Shown piece after piece: positions 1-52,748 of a DNA stretch of 52,748 bases. A program made the position numbers and the translations under genes. The notes beneath the pieces are model-generated. The model was given only the letters and a program-made list of their open reading frames with translations, was not told the DNA's origin and ran no database searches. How positions within the stretch are numbered: the stretch's first letter is position 1; the number at the start of each line of letters is the position of its first letter. The stretch covers positions 1 through 52,748 of the forward strand of contig CANIWM010000038.1 of the NCBI GenBank assembly GCA_947471505.1. The letters run 5' to 3'. This DNA is from Chthoniobacteraceae bacterium. GTDB taxonomy: Bacteria > Verrucomicrobiota > Verrucomicrobiia > Chthoniobacterales > Chthoniobacteraceae.

Positions 1-1
1 T

Positions 2-140
2 AAAAACGGCAGTTGACCCCGTTTTTGAGGCCGAAAAATAGGGTATTTTACTCTGGAAATTGCCAACTGCGGAGCAGTTGAAAATCACTCACCCGTCCAA
101 GGCTCATTTTTCTCTGAAAATCCGTTCAACTGCCGTTTTT
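2..140. repeat. 15-bp perfect inverted repeat at the left edge
   Basis: Positions 2-16 (AAAAACGGCAGTTGA) are the exact reverse complement of 126-140. The enclosed segment has further short CAACTGC/GCAGTTG pieces (about 63-80). It may be a small palindromic element or a pair of REP-like units. It starts at the window edge, so its full extent is unknown. Confidence 0.5.
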
Positions 141-241
141 AGGTTGATTTGGCTATTGGGTGAATGCACGTGTGATTCCGTGCTGCGGAGGTATGGCACG
201 GAGTTTGAGGGGAGGATCGAGTGGACAAGCGCGATGGCAGG

Positions 242-339
242 CGTAGCTCGACTTTCCAAAGTCGAGATTGGGCGTTCTCGACAGGGAGAGCCTTCCTTCG
301 TAGGGGCACCTTAACTCGACATTGGAATGTCGAGCTACG
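242..339. repeat. REPIN-like inverted doublet (CGTAGCTCGAC family)
   Basis: CGTAGCTCGAC at 242-252 is the exact reverse complement of 329-339. Each end also carries its own hairpin: CTCGACTTT-CC-AAAGTCGAG at 247-266 and CTCGACATT-GG-AATGTCGAG at 315-334, both with perfect 9-bp arms. Two small palindromes in inverted orientation with a short spacer is the layout of REPIN elements, which REP-associated tyrosine transposases (RAYTs) mobilise. No such transposase is visible in the window. Confidence 0.65.
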
Positions 340-555
340 GCTTTACGCCAGCATTTTGTGATGGCGGCGCGGGAGCGAAGCGGGGCTCGGGCGTCGTGCG
401 GGGTGGGATGCGGGCTTTGGGATTTACGGAACATTTTTCTGTCGGAGAATCAAAGGTCTGGAAGGGTCGTGGGTTTTCCCAACGCGCGGCGAACGGGGGC
501 TCGACAGAACGTGGGGCTCCGGTAATTTCGCCGCTCTTTCCAATATAACGCACAT

Positions 556-1899
556 ATGAACACACCCATTATTACTCCAGTCACACGGCGCTCATTTCTT
601 CGGAACGGATCGACCGGGCTCGCAGGCGCAGCGCTCGTCAGCAGCTTCCCACACATCGTCAATGCGCAGGCGGCGAAGGCAATCCGGATCGGTATCGTGG
701 GTTGCGGCGGGCGAGGCTCGGGGGCGCTTGCGGATTCGATGAAAGCGGACCCGTATGTGGAGCTTGTGGCGATGGGTGATGTGGATGCGGACCGTCTGGC
801 GCAGAGTCACACGAACATTAGCAAGATGTACGAGAAGCAGGTGAAGGTGCCTGATGCGAATAAGTTCGTGGGGCTGGATGCGATCGACCGGGTGCTGGCG
901 ACGGATATTGATATTGTGTTTCTGACGACGCCTCCCGGCTTTCGGCCTGGGCATTTGCACAAGGCGATCAATGCAGGGAAGCATGTGTTTTGCGAGAAGC
1001 CGCTGGGTGTGGACGCTCCGTCTATCCGGCACGCGCTGGAGGCTGTGAAGAAGGCGAAGGAGAAGAATCTGGCGATTCAAACGGGCTTTTGCTGGCGCTT
1101 TAATACGGCGGAGCGGGCGACTTGGAAGAAGCTGCATGAGGGTTATATCGGTGATGTGCGGGCCTACTATGGGACGTATTTGACGAGCAGCCCTTGGCTT
1201 CCGAAAGAGCGTAAGGAAGGGTGGACGGACTTGGAGTATCAGTTGAAAAACTGGCTCTATTATACGTGGTTGAGCGGCGATATCCTCGTGGAGCAGGCGG
1301 TTCACAGCGTGGATAAAATGAACTGGGCGTTCAAAGATGCGCCGCCTGTGAAATGCACGGCGCTGGGTGGGCGAGTGCAGCGCGTGGAGAAGGAATTTGG
1401 GAACGTGTTCGACAACTTCGGGGTGATGTATGAGTTCCCGAATGGCGGACGCGGGTTCATTTTCTGCCGTCAACAAGCGAGCTGCTCGAACGAGAACGCG
1501 GACTACATTATCGGAGCAAATGGCAAGGGCCAAGTGAACGGTTTCAAGCCTATGCACATGCTCGAAAAGACGGACGGCGAGCGTTGGATGTATGAGAAGA
1601 ACGGCGGCGAAGGCGGGACTGAGGGGCTGCGCAATGAGATGTATGTGCAGGAGCATCTGGAGCTGATCCAGAGCATCCGTGCGGGCAAACCGGTGAACAA
1701 TGGCGAGCAACTCGCGCATAGTTCGATGGTAGCGATCATGGGCCGGATGAGTGCTTACAGCGGGAAGACGATCGAGTGGGATGATGCGATCAATTCAAAG
1801 GAAACTTGGGTGCCACCGGGGATGGACGAGCTGAAGCTGGATGCTGCGCCGCCGGAATTGGTGATTGCAGTTCCGGGGCGGTACAAACTGCCTTCGTAG
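556..1899 (+). CDS. Tat-exported Gfo/Idh/MocA family oxidoreductase
   Basis: A 447-residue NAD(P)-dependent oxidoreductase of the Gfo/Idh/MocA family. The N-terminus has a twin-arginine signal (TRRSFLRNG, about residues 10-18), then a hydrophobic stretch ending near AQA, so export with bound cofactor is expected. The Rossmann nucleotide-binding motif GIVGCGGRGSGA follows at about residues 46-57. The family EKP motif is present as CEKPLGVDA near residue 147. The C-terminal half is the alpha/beta substrate domain. Exported members of this family are abundant in Verrucomicrobiota and Planctomycetota and are usually assigned to sugar or sugar-acid oxidation; the substrate cannot be read from sequence. 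The gene ends 25 bases before a strong terminator, so it is probably transcribed alone. Confidence 0.9.
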   Translation: MNTPIITPVTRRSFLRNGSTGLAGAALVSSFPHIVNAQAAKAIRIGIVGCGGRGSGALADSMKADPYVELVAMGDVDADRLAQSHTNISKMYEKQVKVPDANKFVGLDAIDRVLATDIDIVFLTTPPGFRPGHLHKAINAGKHVFCEKPLGVDAPSIRHALEAVKKAKEKNLAIQTGFCWRFNTAERATWKKLHEGYIGDVRAYYGTYLTSSPWLPKERKEGWTDLEYQLKNWLYYTWLSGDILVEQAVHSVDKMNWAFKDAPPVKCTALGGRVQRVEKEFGNVFDNFGVMYEFPNGGRGFIFCRQQASCSNENADYIIGANGKGQVNGFKPMHMLEKTDGERWMYEKNGGEGGTEGLRNEMYVQEHLELIQSIRAGKPVNNGEQLAHSSMVAIMGRMSAYSGKTIEWDDAINSKETWVPPGMDELKLDAAPPELVIAVPGRYKLPS

Positions 1900-1924
1900 G
1901 CGTTGTCGCGTGTCATTTAAAAAG

Positions 1925-1955
1925 AGCCCCGCTGGTTTCCGGCGGGGCTTTTTTT
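1925..1955 (+). terminator. Intrinsic terminator of the oxidoreductase gene
   Basis: AGCCCCGC at 1925-1932 pairs perfectly with GCGGGGCT at 1942-1949 around a 9-base loop. A run of seven T (1949-1955) follows. This is a textbook rho-independent terminator and separates the oxidoreductase from the kinase gene. Confidence 0.93.
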
Positions 1956-2008
1956 GTAGCGATGAATGACGCGGGCTCGGTGTATGGTCTGCTATTCACT
2001 CTCCAACT

Positions 2009-5000
2009 TTGATCATTCGACTCGTGTTTAGATTCCGACTTTTGCTCTGGCTGCTGCTGGCGGCTGGGTGTTCGTTTTCTCCGGCGCAGGACCCTGCAAC
2101 GGAGGTCGCGCTGGCGGGGACGGAGGGACGTTTCACCCTTCGCATGTGGGAGAAGGCGGAGGGAGTGTTGCCGACGTCCATCCGCTGGATCACGCAGACG
2201 CCGAATGGGTATGTGTGGCTTGCTTCGCACGACTCGCTGGTGCGGTTTGACGGCACGCGGGCGGCGAGTGCAGCAGGGAAGACGTCCCCGTTGCCGTTGC
2301 CGCTGCAAGGGCTGGAGGTGTTTGGCGACGAGTCGGGGCGCGTGTGGTGCTCGACGGTGAAGGGGCGGCTGTTTGTGTATGAGCGGGATGAGTGGCGAGA
2401 GTTCACGGAGGCGCAGGGCTGGAAGGCGGCCCCGGCGAGCAGCTTCAGCCAATCGCCGACGGGGGAACTGACGCTCGTTGCGGGCGGGAAGCTCTTCACT
2501 TTGAAGGACGAAAGGTTTGTGGAAGCCGCGCTGCCGACGATGGTGGACCCGAAGCTGACGGCGGCGATTTTTTCCCAAGACGGCGCGCTCTGGGCGAGCA
2601 TCGGTCGGGAACTCTGGCGGCGCGAAGAGGCGAAGTGGCAACGAATCAAGCAAGCGCCCGCGAGCCTCACGCTGGCGCGTTCCGGGCAGGAGGGGATATG
2701 GCTGGCAACGCAGACGGAGCTGCGCCAATACACGAAGGACGGCCTGCAAAAGACGGTCGTGAGGTCGGGTGATTTTCAAAAGGAGACGCTTCGCCTACTC
2801 GAAGATTCCGAGGGGAATCTGTGGGCTGGTGGGCAGGAGAACGGACTCCGCATTTGGATGAGGGATGGGACGATCCTCAACCCCGGAAAGAGCGCCGAAG
2901 TGCTGCGCCCGCAGGTCGCGTGCATCTACGAAGACCGCGAGCGGAACATCCTCGTCGGGACGACGGGCGCGGGGCTGGCGAGGTTCAAGCCCGCAAACTT
3001 CCAGCTCGCACTCGGGCAGACGGGAAGCCTCTCCGGCTCGCTCATCAACACCGTCGCCGCCGTTGGTCCAGGCCGCATCCTTGCAGGCACGGAGGGCAAT
3101 GGGCTCTTCCTCATCGAGAACGGAATCGCGACGACGCAGATCGTCGCGAGCGATTCATCGTTGGGCCGAAAAGGGCGCGTCACCTCGCTCCTGCGGCTGC
3201 GCGATGGGCGCGTGTTGGCGGCAGTGGGGACGGTGGGGCTCTTTTGGATCGAAGGCACAAATGCCGTCCCGATTTCCTCACCCGAGCCCGTGGCAAAACT
3301 CGTGCGCTCGTTGTTTGAGGACACCAGCGGGACCGTGTGGCTCGGCTGCGAGAGCGGGATTTTCTCGTATAAAGGCGGCGAGTTTTCGCCATTGAAGACG
3401 CCGCCGGTGGGGAACGTGCGTGGCATCGCGCAAGACCCGGCGGGGACGATCTGGTTTGTCCACGATGGCGGGCTTGCATCGGTGAAGGGCGGCGTTTTCG
3501 CCCCGTTTGACAGCAGTGCGTTGGGCGGCGCGTTGCTCTCCATCGCGAGCGATGAAGGCGGCGTGCTCTGGCTCTCCGTCTCGACCAAAGGGCTCGCCCG
3601 CATCGCAGACGGGAAGCCGTTCCTTTACTCCACCGAGCAAGGGCTGCCGTCGGGATCCATCGGGGCGATTGTGTTGGAGAAAGCCGATGTCTGGCTCGCC
3701 ACGGAGCGCGGCCTTTTGCGCACCACGCGCGCCAGCCTCGATGCGGTATTCGAGGGTCGGGCCAAGCGGTTGCAGTATCGCTTTTTCAATCGCGGCGACG
3801 GCCTGGCATCCGACCTTTTCCGCCGCGCGTGCCAGCCGACTTTCACCCGCGAGGAAGACGGGCGGCTGTGGTTCGCCACGCACAAAGGCGTCGTCGCCAT
3901 CCACCCGGAGCACATCACCGCGCCCGCGTTTGAAGTGCCCGCTATCATCGAGGAGGTCCGTGCCGAGCGCGACCTCATCACCGTGACGGCGGCGAACCGC
4001 GAGAATATCGTCATCCCCGCTGGCACGCGGCATATGACGATCCGATGCTCCGTGCCCACGCTCAGCAAGCCCGAGTTTATGCCCATCGAGTATCAGATGG
4101 AGGGCCTCGATTCGCGCTGGTACGCGACGGGCACCGAGCGCGTCATCCGCTTTTACGATCTCGGGCCGGGGAAATTCCGGTTCCTCGTTCGCGCCATCGG
4201 GGCCGATGGAAAAAGCGTGGAGCCCGCGACCTCCGTCGGCTTCACCGTGTTGCCGCTCTACTGGCAGACGCTGTGGTTTCGCGTGCTCGGCGGCTGCGGG
4301 ATCGCCGGGATCGCGGGGCTCGCCGTGTGGCGCAGGATGAAAGCGCGGATCGCCTACCAAGAGTCGCGACTCCGCGAGCAGGAAGAGCGCGCCGCACTGC
4401 AAGCCCAGCTCCAGCAAGCCAGCCAAGTGGAAGCCATCGGGCGACTCGCCGGCGGAATCGCGCACGATTTTAATAACCTCCTCACTTCCATCCTCGGCAA
4501 CGCCGAACTCGCGCACATGGAGTTTGGCGACAACGCCCGGCTCGCCCCGCTTTTGAACGACATCGTCAACGCCGGTGGGCGTGCCCGCGAGCTTGTCATC
4601 CAGATTCTCACCTACAGCCGCAAGCGCCCCACATCGCTCGCCCCGCTCGACCTCGGCCCCGCCATCCGCGATGCGCTCACCCTTTTGCGCTCCGGCATCC
4701 CGGCGACCGTGCGCATAGACACGCACATCCCCTCCGAACTCCCGCTCGTGCTCGCGGACAGCGCGCAGATTCAGCGCGTCATCGTGAATCTCGGCACCAA
4801 CGCCGCGCAAGCATTCGGGCCGGAAGGCGGGCACGTCCACATCCGCGCAGGAGCCTTCATCGCCGACGCCGCAGCGTGCGCCGCCCAGCCGAAACTGCGG
4901 CCCGGCACCTACGTGCGCATCGTCGTGGAAGACAACGGCAGCGGCATGGACGACACAACGCTCCGGAGCATTTTCGCCCCATTCTTTACCACCAAGGGCG

Positions 5001-5560
5001 TGGGAAAAGGCACCGGCCTCGGCCTCGCCGTCGTCCAAGGAATCGTCGAGAGCCATCGAGGCATCATCACCGTCGAGAGCGGCTTGGATAAAGGCACGAC
5101 CTTCACCATCTACCTCCCCGTCACCACGACAGAAAGTGCAGCGCAAACCGCCGAGCCGAGCCGCTCCATCGCTTCCGGCAACAAAGAGCGCATCCTCGTC
5201 GTGGACGACGAGCCCGCCGTCCTCCACATCGCCCGCCGCTACCTCGAAATGCTCGACTACACCGTGGACGGATACACCGAACCCGCCGCTGCGCTCGACG
5301 CCTTCACCCGCAGCCCCACAAGCTACCACCTCGTCCTCACCGACTACTCCATGCCCGGCATCAACGGCGTCGAACTCGCCCAGCGCATCCGCACCATCCG
5401 CCCCGGCATCCCGATCATCTTATGCACGGGATTCGGCGGCGCGGTGGATGAAAACGCCATCCGCCTTGTCGGCATCGCAGAACTCGTGAACAAGCCCTAC
5501 GAAAAGCAAACCATCGCCGCCGCCATCGCCAAAGCCCTCGCCGCGCCGAGTGCGGTGTAG
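2009..5560 (+). CDS. Hybrid sensor histidine kinase with beta-propeller sensor and receiver domain
   Basis: A 1183-residue hybrid two-component protein. A hydrophobic N-terminal signal ends near AAGC (possible lipobox). The periplasmic region has repeated two-component propeller motifs (for example LASHDSLVRFDG and ILVGTTGAGLARF), then a Y_Y_Y-type domain (about 650-745). A membrane segment lies at about 755-775 and a coiled coil follows. The HisKA box has phospho-acceptor His819 (GGIAHDFNN). The ATPase domain shows N, DNGSGM and GTGLGL boxes. A C-terminal receiver has Asp1112 (LTDYSMPG) and Lys1162 (NKPY). There is no DNA-binding output domain and no partner regulator nearby. The start is TTG at 2009; GTG at 2024 is an alternative that keeps the signal sequence. 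The propeller architecture resembles Bacteroides polysaccharide-sensing hybrid systems, but the ligand is unknown. Confidence 0.92.
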   Translation: MIIRLVFRFRLLLWLLLAAGCSFSPAQDPATEVALAGTEGRFTLRMWEKAEGVLPTSIRWITQTPNGYVWLASHDSLVRFDGTRAASAAGKTSPLPLPLQGLEVFGDESGRVWCSTVKGRLFVYERDEWREFTEAQGWKAAPASSFSQSPTGELTLVAGGKLFTLKDERFVEAALPTMVDPKLTAAIFSQDGALWASIGRELWRREEAKWQRIKQAPASLTLARSGQEGIWLATQTELRQYTKDGLQKTVVRSGDFQKETLRLLEDSEGNLWAGGQENGLRIWMRDGTILNPGKSAEVLRPQVACIYEDRERNILVGTTGAGLARFKPANFQLALGQTGSLSGSLINTVAAVGPGRILAGTEGNGLFLIENGIATTQIVASDSSLGRKGRVTSLLRLRDGRVLAAVGTVGLFWIEGTNAVPISSPEPVAKLVRSLFEDTSGTVWLGCESGIFSYKGGEFSPLKTPPVGNVRGIAQDPAGTIWFVHDGGLASVKGGVFAPFDSSALGGALLSIASDEGGVLWLSVSTKGLARIADGKPFLYSTEQGLPSGSIGAIVLEKADVWLATERGLLRTTRASLDAVFEGRAKRLQYRFFNRGDGLASDLFRRACQPTFTREEDGRLWFATHKGVVAIHPEHITAPAFEVPAIIEEVRAERDLITVTAANRENIVIPAGTRHMTIRCSVPTLSKPEFMPIEYQMEGLDSRWYATGTERVIRFYDLGPGKFRFLVRAIGADGKSVEPATSVGFTVLPLYWQTLWFRVLGGCGIAGIAGLAVWRRMKARIAYQESRLREQEERAALQAQLQQASQVEAIGRLAGGIAHDFNNLLTSILGNAELAHMEFGDNARLAPLLNDIVNAGGRARELVIQILTYSRKRPTSLAPLDLGPAIRDALTLLRSGIPATVRIDTHIPSELPLVLADSAQIQRVIVNLGTNAAQAFGPEGGHVHIRAGAFIADAAACAAQPKLRPGTYVRIVVEDNGSGMDDTTLRSIFAPFFTTKGVGKGTGLGLAVVQGIVESHRGIITVESGLDKGTTFTIYLPVTTTESAAQTAEPSRSIASGNKERILVVDDEPAVLHIARRYLEMLDYTVDGYTEPAAALDAFTRSPTSYHLVLTDYSMPGINGVELAQRIRTIRPGIPIILCTGFGGAVDENAIRLVGIAELVNKPYEKQTIAAAIAKALAAPSAV

Positions 5561-5613
5561 TTTTGCATAACGCGAGTTTGACGCCCCGCGATTTCTCCGC
5601 GAAGGCTTCCGCC

Positions 5614-6369
5614 ATGCTCCGAACATTCGCGCTAGTCCTGCTCGCCGTCGCTTCCGCCTTCGCCCAGCAAAGGACGATCTACCTCACCTTCGACGATGGC
5701 CCGCAGCCGGGCACGACCGACGTGCTCGATGTGCTGAAAGAGGAAGGGGTCCACGGCGTATTCTTCCTCACCGGCAGTAACGCGTTGTCCGTCGGCGGGC
5801 TGGAAGGGCAGGCGAAGATTATCCTGCGCACTCTGGCCGAGGGGCACGAGATCGGGAACCACTGCTACATCCACGAGCCGATGACGAAAGACGGCTATCG
5901 TGCGGCTTACGGCGACCTCTCCACCGACGCACAGCGCGACGCCTTTCATAAAAACCTCGCGCGGAATGACAGCGAGCTTGGGCGGCGGCTGGAGAAGCCG
6001 GGGTTCAAGTTCGAGTTCGCGCGTCTGCCCGGCGATGGCAGCACTTTTCCCCACCTCGTCGCGGAGGTGGAGAAGATGGGGATGAAGCACTTCCACTGGC
6101 AGCAAGAGTTCGCGCCGAACGGTGTGTTCAAATGGATCAAGAACCTCGACTGGAAAGGCGTCGCGGGCGTCGGCGGCGATGTCTCGTGGTTCCCGAGAGA
6201 CGGCGAGGTGATCCTTTTCCACGACCGGCACTGGGCTGGGGAAAAGCGGGAGCTTCTGCGGAGTCTCATCCGTTTCCTCAAAGAGAAAGGCTACACCTTC
6301 GGCAAGCTCGCCGACTGGAAGCCCGCGCCGCCCAAGCCCGCAAAACCTGCGGCCCCACCTGCGCCTTAG
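5614..6369 (+). CDS. Secreted polysaccharide deacetylase (NodB domain)
   Basis: A 251-residue carbohydrate esterase 4-type protein. I chose the ATG at 5614 because it gives a clean signal peptide (LRTFALVLLAVASAFA, cleavage near AFA-QQ); an upstream in-frame TTG at 5563 adds an unlikely leader. The NodB metal-binding start TFDDGP is at residues 25-30, with the Asp27/Asp28 pair. A histidine motif follows in GHEIGNHCYIH, and ARLPGDGS matches the conserved arginine/proline block. The family removes N-acetyl groups from chitin-like polymers or peptidoglycan. The C-terminus is a short Pro/Ala/Lys-rich tail. It ends 38 bases before the sugar kinase, with which it may form an operon. Confidence 0.88.
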   Translation: MLRTFALVLLAVASAFAQQRTIYLTFDDGPQPGTTDVLDVLKEEGVHGVFFLTGSNALSVGGLEGQAKIILRTLAEGHEIGNHCYIHEPMTKDGYRAAYGDLSTDAQRDAFHKNLARNDSELGRRLEKPGFKFEFARLPGDGSTFPHLVAEVEKMGMKHFHWQQEFAPNGVFKWIKNLDWKGVAGVGGDVSWFPRDGEVILFHDRHWAGEKRELLRSLIRFLKEKGYTFGKLADWKPAPPKPAKPAAPPAP

Positions 6370-6407
6370 CTGGACCAACGGAAAACGGCCCGATATACAG
6401 CGGCCCG

Positions 6408-7517
6408 ATGTCACAAAACCTGTCAAAAACTACTGCCGCCCGTCTCAAAACCGCCGCGAGTTCCATCGCGAAACTCAAGGCTCTCGTCGGGTTCGACGGG
6501 TTTGTTGATACGATCATTGATGTCGTGAAGACCCGGCACTCCGCGACGAAAATTGACCGCTACACCACGATGGTCGAGTGGGCACAACGCATCACGGCGG
6601 CCTCGGGAGTGAGCGCGAACTTCGAGCTGGCGGTGAAGATGGTGAAGCTCGGCGGCAACGGCCCCATCATGGCGAACGCGCTGGAGTCGTTTGGGTTTGG
6701 CACGACCTACATCGGCAATCTCGGCTGTCCGAATCTGCACCCCGTTTTTGCCGACTTTGCGAAGCGCGCGAAGGTCATCTCCATCGCCGAGCCCGGCTAC
6801 ACGGACGCCTATGAGTTCGACGACGGGAAGCTGATGTGCGGCGATCAGCGCGGGCTACAAAATGTGAATTGGAACGAGCTGACGAAGGCGATTCCCGAAG
6901 CCGAATTGATACGCATTTTCTCCAGCTCACAGCTCATCGCGATGGTGAACTGGACGATGCTCATCAACCTTTCCGGCATCTTCAAAAAGCTGCTCACCCG
7001 CGTGATGCCGAAGCTCAAAGGCGAGAAGCGCTGGGTGTTTTTCGACCTCACGGACCCAGCCAAACGCTCGCGCGAAGACCTCATGGAAGCGCTCAAACTC
7101 GTGAGCGGCTTCGAGAAGCACGCGCGCGTCATCCTCGGGCTGAATCTCGGCGAAGCCCGGCAGGTGAGCGAAGTGCTCGGCCTCGGCCCTGTCGAAGAAA
7201 CCTACGGCACGGTGACGCACGCCGCGTCGCAGATTCGCGAGAAGCTGAAGGTGGACACGGTCGTCGTGCATCCCGTGCAGTTCGCCGCTGGCTCCGATGC
7301 CTCCGGCTCCACGCATGTGGAAGGGCCATTCTGCGCCGTGCCGAAGATCACCACGGGAGCAGGCGATCACTTTAACGCCGGATTTTGCCTTGGGCGGATG
7401 GCCGGGCTCACGCTCGCCGAGAGCCTACAAGCGGGCGTCGGCACGAGCGGCTTCTACGTGCGCACAGCGAAGAGCCCGAAGGTCGCCGACTTGGCGAAGT
7501 TCCTCGGCACGCTTTAG
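6408..7517 (+). CDS. PfkB-family carbohydrate kinase
   Basis: A 369-residue ribokinase-like protein. The start is ATG at 6408; longer in-frame extensions run through the end of the deacetylase gene in another frame. The second PfkB signature is clear near the C-terminus as TTGAGDHFNAGF, with the catalytic Asp at residue 320 and the GAGD anion hole. An N-terminal substrate block VGFDGFVDTI and the glycine segment KLGGNGPIMANAL fit sugar-kinase substrate and lid regions. The family phosphorylates sugars or nucleosides with ATP in the cytoplasm. The exact substrate is not recognisable. Its position behind the deacetylase suggests amino-sugar or polysaccharide metabolism, which is inference only. 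Confidence 0.85.
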   Translation: MSQNLSKTTAARLKTAASSIAKLKALVGFDGFVDTIIDVVKTRHSATKIDRYTTMVEWAQRITAASGVSANFELAVKMVKLGGNGPIMANALESFGFGTTYIGNLGCPNLHPVFADFAKRAKVISIAEPGYTDAYEFDDGKLMCGDQRGLQNVNWNELTKAIPEAELIRIFSSSQLIAMVNWTMLINLSGIFKKLLTRVMPKLKGEKRWVFFDLTDPAKRSREDLMEALKLVSGFEKHARVILGLNLGEARQVSEVLGLGPVEETYGTVTHAASQIREKLKVDTVVVHPVQFAAGSDASGSTHVEGPFCAVPKITTGAGDHFNAGFCLGRMAGLTLAESLQAGVGTSGFYVRTAKSPKVADLAKFLGTL

Positions 7518-7565
7518 CCCTTCGCTTCGCTGCGGTGAGGTCGGCTTCGTGCGCGGGCGCTTTAT

Positions 7566-7776
7566 GGGTGTGATTAATTCTACTTAGTTACGCTCGCGGA
7601 AATGACGGAGCGCGAAGCGCGAAACGTAGCTCGCGAGTCCCTTCGCGGCCCTACGACTCCCGCGAAGCGGCACTTTTTCATTCGTGCGGCTTCGCCGGTG
7701 GCACAACGCCGCGAAGGGGACTCGCGGGCTACTTTTCGCCCCACAGGCGTGTCACAAAGTAGAATTAATCACACCC
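7566..7776. mobile_element. MITE-like palindromic element, 211 bp with 20-bp terminal inverted repeats
   Basis: GGGTGTGATTAATTCTACTT at 7566-7585 is the exact reverse complement of 7757-7776. Inside is a second, imperfect inverted pair (7626-7648 against 7709-7732, GTAGCTCGCGAGTCC type). The element has no coding capacity. Flanks GCGCTTTAT (7557-7565) and GCGCTTTTA (7777-7785) resemble an imperfect direct repeat such as an insertion would leave. It fills the gap between the sugar kinase and the convergent radical SAM gene; the 270 bases there hold no gene. Confidence 0.6.
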
Positions 7777-7788
7777 GCGCTTTTACCC

Positions 7789-9276
7789 TCACACCCCGAT
7801 CAGTTCCGGCTCGGCTTGCTGGGCGGCGGGGACTTGGCGCTGGATGGTGAGCGTTTTGTCGGCGAGGCGGTCGGAGTAGATTTCGCTCCAGACTTTCTCG
7901 TTCATCGAGCACATCGGCACGGCGACCCACTCGCCGTCGCGCTTCACAGCGCCTTTGAAAACGCAGGAATCGAGGCGGGCTTTGATGACCGGGTCGTTCG
8001 GCGCGGCGGCGACTTTTCCGGCGTCCATGAAGTTGTGGATGCCGATGCCGAGCGTGTGTGCGCGGCCTTGGAGCGCGGCTTGCAGGACTTCTCGCGGCAT
8101 TTTCCCCGAGCCCATGTGCTGCCCGGCGCGGAGAAGGATACGGAGGGCGAGGAGCGGGTTGCGGGCGAGAATGCCGAGGATGCGATAGCGCGGCGTGCCA
8201 GCGTCGTCGTTCACGAGGGAGAGCGCGCCGATTTGGCCGAGGGTGTCGCCGAAGAGCTTTTGGAAATCATCGTCGTCGGGCAGGAGCGTGCAGTATTTGC
8301 CGCTCGGGCGGGCGACGAGGATGGAGGACCAGCTATTGCAATCGGGGTGGCCGAAAAGCGTGGCGTCGCGGCGGAGCTTGAGGCTCGTGCCCTCTTGCAG
8401 TTTCTCCCACACGTCGGAGGGCGTGATTGGTTTTTTGGAGAACACCGTGCGGCCCGTGTCGGCCTCGGGCTGGAAACTGAGCATCCGCCAGATGTGCGTG
8501 CGCTCCGGATCGGCGAGGAACCAGCGGATGATCTCCGGGACGTGATCAATGTTGCGCTCCGTCACCGTGCAGTTGTGGGCGAACTCCAGCAGCTTCCCCG
8601 TATTGCGCCGGACACGCAGCGCGAGCTGGGTGAATGCCTCGCGGACGGGGTGCAAGTCCGCCTCGGACTTGATGCGGCCAATGGGGTAGCCGTGCCGCCC
8701 GGCCTGCGTCATATCGACATGCACGGCGACTTGCCGCAGCCCGCCCTCGGCGACCAGCCGCTCCAAAAACTCCGGCTGCTCGATGAGCGTCTGCCCGTGC
8801 GTGAAGAGCATGGGCACAAGGCCGACGCGGTACGCATACTGGATGATCTCAATGAGTTCCTCCACCCGCCCCGCGCGCCAATACGCATCGGCGACATCGC
8901 CGCCGGTGATCTGGATGCCCGCGCCCGGCCCTTGCAAGCGGCGGTTCGCATCGATCTGCTCTTTCATCTGCGCCAGCGAGGGAATGGGAACTTCGTTCGC
9001 GTTCTTCGGCAAATAGCAGTGCGTGCAGCGGAAGGAGCAGTAGCTCGCCCCGAGGGTAAAAGAGCAGTGCGTGAGGTGCTTACCCGAGACTTGGTTCGGC
9101 ACCTTCAGCTCCTCCGGCAGCGACGCCCAACGCTCGTCGAGATACCGCTTTTTCTCCGCATCGAGCGGCGACCAAAAGGCCCGCCACCGTGCGCTCCAGC
9201 GTTCGCGTGTAGGAAGGCGCGGTGCGGGCGGCGCGTCCGAGATGAGTTGTCCGGCGACGGGTGCGTGTGCGGCCAT
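7789..9276 (-). CDS. Radical SAM protein of unknown specificity
   Basis: A 495-residue radical S-adenosylmethionine protein. The cluster motif CSFRCTHC supplies Cys80, Cys84 and Cys87 (CxxxCxxC) that hold the 4Fe-4S cluster, preceded by SFTLGASY. The glycine-rich SAM contact ITGGDVADAYW follows. Additional cysteines lie further on (HNCTV, HPDCNS, GKYCTLLP, LDSCVF, VPMCSMNE) and could bind an auxiliary cluster, but the pattern is not a clear SPASM domain. I do not recognise the subfamily. It starts 5 bases after the stop of the DUF547 gene, so the two are almost certainly co-transcribed. Confidence 0.82.
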   Translation of the reverse strand: MAAHAPVAGQLISDAPPAPRLPTRERWSARWRAFWSPLDAEKKRYLDERWASLPEELKVPNQVSGKHLTHCSFTLGASYCSFRCTHCYLPKNANEVPIPSLAQMKEQIDANRRLQGPGAGIQITGGDVADAYWRAGRVEELIEIIQYAYRVGLVPMLFTHGQTLIEQPEFLERLVAEGGLRQVAVHVDMTQAGRHGYPIGRIKSEADLHPVREAFTQLALRVRRNTGKLLEFAHNCTVTERNIDHVPEIIRWFLADPERTHIWRMLSFQPEADTGRTVFSKKPITPSDVWEKLQEGTSLKLRRDATLFGHPDCNSWSSILVARPSGKYCTLLPDDDDFQKLFGDTLGQIGALSLVNDDAGTPRYRILGILARNPLLALRILLRAGQHMGSGKMPREVLQAALQGRAHTLGIGIHNFMDAGKVAAAPNDPVIKARLDSCVFKGAVKRDGEWVAVPMCSMNEKVWSEIYSDRLADKTLTIQRQVPAAQQAEPELIGV

Positions 9277-9281
9277 ATTCG

Positions 9282-10028
9282 TTATTTAGCTTCGTTGAGC
9301 GACCAATCGTATTCTTGGAACTTCACCTTCACCCCGGCTGGGAGCGGCTCGGTGCGCAGGCTGTTGATGTAGGCCGCCGCGCCGCCCGCCGCTTTGAAGT
9401 CATCCGCATACCAGTCGAAAATCATCGAGACCTTCGCCTCTTTGCCCGACACCTGAACAGCCAACGGGTTCGTGTTCACAAATTTTTTGGCGTTTAAATC
9501 GAGCGCGCCGCTGAGCCGCCCGGCGGTGTAGGCGGAATTGAGCAGCGGCGGGCAGCTTGCGCTGGCGCAGTTGATAGCGAAATGCACGCGCGGGTCGTGG
9601 AACTCTTTGATGAGAATCTGTTTCTCCAGCGCATTCAGGCTCATCTTTTTCCCCGCGACGGTGATGCGGTCTTGCGTGAAAAAGCCGAACAGCGGCGCGA
9701 TGTCACGCACGCTGGCGAGCGGGTATTTCTCGAGCACGCCGCGCAGCACCCAAGCGTTGTAGGCGTTGATGTGATAAGCAAAGCGGCCCTCCGGCGAAGC
9801 ATCCGTGGGGCCTGCTGCGGCAATGGCGTCTGTGACTTTCGTGAGCGCCGCGATGTCCTCTGCGCTGGCTTTCCACGCCGCATATTTCACGCGCCCGGCT
9901 GGCGTGACGTATTTGCCGAGGAGCTTGCCAAAGTCGGCCTCCCAAGGCTCCGCAGCGGGAGCGAGGAATGCGAAGAAGGTGAGAACTAATGTGAGAATGT
10001 GGCTGGTCTTCATGGATTTTGTTTTCAT
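9282..10028 (-). CDS. Secreted DUF547 protein
   Basis: A 248-residue protein of the DUF547 family. An N-terminal signal peptide (about residues 8-26, FFAFLAPAAEPW) indicates export. Family blocks are clear: YHINAYNAWVLRGVLEKYP, DPRVHFAINCASASCPPL with the conserved Cys pair and the preceding His, and IFDWYADDF. The biochemical activity of DUF547 is not established. It is the first gene of a two-gene operon with the radical SAM gene. ATG at 10013 is an alternative start with an equally good signal peptide. The 239 bases between its start and the fucosidase 3' end (10029-10267) hold no gene and presumably its promoter. Confidence 0.85.
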   Translation of the reverse strand: MKTKSMKTSHILTLVLTFFAFLAPAAEPWEADFGKLLGKYVTPAGRVKYAAWKASAEDIAALTKVTDAIAAAGPTDASPEGRFAYHINAYNAWVLRGVLEKYPLASVRDIAPLFGFFTQDRITVAGKKMSLNALEKQILIKEFHDPRVHFAINCASASCPPLLNSAYTAGRLSGALDLNAKKFVNTNPLAVQVSGKEAKVSMIFDWYADDFKAAGGAAAYINSLRTEPLPAGVKVKFQEYDWSLNEAK

Positions 10029-10267
10029 CGAATGTTGAGCGATTGGAAAGGTTGTTTATTCTTCAATGGGCACAGACCGCAAGAGCCGTCTGCCCCGATA
10101 GAAGCACTCACGCACTAAAAACAACGACGCGGTACCCAAGGGTGAGTCCCAGTCCAGCCGGGTTTCCATTTCAACTCCCTATCTTTGTATTCCTTTGCGG
10201 CCAATCCCATCGCCGGATTCGGGCTGAACCGGAAAACTTTCGCGAATCGCATGGTGCGGAGAAGTGG

Positions 10268-10630
10268 CTACGGCTTTCCGCCGACGGGCAGTCGGCGGGC
10301 TTCCTGAAACATCGCGACGGTCGCGGGGGCGACGGTGCCTTCCTGGTAAATCTCGACGTTGAAAATGGGCACATTGTGATAGCTGCGGAAGCGCCCGAGC
10401 AGCTCGGCCATCTGCGGCGCGGTCCATTTGGGCGGGCCGGTCTCTGTATCTTTCCGCGAGTGAACCCAGTCGCCCTCGGCTATAAGGCACGCGCTGGATT
10501 GCAGCCCGGCGTAGGCACCGCGTGCGTAGCGCCCGTCGCCGCCCTTCGTCAGCAGCGCGTCGGCGCCGGATGGCTCGGCGCGACCTTCGCCGCAGTAGAA
10601 ATCCTGAAACTCGGTGGGCGACGGTAGTTC
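10268..10630 (-). pseudogene. Stranded C-terminal part of the fucosidase beyond an in-frame TGA
   Basis: Reading on in the same frame past the TGA at 10631-10633 gives 120 further sense codons, beginning ELPSPTEFQDFYCGEG and ending RLPVGGKP before TAG at 10268-10270. The segment reads like the end of the same enzyme (WTAPQMAELLGRFRSYHNVP, IFNVEIYQEG), with normal composition and no other lesion. A single C-to-T change (CGA Arg to TGA) explains the interruption. Either the gene is truncated here or the base is a sequencing error. No separate start codon or ribosome site suggests independent translation. Confidence 0.75.
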
Positions 10631-11707
10631 TCACGGATTCCAGCCGATGAGCCGCTGCGCGAAGCCCGCGCGTGCGGCGCGGTGAAGAGATTCCCACGGC
10701 GCGCTCCGGTAGTAGTAGGCGACCGCGCCGTCGTCGAACCACCACCCGGCGAGCCGCTCGCCGTAGCGCTCGCCGATTTCCGTGATGAAGCTCCGCCAGT
10801 TCGTAAAAAAGCGCGTGGTGTCCGTCTCCATCGCACCGCTGGCCTTGATCCACGCCGGGTCTGAGCCCGCGCCGAGATGGTAGTAAAGCATCAGCTTCAT
10901 CCCCCGCTTTTGTAGCGCCGCAGCGAGGTCGCCCACGAGATCGCGCGACGTCGTGCGGCCGGGCAGCAGTGTATCCAGCACGTGGCTCGGCCCAGGGAAA
11001 TACTGCTGCCCGTGCGAAGTCGTGAGCACCACAAAGCCCGCGCCCGTCGCCTGCATCTGCGCGGCGAACGCCTCCACATCGAGCGCCGCCACGGCCTGCG
11101 CATACGGCTTCCGTTCGCCCGCGCGCGGCATCGTCTCGCTCGTCCAGTGGACCATCATCCCGTAGCCCGCCTCCTGAAACCATTTCGCGTCCGCACGCAG
11201 GCTCACTGCCTTTTCGAGCAACGCCGTGCGCACCGCCGGCCGCCCCAACTCGACCGACTGCACTGACAGCTCGAAATCTTCCGCCGGTGCGAGGACCCGC
11301 AGCGTTACCGCCACCGCGCCCTGCGGCAGCCGCAGCGTTCCGTCGAGCGGCACCCGATTCCACCCGCGCTCCTGCCCGGTGAGCGCGCCGCGCACTTCGC
11401 TTTCACCAGCCTGCACGACGAAACGCACCGGCGCGCCGTAGCTTTGGTAAAGCGAGACATTCACCGCGTAGTCGTCCGCCGCAGGCGCCGTCACGCGCCA
11501 CTCCGCCTGCTGCCCGGCCTTGCGCCAGCCTTTGCCGAAGAACTTCCCGTGGCCGCTCGTCCACTTCTCCGCGCCCTCGGAGACCGCGGCATCGGGCACC
11601 ATCAGCACGGTGAAATCATCGGGCCGCACGTAGAAGTCCGGTACGAACTGAGCGCCAGAAACATTCGCCATCAAAATGAGCGAGAGAAATGCGAAGCGAA
11701 AACTCAT
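10631..11707 (-). CDS. Alpha-L-fucosidase-like (GH29) protein, cut short by an in-frame TGA
   Basis: Residues 1-358 of what looks like a 479-codon glycoside hydrolase. A signal peptide (FRFAFLSLILMANVSGA) is followed by a beta-sandwich-like N-terminal domain (about 20-160). The GH29-type barrel then has GMMVHWTSE (about 184-192), VVLTTSHGQQYFP and GWWFDDGA (about 321-328), where an Asp fits the nucleophile position. The reading stops at TGA right after IGWNP, although coding clearly continues in frame (see 10268-10630). The ATG overlaps the stop of the giant upstream gene as ATGA, so it is translationally coupled and last in the sigma-factor operon. It would release fucose-like residues from glycans outside the cytoplasm. 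The match to classical fucosidases is partial. Confidence 0.72.
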   Translation of the reverse strand: MSFRFAFLSLILMANVSGAQFVPDFYVRPDDFTVLMVPDAAVSEGAEKWTSGHGKFFGKGWRKAGQQAEWRVTAPAADDYAVNVSLYQSYGAPVRFVVQAGESEVRGALTGQERGWNRVPLDGTLRLPQGAVAVTLRVLAPAEDFELSVQSVELGRPAVRTALLEKAVSLRADAKWFQEAGYGMMVHWTSETMPRAGERKPYAQAVAALDVEAFAAQMQATGAGFVVLTTSHGQQYFPGPSHVLDTLLPGRTTSRDLVGDLAAALQKRGMKLMLYYHLGAGSDPAWIKASGAMETDTTRFFTNWRSFITEIGERYGERLAGWWFDDGAVAYYYRSAPWESLHRAARAGFAQRLIGWNP

Positions 11708-14700
11708 GGTTTGCTGATTTTGAGATGAAGAAACCGACGCCCGCTCGCGCCCGCAGCGACGCTCGCCTTCACCGTCTGCACGGTGCCGTTGTCGCTGAGG
11801 ATTTGCTCGGTCACGCCAGCGCTGCTCCAGCTTCCCGCAGCGAGGGTGTCGCTCCACTCGACGCTGAAGGTCACACCATCGGCGAGCGCGGCGAGGCTGC
11901 GGACGTAGGTTAATTCCAGCGTTGTGCCGTTTTTCACCAAAGCCGGTGCAGCGGCGGTGGCAGCGAGCGGGTTTTGCCCGGTGGCGAATTCCAGCAGATT
12001 CACTTCGCCGTCGCCGTTCGCGTCGAAGAGGTCGGCGGCGGTGTCGGTGTTGGAGGTCGTCCCGAAGTATTGGTAGCGCCAGTTTTGCTGGGCGGTGGCG
12101 ATGGTGAGGACGACGTCGTTTCCACTCCCGCCGGCGTAGCTGATGATCCAGTTGTAGCCGCCCGCGTTGAACACGCTTCCCTCGGGTTTTCCAAGGAACG
12201 CGCCGTTGTTCGCTCCCGCGCTGGTCTTGTTCAGGATGGTGAAGCTGCTGCCCGTGGCCAGGCCCGCGATGGCGCTGAGGTCGAGCGTGCCGTTGAGGCT
12301 GACGCTGCCACCGACATTGAGCTGGCCGTAGTGTGTGCCCGCTGCGACGCCGTTGATCTGGACGCCAAAGTGGCCGCCGCTGTTCATCGTCACGCTCCCC
12401 GTCGTGGTCGGCGTGCCGAGGGCGGACAGCGTGCCGCCGTTGACCTCCACATCGCTCGTGAGGCTGCCGCTCAACGCCAGCTTTCCGGCCACGATGGTGG
12501 TCGCGCCGTTGTAACTGCTCGCTCCGGAAAGCGTCAGCGTGCCGACCCCGGATTTGGTCAGGCCCCCGTCATTGGCCGTCCCACTTTGCAATGATTGCGC
12601 GATGGTGATGTCGAAGCCGTTGGTCTCGATGAATGCTCCGCCCGACTGCACGTTCGCGGTCGTCAAACCTTGCAGGAAAATCGCGCTGGCGGTCGTCGGC
12701 GTGAGGGTGCCGCCGTTGAAGTTGAACGTGCCGAACGTGTCTGTCCCGGCGTCCTGCGTGACTTGGTTCACGTTGAGCACGCCGCCGTTGAGATTGTATT
12801 CGCCGCGTCGTGGTGCGGTGTTGCTGGCGGTCGTGCGCGCCATGTTCAGTCCACTGGCCACGGTGACAGTGCCGCCGTTCTGCGTCACGCGTCCTGCGGC
12901 GTTGCGGCCAGAGCTTGGCGCACCGGTGAGTTTCAGTCCGCCCCCGACCGTGAAAGTCCCGCTGCCGCTGACTGTCACGGTGCTCCAGATGTTGTCGCCC
13001 GCCACTTGGTTGGAAATCGTCGCCGCGCCGCTGACGGCGAGCAGCCCGCCGGTGAGATTCACGTCGCCCGCGCCGCCGTTGCCGTTGCCGACGACGACCG
13101 ATCCAAACCGGCTCAACGCATTACTGTCGTAGTTCACAATCCCCACCGCAGATCCGCCGAGAGTCAGCGCCGCTCGAGTCGTCGGCGCGATGGACCCGCT
13201 GCCGCCGATTGCCAGCGTGCCTTGCACATTCGTCGCACCGGTTTCCGTGTTGGTGCCGGTGAGTGTGAGCGTTCCGGTCCCGGTCTTTGTCAGCACCACA
13301 CTGCTGGCACCTCCGTTGGAAATGGGGCCGCTGATCGTGATCGGTCCGGGCGTCGCGACGGTCAGCGTTTTCGTCCCCGCGGTGCCGCCGCTCCCGCCAC
13401 GAATACCACCGGCGAAAATCAGGATGTTGTCTGCATCATTATTGGTGAGGCTGTAGCTCTGCGCGCTGCCGTCGGTGCCGAGAACGAGCACGGCATTGAT
13501 CAGTTGGTTTTGTCCCATCGTGCTACTTGCCTGGACCGAGCCGCCGTCATTTAGCGTCAGCGTCTGACTTCCCGCCGCACCTGCGCCGATCGTGTAAGCG
13601 GCGGCGAATGGCGTGTCGAAAAGCAGCGTGGCAATCGTCACGCCGGCACCGAGGTCAATCGTGTCCACGATGCCTCCGGTGCCGCGAAAGACCGCCGTGC
13701 CGCCGGTGGCCGGCACGGGCGACGTGGACCAGTTGCCGACCGAGGCCCAAGTGCCGTTGCCCGTCGAGCCGTTCCACGCGCTGGGTGTAAAGCTGAATGA
13801 GAGGACACCGGTAGCCTCGGTGTAGGTCCACGTGTTTCCGCCGTCCACCAACAGACAAATGCCGTTGGTGCGGATGAAATCGCCCAGCGAGCTTTTCACG
13901 CCGAAGGTCGAGTCGTAAGTCGGCGTCGCGATGTCCGTCAGCGTCCACGTTTTTCCGTCCACCGGACTCGCGTTGGTGAGGTCGAGGTAAAAGCTGCCGC
14001 CGAGCGTGGCGCTGCCGGTGCCGGTGAGTTTGTTCGCCGTCGCGCTCGCAACGGCGAATCGCATCTGCGCGCCGTCTGCCAGAACAAGATCGCCAGCGTT
14101 GACGACCGTGTTGGAGGTGTAGGTGTTGGTGCCTTCGAGAGTGAGCGTGTCGCCCGCGTCCTTCACGAGGTCCGCTCCGCCATTGATCGCGGAAATGTTC
14201 CGCAGCGTGCCGCTCTCGAAGGTGAGCGTGGTGAGCGGATTCGCGGCGGTGCCGAGGGAAAATCCCGCCATGTCGAGCACGCCGCCTTTCAGCGAAAACG
14301 CCGCCGTGCTCGTGCCGGTGCCGGTCGCGACGCCGCGCTGGATGTGGCCGGTCATCGTGAGCGAGCCGCCGAGGAGTTGCAGCGACGCGGTGGAATTGCG
14401 CGTGGCCACGGTGCCGGTGAGCGCGGCCATGGTGATGGGGCCGCTGGTCACGGCGGCGTTGCCATCGATGGTGAGCGTCGCGGTAGCGTTGCGACTCGTG
14501 AGCGTGCCGCTGTGGCTGGCGAGGCTGATGCCGCCGGTGGAAGCGATGGTGCCGCCTTCGAGGGTGACGGTCGCGGTGTTGCTCACGGCTCCTTCGCAGA
14601 AAGCGATAGGCACGGCGTTGGTCACGTCGAGTGTGCCGGAGTCGAAGTAGAAAAATGCGGTGCCGTTACCACTGCCGTGCGTGCCGGAGCGGCGGCCGAT

Positions 14701-17700
14701 TTCCAGACTCGTGAGCAGGATGTCGCAAGCGTGGCCGCGTGCGTCGAAGGTCACGGTGCTCGCGACGGTGCCGCTGCCAGCGTGTTTATCCAGCAGCAGA
14801 TTCGCGCGGCTCGTGCCGCCGCTTGCACCGCGAATCGTGAACAGGCCATTGCCAGTCGGCGCGAGGAAGGTGGCGCTCTCGCCGCGCGATGTGCCGCCGC
14901 CCGCGGTGGCGCTGTCGAGGTTCAGGTTCGTGACGTTCAGCGTGGTCGCGCCGTCGGCGGGAAGGATGAGCGTGGAGGCGTTGCCGACGGTGTAGTTGTC
15001 AATGTCGCCCACGTTTAGATTCGTGCCGGTGAACGTCGCGGAGCCGAGTGCGCTGAGGTCGAGGATGCTGCCGCGCCGCACACTCGCACTCGCGCCGAAG
15101 TTGCAAACCAACGCACCCGCACCGCTGAACGTGAGATGACTGTTTTCCGCCGTGCCGCTGTTCAATCCGCCCATCGTGAGCGCACCGCCGACAGTGAGCG
15201 TTTTGCCCGCACCGATGATGCCGAAGTTTTCCCCCGCCGTGACATCGGTCTGCGTGGTGAGCGCGAGAGCGGTCACGTTGGCCTGCACATCGAGCGTGCT
15301 CGCGGTCGTGTCACCTGCGGCGCTGCCGAAGAAGAGCGTCTTCACGCCGGAGTTCGTCGCGCCGTAGCGCAGCGTGCCGCCGCTGAGATAGGTGTGGCCG
15401 GTGTAGCTGTTCGCGCCGGTGAGGTTCAGCGTGCCCGCGCCGGTTTTGAAAAGGTCGTTCGCGCCGCTGATGACGCCACTGACGGTGAGCGTGTTCGCCG
15501 CGATGTCGAAGGTGGTGTCGGCACTGAGCGTGAGCGCGTTGGCGATGCTGTGCGCGACGTTCGGCACGCCGCTGGTGACGGTCGGCGCGGTGCCGGAGAA
15601 GTTGAGCGCGTTGCCGCTGAGCGTGACGCTCTGATTGAGAAAGCGCAGCTCGTTCAGCGCGAAGGTTCCCATGTTGTTGCTGCTCGCGATGGCGCTGCTG
15701 TTTTGGAAATCCACGACTGCCGTGCTGCTCGGCGTCGGCAGTCCGGGTGGGTTGGGAATCCACGTCACCGCGTTCCAATTTCCCGCCGTGAGATTGATGA
15801 AGCTCGCGACGTTCAACGTGAGCGTGACTTGGCTGGCGTTCGCGCTTTCGCCCGCAACGTTCGTGGCGGTGACGACCCAAAAGTAAGTGCTCAAATTCAC
15901 CGCTGTGGTGTCGTCGTAGCTCGGCGTCGTGAGGCCGCTGGCGATGGTGGTGTAAGGCCCGCCGCTCGTGCTCGAACGCTTCACCGTGTAGCTCGTGGCG
16001 AATGGCACGGCGGTCCAGCGCAGCTCGGGATAAATGTAGCCCTGCGTGACCGTGAGGCCGCCCGGCACGGCGGGCGTGACGGCGGGTGTGCCCGCGATTT
16101 CACCGCTGTTCGCGCTCGTGCCGCCGGGGCCGACCGCGGCGACGACATAATAATACGTGGTGCCGGTTGCAGCGGTCGTGTCCGAGTAGTTCGTCGCGGT
16201 GATGCCGCTGGCGAGCGTGGTGTAAGTGCCGCTCACGGTGCCGCGCCGCACGGTGTAGCTCGTCGCGCCGCTCGCGGCGTTCCAAGTCAACGGCACGCTG
16301 CCGACTGTGGGCGTCGTGGCGAGCCCATCGGGACGCGCGGGCAGCGGAGTTTGCGCGGTGGTGAAAGTGACCGTCGCCGGCGACCACACGGTGCCGGAGG
16401 CATTCGTCGCGGCAAAGCGCACGCGATACGTTGTGTTCGCCGTGAGGCCACTGATGGGCGCGAGCACTTGCCCGAGCGGCTGCACGCCGAGCGGGATGTT
16501 GTTTGCCCACGAACCCGTCGTCGTGCCGCCATCGCTCGCGCCCCAATACGCCGTCACGCTCGTGCTGCTCGTGCCGGTGGAAACGACCTCGCCCACGAGA
16601 GTCGCGCTCGTTTCCGTGAGGCCTGCGGGCGTGAGCGTCGTGACCTCCGGTGTGGCGGCGGCGGGTGGCACGGCGCTCGTCGCGATGGTCATTAGAGTCG
16701 GGCGCTGGTTGTAGCTGAGCACCGCGCGCTGGTTGCCGTTTGTCACCGTCAGGACGCCGCCGTCGGGCGTCGTGCTCATCCACGGATTCTCCTGTTTCGG
16801 CCACGCGTTGTAATCCACGGCCACGCCGTTGATCCAGCCGCCGCGAATCGTGCGGTCGTCGTTGTAGCTCTCTTTTTCGACGACATCGCCGTGGCGGTTC
16901 ACGTATCTGCCGCGCGTGATTTTGTAAGTGCCGACCGTCACGTCCGTGTGCGAGATGCTCGTGCTGGCCAGCAGCGCGGTCTTGAAGGCCGCAAGCTGCG
17001 CCGCAGCGTCCGCTCCCGTGAACTCCGTGGGCAGCGCCGTCTCGATCGCGACGGCAAAGCGGTTGTTCGTCGCGCTGATGTTGGCGGCGAAGTTTGGGTC
17101 ATTTTGCGGATAGCCGACGCCGCCGACCGCGATACGAAATTCCGAGTCGCCCGGCTCCGGGGCGTGTCGTGGCGAGAAGATGCCGGCGTTCGGGTCCCAG
17201 TTAAATAGCACGTCCGATGCGACGGCGATCATCACGGTGCCGTAGTGCAGGAAGATGCGGCCGGAAGTCGCCGCGTCGTTGATCATCGCCTGATAGCCGC
17301 CGGGCACTTGCGACTGTGCGTAGCGAGGATCGCGTGCGAGTGGGTGGCTTTTGTCGAAGGCGTAGAGCATCGAATCGCGGTGCAGCAGGATGTCGAAATC
17401 GAGCTGCATCTTGCCGTGATTGCTGGAGGCCCAGAGGTCGGCAGAGTCGTCGGTCGCGCAGCCCATCAGCCAGAAGAAGTTCGTCATTCCGCGCCAGCGA
17501 ACGCCGTAACCCCAGCACCAGCCGCTGCCCGAGGCGCGCCCATCGCTCGAGCCGAAGAGGACGTAGTTATTCGCGTTCACGAACGCCTGCTGATAGCCGT
17601 CCCCGCGGTGGCGCACGGTATAGGTCGCGGTGCGATCGTTTCCCGCGTGCAGAATCGGCGAAGGTAGCGTGAAGCCGCTCACCGCCATGAGGGCCATCGC

Positions 17701-18012
17701 CTTGCCATCGCCGGTGCGCCCGCCGCCGCCGAGCGCCTGGTAAAGCTCCCGCCCAAAGACGCCGTAGTAGCCGCTCTGGTCCTCGTAACTGCGGCTGCTC
17801 CATACGCCGGCGTAATATTCCAGCGGCTGCCACACTGCGGCCAGTTGCGACATGAACGCCGCGAACGACGTCATCCCAGCGGCGCGCATCTCGGGATCCT
17901 GCGCGAGTTGACCGAGGCTCAGCGAGGGCAGTGAATTGAGCGGACCGTAATCGTTCGAGGCGAACTCCCCGATGCCGGTATCGACTGTCCACGCAGCGTG
18001 TCGATGAGCCAC
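11704..18012 (-). CDS. Giant secreted protein, 3' part: FN3 and autotransporter-associated beta-strand repeats
   Basis: About 2100 residues that continue the exported protein begun at 19589 after a one-base frame change. First comes an unrecognised block of about 400 residues rich in Trp/Gly (for example NDYGPLNSL, GWCWGYGVRWRGMTNFFW). Fibronectin type III-like domains follow (LTWNAASGATSYTVRRG, LRWTAVPFATSYTVKRS). A long Gly/Thr/Asn-rich beta-helical region then has at least four autotransporter-associated beta-strand motifs (GAGTLNLTGANSYTGHT, TGTLTLTGTNTETGAT, VGTLTLSGASSYNGAT). The C-terminus has an EF-hand/dockerin-like DANGDGEVNLLEFATG and a tail common in secreted Verrucomicrobiota proteins. 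It overlaps the fucosidase start (ATGA). The Trp/Gly block may be a glycan-acting domain, which is unproven. The nominal ATG at 18012 lies inside the overlap and is probably not a genuine start. Confidence 0.8.
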   Translation of the reverse strand: MAHRHAAWTVDTGIGEFASNDYGPLNSLPSLSLGQLAQDPEMRAAGMTSFAAFMSQLAAVWQPLEYYAGVWSSRSYEDQSGYYGVFGRELYQALGGGGRTGDGKAMALMAVSGFTLPSPILHAGNDRTATYTVRHRGDGYQQAFVNANNYVLFGSSDGRASGSGWCWGYGVRWRGMTNFFWLMGCATDDSADLWASSNHGKMQLDFDILLHRDSMLYAFDKSHPLARDPRYAQSQVPGGYQAMINDAATSGRIFLHYGTVMIAVASDVLFNWDPNAGIFSPRHAPEPGDSEFRIAVGGVGYPQNDPNFAANISATNNRFAVAIETALPTEFTGADAAAQLAAFKTALLASTSISHTDVTVGTYKITRGRYVNRHGDVVEKESYNDDRTIRGGWINGVAVDYNAWPKQENPWMSTTPDGGVLTVTNGNQRAVLSYNQRPTLMTIATSAVPPAAATPEVTTLTPAGLTETSATLVGEVVSTGTSSTSVTAYWGASDGGTTTGSWANNIPLGVQPLGQVLAPISGLTANTTYRVRFAATNASGTVWSPATVTFTTAQTPLPARPDGLATTPTVGSVPLTWNAASGATSYTVRRGTVSGTYTTLASGITATNYSDTTAATGTTYYYVVAAVGPGGTSANSGEIAGTPAVTPAVPGGLTVTQGYIYPELRWTAVPFATSYTVKRSSTSGGPYTTIASGLTTPSYDDTTAVNLSTYFWVVTATNVAGESANASQVTLTLNVASFINLTAGNWNAVTWIPNPPGLPTPSSTAVVDFQNSSAIASSNNMGTFALNELRFLNQSVTLSGNALNFSGTAPTVTSGVPNVAHSIANALTLSADTTFDIAANTLTVSGVISGANDLFKTGAGTLNLTGANSYTGHTYLSGGTLRYGATNSGVKTLFFGSAAGDTTASTLDVQANVTALALTTQTDVTAGENFGIIGAGKTLTVGGALTMGGLNSGTAENSHLTFSGAGALVCNFGASASVRRGSILDLSALGSATFTGTNLNVGDIDNYTVGNASTLILPADGATTLNVTNLNLDSATAGGGTSRGESATFLAPTGNGLFTIRGASGGTSRANLLLDKHAGSGTVASTVTFDARGHACDILLTSLEIGRRSGTHGSGNGTAFFYFDSGTLDVTNAVPIAFCEGAVSNTATVTLEGGTIASTGGISLASHSGTLTSRNATATLTIDGNAAVTSGPITMAALTGTVATRNSTASLQLLGGSLTMTGHIQRGVATGTGTSTAAFSLKGGVLDMAGFSLGTAANPLTTLTFESGTLRNISAINGGADLVKDAGDTLTLEGTNTYTSNTVVNAGDLVLADGAQMRFAVASATANKLTGTGSATLGGSFYLDLTNASPVDGKTWTLTDIATPTYDSTFGVKSSLGDFIRTNGICLLVDGGNTWTYTEATGVLSFSFTPSAWNGSTGNGTWASVGNWSTSPVPATGGTAVFRGTGGIVDTIDLGAGVTIATLLFDTPFAAAYTIGAGAAGSQTLTLNDGGSVQASSTMGQNQLINAVLVLGTDGSAQSYSLTNNDADNILIFAGGIRGGSGGTAGTKTLTVATPGPITISGPISNGGASSVVLTKTGTGTLTLTGTNTETGATNVQGTLAIGGSGSIAPTTRAALTLGGSAVGIVNYDSNALSRFGSVVVGNGNGGAGDVNLTGGLLAVSGAATISNQVAGDNIWSTVTVSGSGTFTVGGGLKLTGAPSSGRNAAGRVTQNGGTVTVASGLNMARTTASNTAPRRGEYNLNGGVLNVNQVTQDAGTDTFGTFNFNGGTLTPTTASAIFLQGLTTANVQSGGAFIETNGFDITIAQSLQSGTANDGGLTKSGVGTLTLSGASSYNGATTIVAGKLALSGSLTSDVEVNGGTLSALGTPTTTGSVTMNSGGHFGVQINGVAAGTHYGQLNVGGSVSLNGTLDLSAIAGLATGSSFTILNKTSAGANNGAFLGKPEGSVFNAGGYNWIISYAGGSGNDVVLTIATAQQNWRYQYFGTTSNTDTAADLFDANGDGEVNLLEFATGQNPLAATAAAPALVKNGTTLELTYVRSLAALADGVTFSVEWSDTLAAGSWSSAGVTEQILSDNGTVQTVKASVAAGASGRRFLHLKISKP

Positions 18013-19589
18013 TTGCGCCCGTTCGGGTCGCTCCCACGCCAGTCGTCGGCGGGATGGTCGAACGCCTCCTCGCCAAACTCCTCCGACCCGAGAAACCGGA
18101 TCGTCTGCGAGAGCTTCACCAAGTTCGAGGTGCCCGGCGTGGTGTAATTGATCCCCCTGAGCCGCCCTTTCACGATGTTTCGCGACGCGGCATCGACGTA
18201 TTTTTTCCAGCGGATCGTCGCATCCAGCGCAGGCCAGATGTCGAATGTGTAGCCGTTGTTCGCCAAGTATGCGCTGGACGAACTCATCTCCGAGCGTGCG
18301 CGCGCAAAATCGCCGGAGCCGAACGCGAGATGCACGCCGTCGAACCGACTCGACGACGTGATCCTGCCGTCAATGTAGCCGACGAGCGCATTCTGATTGC
18401 GCTGCTTCGCCTCAAAAGAGAGCGGGTCCAGCGCCGGGATCGCGCGGAGTTGCAGACCATTGATTTGCGCCGACGCACTCGCTCCGAAATCGAACCGCTG
18501 CGACGCCGCGCTCGCTCGAAACGTGCCGCTCATGTGATGCCCGAGCCCGCCTTCGTAAGCGAGATTGTCGCTCGGGCCACCGGGATTGTAGCTGAGGAAA
18601 GCAGAGCCATTGATGCGCGTCCAACGTCCGCCGCTGGCAGCCCGCGAGTCATTCACCCAAACCTGCGCGACATACCACTGACCCGGCGTGAGGCCATTCA
18701 GCGTGAGCGAGCCGTATTTCGTCGAACTCCACCGCGCCTGACCGACGAGCGTCTTGTAGTCAGCGGAGAGATTCGCATACGGCGCGGACGCGGAGCCGAA
18801 GGTGGACGCGGTGCTCGTCATGCCCGCGATGGTGTCCGCCGACTGTGAGTCGAAGCGTGTGAAGCTCACGCCATTGATGGGAGCCGCAGGAGTCGTCGTG
18901 CCGAAAACATAAGCCTTCACCGGCGTGCCCACCGTGCGCACATCCGCATCGCCCGTCGTCTCCTGCCACCGCTCCCACGCCACCGCCGCGAGTGGCGAAG
19001 TGATGCGCCGCACTTGATACGCCTGAATCACCGGGCTGCCGCTGCCCGTGATTTTCACCTGCTGTGAAGTCGCATCCGCCGTGAACGTGCCGAGCGAAAA
19101 CTGCCCCTTCCCGTCATCCGCGCCCGACGTGTTCATGTTCAGCACGACCCACTGGTCCAGCGCCCCGGATGATTTCACCGTCTGCTTTCCGAGACTGCTC
19201 GCGTCCGAATCATTCGCCCAAACCTGCACCTCATAATGCTGCCCAACGGTCAGCCCATTGAGCGTCAAAGTCAGCGTCGCGCCCGCCGTGGTGCTGTAAT
19301 CATTCCCGCTCAACATCGCCGCATAACCCGCCGAAATCCCAGCGCCTGCCGGCAAAGCCCCCGCCGCCGCACCGTTCGCATTCTGCCCCGAAAGCGAATC
19401 GCCACTGTAAGCCGGAGTGAACGTCACGCCATTGACCACCGGATTCCCCGCCGCCTTGCAAACCGCCTTCACCAGCACGCCATTCGTGCTCACATCGGAG
19501 TCAGCGGCGATGTCCTTTGCCGGTCCCCAAGTGATGGGCGCAGCCACGGTATTCGCTGCGAAAAACAGCGCGAGAAGTTGGCGAATCAC
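17919..19589 (-). CDS. Giant secreted protein, 5' part: signal peptide and tandem beta-sandwich domains
   Basis: This is the N-terminal part of the interrupted giant protein. It starts at GTG 19587-19589, which shares GTGA with the stop of the anti-sigma-like gene. A signal peptide (IRQLLALFFAANTVAA) is followed by two tandem copies of a domain of about 170 residues; compare LTLTLNGLTVGQHYEVQVWAND with SLTLNGLTPGQWYVAQVWVND. A helical region follows (ALDATIRWKKYVDAASRN). After GRKWLIDTL the frame runs into unrelated residues and stops at 17919. The downstream protein resumes in the frame one base back, at about TVDTGIGEF, inside the 94-base overlap. A single-base deletion near 17976-18010, a sequencing error or a -1 frameshift would explain it. 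I do not recognise the enzyme family, if there is one. Confidence 0.75.
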   Translation of the reverse strand: MIRQLLALFFAANTVAAPITWGPAKDIAADSDVSTNGVLVKAVCKAAGNPVVNGVTFTPAYSGDSLSGQNANGAAAGALPAGAGISAGYAAMLSGNDYSTTAGATLTLTLNGLTVGQHYEVQVWANDSDASSLGKQTVKSSGALDQWVVLNMNTSGADDGKGQFSLGTFTADATSQQVKITGSGSPVIQAYQVRRITSPLAAVAWERWQETTGDADVRTVGTPVKAYVFGTTTPAAPINGVSFTRFDSQSADTIAGMTSTASTFGSASAPYANLSADYKTLVGQARWSSTKYGSLTLNGLTPGQWYVAQVWVNDSRAASGGRWTRINGSAFLSYNPGGPSDNLAYEGGLGHHMSGTFRASAASQRFDFGASASAQINGLQLRAIPALDPLSFEAKQRNQNALVGYIDGRITSSSRFDGVHLAFGSGDFARARSEMSSSSAYLANNGYTFDIWPALDATIRWKKYVDAASRNIVKGRLRGINYTTPGTSNLVKLSQTIRFLGSEEFGEEAFDHPADDWRGSDPNGRKWLIDTLRGQSIPASGSSPRTITVRSIHCPR

Positions 19590-20527
19590 GGTTGCACCTC
19601 CTCGCTGATGCTCACGCTCACATCATCCAAGAACTGCGCCGGAAACCACTCCGTCGCCGGCTCCACCGGAAGACGATACGCAGCGATACCGATGACCAGC
19701 ACCCGAGCCTGCGGCGGCACTTGCAGGGTGAGTTCACCGGCCTCCCAGGTCGCCGGGTCACGATCCACAAAGGTCATCGAGCGGGCAAACGCCAGTGTGC
19801 CGCCCTCGCTGTAGCGTTGTTCCCAAAGATTCTTCGCGTCAGCCCCCGGATCATCGCCAGCAACGGCGGCGATGTGAAAGTGCGCCTGCTTATCCGTGTC
19901 GGCGTTAAACCACGCCCGAATCCTGACGGTGCGTGCTCCATTGCCCGGTAGCGCGATGACCTGCCACAGGTCCGAAGCCATGTTCTTGCTGCCGGCGAAA
20001 TCACCCGTGGTCGCTGCGGCGAGGAATTTCAGCATGTGGCGGCCTTCACGCGGACGGACCCGGCCCTGCGCCTCTACAATGGCGCAAGGATCGCCCGACC
20101 ATTGGCCGGGCTGCTGCGGCACGCTACTGGTCGCAATCGGAGACCCCGCTTCGAAGCCTGCGTCCCCGAGCGGCACCTCCAGCACGCGCGGCCACTTCAC
20201 CACAGCAAACGCCCGCACCGCCGTCGCGCTGAACGCCCCGATGACCAGTCCCGCCGCCGCTGCGGTGAGTGGACGCCACGACAGCCAGCCAGTCCAGTGC
20301 TTCTCCCGCGCGGAAGCGCTTCGTTCGGCTCTGTGGTTCATCGGTGATTCATGAAGACCCGCCATAGACGCTCCGGGCAATCGGTCAGGCAGGCTGCTTT
20401 CGAGCAGCCAGTCGTCCAGCAATGCGCTTTGATGCTCGGGCTCAACCAGCTTCGCGGTCAGCTCGCGGAGTTCGGCGGCGGTGATGGAGCCATCGCTCCA
20501 GCGTTGCAGTAGTTCGTCGGTCGTCAT
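19586..20527 (-). CDS. Membrane anti-sigma-like protein with carbohydrate-binding-like outer domain
   Basis: A 313-residue single-pass membrane protein. The ATG at 20525-20527 overlaps the sigma stop as ATGA; ATG at 20534-20536 is an alternative start. The N-terminal 60 residues (TTDELLQRWSDGSITAAEL, then LLDDWLLESSLP) resemble the cytoplasmic N-terminus of FecR-type regulators. A membrane helix lies at about residues 86-108 (AAAAGLVIGAFSATAVRAF). The outer part looks like a jelly-roll sugar-binding domain (FEAGSPIATSS, GQWSGDPCAIV, REGRHMLKFL). By position it should hold the ECF sigma factor inactive and respond to a ligand outside. The regulatory role is inferred from gene order; no anti-sigma zinc motif is present. 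Confidence 0.68.
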   Translation of the reverse strand: MTTDELLQRWSDGSITAAELRELTAKLVEPEHQSALLDDWLLESSLPDRLPGASMAGLHESPMNHRAERSASAREKHWTGWLSWRPLTAAAAGLVIGAFSATAVRAFAVVKWPRVLEVPLGDAGFEAGSPIATSSVPQQPGQWSGDPCAIVEAQGRVRPREGRHMLKFLAAATTGDFAGSKNMASDLWQVIALPGNGARTVRIRAWFNADTDKQAHFHIAAVAGDDPGADAKNLWEQRYSEGGTLAFARSMTFVDRDPATWEAGELTLQVPPQARVLVIGIAAYRLPVEPATEWFPAQFLDDVSVSISEEVQP

Positions 20528-21078
20528 GTGTTCCATTCCTCCTGGGAAAGTTTGCGTCGCACGCACTCCAGCAGCGCGGCACGCAGCCGGATGAGCGCCT
20601 TCTTCACCGCTTCAAACGACTGTCCTGTCTCATCGGCGATGCGCTCCAGCGCGGCACGTTGCGTGTATTTGAGCGAAAGCAAACGGCGCGATCGCTCCGG
20701 GAGCGAGGCCACGCATTCGTCCAGCGCAGCCAGTCGCGCAGTGGCGAAATGCTCCTGCGTGTCCGCCCAGGAGAAGCAATGCTCTACGCGGTCCATAAAG
20801 GCCTCCAGAGCCTCGCTATCCGCCACTAGCCTGGCCATCTGCCGCTTCTCCCAATGCCGCCGGATGAGATTCCGCGCCACGCCCCGACACCACGCCGCCT
20901 GATTCTCGATGCGAATGCCTTTCTCCAGCTCCGCCGATAAGAGCACCCACACCTCCTGCAAGACATCCTCTGCCGCATGAGCATCCCGCAGCAGACCGTT
21001 CACGAACGCGCCCAGCAGATGCCGGTCACGGATGAACTCGGCAGCAGCTTGCTGGATGGCATGGGATTCGGTGGACAT
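20524..21078 (-). CDS. ECF-type sigma-70 factor
   Basis: A 184-residue RNA polymerase sigma factor with regions 2 and 4 only. Region 2 covers LLGAFVNGLLRDAHAAEDVLQEVWVLL and the AWCRGVARNLIRRHW block. Region 4 covers CVASLPERSRRLLSLKYTQRAALERIA and the helix-turn-helix ETGQSFEAVKKALIRLRAAL. The start is ATG at 21076-21078; in-frame codons further upstream would add about 33 poorly structured residues. It is the first gene of a coupled operon with the membrane protein, the giant secreted protein and the fucosidase, so it very likely controls its own operon, as ECF factors usually do. The promoter must lie in 21079-21250. Confidence 0.88.
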   Translation of the reverse strand: MSTESHAIQQAAAEFIRDRHLLGAFVNGLLRDAHAAEDVLQEVWVLLSAELEKGIRIENQAAWCRGVARNLIRRHWEKRQMARLVADSEALEAFMDRVEHCFSWADTQEHFATARLAALDECVASLPERSRRLLSLKYTQRAALERIADETGQSFEAVKKALIRLRAALLECVRRKLSQEEWNT

Positions 21079-21249
21079 GTGTAGGTAAGTCGTCCGATGA
21101 AACGGGGAAATGGGGACAAACTGTTTTTCGGAAGAGGCGTGGACCCTTCTTGGAGCGATTGCGGGGCGATGTTGCAAGTGGGGCCGTTTGTGGTCGCCTC
21201 CACGGAACCAGACTCAGGTGACATTAAAGTGCAGCTGTAGAAACCCGGA

Positions 21250-21277
21250 ACTTTGGGTCATTTGACTGACTCAAAGT
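21250..21277 (-). terminator. Possible weak terminator hairpin of the glycosyltransferase operon
   Basis: ACTTTGGGTCA (21250-21260) pairs with TGACTCAAAGT (21267-21277) over 11 positions with one wobble and a 6-base loop. It lies 5 bases beyond the stop of the mannosyltransferase-like gene at 21282. On the minus strand it is followed only by a short T run, so termination would be weak. An operator in front of the sigma gene is the alternative. Confidence 0.35.
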
Positions 21278-21281
21278 GCGC

Positions 21282-22499
21282 TTATTTTCCGGAATCACGG
21301 TTCCCCGAGGTTCTGCCGAGAGGAGCATTTATAATCGTGAGCCGTGTGTCCCGATAGAGAAACCAGATGACGGGAACCCACAGTGCTGCTTGCGCCCAGA
21401 TCGGGTGGAGCCATTCGCCCGTCTGCGCGCGATGCTGCCACGCAGCGTAGTAGAGAATGGTGAGCGCGCTGAGCACCCACGCTGCGCGACTGCGATGCAG
21501 AACGGCGAACGGGAGCACCCACGTCGCATACCAAAACGTGACCGTCGGCGCGCACAGCAGGAACGCGAAGCACGTCCAGAGCGCGGCGAGCCCGAGCGGC
21601 TGCACTTTGCGCGCGATCCAGAGCGTGCTGACGAACAAGACGACGGCGCAGATGGCGGACGGGATCGCTTTTCCACCACACACCAACTCCAGCAGGAAAT
21701 GAAGCGAGCCGTTCCCGCTTGTCGTTCCGCCGAAGTCCGCCAGGCCGCGTATCCATTGAGGTGCGGACGCTACAAACGGCAGCGCGGGCAGCGCGGCGGC
21801 GAGTGCAAATGCCCAGCTCGCGCGCCGACCTCGCGCCTCGAAGTGCATCCAAAACGCGGGCACCAAAAGGATGGCGACGAGCTTGAACTGCACAGCCAGC
21901 CCGAGCGCGATCCACGCCAGCACGGGCCGTTGCCGTTGCGCGAAAAGGACCGCCGCCACAGTGCTCACGACCATGAGCGAGTCGAAGTGTGCTTCGCCTG
22001 CAAAGCTGAGCACCACCACAGGATTCACGGCGTAGAGCGCCAGCCAGCGCGTGCGCCCGCCGAGTGCGGCGAGCAGCGGCAGCACGGCGAGGTCCGCGAG
22101 CGTGAAGGCGAGTTTGTAAATCCACGGCGCATACGCGATGCCGCCGAGCGCCGCGAAGCACAGCTCCGCGAGCGGCGGATAGACGGTGAACTTGTCGCGG
22201 TGGTTCATCGCGTCCCACGCATCGTCTCGCATGGAGGCCAGCGAGTCCGCAGTCTGCGCGTAAGGGCTGATGCCGCTGCGGATGAGCCGACCCTCCCACA
22301 AATACCGGTTCACGTCGTCCGACGGCGGCAGCGCCCACACGAAAGCCCTCGCCGCGATTGCTAGGGTGAAAAGGAGCATCCACTGCCGACGTAGCGGCCA
22401 CTTTTCCGGCCACAGACGCCACGCCAGCGCACTCGCCGCGAGCAAGCCGCACGAGAGCACGATGCGCCCGGTAAACAAGAGCCAGAGCCACTCAGCCAT
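21282..22499 (-). CDS. Integral membrane GT-C-type glycosyltransferase (mannosyltransferase-like)
   Basis: A 405-residue polytopic membrane protein with about ten hydrophobic segments. Near the N-terminus, PPSDDVNRYLWEGRLIRSG has the acidic loop and the Tyr-Leu-Trp-Glu-Gly pattern of polyprenyl-phosphate-sugar dependent mannosyltransferases (DUF2029/GT87-like), with YPPLAELCF further on. These enzymes transfer mannose from a lipid carrier on the outer face of the membrane. I chose the ATG at 22497-22499 because it begins at the first membrane segment and overlaps the preceding glycosyltransferase by 8 bases. The frame stays open further upstream, but that extension lies inside the neighbouring gene. 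The specific sugar is inferred from family resemblance. Confidence 0.78.
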   Translation of the reverse strand: MAEWLWLLFTGRIVLSCGLLAASALAWRLWPEKWPLRRQWMLLFTLAIAARAFVWALPPSDDVNRYLWEGRLIRSGISPYAQTADSLASMRDDAWDAMNHRDKFTVYPPLAELCFAALGGIAYAPWIYKLAFTLADLAVLPLLAALGGRTRWLALYAVNPVVVLSFAGEAHFDSLMVVSTVAAVLFAQRQRPVLAWIALGLAVQFKLVAILLVPAFWMHFEARGRRASWAFALAAALPALPFVASAPQWIRGLADFGGTTSGNGSLHFLLELVCGGKAIPSAICAVVLFVSTLWIARKVQPLGLAALWTCFAFLLCAPTVTFWYATWVLPFAVLHRSRAAWVLSALTILYYAAWQHRAQTGEWLHPIWAQAALWVPVIWFLYRDTRLTIINAPLGRTSGNRDSGK

Positions 22500-23946
22500 C
22501 GGCCCGCTGCTCCATCCACTCTTGGATTCCCATCCACGAAAGCCCCACGACATACACGAGGAGAAAGGGCCCGAGGAACCAGCCGCCGCGCGTGAGGAAA
22601 AGGAACGTCGCAAACGCCGCATACACGGCCAGCGCGAGTTCGTAGGCGGGCATCTGCGAACGCGGCGCGCGGGCTGGCTCGCCCGTGCCGCCGGTCTTCG
22701 GCGTGCGGTGAAAGGCGCTGCCCTTGCCCGCCAGCGCCTCGATCACCGCACGGCCATTCGAGAGACACAGCCCGCCGCCGAGCAGCATGATGGCAGGGAT
22801 CGTCGCCAGCCGCCCGCGATCTTCGCGATGCAGTGACCACCAGCCCGTGACGTACATCGCGGCGGGCGCGAGCAGCATCATCCCGCCGAAGACATTGAAG
22901 AGCGAAAAGAGAAACTCCGGCGGGCGCTCATTCGCCCACAGTAAAATGGGCACCGAGAGCAAGCAGTGCAGCAGCAGTAGCAGATGCACGCAGAAGTGCG
23001 TCAGATGCAGCGTCGCGCCCACTTTTCGCAGCCGCGAAATCGGCGCAGCCCACACGCGAGGCAGTAGCTTTTTCGCAGTTTGCAGCGAGCCTTTTGCCCA
23101 GCGGAATTGCTGCCGCCGATACGCCGCCATGCTCGCTGGCAGCTCGCCGGGCACCGCGAGTTCGGGGAGGAAATGTGCCGTCCAGCCCGCGAGGTGGGCG
23201 CGATAGCTCAGGTCGAGGTCTTCCGTCAGCGTATCGTCCTCCCAGCCGCCCGCCGCCTCGATGGCCTCGCGCCGCCAGATGCCGCAAGTCCCGTTGAAAT
23301 TCATGAACGCACCCGCCGCCGCCCGCGCGCTTTGCTCCACGATAAAGTGCGTATCAATCCCCGTCGCTTGCGCCGCAGTGAGCAGTGAATCCAGCTCGTT
23401 GAGATGCGCCCAGCGCGCTTGCACGAAGCCCACGCGCGGCTTCAGCGCCAACACCGGCACCGCACGCATGAGGAAGTCGCTCGGCGGCACAAAGTCCGCA
23501 TCGAAAATTGCGCACACGCTCCCCGTCGCAGTCCGCATCCCCTCACGCAGCGCGCCCGCTTTGAACCCCACCCGCTCCGCCCTGCGGAGGACGTGAATAT
23601 TCACGCCTTTGCGCAGCAACTCCGCTGCGATCCGGTCCACGAGTGCGCACGTCTCATCATCGGAATCATCGAGCACCTGAATCTCGTGCCGCCCCGCCGG
23701 ATACTCCATCGCCGCCGCCGCCCGCAGGATGCGCTCGGCGACATTCGGCTCGTTAAAAAGCGGGAGCTGCGTCGTCACCATCGGCCATTCGGCGATGCTC
23801 CCCGCCCGCGCTGCGATGTCCTCATTTTCCTCCCGCAACCGCGACCGGCTCGCCACATGGATAAAGAGCAGCACAAGCCCCTGCACGCTGTAGCAGAGCA
23901 GCGCGACAGTGGTGATGAAGTATGCGGCGTAAAGCAGGGCGCTCAT
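22492..23946 (-). CDS. Processive family-2 glycosyltransferase (cellulose synthase-like)
   Basis: A 484-residue membrane glycosyltransferase. N-terminal hydrophobic segments (about 5-32) precede the GT2 core with TQLPLFNEPNVAERIL, the nucleotide-sugar Asp motif VLDDSDDE, the DAD metal motif FDADFVPP, the catalytic TED (TLTEDLDLSYR) and the processive QQFRW signature. C-terminal membrane helices form the export channel. Nearest well-known relatives are glucomannan/cellulose synthase-like beta-glycosyltransferases. It overlaps the downstream GT-C gene, so the two probably assemble one exported polysaccharide. Its start (ATG, 23946) faces the divergent esterase gene across a 334-base gap. Confidence 0.88.
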   Translation of the reverse strand: MSALLYAAYFITTVALLCYSVQGLVLLFIHVASRSRLREENEDIAARAGSIAEWPMVTTQLPLFNEPNVAERILRAAAAMEYPAGRHEIQVLDDSDDETCALVDRIAAELLRKGVNIHVLRRAERVGFKAGALREGMRTATGSVCAIFDADFVPPSDFLMRAVPVLALKPRVGFVQARWAHLNELDSLLTAAQATGIDTHFIVEQSARAAAGAFMNFNGTCGIWRREAIEAAGGWEDDTLTEDLDLSYRAHLAGWTAHFLPELAVPGELPASMAAYRRQQFRWAKGSLQTAKKLLPRVWAAPISRLRKVGATLHLTHFCVHLLLLLHCLLSVPILLWANERPPEFLFSLFNVFGGMMLLAPAAMYVTGWWSLHREDRGRLATIPAIMLLGGGLCLSNGRAVIEALAGKGSAFHRTPKTGGTGEPARAPRSQMPAYELALAVYAAFATFLFLTRGGWFLGPFLLVYVVGLSWMGIQEWMEQRADG

Positions 23947-24280
23947 CGAGCAGAGGGAACGGTGTCCTTAAAAATAGAAATAGCAGCGATCATCGGAAGG
24001 CGAGCGGACTACCGGGAATCGCCCGCGAAGAAACGACTAATATTCAGCGCCACTTAGAGAGTCGGATGGCCTGACGGTAAACTGTGCAACTTCGTCCAGT
24101 GCTCCCAATGATTTTTCGGCAAAACCGAAGGCATTGTGGACGGAGCGCCGCGATCGCAGTGGGAGGGCCAAGAGCATCACGCGCATTTTACGTTCGGGCT
24201 GGCGGACGGCTTGCATCTTCTTTTCACCGTTTCTCATCTCCACGCTTGGCGAATGGCGGCGATGGTCTAGCGTTCGCGGC
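23947..24280. other. Divergent intergenic region between glycosyltransferase and esterase
   Basis: The 334 bases between the two divergent starts presumably hold both promoters. A 68-codon minus-strand frame (24037-24243) has no recognisable motif and I did not call it. I saw no hairpin or tandem repeat of note here. Confidence 0.45.
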
Positions 24281-25387
24281 GTGAAAACTCTACTTCAGAC
24301 TGCCATCTGCTTCGCCTCCATTTCTCTCTCCTTCGCCGAAGACGCCCCGAAGCCGAAGCCACGCCCTGCGCCGCTCGTGTCGCCGGAAGTTTTGCCCGAT
24401 GGCGGAGTGACCTTTCGCTTTAAGGCCCCCAAGGCGACGGAGGTGAAAGTATCGGGGCAGTTCGGCGCGGACACGGCGCTCGCAAAGGGCGACGATGGGG
24501 TGTGGAGCGTCACCGTTCCAAAGGTGCCGGCTGGCGTGTTTGAGTATCATTTTTCCGTGGATGGGATGAACGTGATCGATCCGCAGAACTCGGCGCTGAA
24601 ACCACAGCGGTGGCCGGGATCGAACATCTTGCACATTCCCGCGACGCCGCCCGCGCCTTGGGATTGGCAGGACATCCCGCACGGGGTCATCCACGTCCAT
24701 AGCTATGCGTCAAAGGCGCTCGGCAAGCCGCGCCGCATCCTCGTCTATACGCCGCCGGGCGCGGGCGATGTGGCGCTGCCGGTGCTCTATTTGGCGCACG
24801 GATACAGCGATGATGAGCGGACGTGGAGCGTGCATGGGAAAGCGCCGTGGATTATGGATTCGTTGATCGCCGGAAAGAAGGCGGTGCCGATGATTCTTGT
24901 CATGCCGGACGCCCATGCAATCCCGCCGGGCGCTGCAGGGTTCGAGGACTACGGTCCGGCGAATAGCGACGCGCTTTGCCGGGAGTTGGTGCAGGACATT
25001 ATTCCGCTGGTGGAGAGTAGTTATAAGGTGGACGCGAGGCCGGCGGCGCGTGCGTTCGCCGGGCTCTCAATGGGCGGCCATCATGCGCTGACAATCGCTT
25101 TGAACTACCACGAGAAGTTTAACTGGATCGGCGCATTCAGCTCCGCGCCGCCGCCCGCGAAGTCTGTGTCTGCGGGCCTCGACAACGCGGAGGGGACGAA
25201 CAAGGACTTGCGCTTGCTGTGGATCGCTTGTGGGAAGAAGGACTTTCTTTTGCAGCGCAACAATGAGTTCAACGCGCTGCTGAAAGAGAAGGGGGTGCGC
25301 TTTGAATTTGTCGAAACGGAGGGCGGGCACGAGTGGCCGGTCTGGCGAAACTATTTAACGGAGTTTGCGCCGAAGATTTTCCGGTAG
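24281..25387 (+). CDS. Secreted esterase with N-terminal early-set domain (esterase D/feruloyl esterase-like)
   Basis: A 368-residue exported alpha/beta hydrolase. I chose the GTG at 24281 because it begins a clean signal peptide (KTLLQTAICFASISLSFA). A CBM48-like early-set domain follows (about 35-115: VTFRFKAPKATEVKVSGQF, VFEYHFSVDG). The catalytic domain has HGYSDDERTW near the oxyanion region, the nucleophile elbow GLSMGG with Ser263, Asp321 in CGKKDFLL and His350 in GGHEWPVW. This architecture is typical of feruloyl and acetyl-xylan esterases that act on plant polysaccharides. The exact ester substrate is unknown. The gene stands alone between divergent glycosyltransferases and the ATP-grasp cluster. 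Confidence 0.87.
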   Translation: MKTLLQTAICFASISLSFAEDAPKPKPRPAPLVSPEVLPDGGVTFRFKAPKATEVKVSGQFGADTALAKGDDGVWSVTVPKVPAGVFEYHFSVDGMNVIDPQNSALKPQRWPGSNILHIPATPPAPWDWQDIPHGVIHVHSYASKALGKPRRILVYTPPGAGDVALPVLYLAHGYSDDERTWSVHGKAPWIMDSLIAGKKAVPMILVMPDAHAIPPGAAGFEDYGPANSDALCRELVQDIIPLVESSYKVDARPAARAFAGLSMGGHHALTIALNYHEKFNWIGAFSSAPPPAKSVSAGLDNAEGTNKDLRLLWIACGKKDFLLQRNNEFNALLKEKGVRFEFVETEGGHEWPVWRNYLTEFAPKIFR

Positions 25388-25459
25388 AGCGAATACGGTT
25401 GCGGAGGGAAACAGCGCTATTTCTAAACGATCCAGTTGCATTCCACCCGCGATCTCGTT

Positions 25460-25464
25460 AGAGG
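25460..25464 (+). promoter_or_regulatory. Ribosome binding site deciding the ATP-grasp start
   Basis: AGAGG at 25460-25464 lies 7 bases before GTG 25472, which favours that codon over the upstream in-frame TTG at 25436. Confidence 0.5.
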
Positions 25465-25471
25465 CTGCGTC

Positions 25472-26914
25472 GTGCTTGCAGGATACGAAACAACAACGGG
25501 GTTTTTCGACGAGATGGCCGCAACGCGGGAGCTGACGCGTCCGCATTTTTCGAAATTTCGCGATTTGATCAGCGGGGTGTCGCCGGAGGATTTTGACCAA
25601 CGACGTCGAGCTGTGGATTTGGCGTTTTTGCGCCAGGGCATCACGTTTAACGTGTATGGCGATGCGCAGGGCACGGAGCGGATTTTCCCGTTCGACCTGA
25701 TTCCGCGCATCATCCCTGCGAAGGAATGGGAGCACATTGAGGCCGGACTGGCACAGCGTATCACGGCGCTGAATATGTTCCTCCACGACATTTATCACGA
25801 TCAGAAGATCCTCAAGGACGGCATCATTCCCCCGTTCTATGTGCTCTCGGGGAAACACTTCCGCCGCGAGTTCAAGGGGTTCAATGTGCCGAAGGATATT
25901 TACATCCACATTTGCGGGTCGGATTTGATTCGCGATGCGAACGGAAACTACCTCGTTCTGGAGGACAATGGCCGCTGCCCGTCGGGCGTGAGCTACGTGC
26001 TGGAAAATCGCCGCGCGATGAAGCGGACGTTCCCCGGCATGTTTGAAGGAATCGGCGTGCGGCCTGTGGAGCATTATCCGCAGGAATTGCTGAAGATGCT
26101 CCAGTATATCGCGCCGCAGGGAATCGCCGATCCGACGGTCGTGCTGCTGACGCCCGGTGCTTACAACTCTGCGTATTTCGAGCACACTTATCTTGCCCGG
26201 CAAATGGGCATCGAGATTGTGGAAGGCCGGGATCTTTTGGTGCGCGATTCGCGCGTCTTCATGCGCACGACGAAAGGGCTCCAGCCGGTGCATGTCATCT
26301 ACCGGCGGCTGGACGACGATTTCCTCGACCCGACGGTCTTCCGTCGCGACTCGCAACTCGGCGTGCCGGGGCTCATCAATGCGTATCGCTCGGGCAACGT
26401 GTCGCTCGCAAACTCTCTGGGAACGGGCATCGCGGACGACAAGGTGATTTATCACTTCGTGCCGAAGATGATCAAATACTACCTCGATCAGGAGCCCATC
26501 CTGCCGAACGTCCCGACGTATCTCGCAAGCGAAGATGCCGACCGGCAATACATCGTGGAGAACCTCGACAAGCTCGTAGTGAAAGCCGCGAACGAAAGCG
26601 GCGGATACGGCATGCTCATGGGGCCTCGTGCTTCGCAAAAAGAGCGCGATGAATTCAAGGCCGCGATCCTCGCCGACCCGCGCAATTACATCGCGCAGCC
26701 AATGATTTCGCTGAGCACGCACCCGACGCGGCAGGACGACGGCACATTTGAGGGGCGCCACATCGACCTTCGTCCGTTCGTCCTTTACGGCGAAAAAATC
26801 ACCATCGTCCCCGGCGGTCTCACGCGCGTCGCATTGCGAAAAGGCTCGCTTGTCGTCAACAGTTCCCAAGGCGGCGGGAGCAAGGACACATGGGTTCTCT
26901 ACGGCGATGAGTAA
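25472..26914 (+). CDS. Circularly permuted ATP-grasp protein (DUF404/DUF407)
   Basis: A 480-residue member of the circularly permuted ATP-grasp family (COG2308). Family blocks are clear: [13 protein letters not shown] at the start, [24 protein letters not shown]-region [29 protein letters not shown] (metal/nucleotide-binding acidic segment), [36 protein letters not shown] and the C-terminal [16 protein letters not shown]. The family is predicted to ligate an amine to a carboxylate with ATP, through an acyl-phosphate, possibly making or attaching peptides. It is followed 60 bases later by an alpha-E gene. The same pair occurs fused in one protein at 34216. The enzymatic product has not been established for this family. 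Confidence 0.9.
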
Positions 26915-26974
26915 TTCCGCCACATCACTTTCCTTCCTGCATGGCCACCTACATCAAACCAAAACTACATTGCC

Positions 26975-28009
26975 ATGCTCAGTCGCGTCGCCAACTGCCT
27001 ATTCTGGATGAGTCGTCACATCGAGCGCTCGGAAAATACCGCGCGCATCGTTGATACGAATCTTCAACTACTACTCGATTTCCGAAACTTAGACGACTCT
27101 ACGCTCGCCGAACACTGGATGCCCATCGTCCAGTCCACCGGCGACGAAGAGGACTTTCTCGCGAAGTATTCCCGCGCCACAGGTCACGCTGTGACGGAGT
27201 TTCTCGTCTTTGATGCGAGCAATCCGAACAGCATCGTGAGCTCGGTCGCCCAGGCTCGCGAAAATGCGCGCATGGTCCGGGACCAAATCACCGTGGAACT
27301 TTGGGAGGAGCTCAACCGCATCTACCTTTGGCTCCGCTCGCCCGATGCCCGCCAGCTTTGGGCGCACAGCCCGGCGGAGTTTTTCTCCCATATCAAAAAC
27401 GGAAGTCTTTTGCTGCTCGGGCTTATCTACGCGACGTTCGTGCACGATGAAGGCTGGCAGTTTATGCAGGCCGGAAAGTTCATCGAACGGGCGGATAAAA
27501 TCACGCGCATCATCGACGTGCGTCATTCGACATTTCCCGAAAAGGGCGCACCGGTAAATGTCACGCAGCGGGATGCTCTCGACTGGAGCGCCGTGCTCCG
27601 GTCGTGCTCCGCATGGGACGCCTACAAGGCTGCCTACGGGGCGGAAGTCCGGCCCGAATGGGCTGTGGAGTTTTTGCTCTTCAACGCAGAGTTCCCGCGC
27701 AGCGTCCGGTTTTGCATCGAGAAATTCGACGATGCACTTCGCGCCATTTCCGGCGTGCGTGATCGGCGCTTTAGCAATGAAGCGGAGAAGCTCGGCGGTC
27801 GTCTTCTTGCCGAGATGCAATACGGTTCGATCGAAGAAGTCCTCGCATACGGAGTGCACGACTACATGGACTTGCTCCAACTGCGGTTCAACAACATCGG
27901 CGCCGAGCTTTTCAACGCATACATCTTCCAGCCGTTCGTCGCCCTCGAAGACGAGATTCTCGTCCAGCAGGAGATGCAGCAGCAACAGCAGTTCGCCGCG
28001 GTCCGCTAA
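26975..28009 (+). CDS. Alpha-E domain protein (DUF403)
   Basis: A 344-residue all-helical protein of the alpha-E family (COG2307). The signature opens the protein: MLSRVANCLFWMSRHIERSENTAR, broken here as CLFWMSRHIERSENTAR near residues 8-24, with the conserved Arg/Glu-Arg/Glu pattern. A second conserved segment is FIERADKITRIIDVR. The C-terminus is glutamine-rich (QQEMQQQQQF). Alpha-E proteins always travel with permuted ATP-grasp and transglutaminase genes and are thought to act with the ATP-grasp enzyme, as partner or peptide-handling subunit. The function is unproven. It lies 15 bases before the ppc gene in the same operon. Confidence 0.9.
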   Translation: MLSRVANCLFWMSRHIERSENTARIVDTNLQLLLDFRNLDDSTLAEHWMPIVQSTGDEEDFLAKYSRATGHAVTEFLVFDASNPNSIVSSVAQARENARMVRDQITVELWEELNRIYLWLRSPDARQLWAHSPAEFFSHIKNGSLLLLGLIYATFVHDEGWQFMQAGKFIERADKITRIIDVRHSTFPEKGAPVNVTQRDALDWSAVLRSCSAWDAYKAAYGAEVRPEWAVEFLLFNAEFPRSVRFCIEKFDDALRAISGVRDRRFSNEAEKLGGRLLAEMQYGSIEEVLAYGVHDYMDLLQLRFNNIGAELFNAYIFQPFVALEDEILVQQEMQQQQQFAAVR

Positions 28010-28024
28010 GTCGTCCATACGCTT

Positions 28025-30781
28025 ATGACCAAGCCCGATTACATTGCCATTGGCTTTGAGCAAATCGACCGCGACTTGCGGGAATTGATGTCCGCATTTG
28101 CGGAGGTCCTCCGCGACCTCGGCCACGAAGACCTCGCGAATCACCTGCCATGGACCGGTGCGCCGCTGGACGATGATGCCGGTGCCGAATTGCCGCCACG
28201 CCTTGGCCTGGCCTATTCCGTCGCGTTTCAGCTCCTCAACATGGTCGAGGAAAACGCCTCGGCGGAAATGCGCGAACTGCGCGAAGACGGTGAGGGCATC
28301 GAGGCCGAGCAGGGCTTGTGGGGCGCGCAACTCGCGAGGCTCAAAGCAGCGGGAATCGCCGAACAGGAAATCGCCGGGGTGCTACCGCAAATTCGCGTAG
28401 AACCCGTGCTCACGGCACATCCCACCGAGGCAAAACGGCTCACCGTTTTGGACCATCACCGCACGCTGTTTGCGCTGCTTCAAAACCGCAAGAACGTCCA
28501 CACACCGACGGCGCGCGAACGCCACGGCAACGCCATCAAGGCTGCGCTGGAGCGGCTCTGGCGAACGGGCGAAATCCTGCTGGAAAAGCCGACTCTCACC
28601 GACGAGCGGCGCAACGTGCTGAACTATTTGCGCGACGTTTTCCCGAAAGTACTGCCGCTGCTGGACGAACGCATCCTCCTCACCTGGAGCGAATCGGGCT
28701 TCGACCCCGCGCCGCTGCGTCTGCCGGGCGCACTTCCAAAGCTCGGCTTCGGAACATGGGTCGGCGGCGACCGGGACGGACATCCCGGCGTGAGCGATGA
28801 AGTCACTCGCGAAACCCTCGTTCGGCTCCGCGCAAACGCTCTGCTCGTGCATCATCGCGGGCTCACCGCGCTCGCGGAAAAACTCACTCTCACGACTTGG
28901 ATGCAGACTCCGCCGCAGTCGCTGCGCGAAGCGATCGGGCGTCTTGCGAATTCACTTGGCGACTTGGCCGCGCCGATTCTCATGCAGTTTGGCGAAGAGC
29001 CGTGGCGGCAATTCGTCGAGCTGATGATCGCGCGTCTGCCGCTCAACGTCACGCCCGGCCAGCTCCCGCAATTGCGCAACGGCCCGGAGTTTTATCGCGA
29101 TGCACTGGAACTCGCCGCGGACATCGCGCTTCTGCACGGCCTGCTCGTGGAGGCCGGCGCGCAACGTCTCGCGGAAGCGGACGTGGAACCCGTGCGGCGC
29201 GCACTGGAAGTCTTCGGCTTTTTTCTGGCCCGACTCGACGTCCGGCAAAACTCCGCATTTCACGCAAAGGCACTCATTCAACTCGTCGGCGCGGCGGGCA
29301 TCGACGGCAGCCAGTGGGAGGAATGGAGCGAACCGGAACGTCTGCGTTTTCTGGAGCGCGAACTGCGTTCGCCGCGGCCGTTCCTGCACATGAGCGCCAG
29401 CGCGGGACCCGAGGCGGATGCAGTGCTTGGCTGCTATCGCGTGCTCGCAAATCACATTGCGACTTACGGTGCAGACGGAATCGGCGCGCTCATTGTGAGC
29501 ATGACGCGGCGTCTCTCCGACTTGCTCGTCGTTTACATTCTCGCCCGCGAAGCCGGATTGCTCCGGGCGTTTCCAGAGGGAATCGTGTGCCTTCTCCCCG
29601 TGGTCCCCCTGTTTGAAACGGCGGACGATTTGGAGCGCGGACCCGAAATGCTGCGGCTGTTTTTGGCGGAGCCCGTCACCCGCCGGAGCCAGATTTTCCA
29701 GGCACAGCGCGACCTCTCGCCGATCTCGCAGCAAGTCATGGTCGGCTACAGCGACAGCAACAAAGATGCGGGAATCCTCGCCAGCCAGTGGGCTCTCCAC
29801 CGCGCACAATCGCAGCTCGCAGCAGTGGGCGCGGACTCCGGCGTGCGCATCCGTTTTTTCCACGGACGCGGCGGAACCGTGAGCCGCGGCGCAGGGCCGA
29901 CGCATCGTTTCCTCGACGCGCTTCCGCATGGCTCGCTCACCGGCGACATCCGGCTCACCGAGCAGGGCGAGACCATCGCGCAGAAATTCGCAAACCGCAC
30001 GACAGCCGCATACAATCTTGAACTACTGCTCGCCGGCGTCACAGCGACGACATGCCTGCATCGCGGTGAAATCCACGCACCGCATCCGCTCACACCGCTC
30101 GTGGAAAAGCTCGCCGCATCCAGCCGCGTGGCCTACCGCGGGCTGCTCGACGCGCCGGATTTTCTGAGCTTCTACCGGCAGGCCACACCCATCGACGCGC
30201 TGGAGCACAGCCGCATCGGCTCGCGTCCTTCGCGGCGCACCGGCAAGCCCAGCCTCGCCGACCTCCGCGCCATTCCGTGGGTCTTCTCGTGGAACCAAGC
30301 GCGCTTCTACGTGCCCGGTTGGTTCGGTGTCGGCAGCGCGCTCGCATCGCTCTCGGAAGCCGAGTTCACCGAACTCGCCGCCGGGCTGCGAAGCTGGCCG
30401 TTCTTGCACTACGTCATCACGAATATCGAGGCCTCCATCGCCAGCGCCGACCGTGAACTCATGATCGCCTACTCCGCCCTCGTCGAGCAGCCCGAAATTC
30501 GCGAACCGATGCTCGGAATGCTGCTCAAAGAATGGGACCTCACCCGCGAAATGCTCGACAGACTCCGCGGCGGTGCCATGTCCGCTCGCCGCCCGCGCAT
30601 GTCGAAGACGCTCGGCCTTCGCGCCGAGGCCCTGCGCATTTTGCACTTCCAGCAAATCGCCCTTCTCCGACGCTGGCGCGGCCTGCGGGCGGAGGAAAAC
30701 GAATCCGCCGCATCCGCACTCCTTCCAGATCTCTTGCTCAGCATCAACGCAATCGCCAGCGGTCTTCGGACGACTGGCTAG
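28025..30781 (+). CDS. ppc: Phosphoenolpyruvate carboxylase
   Basis: A 918-residue enzyme that carboxylates phosphoenolpyruvate with bicarbonate to oxaloacetate, refilling the TCA cycle. The catalytic His132 is in VLTAHPTEAKR. The glycine-rich loop FHGRGGTVSRGAGPTH, the motif LTEQGETIAQKFANR, the GSRPSRR block and LRAIPWVFSWNQARFYVPGW are all intact. The C-terminus INAIASGLRTTG matches the usual N-G-I-A-A-G-L-R-N-T-G end that contributes to the active site. The length is normal for bacterial enzymes. It sits inside the ATP-grasp/transglutaminase cluster: 15 bases after the alpha-E gene and 12 bases before the DUF2126 transglutaminase. An allosteric N-terminus is not obvious. Confidence 0.96.
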   Translation: MTKPDYIAIGFEQIDRDLRELMSAFAEVLRDLGHEDLANHLPWTGAPLDDDAGAELPPRLGLAYSVAFQLLNMVEENASAEMRELREDGEGIEAEQGLWGAQLARLKAAGIAEQEIAGVLPQIRVEPVLTAHPTEAKRLTVLDHHRTLFALLQNRKNVHTPTARERHGNAIKAALERLWRTGEILLEKPTLTDERRNVLNYLRDVFPKVLPLLDERILLTWSESGFDPAPLRLPGALPKLGFGTWVGGDRDGHPGVSDEVTRETLVRLRANALLVHHRGLTALAEKLTLTTWMQTPPQSLREAIGRLANSLGDLAAPILMQFGEEPWRQFVELMIARLPLNVTPGQLPQLRNGPEFYRDALELAADIALLHGLLVEAGAQRLAEADVEPVRRALEVFGFFLARLDVRQNSAFHAKALIQLVGAAGIDGSQWEEWSEPERLRFLERELRSPRPFLHMSASAGPEADAVLGCYRVLANHIATYGADGIGALIVSMTRRLSDLLVVYILAREAGLLRAFPEGIVCLLPVVPLFETADDLERGPEMLRLFLAEPVTRRSQIFQAQRDLSPISQQVMVGYSDSNKDAGILASQWALHRAQSQLAAVGADSGVRIRFFHGRGGTVSRGAGPTHRFLDALPHGSLTGDIRLTEQGETIAQKFANRTTAAYNLELLLAGVTATTCLHRGEIHAPHPLTPLVEKLAASSRVAYRGLLDAPDFLSFYRQATPIDALEHSRIGSRPSRRTGKPSLADLRAIPWVFSWNQARFYVPGWFGVGSALASLSEAEFTELAAGLRSWPFLHYVITNIEASIASADRELMIAYSALVEQPEIREPMLGMLLKEWDLTREMLDRLRGGAMSARRPRMSKTLGLRAEALRILHFQQIALLRRWRGLRAEENESAASALLPDLLLSINAIASGLRTTG

Positions 30782-30793
30782 AAACATCATTTC

Positions 30794-33700
30794 ATGGCCA
30801 TTCACGTCGCACTCACTCATCGCACTCATTACACCTACGACCGCCCGGTCGCGCACGGACCGCATGTCGTGAGGCTGCGCCCGGCTCCGCATTGCCGGAC
30901 GAAAATTCTCAGCTACTCGCAAAAAATCGTCGGCGGAAAACCGTTCCTCAACTGGCAGCAGGACCCGTTTTCGAACTGGAATGCGCGGCTCGTTTTCCCG
31001 GATAAAATGACGGAGTTTGCCGTGGAGGTGGAACTCGTTGCGGAGATGGCGGTCCACAATCCGTTCGACTTTTTCATCGATGAATCCGCCGAGGTTTTCC
31101 CGTTTGCGTACGATGCCGCGCTCGCGAAGGAACTCGCACCTTTCATGGAACTTCCAGAGCCGACGCCGCGACTGCTGGGGCTCGTCGATGAGCTGCTCGG
31201 CGTTTATTTGAGGAAGGGCGCGAAGACGATCGATTTCCTCGTCGATGTGAATCAGCGGCTTCAGCAAAAAATCGGATACACCATCCGGCTGGAACCGGGC
31301 GTGCAGACACCGGAGCAGACGCTGGAGAAATGCACGGGCTCCTGCCGCGACACGGGCTGGCTGCTCGTCGAATTGCTGCGCTCTTTGGGCTTCGCGGCGC
31401 GCTTCGTCAGCGGCTATCTCATCCAGCTAAAATCGGACGTGAAATCGCTCGATGGACCAAGCGGGACCGAGTTGGATTTCACCGATCTTCACGCGTGGTG
31501 CGAAGTGTATCTGCCGGGCGCCGGCTGGATCGGATTTGACCCGACGAGTGGCTTGCTCGCAGGCGAAGGACACATCCCGCTGAGCTGCACGCCGGAGCCT
31601 GCAAATGCCGCGCCAATTGCCGGCGCAACGGACAAGTGCGAAAGCAAGCTGCATCACGAGATGAGCGTCGCGCGCATCTACGAATCGCCCCGCGTCACGA
31701 AGCCGTACACGGAAGAGCAATGGGAAGTGATCAAAGCACTTGGCCACGCGATCGATGAAGACTTGGTCGCAAACGATGTGCGCCTGACGATGGGCGGAGA
31801 GCCGACGTTTATTTCGATCGATGATCCCGATGGACCGGAGTGGAACTTCTCCGCTACCTCGCCGAAGAAGCGGCTGCTTTCCGACACGCTACTCACGCGG
31901 CTTCGCGAGAAATTCGCAGCGGGTTCTCTGGTACACCACGGGCAGGGAAAATGGTATCCGGGCGAGGCGCTCCCGCGCTGGGCATTTGCGTGCTACTGGC
32001 GTCGCGACGGACAGCGCATCTGGCAGGACGACGCGCTCATCGCCAAGGAAGGTGCCGACCACGGATGCACTGCAAAAACGTCTGCGGAATTCATCACTGC
32101 ACTCGCGGGAAAACTGGGCACGGACCCGAAGTGGATCATGCCCGGCTACGAAGACCCGTTTCACCATTTGTGGAAAGGGCGGAAGATTCCCTCGAACCTC
32201 GATCCGCACAAAGCCGACCCCGCCAACGACGAGGAACGGGAACGGCTAGCGAGGATTTTCGAGCAAGGCGTGGACAGCGTCGTGGGCCATGCGATGCCGG
32301 TTCAGCGTGCGTGGAAAAACCACTATCCAGTATGGGCGAGCGGACCGTGGTTTTTGCGTTCGGAGCGGCTGTACCTGTTGGCTGGCGACTCGCCGATGGG
32401 CCTGCGCCTTCCGCTCGATTCGCTGCCGTGGGTGGACAAGGACGAGTATCCGTATCTCAACGAACTCGACCCAACCGCCGCGCGCCCGCCGCTGCCGAAG
32501 CCCGAGGAACTGCGCCAGCGCTATCTTCGCATGGACACTCCCGAGCGCATCCGCGCCGCCCAGGCCCGCCGCCGCCTCCACGCGGAGAAGGACGCGAAGA
32601 CCGAGAAAGACGAGGCGCGTTTAGCCGACCCGACCCGGCAACCGGCCATCGGCGAATCCGCGCCGTGGATTGTGCGCACCGCACTGTGCGTCGAGCCACG
32701 CGGCGGACGCCTGCATGTTTTCATGCCACCAATGGCTACGCTGGAGGACTATCTCGAGATCGTCACCGCGGTCGAAGACACCGCTGCGGACATGAAAATG
32801 CCCGTCGTGATCGAAGGCTACACTCCGCCTTTCGACCCGCGGCTCAACGTCCTCAAAGTCACGCCCGACCCCGGAGTCATCGAGGTGAATCTCCACCCGA
32901 GCAAGACGTGGGAGGAACTCGTCGATCGCACCACCGTGCTCTACGAAGAAGCCCGCCAGACGCGTCTAGGCACCGAGAAATTCATGGTCGATGGCCGCCA
33001 CACCGGCACCGGCGGCGGCAATCACATCCTCATCGGCGGCGAGACACCCGCGGATTCGCCGGTCCTGCGGCGGCCTGATTTGCTGCGCTCGCTGCTGACC
33101 TACTGGCAGAACCATCCATCGCTGAGCTGGCTGTTCAGCGGGCTCTTCATCGGCCCGACTTCACAAGCCCCGCGCGTGGACGAAGCGCGCAACGATTCGC
33201 TCTACGAACTGGAAGTGGCATTCAAGGAACTCGACCGGCAGGCCGAATCCGGAACCACGCCGCCGTGGCTCCCCGATCGTCTCTTTCGCAATCTGCTGCT
33301 CGACGCCAGCGGCAACACACACCGCGCCGAGTTCAGCATCGATAAACTCTACTCGCCCGATTCCGTCACAGGACGCCTCGGACTCGTGGAAATGCGCGCG
33401 TTTGAAATGCCGCCGCACGCGCAGATGAGCCTCGCCCAGCATCTCCTGTTGCGGGGTCTCGTCGGAAAATTCTGGAAGGAGCCTTACAAAAACGAGCTCG
33501 TCCGCTGGGGCACCGATCTCCATGACCGCTGGATGCTCCCGCACTTCTGCGAGACCGACTTCCGCGAAGTCATCCGCGACTTGTGCGACGCCGGATACCC
33601 GTTCGATTTCGAATGGTTCGCACCACACTTCGAGTTCCGTTTTCCTCGCATCGGCGACTTCTCGCAGCGCGATGTCGAAGTGGAACTCCGCACCGCGCTG

Positions 33701-34177
33701 GAGCCATGGCACGTCCTCGGCGAAGAAGGCGCGGCCGGCGGCACCGTCCGCTATGTGGACAGCTCGCTGGAGCGAATGCAGCTCAAAGCGCGCGGCCTTG
33801 TCGGCGAACGGTTCATTTTGCTGTGCAACGGACGTCGCGTGCCGCTTCGCCCGACGGGTACGAACGGCGAAGGCGTCGCCGGAGTCCGCTATCGCGCATG
33901 GCAGCCGCCAAACTGCCTGCAACCCACCATCGCACCACACGCGCCGCTGACGTTTGATCTCTTCGACACATGGAACCAACGCAGCCTCGGCGGATGCCAG
34001 TACCACGTCGTCCATCCCGGCGGCCGCAGCTACGACACCTTCCCCGTGAATAGCTACGAAGCCGAGGCTCGCCGTCTCGCACGCTTTGTCACGCAAGGCC
34101 ACACGCAAGGAGTGAAAGCCCCGCCCGTGGAAGCCGCGAGCCGCGATTTCCCATTCACGCTCGACCTGCGATTTTAA
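30794..34177 (+). CDS. Large transglutaminase-like protein with DUF2126 domain
   Basis: A 1127-residue cytoplasmic protein with no signal peptide. An N-terminal bacterial transglutaminase-like beta domain (HVALTHRTHYTYDRPV) precedes the papain-like core, with a plausible triad of Cys184 (CTGSCRDTGW), His233 (DLHAWCEV) and Asp249 (IGFDPTSG). The large C-terminal DUF2126 region (about 310-1110) includes RLTMGGEPTFISIDDPDGP, the Gly-rich DGRHTGTGGGNHILIGG and GRLGLVEMRAFEMPPHAQM. DUF2126 has been suggested to resemble glutamine-synthetase-type or amidoligase catalytic folds, which I cannot verify here. In this cluster the protein is expected to hydrolyse or transfer peptide bonds made by the ATP-grasp partner. 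It starts 12 bases after ppc. Confidence 0.92.
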   Translation: MAIHVALTHRTHYTYDRPVAHGPHVVRLRPAPHCRTKILSYSQKIVGGKPFLNWQQDPFSNWNARLVFPDKMTEFAVEVELVAEMAVHNPFDFFIDESAEVFPFAYDAALAKELAPFMELPEPTPRLLGLVDELLGVYLRKGAKTIDFLVDVNQRLQQKIGYTIRLEPGVQTPEQTLEKCTGSCRDTGWLLVELLRSLGFAARFVSGYLIQLKSDVKSLDGPSGTELDFTDLHAWCEVYLPGAGWIGFDPTSGLLAGEGHIPLSCTPEPANAAPIAGATDKCESKLHHEMSVARIYESPRVTKPYTEEQWEVIKALGHAIDEDLVANDVRLTMGGEPTFISIDDPDGPEWNFSATSPKKRLLSDTLLTRLREKFAAGSLVHHGQGKWYPGEALPRWAFACYWRRDGQRIWQDDALIAKEGADHGCTAKTSAEFITALAGKLGTDPKWIMPGYEDPFHHLWKGRKIPSNLDPHKADPANDEERERLARIFEQGVDSVVGHAMPVQRAWKNHYPVWASGPWFLRSERLYLLAGDSPMGLRLPLDSLPWVDKDEYPYLNELDPTAARPPLPKPEELRQRYLRMDTPERIRAAQARRRLHAEKDAKTEKDEARLADPTRQPAIGESAPWIVRTALCVEPRGGRLHVFMPPMATLEDYLEIVTAVEDTAADMKMPVVIEGYTPPFDPRLNVLKVTPDPGVIEVNLHPSKTWEELVDRTTVLYEEARQTRLGTEKFMVDGRHTGTGGGNHILIGGETPADSPVLRRPDLLRSLLTYWQNHPSLSWLFSGLFIGPTSQAPRVDEARNDSLYELEVAFKELDRQAESGTTPPWLPDRLFRNLLLDASGNTHRAEFSIDKLYSPDSVTGRLGLVEMRAFEMPPHAQMSLAQHLLLRGLVGKFWKEPYKNELVRWGTDLHDRWMLPHFCETDFREVIRDLCDAGYPFDFEWFAPHFEFRFPRIGDFSQRDVEVELRTALEPWHVLGEEGAAGGTVRYVDSSLERMQLKARGLVGERFILLCNGRRVPLRPTGTNGEGVAGVRYRAWQPPNCLQPTIAPHAPLTFDLFDTWNQRSLGGCQYHVVHPGGRSYDTFPVNSYEAEARRLARFVTQGHTQGVKAPPVEAASRDFPFTLDLRF

Positions 34178-34215
34178 GAACGTCCTCCTTCCCGTGGGCG
34201 AGAGAACCCGCCACG

Positions 34216-36738
34216 TTGTGCACCGTGTCTTTAACCGAAACTGCTGAAAATACCGGAGCGTCCGCATCGCTCGCAGCGCGCTATGTGAAGAAGGCGGATG
34301 CTTTCGACGAGATGCTCGGGCGCACCGGTCAGCCGCGTTTGCATTGGCAGAAATTGCTCGCCGAGCTGGATAGCCTCGGGCCCAGCGAGCTGCGGCAGCG
34401 GTCGGAAAGCGCGGGGCGCATCATCGTCGAGCAGGGCATCACGTATAATGTGTATGGCGACCCGCGTGGCCGCGAAAGGCCGTGGCGGCTCGACCCCGTG
34501 CCGCTCGTGCTCGATGGCGCGGAGTGGGCGAAGCTCGGGCGGGCGCTCGTCCAGCGGGCCGTGCTCATCAATCGCGTGCTCGCAGACTGCTACGGGCCGC
34601 AGAAACTTCTCAGCTCCGGCTGGCTCCCGCCTGCGCTGCTGTTCGCGCAGCCGGACTTCCTCCGCGCGGCGCACGGCATCCAGCCTGCGGGCGGGATTCA
34701 CATGCACTTCTACGCGGCGGATGTCGCGCGCTCGCCCGATGGGCGCTGGTGGGTGCTGAACGACCGCACGCAGATTCCCACGGGCTCCGGCTACGCGCTG
34801 GCAAATCGCCTCGTCTCCTCGCGTGTGCTGCCCGAGGCGTTTAGAAATTGCGGCGTGCAGCGCGTCGCGGGCTACTTCCGCCAGGTGCAGGCCACGCTCG
34901 CCTCGCTGGCGGCGCGGCGCACGGAAGAGCCCCGCGTGGTCATGCTCACGCCGGGGCCTTACAACGAGACTTACTTCGAGCAGGCGTATCTCGCGCGCTA
35001 TCTCGGCTACTCCCTCGTCGAGGGGCAAGACCTCACCGTTCGCGACGAGCGCGTCTTTTTGAAAACCCTCAGCGGCCTTGAGCCCGTGGACGTGATCCTC
35101 CGGAGGCTCGACGACGATTTCTGCGACCCGCTGGAGCTGCGCAGCGACTCCACACTCGGCGTCCCCGGCCTCGTGGAAGCCGTGCGCGCGGGCAACGTCT
35201 CCATCGCAAATGCGCTCGGCACCGGCCTTCTGGAGAGCCCTGCGTTCATGGCATTTCTGCCCGGCCTCTCGCGCCACATCCTCGGCGAGCCGCTTCTCAT
35301 GCCCAGCGTCGCGACGTGGTGGTGCGGGCAAAAGCCGGGCGAAAATTACGTCCTCCAAAACCTCGACGCCCTCGAACTCCGCCCCGCTTTCCGTAACTTC
35401 CGCGCGCGCCTCAACACGCCCGCCGACACCCGCGCAATCCGCGAGCAGATCCGCTTCGCCCCGCATCTCTGGACGGCGCAAGAGCGCGTGAAACTCAGCA
35501 CCACTCCTGCGTGGGACGGCGCGCAGCTCTCCCCACAACCCACCGTCCTCCGCGTCTATCTCGTCGCCACAGCAGACGGCGGCTACACCGTCATGCCCGG
35601 CGGCCTCGCCCGACTCGGCGCGGAGAGCAACGCGCAGTTCGTCACCATGCAGGGCGGCGGTGCCAGCAAGGATGCGTGGGTGCTCAGCGACGGCCCCGTG
35701 GAGGAAACCACACTCATCAATCCCGCAGGCTCCATCGTCGAACTCCGCCGCGTAGGAAACAACCTGCCCAGCCGGCTTGCCGACAACTACTTCTGGCTCG
35801 GGCGCTACGCCGAGCGCGCCGACGCCACCGCCCGCCTCCTCCGCAGCACCCTCCTCCGGTTTAACCCCGAGAGCGCAGGCAGCGACGCGCCCCTCATCGC
35901 CCCACTCCTCGACACCCTAGAGCGCCTCGGCCTCATGCCGCGCGGTCGCCGCGAGACCGCCGACGAGCTAGAAGCCGCCCTCCTCGCCGCCGTGTACGAC
36001 GCCGCCACGCCCGGCAGCCTCCGCGCCGTCGCCGACAACGCTGAGCAGCTCGCCATGCTCGTCCGCGACCGCACCTCCAACGACGTCTGGCGCGCACTCA
36101 GCGCCCTCAACGAATGCGTCTCCACCCCCGACGGCGCACCCCAGCCGATGCCCAGCGACGCCATCGCCGGCATCAATCAACTCGTCCTCCAAATCGCCTC
36201 CTTCTACGGCCTCTCCCGCGAAAACATGACCCGCGCCCAAGGCTGGCGCTTCCTCGACATGGGCCAGCGCATCGAGCGCGCACACTCCCTCGCCACCTTC
36301 TTCCTCGACGCCCTCCGCTCCCCCCAAGCCGACAACCCCAGCGTCCTCGAAGCCGTCCTCGAAGTCGCCGACAGCACCATCACCTACCGCTCCCGCTACT
36401 CCCTCCTGCCGAATCTCGCCGCCGTGTATGACCTCGTCATCCTCGACGACACCAACCCCCGCTCCCTCCTCTTCCAGCTCCTCCAGCTCGTCAAACACTT
36501 CGACCGCCTCCCCCGCGAAAAACAAAGCGCCCTCCCCACCGCCGCCCAGCGCCTCCTCATCAGCGCCGTCGCCGCCGTCCGCCTCCTCGACCCCCGCGAA
36601 CTCTCCACGCAAACCGCCGACTGGCACCTCGGCCCCACCGCCACCGTCCTCCGCGAAATCGTAGCCATCCTCCCCCAACTCTCCGACGCCATCGCCGCCA
36701 GCTACTTCGCCCACTCCTCCATCTCCCGCGCCGGGTGA
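34216..36738 (+). CDS. Fusion of permuted ATP-grasp (DUF404/407) and alpha-E (DUF403)
   Basis: An 840-residue fusion. Residues about 25-500 are a second circularly permuted ATP-grasp domain (ITYNVYGDPRGRERPW, VLNDRTQIPTGSGYALANR, MLTPGPYNETYFEQAYLAR, VILRRLDDDFCDP, TMQGGGASKDAWVL). Residues about 512-835 are an alpha-E domain, opening NNLPSRLADNYFWLGRYAER and with a second motif FLDMGQRIERAHSLATFFLD. It duplicates in one chain what the genes at 25472 and 26975 encode separately, showing that the two modules work together. The start is TTG at 34216; GTG at 34225 is an equally possible alternative. The acidic segment reads LNDR where the stand-alone copy has LEDN, a real difference between the two copies that may affect metal binding. 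Confidence 0.9.
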   Translation: MCTVSLTETAENTGASASLAARYVKKADAFDEMLGRTGQPRLHWQKLLAELDSLGPSELRQRSESAGRIIVEQGITYNVYGDPRGRERPWRLDPVPLVLDGAEWAKLGRALVQRAVLINRVLADCYGPQKLLSSGWLPPALLFAQPDFLRAAHGIQPAGGIHMHFYAADVARSPDGRWWVLNDRTQIPTGSGYALANRLVSSRVLPEAFRNCGVQRVAGYFRQVQATLASLAARRTEEPRVVMLTPGPYNETYFEQAYLARYLGYSLVEGQDLTVRDERVFLKTLSGLEPVDVILRRLDDDFCDPLELRSDSTLGVPGLVEAVRAGNVSIANALGTGLLESPAFMAFLPGLSRHILGEPLLMPSVATWWCGQKPGENYVLQNLDALELRPAFRNFRARLNTPADTRAIREQIRFAPHLWTAQERVKLSTTPAWDGAQLSPQPTVLRVYLVATADGGYTVMPGGLARLGAESNAQFVTMQGGGASKDAWVLSDGPVEETTLINPAGSIVELRRVGNNLPSRLADNYFWLGRYAERADATARLLRSTLLRFNPESAGSDAPLIAPLLDTLERLGLMPRGRRETADELEAALLAAVYDAATPGSLRAVADNAEQLAMLVRDRTSNDVWRALSALNECVSTPDGAPQPMPSDAIAGINQLVLQIASFYGLSRENMTRAQGWRFLDMGQRIERAHSLATFFLDALRSPQADNPSVLEAVLEVADSTITYRSRYSLLPNLAAVYDLVILDDTNPRSLLFQLLQLVKHFDRLPREKQSALPTAAQRLLISAVAAVRLLDPRELSTQTADWHLGPTATVLREIVAILPQLSDAIAASYFAHSSISRAG

Positions 36739-36743
36739 AAATC

Positions 36744-36837
36744 GGAGCGGGGCTTTCCTAAGCCCCGTGCGCGCCACGTCAGTGGCGTGTGCCGTTGCCG
36801 CTATCGCGGCAAACGGGGCTTAGGAAAGCCCCGCTCC
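36744..36837. repeat. REPIN-like element, copy 1 (25-bp perfect inverted ends)
   Basis: Arms 36744-36768 and 36813-36837 are perfect reverse complements (outer end GGAGCGGGGCTTTCC). Each arm is itself a hairpin (GGGGCTT-TCCT-AAGCCCC). The internal segment contains CCACGTCAGTGGC. It lies directly after the fusion gene stop (36738) and could also act as a bidirectional terminator-like structure. A second copy, inverted, is at 38167-38263. Confidence 0.85.
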
Positions 36838-36870
36838 CATTCGCCTAATTTCCGCACTCCAACCGTCTCA

Positions 36871-37215
36871 TTACTGCGTGCATGTACCGCCCTCGTAATT
36901 GCGGAGTGGACCATCAACAAACCAATGGCTCAGAACGCCGGAAGCATGGCGAAGTATGACGAGCCATCTGTTGAGCTTCGGCCTCCACTCGGCGGATAAA
37001 ACTTCGGTGCCGGGCGACAAAATGCCCTCAGTGCGCAGGAATGCCAAAACCTCAGCGCGTTTGGCTCTGGGGAAACTCGTGAAAGCCCCATCCGTAGCGT
37101 GCGCACGAAATGCGAGTTCACCCGCCTTCGGATTGAACGCTTGCGGTGCAGGCGAGCGGCTCGCACAAGCACTGAGAAGCAGTGAAAGTCCGAAGAGTAA
37201 CGTCACGGTTCTCAC
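36871..37215 (-). CDS. Small predicted lipoprotein of unknown function
   Basis: A 114-residue protein with a signal ending in the lipobox LSAC (LLFGLSLLLSACASR), so it is probably lipid-anchored. The mature part has no family I recognise; it is about 95 residues with WRPKLNRWLVILRH near the C-terminus. The start is GTG at 37213-37215, sharing GTGA with the stop of the upstream small gene, so the two are coupled. It lies inside the repeat island that interrupts the transglutaminase cluster and on the opposite strand, which suggests separate acquisition. Confidence 0.65.
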   Translation of the reverse strand: MRTVTLLFGLSLLLSACASRSPAPQAFNPKAGELAFRAHATDGAFTSFPRAKRAEVLAFLRTEGILSPGTEVLSAEWRPKLNRWLVILRHASGVLSHWFVDGPLRNYEGGTCTQ

Positions 37216-37556
37216 AGCTTGACCTCCTCACATGCTTCGGCGGCAAATACAAACAGTACTCCGGGCCGAATCGAAAGCGCTGCGTGCTCTCGCCACCACT
37301 GGGCGGCTGACGCTGAATGTGCCGAAAGAATCTCGACAGCCGTGCTGGCCTCAACACGGTAGCCATGCTCGCGGGTAGTCCTGCCAAGGATACATGCGAT
37401 AACTAAGCCAAACCATGATTTGCGTCGCGACAGAACACCGACGGTATGATAGAAGCCGGAGCCATCGCCGGTCACGGGTAGCACAAGACCAACCCAAGCG
37501 GCTCGCACCTCGTATGGAGCCTCGCCCGGCGGGATATTGATGATTCGGATATTCAC
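37212..37556 (-). CDS. Small hypothetical protein coupled to the lipoprotein gene
   Basis: A 114-residue protein without signal peptide or motifs known to me (opens MNIRIINIPPGEAPYEVRA; includes GDGSGFYHTVGVLSRRKSW and ASTAVEILSAHSASAAQWW). The start is ATG at 37556 and the stop overlaps the lipoprotein start. Composition is less GC-biased than in the neighbouring transglutaminase genes, consistent with a different origin. The pair could be an accessory module, but its function is unknown. The 206 bases upstream (37557-37762) hold no other gene. Confidence 0.55.
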   Translation of the reverse strand: MNIRIINIPPGEAPYEVRAAWVGLVLPVTGDGSGFYHTVGVLSRRKSWFGLVIACILGRTTREHGYRVEASTAVEILSAHSASAAQWWREHAALSIRPGVLFVFAAEACEEVKL

Positions 37557-37762
37557 GATGTGCGAGCAACGCCTAACTTCCCACTATCCGACTGGCAACT
37601 TCTGCCAGTCGTATGGCGGGCGACATGGAGAAAGGAGCGTTCTCTTTGTCGGCGTGGTTCTTGTGAGTGGATGTCGGGCGCATGGGCGTTGTTTAGCGGA
37701 AGGAAGGGGCTGGGCGAGAACTTTTTCTGGGGGCTCGGAGGGGGCTCTCGGAAGGTGCGAAA

Positions 37763-37891
37763 GTAGTCCACGACTTCAGTCGGCCACACCGCTGTAAAGA
37801 GAAGACGGGAACGCTTCGCAGGGAGACGCTCCTCAGAAGCTCTACACTCTCACGCCTAGCCCCGCCGCGCCGACTAAAGTCGGGGACTACG
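37763..37891. repeat. REPIN-like inverted doublet (GTAGTCC family)
   Basis: GTAGTCCACGACTTCAGTCGGC at 37763-37784 matches the reverse complement of 37870-37891 at 20 of 22 positions. Each arm carries its own small hairpin (CGACT..AGTCG). The 85 bases between have no gene. Confidence 0.7.
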
Positions 37892-37933
37892 TTCGCGCTT
37901 CGCCGGAGGAGGGCCGCAGGTGTATAAATATCG

Positions 37934-38163
37934 CCAATCCGACGCCGGATTGGTGGTCAAGAATCCTCATTCTCAATGATCCGGCGGCGGATCATTGAGC
38001 CGGAACCTTCCGGGGCGCTGATCCGGCGACGGATCGGCGAGGCTGGATATTCCGGGGAGCTGATCCGGCAGCGGATCGGTAAGGTTGGATGTTCCGGGGC
38101 GGCGATCCGGCGACGGATCGGTGAGGTTGCACGTCCGAGTTCGCTCCCCCGGCGGCGGATTGG
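37934..38163. repeat. Array of six palindromes with an exact 42-bp period (array A)
   Basis: A 16-base palindromic core, GATCCG-GCGA-CGGATC in its best form, recurs with starts at 37936, 37978, 38020, 38062, 38104 and 38146, each exactly 42 bases from the last. The first unit reads AATCCGACGCCGGATT inside CCAATCCG..CGGATTGG. The second has 11-bp arms (37973-37998). The sixth is degenerate but ends CGGATTGG. Sequence between cores is only partly conserved (TTCCGGGG recurs), so the palindrome and its phase are what is kept. The period is a multiple of three, so the array is open in some frames, but I see no start signal supporting a protein. Confidence 0.85.
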
Positions 38164-38166
38164 AAA

Positions 38167-38263
38167 GGAGCGGGGCTTTCCTAAGCCCCGTGCATGTCCC
38201 GATTCATCGGGACAACGGCGCTTGCCACTGACGTGGAAACGGGGCTTAGGAAAGCCCCGCTCC
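38167..38263. repeat. REPIN-like element, copy 2 (inverted relative to copy 1)
   Basis: Perfect 25-bp arms at 38167-38191 and 38239-38263 are the same sequence as the arms of the element at 36744. The internal segment matches copy 1 only when reverse-complemented (shared CCACGTCAGTGGC and GCCGTTG), so the two copies face each other. It lies 95 bases before the start of the next transglutaminase gene, whose leader holds tandem GTCATTC repeats. Confidence 0.85.
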
Positions 38264-38357
38264 GATCTGTCTTCGCGCCGGGGAGCGGAGGAAGTGACGA
38301 AATGACGAACTTTCGCGGTGACGTGCGGTTCGTCATTCGTCATTCGTCATTCACGCC

Positions 38358-39233
38358 ATGAACTACCGCATCACACACCGCACGACTTACGAATACGCCG
38401 CACCCGTCACGGCGTCTTTTCACGCGGCGCGGTTTGAGCCTCGGAGGTCGGACGGGCAAGCGTGCGGCTCGTTCGCGCTGGAGGTCTCGCCGCCGCCTGC
38501 GGTGCGCAAGACTCGCAGCGATTATTTTGGGAATAGCGTCTCGTTTTTCAGCATCCAGGAAGTGCACCGGCGGCTGGAGGTGACGGCGAGCAGCAGAGTG
38601 AGCGTGGCCTCGGTGAAGCAGCCGACGCTTTCCCAGTCCACGCCGTGGGAGCAAGTGCGGGCGCGCTTCCGCGACCCGGTGTCGCCGGCGAATGTGAAGC
38701 CGTATGAGTTTTGCCTCGACTCGCCGCTCTTGGTGGCGAGCGCGGAGCTGGCCGATTACGCGAAGGTGAGTTTCGCGGCGGGGACGCCGATGCTGGTGGG
38801 CGTGCGCGAGCTGACGAACCGCATCTTCCGCGACTTCAAATACGACCCGCGCGCGACGACGGTGGCGACGCCGCTGCACGAAGTGTGGCGAAAGCGGGCG
38901 GGCGTGTGCCAGGACTTCGCGCACATCGGCATCGCCGCCCTCCGCTCGCTCGGCTTGCCCGCGCGGTACGTGAGCGGATACTTGCGGACGATCCCGCGGG
39001 CGGGGATGCGGCGCTTGGTCGGCGCGGATGCGTCTCATGCGTGGTTCGCTGCGTTTTGCCCGCAGCATGGGTGGCTGGAGTTTGATCCGACGAACGATCT
39101 GCTCGTGGGCGACGATCACATCCGCGTCGCATTCGGGCGGGACTTCAGCGACGTGAGCCCGCTGAGCGGCATCCTCACCGGCGGCGGCGAGCACGATGTT
39201 CGAGTGGCGGTGGATGTGGAGCCGGTGGATTGA
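38358..39233 (+). CDS. Transglutaminase-like cysteine protease family protein
   Basis: A 291-residue cytoplasmic protein with the N-terminal bacterial transglutaminase-like beta domain (MNYRITHRTTYEYAAPV) and a papain-like core. The triad is Cys184 in GVCQDFAH, His228 in ASHAWF and Asp243 in EFDPTND. ARYVSGYL is the usual strand following the Cys helix. It belongs to the COG1305 group that accompanies permuted ATP-grasp and alpha-E genes and probably cleaves or transfers peptide/isopeptide bonds. It shares its architecture with the next gene at 39276, 42 bases downstream, so the two are probably co-transcribed paralogs. Confidence 0.9.
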   Translation: MNYRITHRTTYEYAAPVTASFHAARFEPRRSDGQACGSFALEVSPPPAVRKTRSDYFGNSVSFFSIQEVHRRLEVTASSRVSVASVKQPTLSQSTPWEQVRARFRDPVSPANVKPYEFCLDSPLLVASAELADYAKVSFAAGTPMLVGVRELTNRIFRDFKYDPRATTVATPLHEVWRKRAGVCQDFAHIGIAALRSLGLPARYVSGYLRTIPRAGMRRLVGADASHAWFAAFCPQHGWLEFDPTNDLLVGDDHIRVAFGRDFSDVSPLSGILTGGGEHDVRVAVDVEPVD

Positions 39234-39275
39234 CCTCTTGCGCTCCGCGCCCTCTCCCGTGCAGTGTGCTGGGCA

Positions 39276-40121
39276 ATGAAACTGACGGTTTTTCACCGCA
39301 CTACATACGAATATGCGAGCCCGGTGAAGGAGAGCTTCAATGAAGCGCGCTTGCGCCCTGTGACGAATCAGCACCAGAGCTGCGAGAGCTTCCTGCTCAA
39401 GATTTTGCCAGCGACGAAGCTCTCGCACTACTCGGACTTTCACGCGAACGTGATCCATTACTTCGAGCTGCCGGAGCCGCACCAGACGTTGCTGGTGGAG
39501 AGCACTTCCCAAGTCACTACGCGGCCGCATTTTCTCTCCCTCGATGCCACGCCTGCGCCGATGGAGCGGGTGCCGGAGTGTCAGCGGATGGAGCGGTGTT
39601 TCGACTTCCTGCAAAACAGCACTTACATTGAACGCAGCCCGGAGGCGTGGCGGATGGCGCTCGACATCACCGCCGGGCACACGGACATGTGGCAAGCCGC
39701 GCAGGCCATCATGCGGCATGTGCATAGCAACTTCCGCTACGTGCCAAACTCGACCACGGTGAACACGCACGTGCGCGATGTGCTGCGCGACCGGTGCGGC
39801 GTCTGCCAAGACCTCGCGCATGTGATGATCGGCATCTGCCGCGCTGTCGCGATGCCCGCGCTTTACGTGAGCGGCTATCTTTATAATGGCCCGCGCGACC
39901 AGCTCCTCGGCTCGCAAGCCAGCCACGCATGGTGCGAGGTTTTCATCCCCGGCATCGGCTGGTGCGGGCTTGACCCGACGAACAATCAGCCGACGGACGA
40001 ACGCTACATCAAGCTCGCCGTAGGCAGCGACTACGCCGATGTGCCGCCGCTGCGCGGGCATTACAAAGGGACGACGGACCGGCGGATGACGGTGGATGTG
40101 CTGGTGGAAGCGGTGGGGTAA
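39276..40121 (+). CDS. Transglutaminase-like cysteine protease family protein, second paralog
   Basis: A 281-residue relative of the preceding gene. It has the opening MKLTVFHRTTYEYASPVKE, Cys177 in GVCQDLAH, His217 in ASHAWCEV and Asp233 in GLDPTNN. I chose the ATG at 39276 because the N-terminal beta domain begins there; an in-frame GTG at 39264 adds only four residues. Unlike its neighbour it has YLYNGPRDQLLGSQ before the His strand, the form usual in alpha-E operons. It is the last gene of the cluster on this side. The triad is intact. Confidence 0.9.
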   Translation: MKLTVFHRTTYEYASPVKESFNEARLRPVTNQHQSCESFLLKILPATKLSHYSDFHANVIHYFELPEPHQTLLVESTSQVTTRPHFLSLDATPAPMERVPECQRMERCFDFLQNSTYIERSPEAWRMALDITAGHTDMWQAAQAIMRHVHSNFRYVPNSTTVNTHVRDVLRDRCGVCQDLAHVMIGICRAVAMPALYVSGYLYNGPRDQLLGSQASHAWCEVFIPGIGWCGLDPTNNQPTDERYIKLAVGSDYADVPPLRGHYKGTTDRRMTVDVLVEAVG

Positions 40122-40184
40122 TCAGCCCAGCGCGGCTCGCATCATGAGATTGCCAATCGTTGGAACCCCTCTTACCTTCTGCGC

Positions 40185-40751
40185 ATGATTCGCATTCTCG
40201 AAAAGCAGGCTATCCGCCGTCAGGCTCGCCCGATTGATTTGCGGACGTATCACTGGATGGTCGAGAATGGGCTCGTGGAAAAGCAGGCGGAACTTATCCG
40301 GGGTGTGATTATCGAAAAAATGAGCAAATCTCCACTGCACGAAACCACTGTCCGAAAGCTCTACCGACGCGTGCTGGCTGTTGCTGCGGAGACGATGATG
40401 GTGACGAAGGAAGCGCCCATTTCCATCCACGATTCTGAGCCCGAGCCGGACATAGCCGTCATTGTGGGAAATGATGATGACTTTGCCCAAGCGCACCCCA
40501 CTACTGCGGTTTTGGCTATTGAGGTCGCTGTGAGTAGCCAAGAGATCGACCGGGAAAAAGCGAACATCTACGCAGAGGCTGCTATTTCCGAGTTTTGGCT
40601 CGTGTTGGCGCTGGAGAAAACCATCGAAGTTCACACGACACCACGCGGCGGCGCATATACGGAATGTGTCATTTGCCGCATGGGAGATACGGTGCAGAGC
40701 GGCGTGCTACCTGCGCTGCGAGTGGTGGTAGCGGAGTTGTTTCCGGGGTGA
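40185..40751 (+). CDS. Uma2-family (DUF820) putative restriction endonuclease-fold protein
   Basis: A 188-residue protein of the Uma2/DUF820 family, which has the PD-(D/E)XK nuclease fold. Motif residues are visible: Glu in LIRGVIIEKMS, the Asp in SEPEPDIAVI, and Glu-X-X in LAIEVAVSSQEIDREKANIYAEA. The family is heavily expanded in cyanobacteria, Planctomycetota and Verrucomicrobiota, often beside mobile DNA, and its cellular role is unsettled. It is a single gene convergent with thiE. Confidence 0.85.
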   Translation: MIRILEKQAIRRQARPIDLRTYHWMVENGLVEKQAELIRGVIIEKMSKSPLHETTVRKLYRRVLAVAAETMMVTKEAPISIHDSEPEPDIAVIVGNDDDFAQAHPTTAVLAIEVAVSSQEIDREKANIYAEAAISEFWLVLALEKTIEVHTTPRGGAYTECVICRMGDTVQSGVLPALRVVVAELFPG

Positions 40752-40795
40752 TTCACACGACTCTCTCGCTTTGGGTGCCGATTTGAGTTGGTTTA

Positions 40796-41440
40796 TTAGC
40801 CCAGCACGGCGCGCACTTCCCGGCAATACGCGGCGATGTCTGGCGCTTGGAGGATGCCGCTGACGATGACGACTCGGTGGGCTCCGGCGGCGAGGACTGC
40901 GGGGAGATTTTGCAGTTTGATCCCGCCGATGCAGAAGATCGGAATTTTCACGAGTTCGTGGACGCGGGCGATGTCGGCGAGGCCGATGGCGGGACGTCCG
41001 GCTTTTGTCGGTGTGGGGAAAAGCGGGCCGAAGCCGATGTAGTCCGCGCCTGCCTCTGCGGCCGCGACGGCTTGCTCGATGGAGTGTGTGCTTTTACCGA
41101 TGAGCGGCAGCGGGACTTCGCCAGCGAGGGCGCGGCCTGCTCGCCAGCGGGCGTCGCTCACGGTGAGGTCGTCTTGCCCGACGTGCGCGCCTTCGGCCCC
41201 GACGCTGGGGACGAGTTCGGGGTGGTCGTTGATGATGAACGGGACGCCCGCAGCGGAGAGGATGGGTTGGATGCGGTTGGCGAGTTCTTCGATAAAATGC
41301 TCGTCGTGCCCTTTGGCGCGAAGCTGCACGATCTGCACTCCACCTACACACATCTGCTCGGCGATACGCTCGACGTTTTCAGGCTGCGCGTAGCCGAGGT
41401 CTATGATGCCGTAGAGGCGTGCGGCGGATAGGTCCGACAT
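40796..41440 (-). CDS. thiE: Thiamine phosphate synthase
   Basis: A 214-residue TIM-barrel enzyme that joins the HMP-pyrophosphate and thiazole-phosphate halves to thiamine monophosphate. Family blocks are LYGIIDLGY at the start, VQLRAKG, IINDHPELVPSVGAEGAHVGQDDL (substrate-contact Asp residues), GADYIGFGPLFPTPTK (phosphate binding) and the last glycine loop IFCIGGIKLQNL. I chose the ATG at 41438-41440; an in-frame upstream extension to 41497 has no conserved residues. It lies 67 bases downstream of clpC on the same strand, and that gap carries short GTGA/TCAC-type repeats. No TPP riboswitch is evident upstream. Confidence 0.92.
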   Translation of the reverse strand: MSDLSAARLYGIIDLGYAQPENVERIAEQMCVGGVQIVQLRAKGHDEHFIEELANRIQPILSAAGVPFIINDHPELVPSVGAEGAHVGQDDLTVSDARWRAGRALAGEVPLPLIGKSTHSIEQAVAAAEAGADYIGFGPLFPTPTKAGRPAIGLADIARVHELVKIPIFCIGGIKLQNLPAVLAAGAHRVVIVSGILQAPDIAAYCREVRAVLG

Positions 41441-41507
41441 TGTGATTCGTGACTTGTGAGTTGTGACTCGCCGCGCTTGCGACAAATCACTTCTCACTTC
41501 TCACCAC

Positions 41508-44003
41508 TCACACCGCTCCGACTACTTCCGGCTCTTCCGCTCCGGTGGTCGTCTTGAAGACGAGGCCGTCTTTCGAGGAAGTCACGTAGGCGGTGTCGCC
41601 TGCTTTCACGGTGCCTTTTAGGAGTTCTTCGGCGAGTGGGTCTTCGAGGTATTTTTCTACGGCGCGGCGCATTGGGCGGGCTCCGTAGGCGGGGTCCCAG
41701 CCTTTTTCGATGAGGTAATCGCGCGAGGCTTCGTCGAGGACGAGTTTGATTTCTTTGTTCTTGAGCCGGTCGTGCAGTTTGGCGACTTCGAGGTCCACGA
41801 TCTTGTGTAGGTCGGTCTTCACGAGCGAGTGGAAGACGATGAGGTCGTCGAAGCGATTGATGAATTCGGGCTTGAGCGCCTTCTTTGCTTCGCTGAGCAC
41901 TTTGCCTTTGAGCGTGTCGTAGCTGCCGTCTTCTTTCTCCGCGCCAAAGCCGAGCGACTGCTTCTTCATCGCTTCCGCGCCGAGGTTGGAAGTGAGGATG
42001 ATGATGGTGTTGCGGAAGTCGATCTTCCGGCCCATGGAATCGGTGAGTTTGCCCTCTTCGAGTACTTGCAAAAGGATGTGCAGAACGTTCGGGTGCGCTT
42101 TCTCGATTTCGTCGAAAAGGACGACGGAGTAAGGGCGACGGCGCACGGCTTCTGAGAGCTGGCCGCCTTCTTCGTGGCCGATGTAGCCGGGAGGCGAGCC
42201 GATGAGCCGCGAGATGGTGTGCTCTTCGCGATACTCGGACATGTCAATCTGGATGAGCGCATCTTTCGCTCCGAACATGTATTCGGCGAGCGTCTGCGCG
42301 AGATACGTTTTGCCCACGCCGGTAGGGCCGAGGAAAACGAACGAGCCGATGGGGCGGCGCGGGTCTTTGAGGTCCGCACGCGAACGGCGCAGCGCTTTCG
42401 CCACGGCGATGACGGCCTCGTCTTGGCCGATGACTTTGCCCTTTAGCTCGGCTTCCATGCGGAGGAGTTTCTCGGTATCCGCCGTCTCCATGCGGTGCAG
42501 CGGCACGCCGGTCCACTTCGCGAGGACGATGCGCATGTCCTCTTCGGTGACGACGACATCTTTCTCTTCGCGCTTCTTTTCCCACTCTTTGATGACGGTG
42601 TCTTTGCGCTCTTTCGCCTGCTTTTCCGTGTCACGGAGCGACGCGGCTTTTTCGAAATCCTGCGCTTTGATCGCGGCTTCTTTTTGAGCCTTGATGCTCT
42701 CGATTTCTTTTTCGATGTCCTTGATGTCCGGCGGGCGTGTCATTGAGGCGATGCGAGCGCGAGCGCCAGCTTCGTCCATCACGTCAATCGCTTTGTCCGG
42801 CAAGAACCGCCCGGTGAGATACCGGTCGCTCAACTCGGCAGCGGCTTGCAGCGATTCGTCGGTGAATCGTGCTTTGTGATGCTGCTCGTACTTGGGCCGG
42901 ATGCCTTTCAAAATGAGCACGGTGTCCGGTACGGAAGGAGCCTCCACTTTCACCTGCTGGAAGCGGCGCTCTAAGGCGGAGTCCTTCTCGATGTATTTGC
43001 GGAATTCGTTCAGCGTGGTCGCGCCGACGCATTGCAGCTCACCACGGCCCAGCGCGGGCTTGATGATATTCGAGGCGTCCATCGCGCCCTCCGCCGAGCC
43101 TGCGCCCACGATGGTGTGCAGCTCGTCTATGAAGAGGATGACGTTTTTCGTCCGGCGGATTTCGTCCATGACGGCCTTGATGCGCTCTTCAAATTGACCG
43201 CGATATTTTGTCCCGGCGACCATCAGTGCGAGGTCGAGGGTGATGACGCGCTTGTCGCGTAAAAGGTCCGGCACATTGCCCGCGACGATTTCCTGCGCGA
43301 GTCCCTCGGCGATGGCCGTCTTACCCACGCCTGCTTCGCCGATGAGCACGGGATTGTTCTTCGTGCGGCGGCAGAGAATCTGGATGACGCGCTCGATTTC
43401 ATTGGCGCGGCCTATGACGGGGTCCATCTCGCCCTTTTTCGCGATCTCCGTGAGGTCGCGGCCAAACGCTTTTAGCGCTGGAGTCTTTGCGTCTTTTTTG
43501 GAGCCCGAACCGCTGCCCGCAGTTGTCTCTTGTGGCGCGTCTTGCTCGCCGTCTGGTGGGGCGAAATTCGGGTCGAGCTCCTTGAGGATTTCGTTGCGCG
43601 TGCGCTCGATGTCGATCTCCAGATTTTTCAGCACACGAGCGGCCACACCTTCGCCCTCGCGGAGGAGGCCGAGGAGGATGTGCTCGGTGCCGACGTAGCT
43701 GTGGTTCAGCGCCTTCGCTTCCTTGCCCGCGAGCGCGAGCACCTTTTTCACGCGAGGCGTGTAAGGGATATTGCCGACCATCTTTTGGTCCGGCCCGCTG
43801 CCGACTTGTTTTTCCACTTCCATGCGGACGGTTTCGAGGTCGAGGCCCATCTTTTGGAGCACATTGACCGCGACGCCTTGGCCCAGCTTGATGAGCCCGA
43901 GCAACAAATGCTCAGTGCCCACGTAGTTGTGGTTGAAACGGTCTGCTTCTTTTCTGGCGAGAGCCAGAACCTGCTGCGCGCGCGGCGTGAAGTTATTCAT
44001 CAT
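41508..44003 (-). CDS. clpC: ATP-dependent Clp protease ATP-binding subunit ClpC
   Basis: An 831-residue AAA+ unfoldase that feeds proteins into ClpP. The two N-terminal Clp repeats (about 5-55 and 80-130, each with [13 protein letters not shown]-type signature) precede the first ATPase module with Walker A GEAGVGKT at 222-229. A UVR-type coiled-coil middle segment (about 436-460) marks it as ClpC rather than ClpA or ClpB. The second module has Walker A GPTGVGKT at 559-566 and Walker [15 protein letters not shown]. The length is normal. No mcsA/mcsB or ctsR genes are next to it. It is transcribed divergently from the cytochrome-like gene across a 254-base gap. Confidence 0.96.
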
Positions 44004-44257
44004 AAAGGTGTGTGCATTCCCCGTGCCTCTCTCCGCAGCCCTCGCAAAAAAGCGGGAGCCAAAGTGTCAGCATCAGAGTCGTGGCGGAAATTGCAGCGGA
44101 ATTCCTCCGGGCGCAAGATGTGACATGCGGGCACGGCAATTTATTTTCGTGAGACAGAGTGACGCCCGCCGCGTCGCTGCTGCGGCTGTGCGTTACCCAT
44201 GAGCCGCAGAACGGGCCTAATTTCCGAGGCTTCCAGCGCTTTTTTCGTCCATACGAT

Positions 44258-47200
44258 ATGAAGCCACTTTCTTTAACCATCGCCACTTTGCTCGGGCTGA
44301 ATCTTGCCGTCCACGCGCAGACGAAGGTCAATTATACCGATCACGTCCTCCCGATTTTTAAGAACGCCTGCAACAATTGCCATAACCCGGACAAGAAGAA
44401 GGCCGGCCTCGATCTTACCACCTACGCCGCGATGATGGCAGGTGGTGAATCGGGCAATCCGGTGAAACCCGGCAATGCGGGAGGCTCCCTCCTTTATAAA
44501 CTGACCACGCACGCCGATGAGCCGAAGATGCCGCCGAAAGGAGACAAGCTCTCGGACGCGGACCTGAAAATCCTGAGCGACTGGATCGCGGGTTTCGCGC
44601 TGGAGACGGCCAACAGCAAGCCCGCCGTGGCGACTGCGAACAAAGTGGAGGCGGCGGTCGTCTCTCTCACGCGGCCCGAGGGGCCTGCGCCGATGCCGGG
44701 CGATTTGCCGATGGAGCCTTTCGTGAAATCGCGCGCGCTGGGCGCGGTGACGACGCTGGCGGTGAGCCCGTGGGCGCCTATCGTGGCCATCGGCGGGCAA
44801 AAACAAATCCTCCTCTATAATACCGAGACGCTGGAGCAGCTCGGCGTGCTGGCGTTCCCCGAGGGCTTCGCGAATGTCCTGCGCTTCTCGAAGAACGCGA
44901 AGGTTCTCATCGCGGGCGGCGGGCTCGGCGGCAAGCAGGGCAAAGTCGTGATGTGGGACGTGACGACCGGCGAGCGCATCGGCGCAGTGGGCAACGAGAC
45001 GGACGCCGTGCTCACGGCGGACCTCAGCGCGGACCAGCAGTTCGTCGCCATCGGCGGCTCGGATAAACGGGTGCGCGTTTACCAGACGAAGGACGGCAAA
45101 GCGACAGGGCTCATTAAAAAGCACACCGAGTGGGTCACGGCGGTTTCTTACAGCCCGGATGGCAAGTATCTCGGCACGGCAGACCGCAACGGCGGCATCG
45201 AAATCTGGGAATCCGGCGCAGAGCCGAAGCCGTATAATTCCCTCACCGGCCACAAGTCGGCAGTCACCGCGCTGGCCTTCATGCCAGGCGTGCTGGCGAG
45301 CGGCGGCGAGGATGGGACCATCAAGCTTTGGAGTGTTAAAGAAGGTACGGAGACAAAGAGCTGGACGGCCCACGCGGGCGGTGTCCTGTGGGTGGAGTTC
45401 ACGCCGGACGGCAAAATCGTGAGCTGCGGGCGCGACAAAATCGCGAAGGTCTGGGACGCCACCGGCAAGGCGCTGGCCGCCACGGAAGCCTTCGCCGACA
45501 TCGCCCTCCGCGCCGCGATGGCAAATGATCGCGTCATCGCCGCAGACTGGACGGGAGCCATCCGGGTCTATGCAATCGCTGGGGATAAAGTGAACAAAGT
45601 CGGCGAGCTTTCCGCCAACCCGCCCGGCATCGCCGAGCAACTCACCGTCGCCGAGAAAACGCTCGCCGATACCAACGCCGCACTACCCGCGCTCCAAGCC
45701 GCTGTCGCTGCCACCGAAGTCGCCGTGAAAGCCGAGCGCGACGCCGCCGAGGCCAAGCGCAAAGCCGACCTCGCCGCACTGGAAGCCCGCAAGGTCGCCT
45801 CGCAGCAGCAGCTCGACGCCGCCAAAGCCGCACCCGACATCGCCGCAAAAAAAGTCGCAGACTTCACCGCCCAGGTGGATGCCGCCAAGCAAGCCGTCGT
45901 AGCCGCGGAGGCCGCGCTAGGCGAAAAGAAGAAGCTCGCTGGGATGAACGATAAGGCCAAAGCCGAGCAGGCGTATGTCGCCGCGCAAAAGCGCTTCGAG
46001 GCGCTCACCGCGGAGGTCGCTAAGGCTCGCGAGGCCCGTGCGAAACTCACCGCTGGAACACCCGAATACGTGAAAGCCGACGCCGCCGTTCAGGCCCAAA
46101 AACCCGAACTCGCCAAAGCCGAAGAAGCCGTCAGCGGGGCGCAGGCCAAGATGGCCGCTGCACCGGCCGCGCCCGCCGCTGGGGAAGTCGAAGCCGCCAG
46201 ACTGGCCCGCGAGGAAGCTGGCAAGAAAGTCGAGGCGCTCCGCCAAGAGCTGCAAAAAGCGCAGGCCGAACTCGGCACCGCGAAAAACACCGCGCCGAAA
46301 ATGATGGCCGAAGCCGAAAAAGCCATCGCCGCCGTGAATGGCGAGATCGCCAAACTTCAAGCCCCGCCCGCTCCCGCCGCTGCGCCTGCTGCCGCACCAG
46401 CTCCCGCTGGCCCGAACATCGCCGCGCTGGAAAAGCAACTCGCCGATTTGACCACCGAGCTGGAAGCCGTCCGCGCCGAGCGCGCGAAGTTCGAGCCCGA
46501 GACGCCTGGTTACATCGCTGCGCAAGCCAAGCGCCTCGCCGTCGGCGAGAAGATCGCCGCTGCCACCACCGCGCTGGAAACCGCCAAATCCACCCCGAAC
46601 GCCGCACCCGCTGCGCCTGTGGCCCTCGTCGGGAGCGATGCCGAAAAGGCCGCTGCTAAAGCCAAGAACGACCTCTCCGAAGCCCAGCAGCGCGTCCTTT
46701 CCGCGCAGGTCGGCATCGAACGCTGGAAGCGCGCCCAGCTTTTCCAAGGCGTCTTCAATGCCCGCCAAACGCTGCACGACAAGCAGGGCAAATACGACGA
46801 CCTCGTCGCCACGGCCAAGGACGCATTCCGCCAGGCCGAGCTCGCCAAGGCGGGACTCGCTGAAGCCGAAAAAGCCGTCGCCGACGGCCCCAAAGTCATC
46901 GCCGAAAAAGAAGCCGCGCTCGCCGCAGCGCGTCAGGCAGCCGACGCAGCAAAGGCTCAACTCGCCGCCGCCGAAAAAGCTATCGCCGACAAAAAAGCCG
47001 CCGTCATGGACCCCAAAGCCGTCGAAGCCGAACTCGCCGAACTCAACAAACAGCAAGCCGCGCTCACCGAGGAAGTCACCAAAGCCCGCGCCGCTCGCGC
47101 CGCCGCGAAAGAGGGTACCCCGGAGCTCGTAGCAGCCACCGCCGCCCGCGAAGTCCTCCGCCCAAAAGAAGCCGCCCTTGCCGCAGCTCTAGCCGCTGCA

Positions 47201-47575
47201 AACGCGAAGCTCACCGCCAAGCCAGCCGACCAGCCCATCCCGCCGGAAATGGTGGAAGCCGTCAAAAAAGGCCAACTCGACGTGAAGCTCGCGACCGACA
47301 AAATCGCCCCCGTCGAAAAACTCGTCGCCGACGCGAAGAAAGCCATCGAAGACGCGGCTAAGCAAGTCCCCGAGCTAAAAGCCCGCATCCCGCAGCTAGA
47401 AGCCGACGGCACAAAAATCAAAGCCCAAGCAGAGCAATCCGCGGGCACTCTCGCCAAAGAACTCCAAGCGGCCAAAGCCGAGATGGAGAAGCTCCGCGCC
47501 CAATACGAAGCCGTGAAAAGCGCCAAGAAATCCGCCAGCGCAGCGCCCGCACCGGCGGCGGTCGCCGCAAAGTAG
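44258..47575 (+). CDS. Exported CxxCH / WD40 / long coiled-coil protein
   Basis: A 1105-residue exported protein. A signal peptide (KPLSLTIATLLGLNLAVHA) is followed by a Planctomycete-type cytochrome C domain with one haem site CNNCH (Cys38, Cys41, His42) in FKNACNNCHNPDKKKAG. WD40 repeats occupy about 145-440 (HTEWVTAVSYSPDGKYLGTAD, GHKSAVTALAFMPG). The remainder, about 460-1085, is an Ala/Lys/Glu-rich coiled coil containing three copies of a charged module around GTPEYVKADAA, ETPGYIAAQAK and GTPELVAATAA. I chose the ATG at 44258 from the signal peptide. Similar proteins are typical of Verrucomicrobiota and Planctomycetota and often sit next to DUF1549/DUF1553 genes, which are absent here. 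The function is unknown. Its stop abuts the convergent next gene. Confidence 0.88.
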   Translation: MKPLSLTIATLLGLNLAVHAQTKVNYTDHVLPIFKNACNNCHNPDKKKAGLDLTTYAAMMAGGESGNPVKPGNAGGSLLYKLTTHADEPKMPPKGDKLSDADLKILSDWIAGFALETANSKPAVATANKVEAAVVSLTRPEGPAPMPGDLPMEPFVKSRALGAVTTLAVSPWAPIVAIGGQKQILLYNTETLEQLGVLAFPEGFANVLRFSKNAKVLIAGGGLGGKQGKVVMWDVTTGERIGAVGNETDAVLTADLSADQQFVAIGGSDKRVRVYQTKDGKATGLIKKHTEWVTAVSYSPDGKYLGTADRNGGIEIWESGAEPKPYNSLTGHKSAVTALAFMPGVLASGGEDGTIKLWSVKEGTETKSWTAHAGGVLWVEFTPDGKIVSCGRDKIAKVWDATGKALAATEAFADIALRAAMANDRVIAADWTGAIRVYAIAGDKVNKVGELSANPPGIAEQLTVAEKTLADTNAALPALQAAVAATEVAVKAERDAAEAKRKADLAALEARKVASQQQLDAAKAAPDIAAKKVADFTAQVDAAKQAVVAAEAALGEKKKLAGMNDKAKAEQAYVAAQKRFEALTAEVAKAREARAKLTAGTPEYVKADAAVQAQKPELAKAEEAVSGAQAKMAAAPAAPAAGEVEAARLAREEAGKKVEALRQELQKAQAELGTAKNTAPKMMAEAEKAIAAVNGEIAKLQAPPAPAAAPAAAPAPAGPNIAALEKQLADLTTELEAVRAERAKFEPETPGYIAAQAKRLAVGEKIAAATTALETAKSTPNAAPAAPVALVGSDAEKAAAKAKNDLSEAQQRVLSAQVGIERWKRAQLFQGVFNARQTLHDKQGKYDDLVATAKDAFRQAELAKAGLAEAEKAVADGPKVIAEKEAALAAARQAADAAKAQLAAAEKAIADKKAAVMDPKAVEAELAELNKQQAALTEEVTKARAARAAAKEGTPELVAATAAREVLRPKEAALAAALAAANAKLTAKPADQPIPPEMVEAVKKGQLDVKLATDKIAPVEKLVADAKKAIEDAAKQVPELKARIPQLEADGTKIKAQAEQSAGTLAKELQAAKAEMEKLRAQYEAVKSAKKSASAAPAPAAVAAK

Positions 47576-48244
47576 TTACTTCTTTCGCCGCTGGAGGATC
47601 CACGGCAAATCGAGCACGAGGAAAAACACCACGGCCACGCCCTCAAAGCACAGCACGTAGAGCCAGTGCGGGTCGGGGAAGAAATCTAGCATCGTCTTTT
47701 GCTCTGGTCGGCTGGCCAAAAAGCCGAAGTTTGCCCCCGTCCAGCGATTCACCAGCAGCGCGCAGACGAGATACCACTGCGACCACGCCATGATGCGCAA
47801 GAACGCACCGGGACGCGGACGCATTTGAAACTCAAACATCAGCCAAAACACCCCCGCAGGGATCGCCGAGTGCAGGATGAAGAAACACCACGTCGGCACA
47901 TCCATCCCGATATTTACCGCCGGGGTAAAAAGCGCCTGCGCCGTCCCCGCAATCCCCCAGAAATACGCCAGCTCAAACGCCATCGCCCGTCTGCCGAGCA
48001 GCGCCGCCAGCGTCGCGAAGGCCGCCCAATCGCAGAGCTGCATCGGCAGTGCTCTTTGCAGACTCAGTAGTCCATTTTTCCAGTGCCACGCGAGATTCAG
48101 CACATAGGCCGCCAGCAGCACTCCGGCAAAGGCGAAGTCAATCCCCACCGCCAGCCTGCGCGACTGCACCTTGCGGCTCAGTAACCACAGCGCGACGGGG
48201 CCAAGGAAGGTAAACACGATAAAGCCGATCTGTATCGAAGACAT
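47576..48244 (-). CDS. YwaF-like integral membrane protein (TIGR02206 family)
   Basis: A 222-residue membrane protein with about six or seven hydrophobic segments. Family features are the opening IQIGFIVFTFLGPVALWLL, the MQLCDWAAF block, AYFWGIAGTAQALFTP and the FFILHSAIP segment; in this family a His in that region is conserved. I chose the ATG at 48242-48244 because it begins at the first membrane helix; an upstream ATG at 48316 would add 24 residues. No function is known. It ends directly against the stop of the preceding convergent gene. Confidence 0.78.
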   Translation of the reverse strand: MSSIQIGFIVFTFLGPVALWLLSRKVQSRRLAVGIDFAFAGVLLAAYVLNLAWHWKNGLLSLQRALPMQLCDWAAFATLAALLGRRAMAFELAYFWGIAGTAQALFTPAVNIGMDVPTWCFFILHSAIPAGVFWLMFEFQMRPRPGAFLRIMAWSQWYLVCALLVNRWTGANFGFLASRPEQKTMLDFFPDPHWLYVLCFEGVAVVFFLVLDLPWILQRRKK

Positions 48245-48359
48245 GCTCGCGAAAGTGACCGGAAACCTCCCGCTCTGCAATTCTTCCAGCTTTTTCACCA
48301 AAAACCCGGTTGCCATCCGGCGCGGATTCTGTTTCTGAACACGCACACAAACAACCAAT

Positions 48360-48776
48360 ATGAAAACATCACTCCTCAGCCTTTGCCTCGTCGCGCTCGC
48401 CGGAACCGCATTTGCGGACATCCAAGACCCGCCGATGAACGATCAGGGTCCTACGCGTAAACTCGCCCGTGGCATCGCCAATGTCGTCTGGGGTAGCACG
48501 GAGTTTTTCACCTCCGTGAACCAGACCAACAACCGCGACGGCAACGCAGCCGAATGGAGCTATGGTCTGCTCAAAGGCATCACCCGCACCGTCAATCGCG
48601 TCGGCGCTGGCGTGTATGAAGTCTTCACCTTCCCATTCCCCACCACGAAGGCATCTTTCCGTCCGCCGTATAAATCGAACATCCCGTGGATCCACAGCGG
48701 CTACGAGGAATTCCCGCCCGAACTCGGCTGGAACACGCGCCGCCGTTACAACACCTCAGCCTACACGGGCTGGTAG
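48360..48776 (+). CDS. Exosortase-associated small exported protein (TIGR04073 type)
   Basis: A 138-residue exported protein with signal peptide KTSLLSLCLVALAGTAFA. The mature part has the pattern of the TIGR04073 family: RKLARGIANVVWGSTEFF, SYGLLKGITRTVNRVGAGVYEVFTFPFP, then a Tyr/Pro-rich end. The family is found in genomes with exosortase/PEP-CTERM systems, notably Verrucomicrobiota, and its function is unknown. No exosortase or PEP-CTERM substrate was seen in this window. A strong terminator follows. Confidence 0.85.
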   Translation: MKTSLLSLCLVALAGTAFADIQDPPMNDQGPTRKLARGIANVVWGSTEFFTSVNQTNNRDGNAAEWSYGLLKGITRTVNRVGAGVYEVFTFPFPTTKASFRPPYKSNIPWIHSGYEEFPPELGWNTRRRYNTSAYTGW

Positions 48777-48800
48777 TCGTCACTCGCAAACATCTATTTC

Positions 48801-48837
48801 AGAGGCTTCCGTCCCATCGGGCGGAAGCCTCTTTTTT
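48801..48837 (+). terminator. Intrinsic terminator after the TIGR04073 gene
   Basis: AGAGGCTTCCG (48801-48811) pairs perfectly over 11 bases with CGGAAGCCTCT (48822-48832), followed by five T. It sits 24 bases after the stop at 48776 and just before the methyltransferase gene. Confidence 0.94.
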
Positions 48838-48852
48838 CTCTCTACCTATCCT

Positions 48853-49923
48853 ATGAAAAAAACCGCCATCGTCACAGTCTCGGATGTCGCCTTTGGCGGC
48901 AAAGGCGTCGCACGCCATGAGGGGAAAGTCTTCTTCATCCCATTCACCGCCATCGGCGATCAGGTGAAAGTGGAAATCACCCGCGACAAAAAGAAATTCG
49001 CCGAAGCTGAAGTCCTCGAAGTCCTCACCCCCTCGCCCGACCGCGTCGTGCCCAAGTGCCACTGGTATGGCGAATGCGGCGGCTGCACTTACCAACACAT
49101 TTCCTACCCCGCGCAACTCGCCCTCAAGCAACGTCAAGTCGAGCAAACCCTCCGCCGCGTCGGCAAGCTCGACGAAGTCCCCATGCGCCCCATCGTCCCA
49201 TCGCCCGAGCCCTACGCTTACCGCAACCGCATCCGCGTCCACGTCACCCAGCGCCAAGTCGGCTTCTTCGCCCACGCCTCCCACGAACTCGTCACCATCA
49301 GCCGCTGTGAACTCGCCGAGCCCGGCGTGAACGAAACCCTCCATGATCTCCGCCGCGCAGGCCCCAAGGATGGCGACTACACACTCGTCGCAGAAGCCGA
49401 GCGCGGGCGCTACTTCGAGCAGACCAACGACGCCGTCGCTGCCGAGATGCTCACCCTCGTCGAATCCCTCGTCCAGCCCGGCCACGACCTCCTCATTGAC
49501 GCCTACTGCGGCGGCGGCTTCTTCGCCCACCGCCTCGCCCCGAAGTTCACCCAAGTCGTCGGCATCGAAGGCAACGAATTCGCCATCGACAACGCCAAGA
49601 AGACCGCCGCCCCCAACGAACGCTTCATTGTCGGCGACGTCGCCGAATACCTCTCCGGCGTCCTCGCCCCCGCCAACCCTGCCACCACCACACTCTTGCT
49701 CGACCCGCCCTCCACCGGCCTCGACCCGCGCGTGCTGGAGCACATCCTCGCCTCCTGCCCTGCCCGTATCATTTACGTCTCCTGCAACCCCGCCACCCTC
49801 GCCCGAGACATCGCCGCCCTCGTCCCCACCTACCGGCTAGAAAGTGTGACGCCCCTCGACATGTTCCCCCAAACCGCCGAAGTCGAAGTCGTCGTCTCCC
49901 TCGTCTGCACCGGCAACGTGTAG
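48853..49923 (+). CDS. TrmA/RlmD-type RNA (uracil-C5) methyltransferase with TRAM domain
   Basis: A 356-residue SAM-dependent RNA methyltransferase that makes 5-methyluridine in tRNA or 23S rRNA. An N-terminal TRAM domain (about 3-58) is followed by the iron-sulfur motif CHWYGECGGC (Cys69, Cys75, Cys78). The SAM-binding segment is LLIDAYCGGGFFA. The nucleotide-base motif LLDPPSTGLDP precedes the catalytic YVSCNPATLARDI with nucleophile Cys311. It is shorter than E. coli RlmD, so the exact target (RlmD-, RlmC- or TrmA-type) cannot be fixed. I chose the ATG at 48853 because it begins the TRAM domain and lies just after the terminator. The gene stands alone. Confidence 0.9.
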   Translation: MKKTAIVTVSDVAFGGKGVARHEGKVFFIPFTAIGDQVKVEITRDKKKFAEAEVLEVLTPSPDRVVPKCHWYGECGGCTYQHISYPAQLALKQRQVEQTLRRVGKLDEVPMRPIVPSPEPYAYRNRIRVHVTQRQVGFFAHASHELVTISRCELAEPGVNETLHDLRRAGPKDGDYTLVAEAERGRYFEQTNDAVAAEMLTLVESLVQPGHDLLIDAYCGGGFFAHRLAPKFTQVVGIEGNEFAIDNAKKTAAPNERFIVGDVAEYLSGVLAPANPATTTLLLDPPSTGLDPRVLEHILASCPARIIYVSCNPATLARDIAALVPTYRLESVTPLDMFPQTAEVEVVVSLVCTGNV

Positions 49924-49950
49924 GCCCGTCAAGGCCCCCCTCCTTGGGGT

Positions 49951-49974
49951 CGGCGGCAGGAATGCCGCCGCTCC
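49951..49974. repeat. Single REP palindrome (GGAGCGGCGGCATTCC family)
   Basis: Read on the minus strand this is GGAGCGGCGGCATTCCTGCCGCCG, a hairpin with 8-bp arms (49951-49958 and 49963-49970) and a GGAA/TTCC loop. It differs at only a few positions from the arms of the doublet at 52429-52563, so it looks like a solitary member of the same family. Confidence 0.65.
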
Positions 49975-50079
49975 AATTCACGCCAGCCGCATACCCGCTT
50001 CACCGACGAACCAACGCCCGCCTCCGAGCCGTGGAAACTGGACACCACGGGCACGCCACGCGATATTGGCCAACAATCC

Positions 50080-51024
50080 ATGACCACCGACCCACCATCA
50101 CCGCGCCGAAAGTGGCACCTCCAACGCTGGCTCCTCCTCCTCGCCGCCGGGTTCCTCGCATACGCCGGGTGGACCCAATACGCCTTCCGCGCTGCGCTCA
50201 AGGAGGCAAGGGCGCTGGGGTGGGAGGTGGACTACACCGCCCCGGTCGAAGAGATTCGGAAGAACTGGAAGGCGGCGTTTAAGAAAGCGACGTGGATGGA
50301 TGGCGTGAGAGATGTGCACATCCCGACATGTGAAGCGTTTGAGCAACACCTCGCCATCGTTCATCGGCTGAATCCGAAGGGGCTGAGAATCGAATTTGCT
50401 ACCATTTTGCGCGACCTCTCCCCGCTCAAGAACCTCCCCGCTCTGCAAACGGTCGAGCTCGAATTCTGCCTGAGGCTCACGAACGTGGACGGGCTCAAGA
50501 ATCTCTCCGCTCTGAAAACGGTCGAGCTCGAGGGCTGCACAGGGCTCACGAATGTGGACGCCCTCAAGAACCTCTCCGCTCTGAAAGTGGTCTCGCTCGA
50601 CGGCTGCACGGGCCTCACGAATGTGGACGCCCTCAAGAACCTCTCGGCTCTGAAAGTGGTATCGCTCAACGGCTGCACGGGGCTGACGAATGTGGACGCC
50701 CTCAAGAGCCTCTCCGCTCTGCACACGGTCTCGCTCAACGGCTGCACGGGGCTGACGAATGTGGACGGGCTCAAGAACCTCTCCGCTCTGCACACGGTCG
50801 AGCTCGACCGTTGCACAGGGCTGACGAATGTGGACGCGCTGAAGAATCTCTCCGCGCTGAACCAGCTCTGGCTCGAGGATTGCACGGGGCTCACGAATGT
50901 GGACGGGCTCAAGAACCTCTCCGCTCTGTCAAGGGTCTGGCTCGACGGCTGCACGGGATTGGCGAAGGAGAGTGTCGCGGCGCTGGAGGCGGCGTTGCCG
51001 AAGGCGTACATCTCCGGCCCGTAG
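50080..51024 (+). CDS. Membrane-anchored leucine-rich repeat protein with near-identical 23-residue repeats
   Basis: A 314-residue protein. A basic N-terminus (RRKWHLQRW) precedes a membrane anchor (about 19-34, LLLLAAGFLAYAGW). A linker with one Cys follows, then about seven tandem 23-residue repeats of the form LTNVDALKNLSALKVVSLDGCTG from about residue 120 to the end. Variable positions cluster at the beta-strand (KVVSL, HTVEL, NQLWL). The DNA repeats are 69 bp and almost identical, so copy number could change by slippage or recombination. Leucine-rich repeats usually bind proteins; the orientation of the repeats relative to the membrane is uncertain. A truncated copy of its first 55 bases lies downstream at 51050. 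Confidence 0.85.
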   Translation: MTTDPPSPRRKWHLQRWLLLLAAGFLAYAGWTQYAFRAALKEARALGWEVDYTAPVEEIRKNWKAAFKKATWMDGVRDVHIPTCEAFEQHLAIVHRLNPKGLRIEFATILRDLSPLKNLPALQTVELEFCLRLTNVDGLKNLSALKTVELEGCTGLTNVDALKNLSALKVVSLDGCTGLTNVDALKNLSALKVVSLNGCTGLTNVDALKSLSALHTVSLNGCTGLTNVDGLKNLSALHTVELDRCTGLTNVDALKNLSALNQLWLEDCTGLTNVDGLKNLSALSRVWLDGCTGLAKESVAALEAALPKAYISGP

Positions 51025-51049
51025 CGAAAACTCTACTTCCCACACACCC

Positions 51050-51208
51050 ATGACCACCGACACAACACCACCGCGCCGCAAGTGGCACCTCCAACGCTGG
51101 CTTCCGGCTACGGTGCCGTCCAGTTTTGCTTCGGCCCGGCGGGGCTGCTGCCTCGGGAGTTGCGGGCTTGCAGCCAGAGTTGATAGAGGTCGCCGGAGTC
51201 AAACGTGA
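51050..51208 (+). pseudogene. Truncated copy of the 5' end of the leucine-rich repeat gene
   Basis: From ATG 51050 to about 51104 the sequence nearly repeats 50080-50134 (MTTD..PPRRKWHLQRWL in both). It then diverges abruptly into DNA that belongs to the convergent gene ending at 51108; the open frame runs on to 51208 without homology. A second tandem LRR-type gene probably existed and was cut by a rearrangement that joined it to the 3' end of the minus-strand gene. Confidence 0.7.
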
Positions 51209-52085
51209 CGGTCGCCGGGATTTCCACGAATAGCTCGCCGGGATTCCCGATGGCGAGCAACTCGGGCATCCCACCGGGGCCTTCGCGCCAGGCTTCTAGG
51301 CGGGTCGCGCCTGCGGGGAGGGCCGTCGTCGTAAGTCTCCGGTTAGCGGGCGTCCACAGGGTATCCACCGGCGCTCCGGGGATGACTTGCTGGGTGCTGC
51401 GCAGCAAGTTCACATCGAACAAAGTATCCACACGGTCCGGCGTCGTGCCCCATAACGACATGCCCACGCCGACCATCGAGTAAAGCACCGCCGCCGCCTG
51501 AAACCGGATAGGCTCCAGCGCCATCAGCGCCGTCTCGATGGCGGATTTTGCCGTGGTCTGCGCCGTGCGAAGTGCCCGCGCCGCATTGTAAAATGTGGTC
51601 ACCACCATGCCGAGAGAGACGAGCGTGGGCTTCGAGCTTTGCTGGGAAAGGCGGACGCCAAAATCGCGCCCTTCATCGAGCTGAGTTTCGATCGAGCCAG
51701 TCGTCAGCGTCTCACGGCCATTGGGTAAAAGAAGATTATAAGTCGGCCCTTGATAGGCGACTTGGCCACGGATGGCCGTATCCCAGGTTTCCAGAAGACT
51801 GTTCGTATCGGCGTCTGGTTTGCGGGTTAGGCTCGCGAGTTTGTCATTGAGGCTAAAGGTCGCCGCTGGCAGCGTCGCTTCGGCATTGGCGCGGGCCGTC
51901 TCAGCGGGGTTCCACAGGGCGATGACGGCATCCAGACTGCCAAGGATGGCGGTAAAACCCGGATTGGTGGAAGTAGCAAGGGCCAGTCGGGGCCGGGTGT
52001 CCGCAAGAACCTCTCCCATGAGGGAAAGGCGTTCAGCGGTTGCAGAATCGAATTGGTTTTCAGCGTATTTAGATAGATCAGGCAT
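51108..52085 (-). CDS. Hypothetical protein, unrecognised family
   Basis: A 325-residue soluble protein. The N-terminal half (MPDLSKYAENQFDSATAER, then LADTRPRLALATSTNPGFT) is helical. The C-terminal part looks beta-rich (LPAGATRLEAWREGPGG, LFVEIPATVTFDSGDLYQLWL), reminiscent of an FN3-like fold. No signal peptide, membrane segment or catalytic motif is visible. I chose the ATG at 52083-52085. The frame stays open upstream through the 42-bp repeat array to 52349, but that extension is only translated repeat. The stop lies at the junction with the truncated LRR copy, so the last residues may not be original. Confidence 0.6.
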   Translation of the reverse strand: MPDLSKYAENQFDSATAERLSLMGEVLADTRPRLALATSTNPGFTAILGSLDAVIALWNPAETARANAEATLPAATFSLNDKLASLTRKPDADTNSLLETWDTAIRGQVAYQGPTYNLLLPNGRETLTTGSIETQLDEGRDFGVRLSQQSSKPTLVSLGMVVTTFYNAARALRTAQTTAKSAIETALMALEPIRFQAAAVLYSMVGVGMSLWGTTPDRVDTLFDVNLLRSTQQVIPGAPVDTLWTPANRRLTTTALPAGATRLEAWREGPGGMPELLAIGNPGELFVEIPATVTFDSGDLYQLWLQARNSRGSSPAGPKQNWTAP

Positions 52086-52144
52086 AATAGATTTGTGTTC
52101 GGCTCTGATGAAAAGCGTATCCCGTGCCACGAATCCTACTATAA

Positions 52145-52382
52145 AGTTGAGGCGGCGGACATCCGGCGTTCCAACTGGCAACTGCCAGTTGAGGCAGCGG
52201 ATATCCGGCGTGCCAACTGGCAACTGCCAGTTGAGGCGGCGGACATCCGGCGTGCCAACTGGCAACTGCCAGTTGAGGCGGGGGACATCCGGCGTGCCAA
52301 CTGGCAACTGCCAGTTGAGGCAGCGGACATCCGGCGTGCCAACTGGCAACTGCCCGTTGAGGCGGCGGACATCCGGCGGGCC
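52145..52382. repeat. Tandem array with 42-bp units, five clear palindromes (array B)
   Basis: A palindrome AACTGGCA-AC-TGCCAGTT starts at 52173, 52215, 52257, 52299 and 52341 (the last with one mismatch), each exactly 42 bases apart. Between them is a conserved GAGGCGGCGGACATCCGGCG. Unlike array A, the whole 42-bp unit is conserved to within a few bases, so expansion is recent. A partial unit borders each end. The array lies just upstream of the start of the gene at 52085. No cas genes or unique spacers are present, so it is not CRISPR. Confidence 0.9.
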
Positions 52383-52428
52383 ACTTTGGGGAGTGTGATT
52401 AAAAGTAAAATTGGCGCGAAGCGCCCAA

Positions 52429-52563
52429 GGAGCGGCGACATTCTTGTCGCTGTCCCCAGAGCGCGAAGCGCCTAATCAGATACGCACGGCTCTGGAAAAC
52501 TGCACGGTGCTCGAAATTGGGCGCTTCGCGCTCTGGGGACAGCGACAGGAATGTCGCCGCTCC
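52429..52563. repeat. Large hairpin: 44-bp arms with one mismatch (REPIN-like)
   Basis: 52429-52472 pairs with 52520-52563 over 44 positions with a single mismatch, enclosing a 47-base loop. The arms begin GGAGCGGCGACATTC and include GCGCGAAGCGCC. Each arm has its own small hairpin around TTCT/GGAA. Flanking imperfect inverted ends (about 52394 and 52605, GTGATTAAAAGT against ACTTTTAACCAT) may extend it to about 212 bp, the same size as the element at 7566. The right end touches the rpe stop codon. Confidence 0.8.
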
Positions 52564-52596
52564 TTGTCGCTGCCGCGACTTCGATCCATTCCACTT

Positions 52597-52748
52597 TTAA
52601 CCATGCCCGATGTCCACGGCACGGAGGGTGCGGATGGCGGCGGCCATGTCGGGTGCTCCGAAGATGCTGCTGCCGGCGACGAGGGTGTCGGCTCCGGCGG
52701 TGCGGCTTTGTTGGCCGGTGGTGTGGTTGATGCCGCCGTCCACTTGGA
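52597..52748 (-). CDS. rpe: Ribulose-phosphate 3-epimerase, C-terminal end (partial)
   Basis: The minus strand reads in frame from the window edge: [11 protein letters not shown], then [26 protein letters not shown], interrupted here as [13 protein letters not shown] plus [13 protein letters not shown], and a short tail to TAA at 52597-52599. The VDGGI segment with the metal/catalytic Asp and the AGAD..VAGSSIF phosphate-binding segment are diagnostic of ribulose-phosphate 3-epimerase, which interconverts ribulose-5-phosphate and xylulose-5-phosphate. Only about 49 residues are inside the window. The final residues and stop codon overlap the inverted end of the palindromic element. Confidence 0.82.

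Follow-up and report, generated by a model that had tools for sequence, protein, structure and literature searches.

A sigma/anti-sigma operon of a Chthoniobacteraceae bacterium as a probable chimera of two exchangeable modules

Was the operon at positions 10268–21078 of this DNA inherited as a unit, or was it put together from parts with separate histories? It lies on the minus strand of a 52,748-nucleotide stretch of contig CANIWM010000038.1 (the whole stretch is called the window here). The original prediction described a sigma factor, a membrane protein, a giant secreted protein and a fucosidase in that order, joined by three 4-base junctions. Both the order and the junctions, ATGA at 20524–20527, GTGA at 19586–19589 and ATGA at 11704–11707, were confirmed; the last gene ends with TAG at 10268–10270. 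The overlap between the sigma and anti-sigma genes is ordinary within the family of related loci, occurring in 45 of 58 under a lenient rule (a script takes whichever start lies closest to the stop of the sigma gene). Nor is the order without counterpart, as had been supposed: a related locus, L091, has a sigma factor, an anti-sigma protein and a large secreted protein homologous to the giant, with, unlike the window, a gap of about 243 bases ahead of the giant gene. The same genome has a second set of this kind, on C19.

The giant is not encoded by one continuous gene in the window; a frameshift that the first reading missed leaves two open reading frames. The first, of 556 amino acids (17919–19589, minus strand), has a start that resembles a signal peptide by eye and ends after the shift. 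The second, of 2,102 amino acids in the other frame (11704–18012), contains the rest of a lyase-like domain as well as fn3-like and PATR repeats. The counterpart in a Prosthecobacter relative, L029, is intact, a single reading frame of 2,647 amino acids (8423–16366), and in the DNA alignment the window is one base shorter near position 17,979. Programmed frameshifting was ruled out: no slippery sequence can be made out where the frame changes, and the relative's frame is simply open. The protein belongs to the PATR-repeat proteins (PF12951, 61 bits, four stretches), and the NCBIfam model TIGR02601 has a match in L029. Pfam scans of the window and L029 gave no autotransporter-barrel family.

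The last gene (10268–11707, minus strand) is fucosidase-like, of the GH29 type (PF01120, 63.4 bits, cut-off 25.2). The match covers the part before a premature TGA at 10631–10633, which interrupts a gene that had been taken as intact. Seven of ten distinct comparable relatives have tryptophan at this position; the other three, more distant, do not. Reassignment of TGA was rejected because the sigma, anti-sigma and giant genes themselves end with TGA in the 4-base junctions. Neither the sequence that follows the L029 giant nor the 2.9 kb downstream of the giant in L091 showed a fucosidase-like gene, and with the premature stop this removes the support for counting the fucosidase in the conserved unit. 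What stands of the proposed exported, glycan-linked output is the large secreted-type PATR protein, with fucosidases next to homologues of its lyase-like domain.

Given these two lesions, either the output is decaying or its sequence is wrong. We give an even chance to sequencing or assembly errors in an operon that is intact in the living strain, a reading compatible with the exchange described below. The giant's domain is 87–89% identical to that of L029 around the lesion, and similarity of the fucosidase-like protein continues to residues 468–476 of 479 in the full-length relatives compared; conservation on both sides of a lesion is as expected for an error or for a very recent mutation. 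Against error, two separate lesions lie inside about 7.4 kb of one operon, and neither is in an obvious homopolymer.

The frameshift splits an uncharacterised domain of about 590 amino acids (16675–18449, minus strand), which in L029 takes up amino acids 381–972. Twelve members, aligned as A1, have N, E, Y and R at invariant positions. Pfam and NCBIfam gave no lyase family for any of the 12, the search of PDB sequences returned two matches, both to unrelated proteins (E 0.14 and 0.22), and an AlphaFold2 model made from three sequences (pLDDT 28) is unusable for fold assignment. Homologues of the domain adjoin fucosidases and a sulfatase, in fucosidase-rich clusters. The conserved residues and these neighbours resemble features of toroid-type polysaccharide lyases (PL8, PL12, PL17 and similar), whereas the domain has no Pfam, NCBIfam or PDB-sequence match. 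It is a candidate for a new enzyme family acting on fucose-containing, possibly sulfated, polysaccharides.

The sigma gene (20524–21078, minus strand) encodes a 184-residue factor, 81% identical to that of another relative, L112. It is an ECF sigma factor, a type defined by sigma-70 regions 2 and 4 in about 180 amino acids. PF04542 (27.4 bits, cut-off 24) and the ECF superfamily model TIGR02937 (49.6 bits, cut-off 42.9) both score above cut-off, in support of the proposed ECF-type sigma factor with a membrane partner; PF08281 is just under its cut-off (22.2 bits against 25.7). The best NCBIfam match of the window and L029 factors is TIGR02989, the 'Rhodopirellula/Verrucomicrobium family', whose cut-off of 124.55 is reached by the L029 factor (137.5 bits) but not by that of the window (103.8 bits).

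Immediately upstream, at 21091–21118 on the minus strand, is a putative autoregulated ECF promoter, TGTCC-N3-TTT-N12-GGACG. It ends 12 bases before the sigma ATG, and a transcript from it would be nearly leaderless. The box directly before ATG 21078 is conserved with relatives, which supports this codon as the start of the sigma gene. The box is identical in L112, L127 and L129 and has one mismatch in L154, four loci with related sigma factors and different sensors; it was not seen at the starts tried in L122 and L134, which belong to the window's sigma clade. Sigma clades whose members differ in their sensors share promoter-like boxes, at a similar distance from the sigma start. The search for the same motif elsewhere in the genome, which had been proposed at the outset, found no further exact site: the only exact copy in 6.07 Mb is the operon's own, and the regulon may therefore be one operon. 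Four sites have one mismatch, against three in the control, which is no excess over expectation, so weaker targets of the sigma factor cannot be judged. The box's conservation and its single exact site suggest that 21091–21118 may work as a promoter.

The putative anti-sigma protein has three parts. Its inner domain (residues 1–91; 20255–20527, minus strand) is of the sigma-binding type and is 51% identical to that of L112 and 21% to that of L029; its position and its co-inheritance with the sigma factor suggest that it is the sigma-binding part. Residues 92–110 (20198–20254) are the best hydrophobic segment, a predicted transmembrane hinge with the recurring motif WLSWRPLTAAAAGLV. The outer sensor domain, of about 200 amino acids (19586–20191), is 72% identical to that of L029. 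It had been described as carbohydrate-binding, a description left without support by searches of Pfam, NCBIfam and PDB sequences, which gave no convincing match. Its model is of low confidence (pLDDT 53, pTM 0.59) and mainly beta strand, and Foldseek returned many weak jelly-roll-type matches, including phage spike, cleaved-adhesin, CBM4, CBM16 and virus capsid proteins; the TM score stayed below 0.5 throughout the 50 listed. Weak matches from a poor model leave carbohydrate binding undecided. No FecR domain (PF04773) was matched in the proteins of the window, L029 or L091; in the relatives C22 (L076) and L115, a true FecR domain stands between the membrane segment and the sensor.

The two halves of this operon have different closest relatives. 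Compared with L029, protein identity is 27% for the sigma factor, 21% for the inner domain and 72% for the sensor; compared with L112, it is 81%, 51% and 25%. DNA similarity to L029 is confined to 11706–20191 (blastn), with 78–86% identity in the sensor and giant; it has a sharp edge at 20191 (minus strand), with none upstream and 86% identity downstream. DNA similarity to L112 begins 44 bases before the sigma ATG and stops at inner-domain residue 48. Judged from these identities, the sigma and sensor halves are shown to have different ancestries, and they meet within the anti-sigma gene, close to the membrane hinge. On which lineage is the recombinant, the evidence is mixed: the L029 inner domain aligns to that of L091 over nearly its full length, as the window's does not, while L029 and L091 fall in different clades of the sigma tree.

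This bears on the idea of four intact genes, the fucosidase included, that form a functional, self-contained polysaccharide-sensing operon inherited as a unit. It has the gene order and overlaps on its side, as well as the single exact promoter site and a fucosidase-like gene directly 3' of the giant with a 4-base overlap. We nevertheless regard it as unlikely: the giant is frameshifted, the fucosidase-like gene has its premature TGA and is not seen at the corresponding place in L029 or within 2.9 kb of the giant in L091, and the separate ancestry of the halves speaks against inheritance as a unit.

Re-pairing was then assessed across the family. The sensor-domain family has 64 matches in 17 of 57 genomes, largely draft assemblies; five were unused (four partial ones and G026:C19) and L091 and L095 were added, giving 61 loci; in three of these (L120, L125 and L126) the sigma gene is absent or incomplete, and their removal left 58. 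L154, with a window-type sigma factor, was found later and is outside this set. At 60% identity or more, 7 pairs of loci are close in both halves, 26 in the sigma factor only and 21 in the sensor only; 22 pairs combine a sigma identity of 60% or more with a sensor identity of 40% or less. Across the 58 loci, sigma identity correlates with inner-domain identity (r = 0.63) and far less with sensor identity (Pearson r = 0.21, permutation p = 2e-4; Spearman 0.04); the Pearson value, weak but non-zero, suggests that some pairs were inherited whole. AU tests reject congruence of sigma and sensor in six of six clades tried, picked after the pair table had been seen (p = 8e-9, 5e-4 and 0.013 for sigma data; 3e-109, 3e-4 and 3.6e-8 for sensor data); both trees contain long branches. 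Under thresholds stricter than those of the pair counts, 12 sensor-high pairs (without L095) go from about 20% identity to 83% on reaching the membrane segment, and in 10 sigma-high pairs (without L076) identity drops past it. As far as such comparisons reach, the same kind of exchange is shown to recur throughout the family. No sigma pair within a genome reaches 60% identity (0 of 127, with about 2.7 expected), against 33 of 1,526 between genomes, which is only suggestive of avoidance of similar sigma factors inside one genome.

Chimeric metagenome assemblies could in principle mimic such mosaics: the L029 genome was assembled from a metagenome, those used are mostly drafts, and any single case could be chimeric. 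As an explanation of the whole pattern we think this very improbable, as the 12 sensor-high and 10 sigma-high pairs break in one and the same region, DNA identity of the shared part ranges from 67 to 97%, frames are open across the joins with the 4-base sigma overlap kept in 45 of 58 loci, and the window and L029 also differ outside the operon. Least credible of all is a reading without exchange, in which the sensor is just much slower to evolve than the sigma factor and inner domain. Pairs with high sensor identity might suggest this (in L119/L135, sensor 91%, sigma 38%), but the reverse discordance is equally common (the 22 pairs above), the 97% DNA identity that L119 and L135 share over 3.85 kb breaks off abruptly, and promoter-like boxes go with the sigma clade.

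We consider it quite probable, then, that two exchangeable modules have come together in this operon, with the following signalling mechanism. Module A would comprise the promoter, the ECF sigma factor and the anti-sigma inner domain, and would either stop at the transmembrane hinge or include it; module B would comprise the outer sensor and the output gene, here that of the giant secreted lyase-like/PATR protein. An extracellular ligand, probably a polysaccharide fragment, would act on the sensor, the inner domain would free the sigma factor, and the sigma factor would transcribe the operon from its own promoter, the sole exact site of its kind in the genome. The cell would then produce the giant protein, secreted or on its surface, to attack a fucose-containing polysaccharide. 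Since sigma factor, inhibitor domain and promoter are all in module A, this module could be placed under a different sensor and output and cause no cross-talk. A wider proposal, on which we are evenly divided, is that Verrucomicrobiaceae hold a combinatorial repertoire in which promoter–sigma–inner cassettes are swapped by recombination against sensor or sensor–output cassettes at the conserved transmembrane hinge (RPLTAAAAGxVFG). Every cassette would come with a nearly single-site promoter of its own and in this way keep orthogonality, and new input–output wirings would arise by swaps, not by slow co-evolution.

ECF sigma/anti-sigma pairs are held to co-evolve. If the exchange is real, free natural re-pairing of switch and sensor would give bacteria with dozens of such pairs a route to new inputs without cross-talk, and the family would offer ready natural chimeras and orthogonal promoters for probing how a signal passes through a transmembrane anti-sigma protein. 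FecI/FecR likewise has a sigma gene that overlaps a membrane anti-sigma gene; the window protein, however, has no FecR match, and in the window operon the outer half does not follow the sigma factor. According to a study of class I anti-sigma domains, the members of an ASDI group typically agree well in their additional features, in context the extra domains (PMC7406223). The inner domain is co-inherited with its sigma factor as in those groups, whereas close sigma/inner-domain relatives in the present family carry unrelated sensors. Engineered chimeric membrane receptors, as treated in the part of PMC5936718 cited here, recombine input and output halves on the same principle; the chimeras in this family are natural and numerous, and their inner half is an anti-sigma domain. 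In the planctomycete Rhodopirellula baltica (RB10049–RB10051), an ECF factor lies next to PSCyt/PSD proteins; PMC2754498 cites an ECF factor suggested to regulate a PSD1/PSC2 protein, and the sections of that source used here do not mention module exchange. The window has a giant lyase-like/PATR output instead, and PSCyt1/DUF1552 outputs also lie downstream of family loci: of 52 downstream genes listed, with starts set by script, 49 were scanned (L029, L091 and L095 left out), and 10 of the proteins match PSCyt1 and 13 match DUF1552.

The operon under study (minus strand, 10268–21078) has exactly the gene order and the three 4-base junctions claimed for it: ECF sigma factor, membrane anti-sigma (inner domain, transmembrane hinge and outer sensor), giant secreted-type protein and fucosidase-like gene. 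By its sequence, it is, unexpectedly, a mosaic, joined within the anti-sigma gene. When the whole window was compared with L029, the locus of a close, metagenome-assembled relative labelled Prosthecobacter debontii (matching genome G006, of the same genus, by coordinates), DNA similarity was confined to window positions 11706–20191, from just past the membrane segment in the anti-sigma gene to the stop codon of the giant. Identity is 72% between the sensors, against 27% between the sigma factors and 21% between the inner domains. The relationship is the reverse for L112 and L127, two loci with related sigma factors and other sensors (respectively, sigma 81% and 75%, inner domain 51% and 49%, sensor 25% and 24%). 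In both, DNA similarity to the window begins 44 bases 5' of the sigma ATG and ends at about inner-domain residue 48. Loci carrying this sensor and giant (the window, L029 and L091 with L095) span three different sigma clades.

This mosaic pattern is general across the family. With the outer sensor domain as query, 64 matches were obtained in 17 of the 57 genomes searched, the window's own included; five sensor matches were left out, L091 and L095 were added via the giant, and three loci were discarded because they lacked a usable sigma, which gave a set of 58 loci. Over all 1,653 pairs, sigma similarity correlates with that of the inner domain (r=0.63) far more than with that of the sensor (r=0.21, permutation p=2e-4; Spearman 0.04). 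With a 60% identity threshold, both sigma and sensor agree in 7 pairs, sigma alone in 26 and sensor alone in 21. Inner-domain identity averages 24.6% in the 20 pairs with sensor ≥60% and sigma ≤40% (background 24.8%) and 43% in the 22 pairs of the reverse kind; discordant pairs involve 35 of the 58 loci. The same nearest neighbour is given by sigma and inner domain in 40/58 loci and by sigma and sensor in 20/58. The maximum-likelihood trees of sigma and sensor also conflict: in AU tests, whose p-values are descriptive because the clades were picked from the pair table, sigma data reject window+L029 (8e-9), L111+L118+L121 (5e-4) and L140+L146 (0.013), and sensor data reject window+L112+L127 (3e-109), L124+L128 (3e-4) and L118+L123+L141 (3.6e-8). 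Simple cluster counts require at least 11 exchanges from the sensor side and at least 16 from the sigma side, two overlapping, threshold-dependent sets.

The join lies close to the membrane segment. In 12 sensor-high pairs, mean identity is 19–29% in bins as far as 11 residues ahead of the segment, 55% over the ten residues that adjoin it and 83% once the segment begins. In 10 sigma-high pairs, it is 46–61% up to 21 residues before the segment, 23% in the next ten, 51–63% around the segment and 19–47% beyond. A hinge motif around RPLTAAAAGxVFG recurs in 36/58 loci by a simple pattern, which includes some spurious hits (L101, L144, L076) and misses some near-matches (for example, L099 and L108); the L029 hinge, compared with that of the window, lacks it. 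Among 556 pairs unrelated on both sides, a 42-base hinge core is 56% identical in DNA versus 29% for an ungapped inner-domain segment, and exact in-register matches of at least 15 bases occur in 6% versus 0%, a generous contrast given that the control segment is unaligned. This conservation is a correlation and would fit with homologous recombination at the hinge. Among L103, L114 and L124, similarity is shared up to the anti-sigma stop codon and ends there, and therefore the sensor alone can also move. In L119 and L135, 97% DNA identity extends across 3.85 kb and ends at about residue 62; some lineages have thus undergone recent exchange.

The putative promoter seems to travel with sigma. TGTCC-N3-TTT-N12-GGACG lies just 5' of the sigma start in the window, L112, L127 and L129, and with one mismatch in L154; it was not found at the starts tried in L122 and L134, of the same sigma clade. 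Several further sigma clades show boxes of their own at a like distance (for example, GTGACC in L118/L123/L141, GTTAAC in L113/L145/L149 and ATCGTAACG in L124/L128), and box-sharing loci within clades carry differing sensors. The exact pattern occurs once in the window's own genome, at the operon (21091–21118), which makes the one-operon regulon of the original prediction plausible here; one-mismatch sites are about as frequent as with a reversed-pattern control (4 versus 3). Two genomes that carry a window-type sigma each have one further exact site, marking possible second regulon members (G011, C85:6728–6755; G019, C49:34344–34371).

Gene order, module ancestry, join position and box conservation are read here from sequence; the mode of working that we propose is a probable one. 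The sensor would perceive a glycan or glycan product, the inner anti-sigma domain would then release sigma, sigma would transcribe its own operon only and the giant would be exported. Because sigma, inhibitor domain and promoter sit in one cassette, a cassette moved under a new sensor would keep the circuit closed. Titles, abstract openings and passages on ECF/anti-sigma domain shuffling or recombination and on ECF systems of Verrucomicrobia and Planctomycetes (subscription journals being thinly covered), and likewise on Prosthecobacter or fucoidan with sigma factors, yielded no account of such exchange. Passages of PMC7406223 and PMC9239204 describe anti-sigma group conservation and shared FecI/FecR clustering, and the 58-locus pattern differs from both; extracts of PMC8103513, PMC5936718, PMC5615132 and PMC2754498 were covered too.

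The sigma/anti-sigma pair itself is a member of a large, ordinary family. The 4-base sigma/anti-sigma overlap occurs in 45/58 loci, a lenient count because the script takes the nearest start. Downstream proteins (49 scanned) contain DUF1552 in 13 cases, PSCyt1 in 10, DUF1501 in 3 and sulfatase in 2; a planctomycete ECF factor with such a neighbour is reported in PMC2754498. The top NCBIfam family for the window sigma is TIGR02989, scoring under the cut-off, and window-type sigma factors (E 1e-40 or better) are found in 6/40 family genomes, its own included. In some family anti-sigmas, a FecR domain sits between membrane segment and sensor (L115, and L076 on G000:C22 of the same genome as the window); the sigma factors of L076 and L140 share 68% identity, and the L140 anti-sigma is much shorter. 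The window's genome holds a second sigma/anti-sigma/large secreted-type protein set (L161, G000:C19, 2340–7927), with a FecR-PA14 anti-sigma of 511 aa and a repetitive product of 1,192 aa without a Pfam match. At L159 (G000:C48, 6169–7559), an ECF sigma gene is followed directly by an ORF with tandem 'VKRFPSSSVEGLME' repeats.

Two of the four genes in the claimed unit, the giant and the fucosidase-like gene, are not intact in this contig (C38, from a 6.07 Mb genome in 153 contigs, estimated 96.7% complete). The giant is split between two reading frames (ORFs 17919..19589 and 11704..18012), being one base shorter than L029 near 17,979 in the DNA alignment; the L029 giant is one ORF of 2,647 aa (8423..16366). 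The fucosidase-like gene is interrupted by a TGA at 10631–10633, a position that holds tryptophan in 7/10 distinct comparable relatives and lacks it in the three more distant ones. Since similarity persists on either side of both lesions, these are either recent mutations or sequencing errors. No fucosidase-like gene was found after the giant in L029, nor in the 2.9 kb after it in L091.

The L029 giant comprises a signal-like start, two N-terminal domains that look alike by eye, an approximately 590-aa domain (381–972), and fn3-like and PATR repeats. Whether queried singly or through an alignment of 12 members, of which one matches fn3 and one carries a long additional C-terminal part, the 590-aa domain falls into no Pfam, NCBIfam or PDB-sequence family. 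It is present in 6/387 genomes of a phylum draw, the window's own included, and also in G006 and G009 among relatives. In the neighbourhoods scanned, free-standing homologues occur amid four GH29 genes at L093, next to two GH29 genes and one GH95 gene at L092, and 3' of a sulfatase at L075; several sit within clusters of GH29 and GH95 fucosidase genes on G382:C16 (L092) and G382:C18 (L093). The domain may represent a new family of enzymes with fucoidan-like substrates, and we infer that its members may be toroid-type polysaccharide lyases acting on fucose-containing polysaccharide. At L074 (G043:C82, 8316–14972), a second giant of 2,218 aa lies ahead of the giant homologue and overlaps it by 4 bases; this second giant has an HYR domain, matches DUF1349 and PATR more weakly, and matches Hepar_II_III_C at E 0.035. 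Elsewhere in the window, an ORF on the minus strand (51108–52349) starts with tandem 'LPVGTPDVRRLNWQ'-like repeats.
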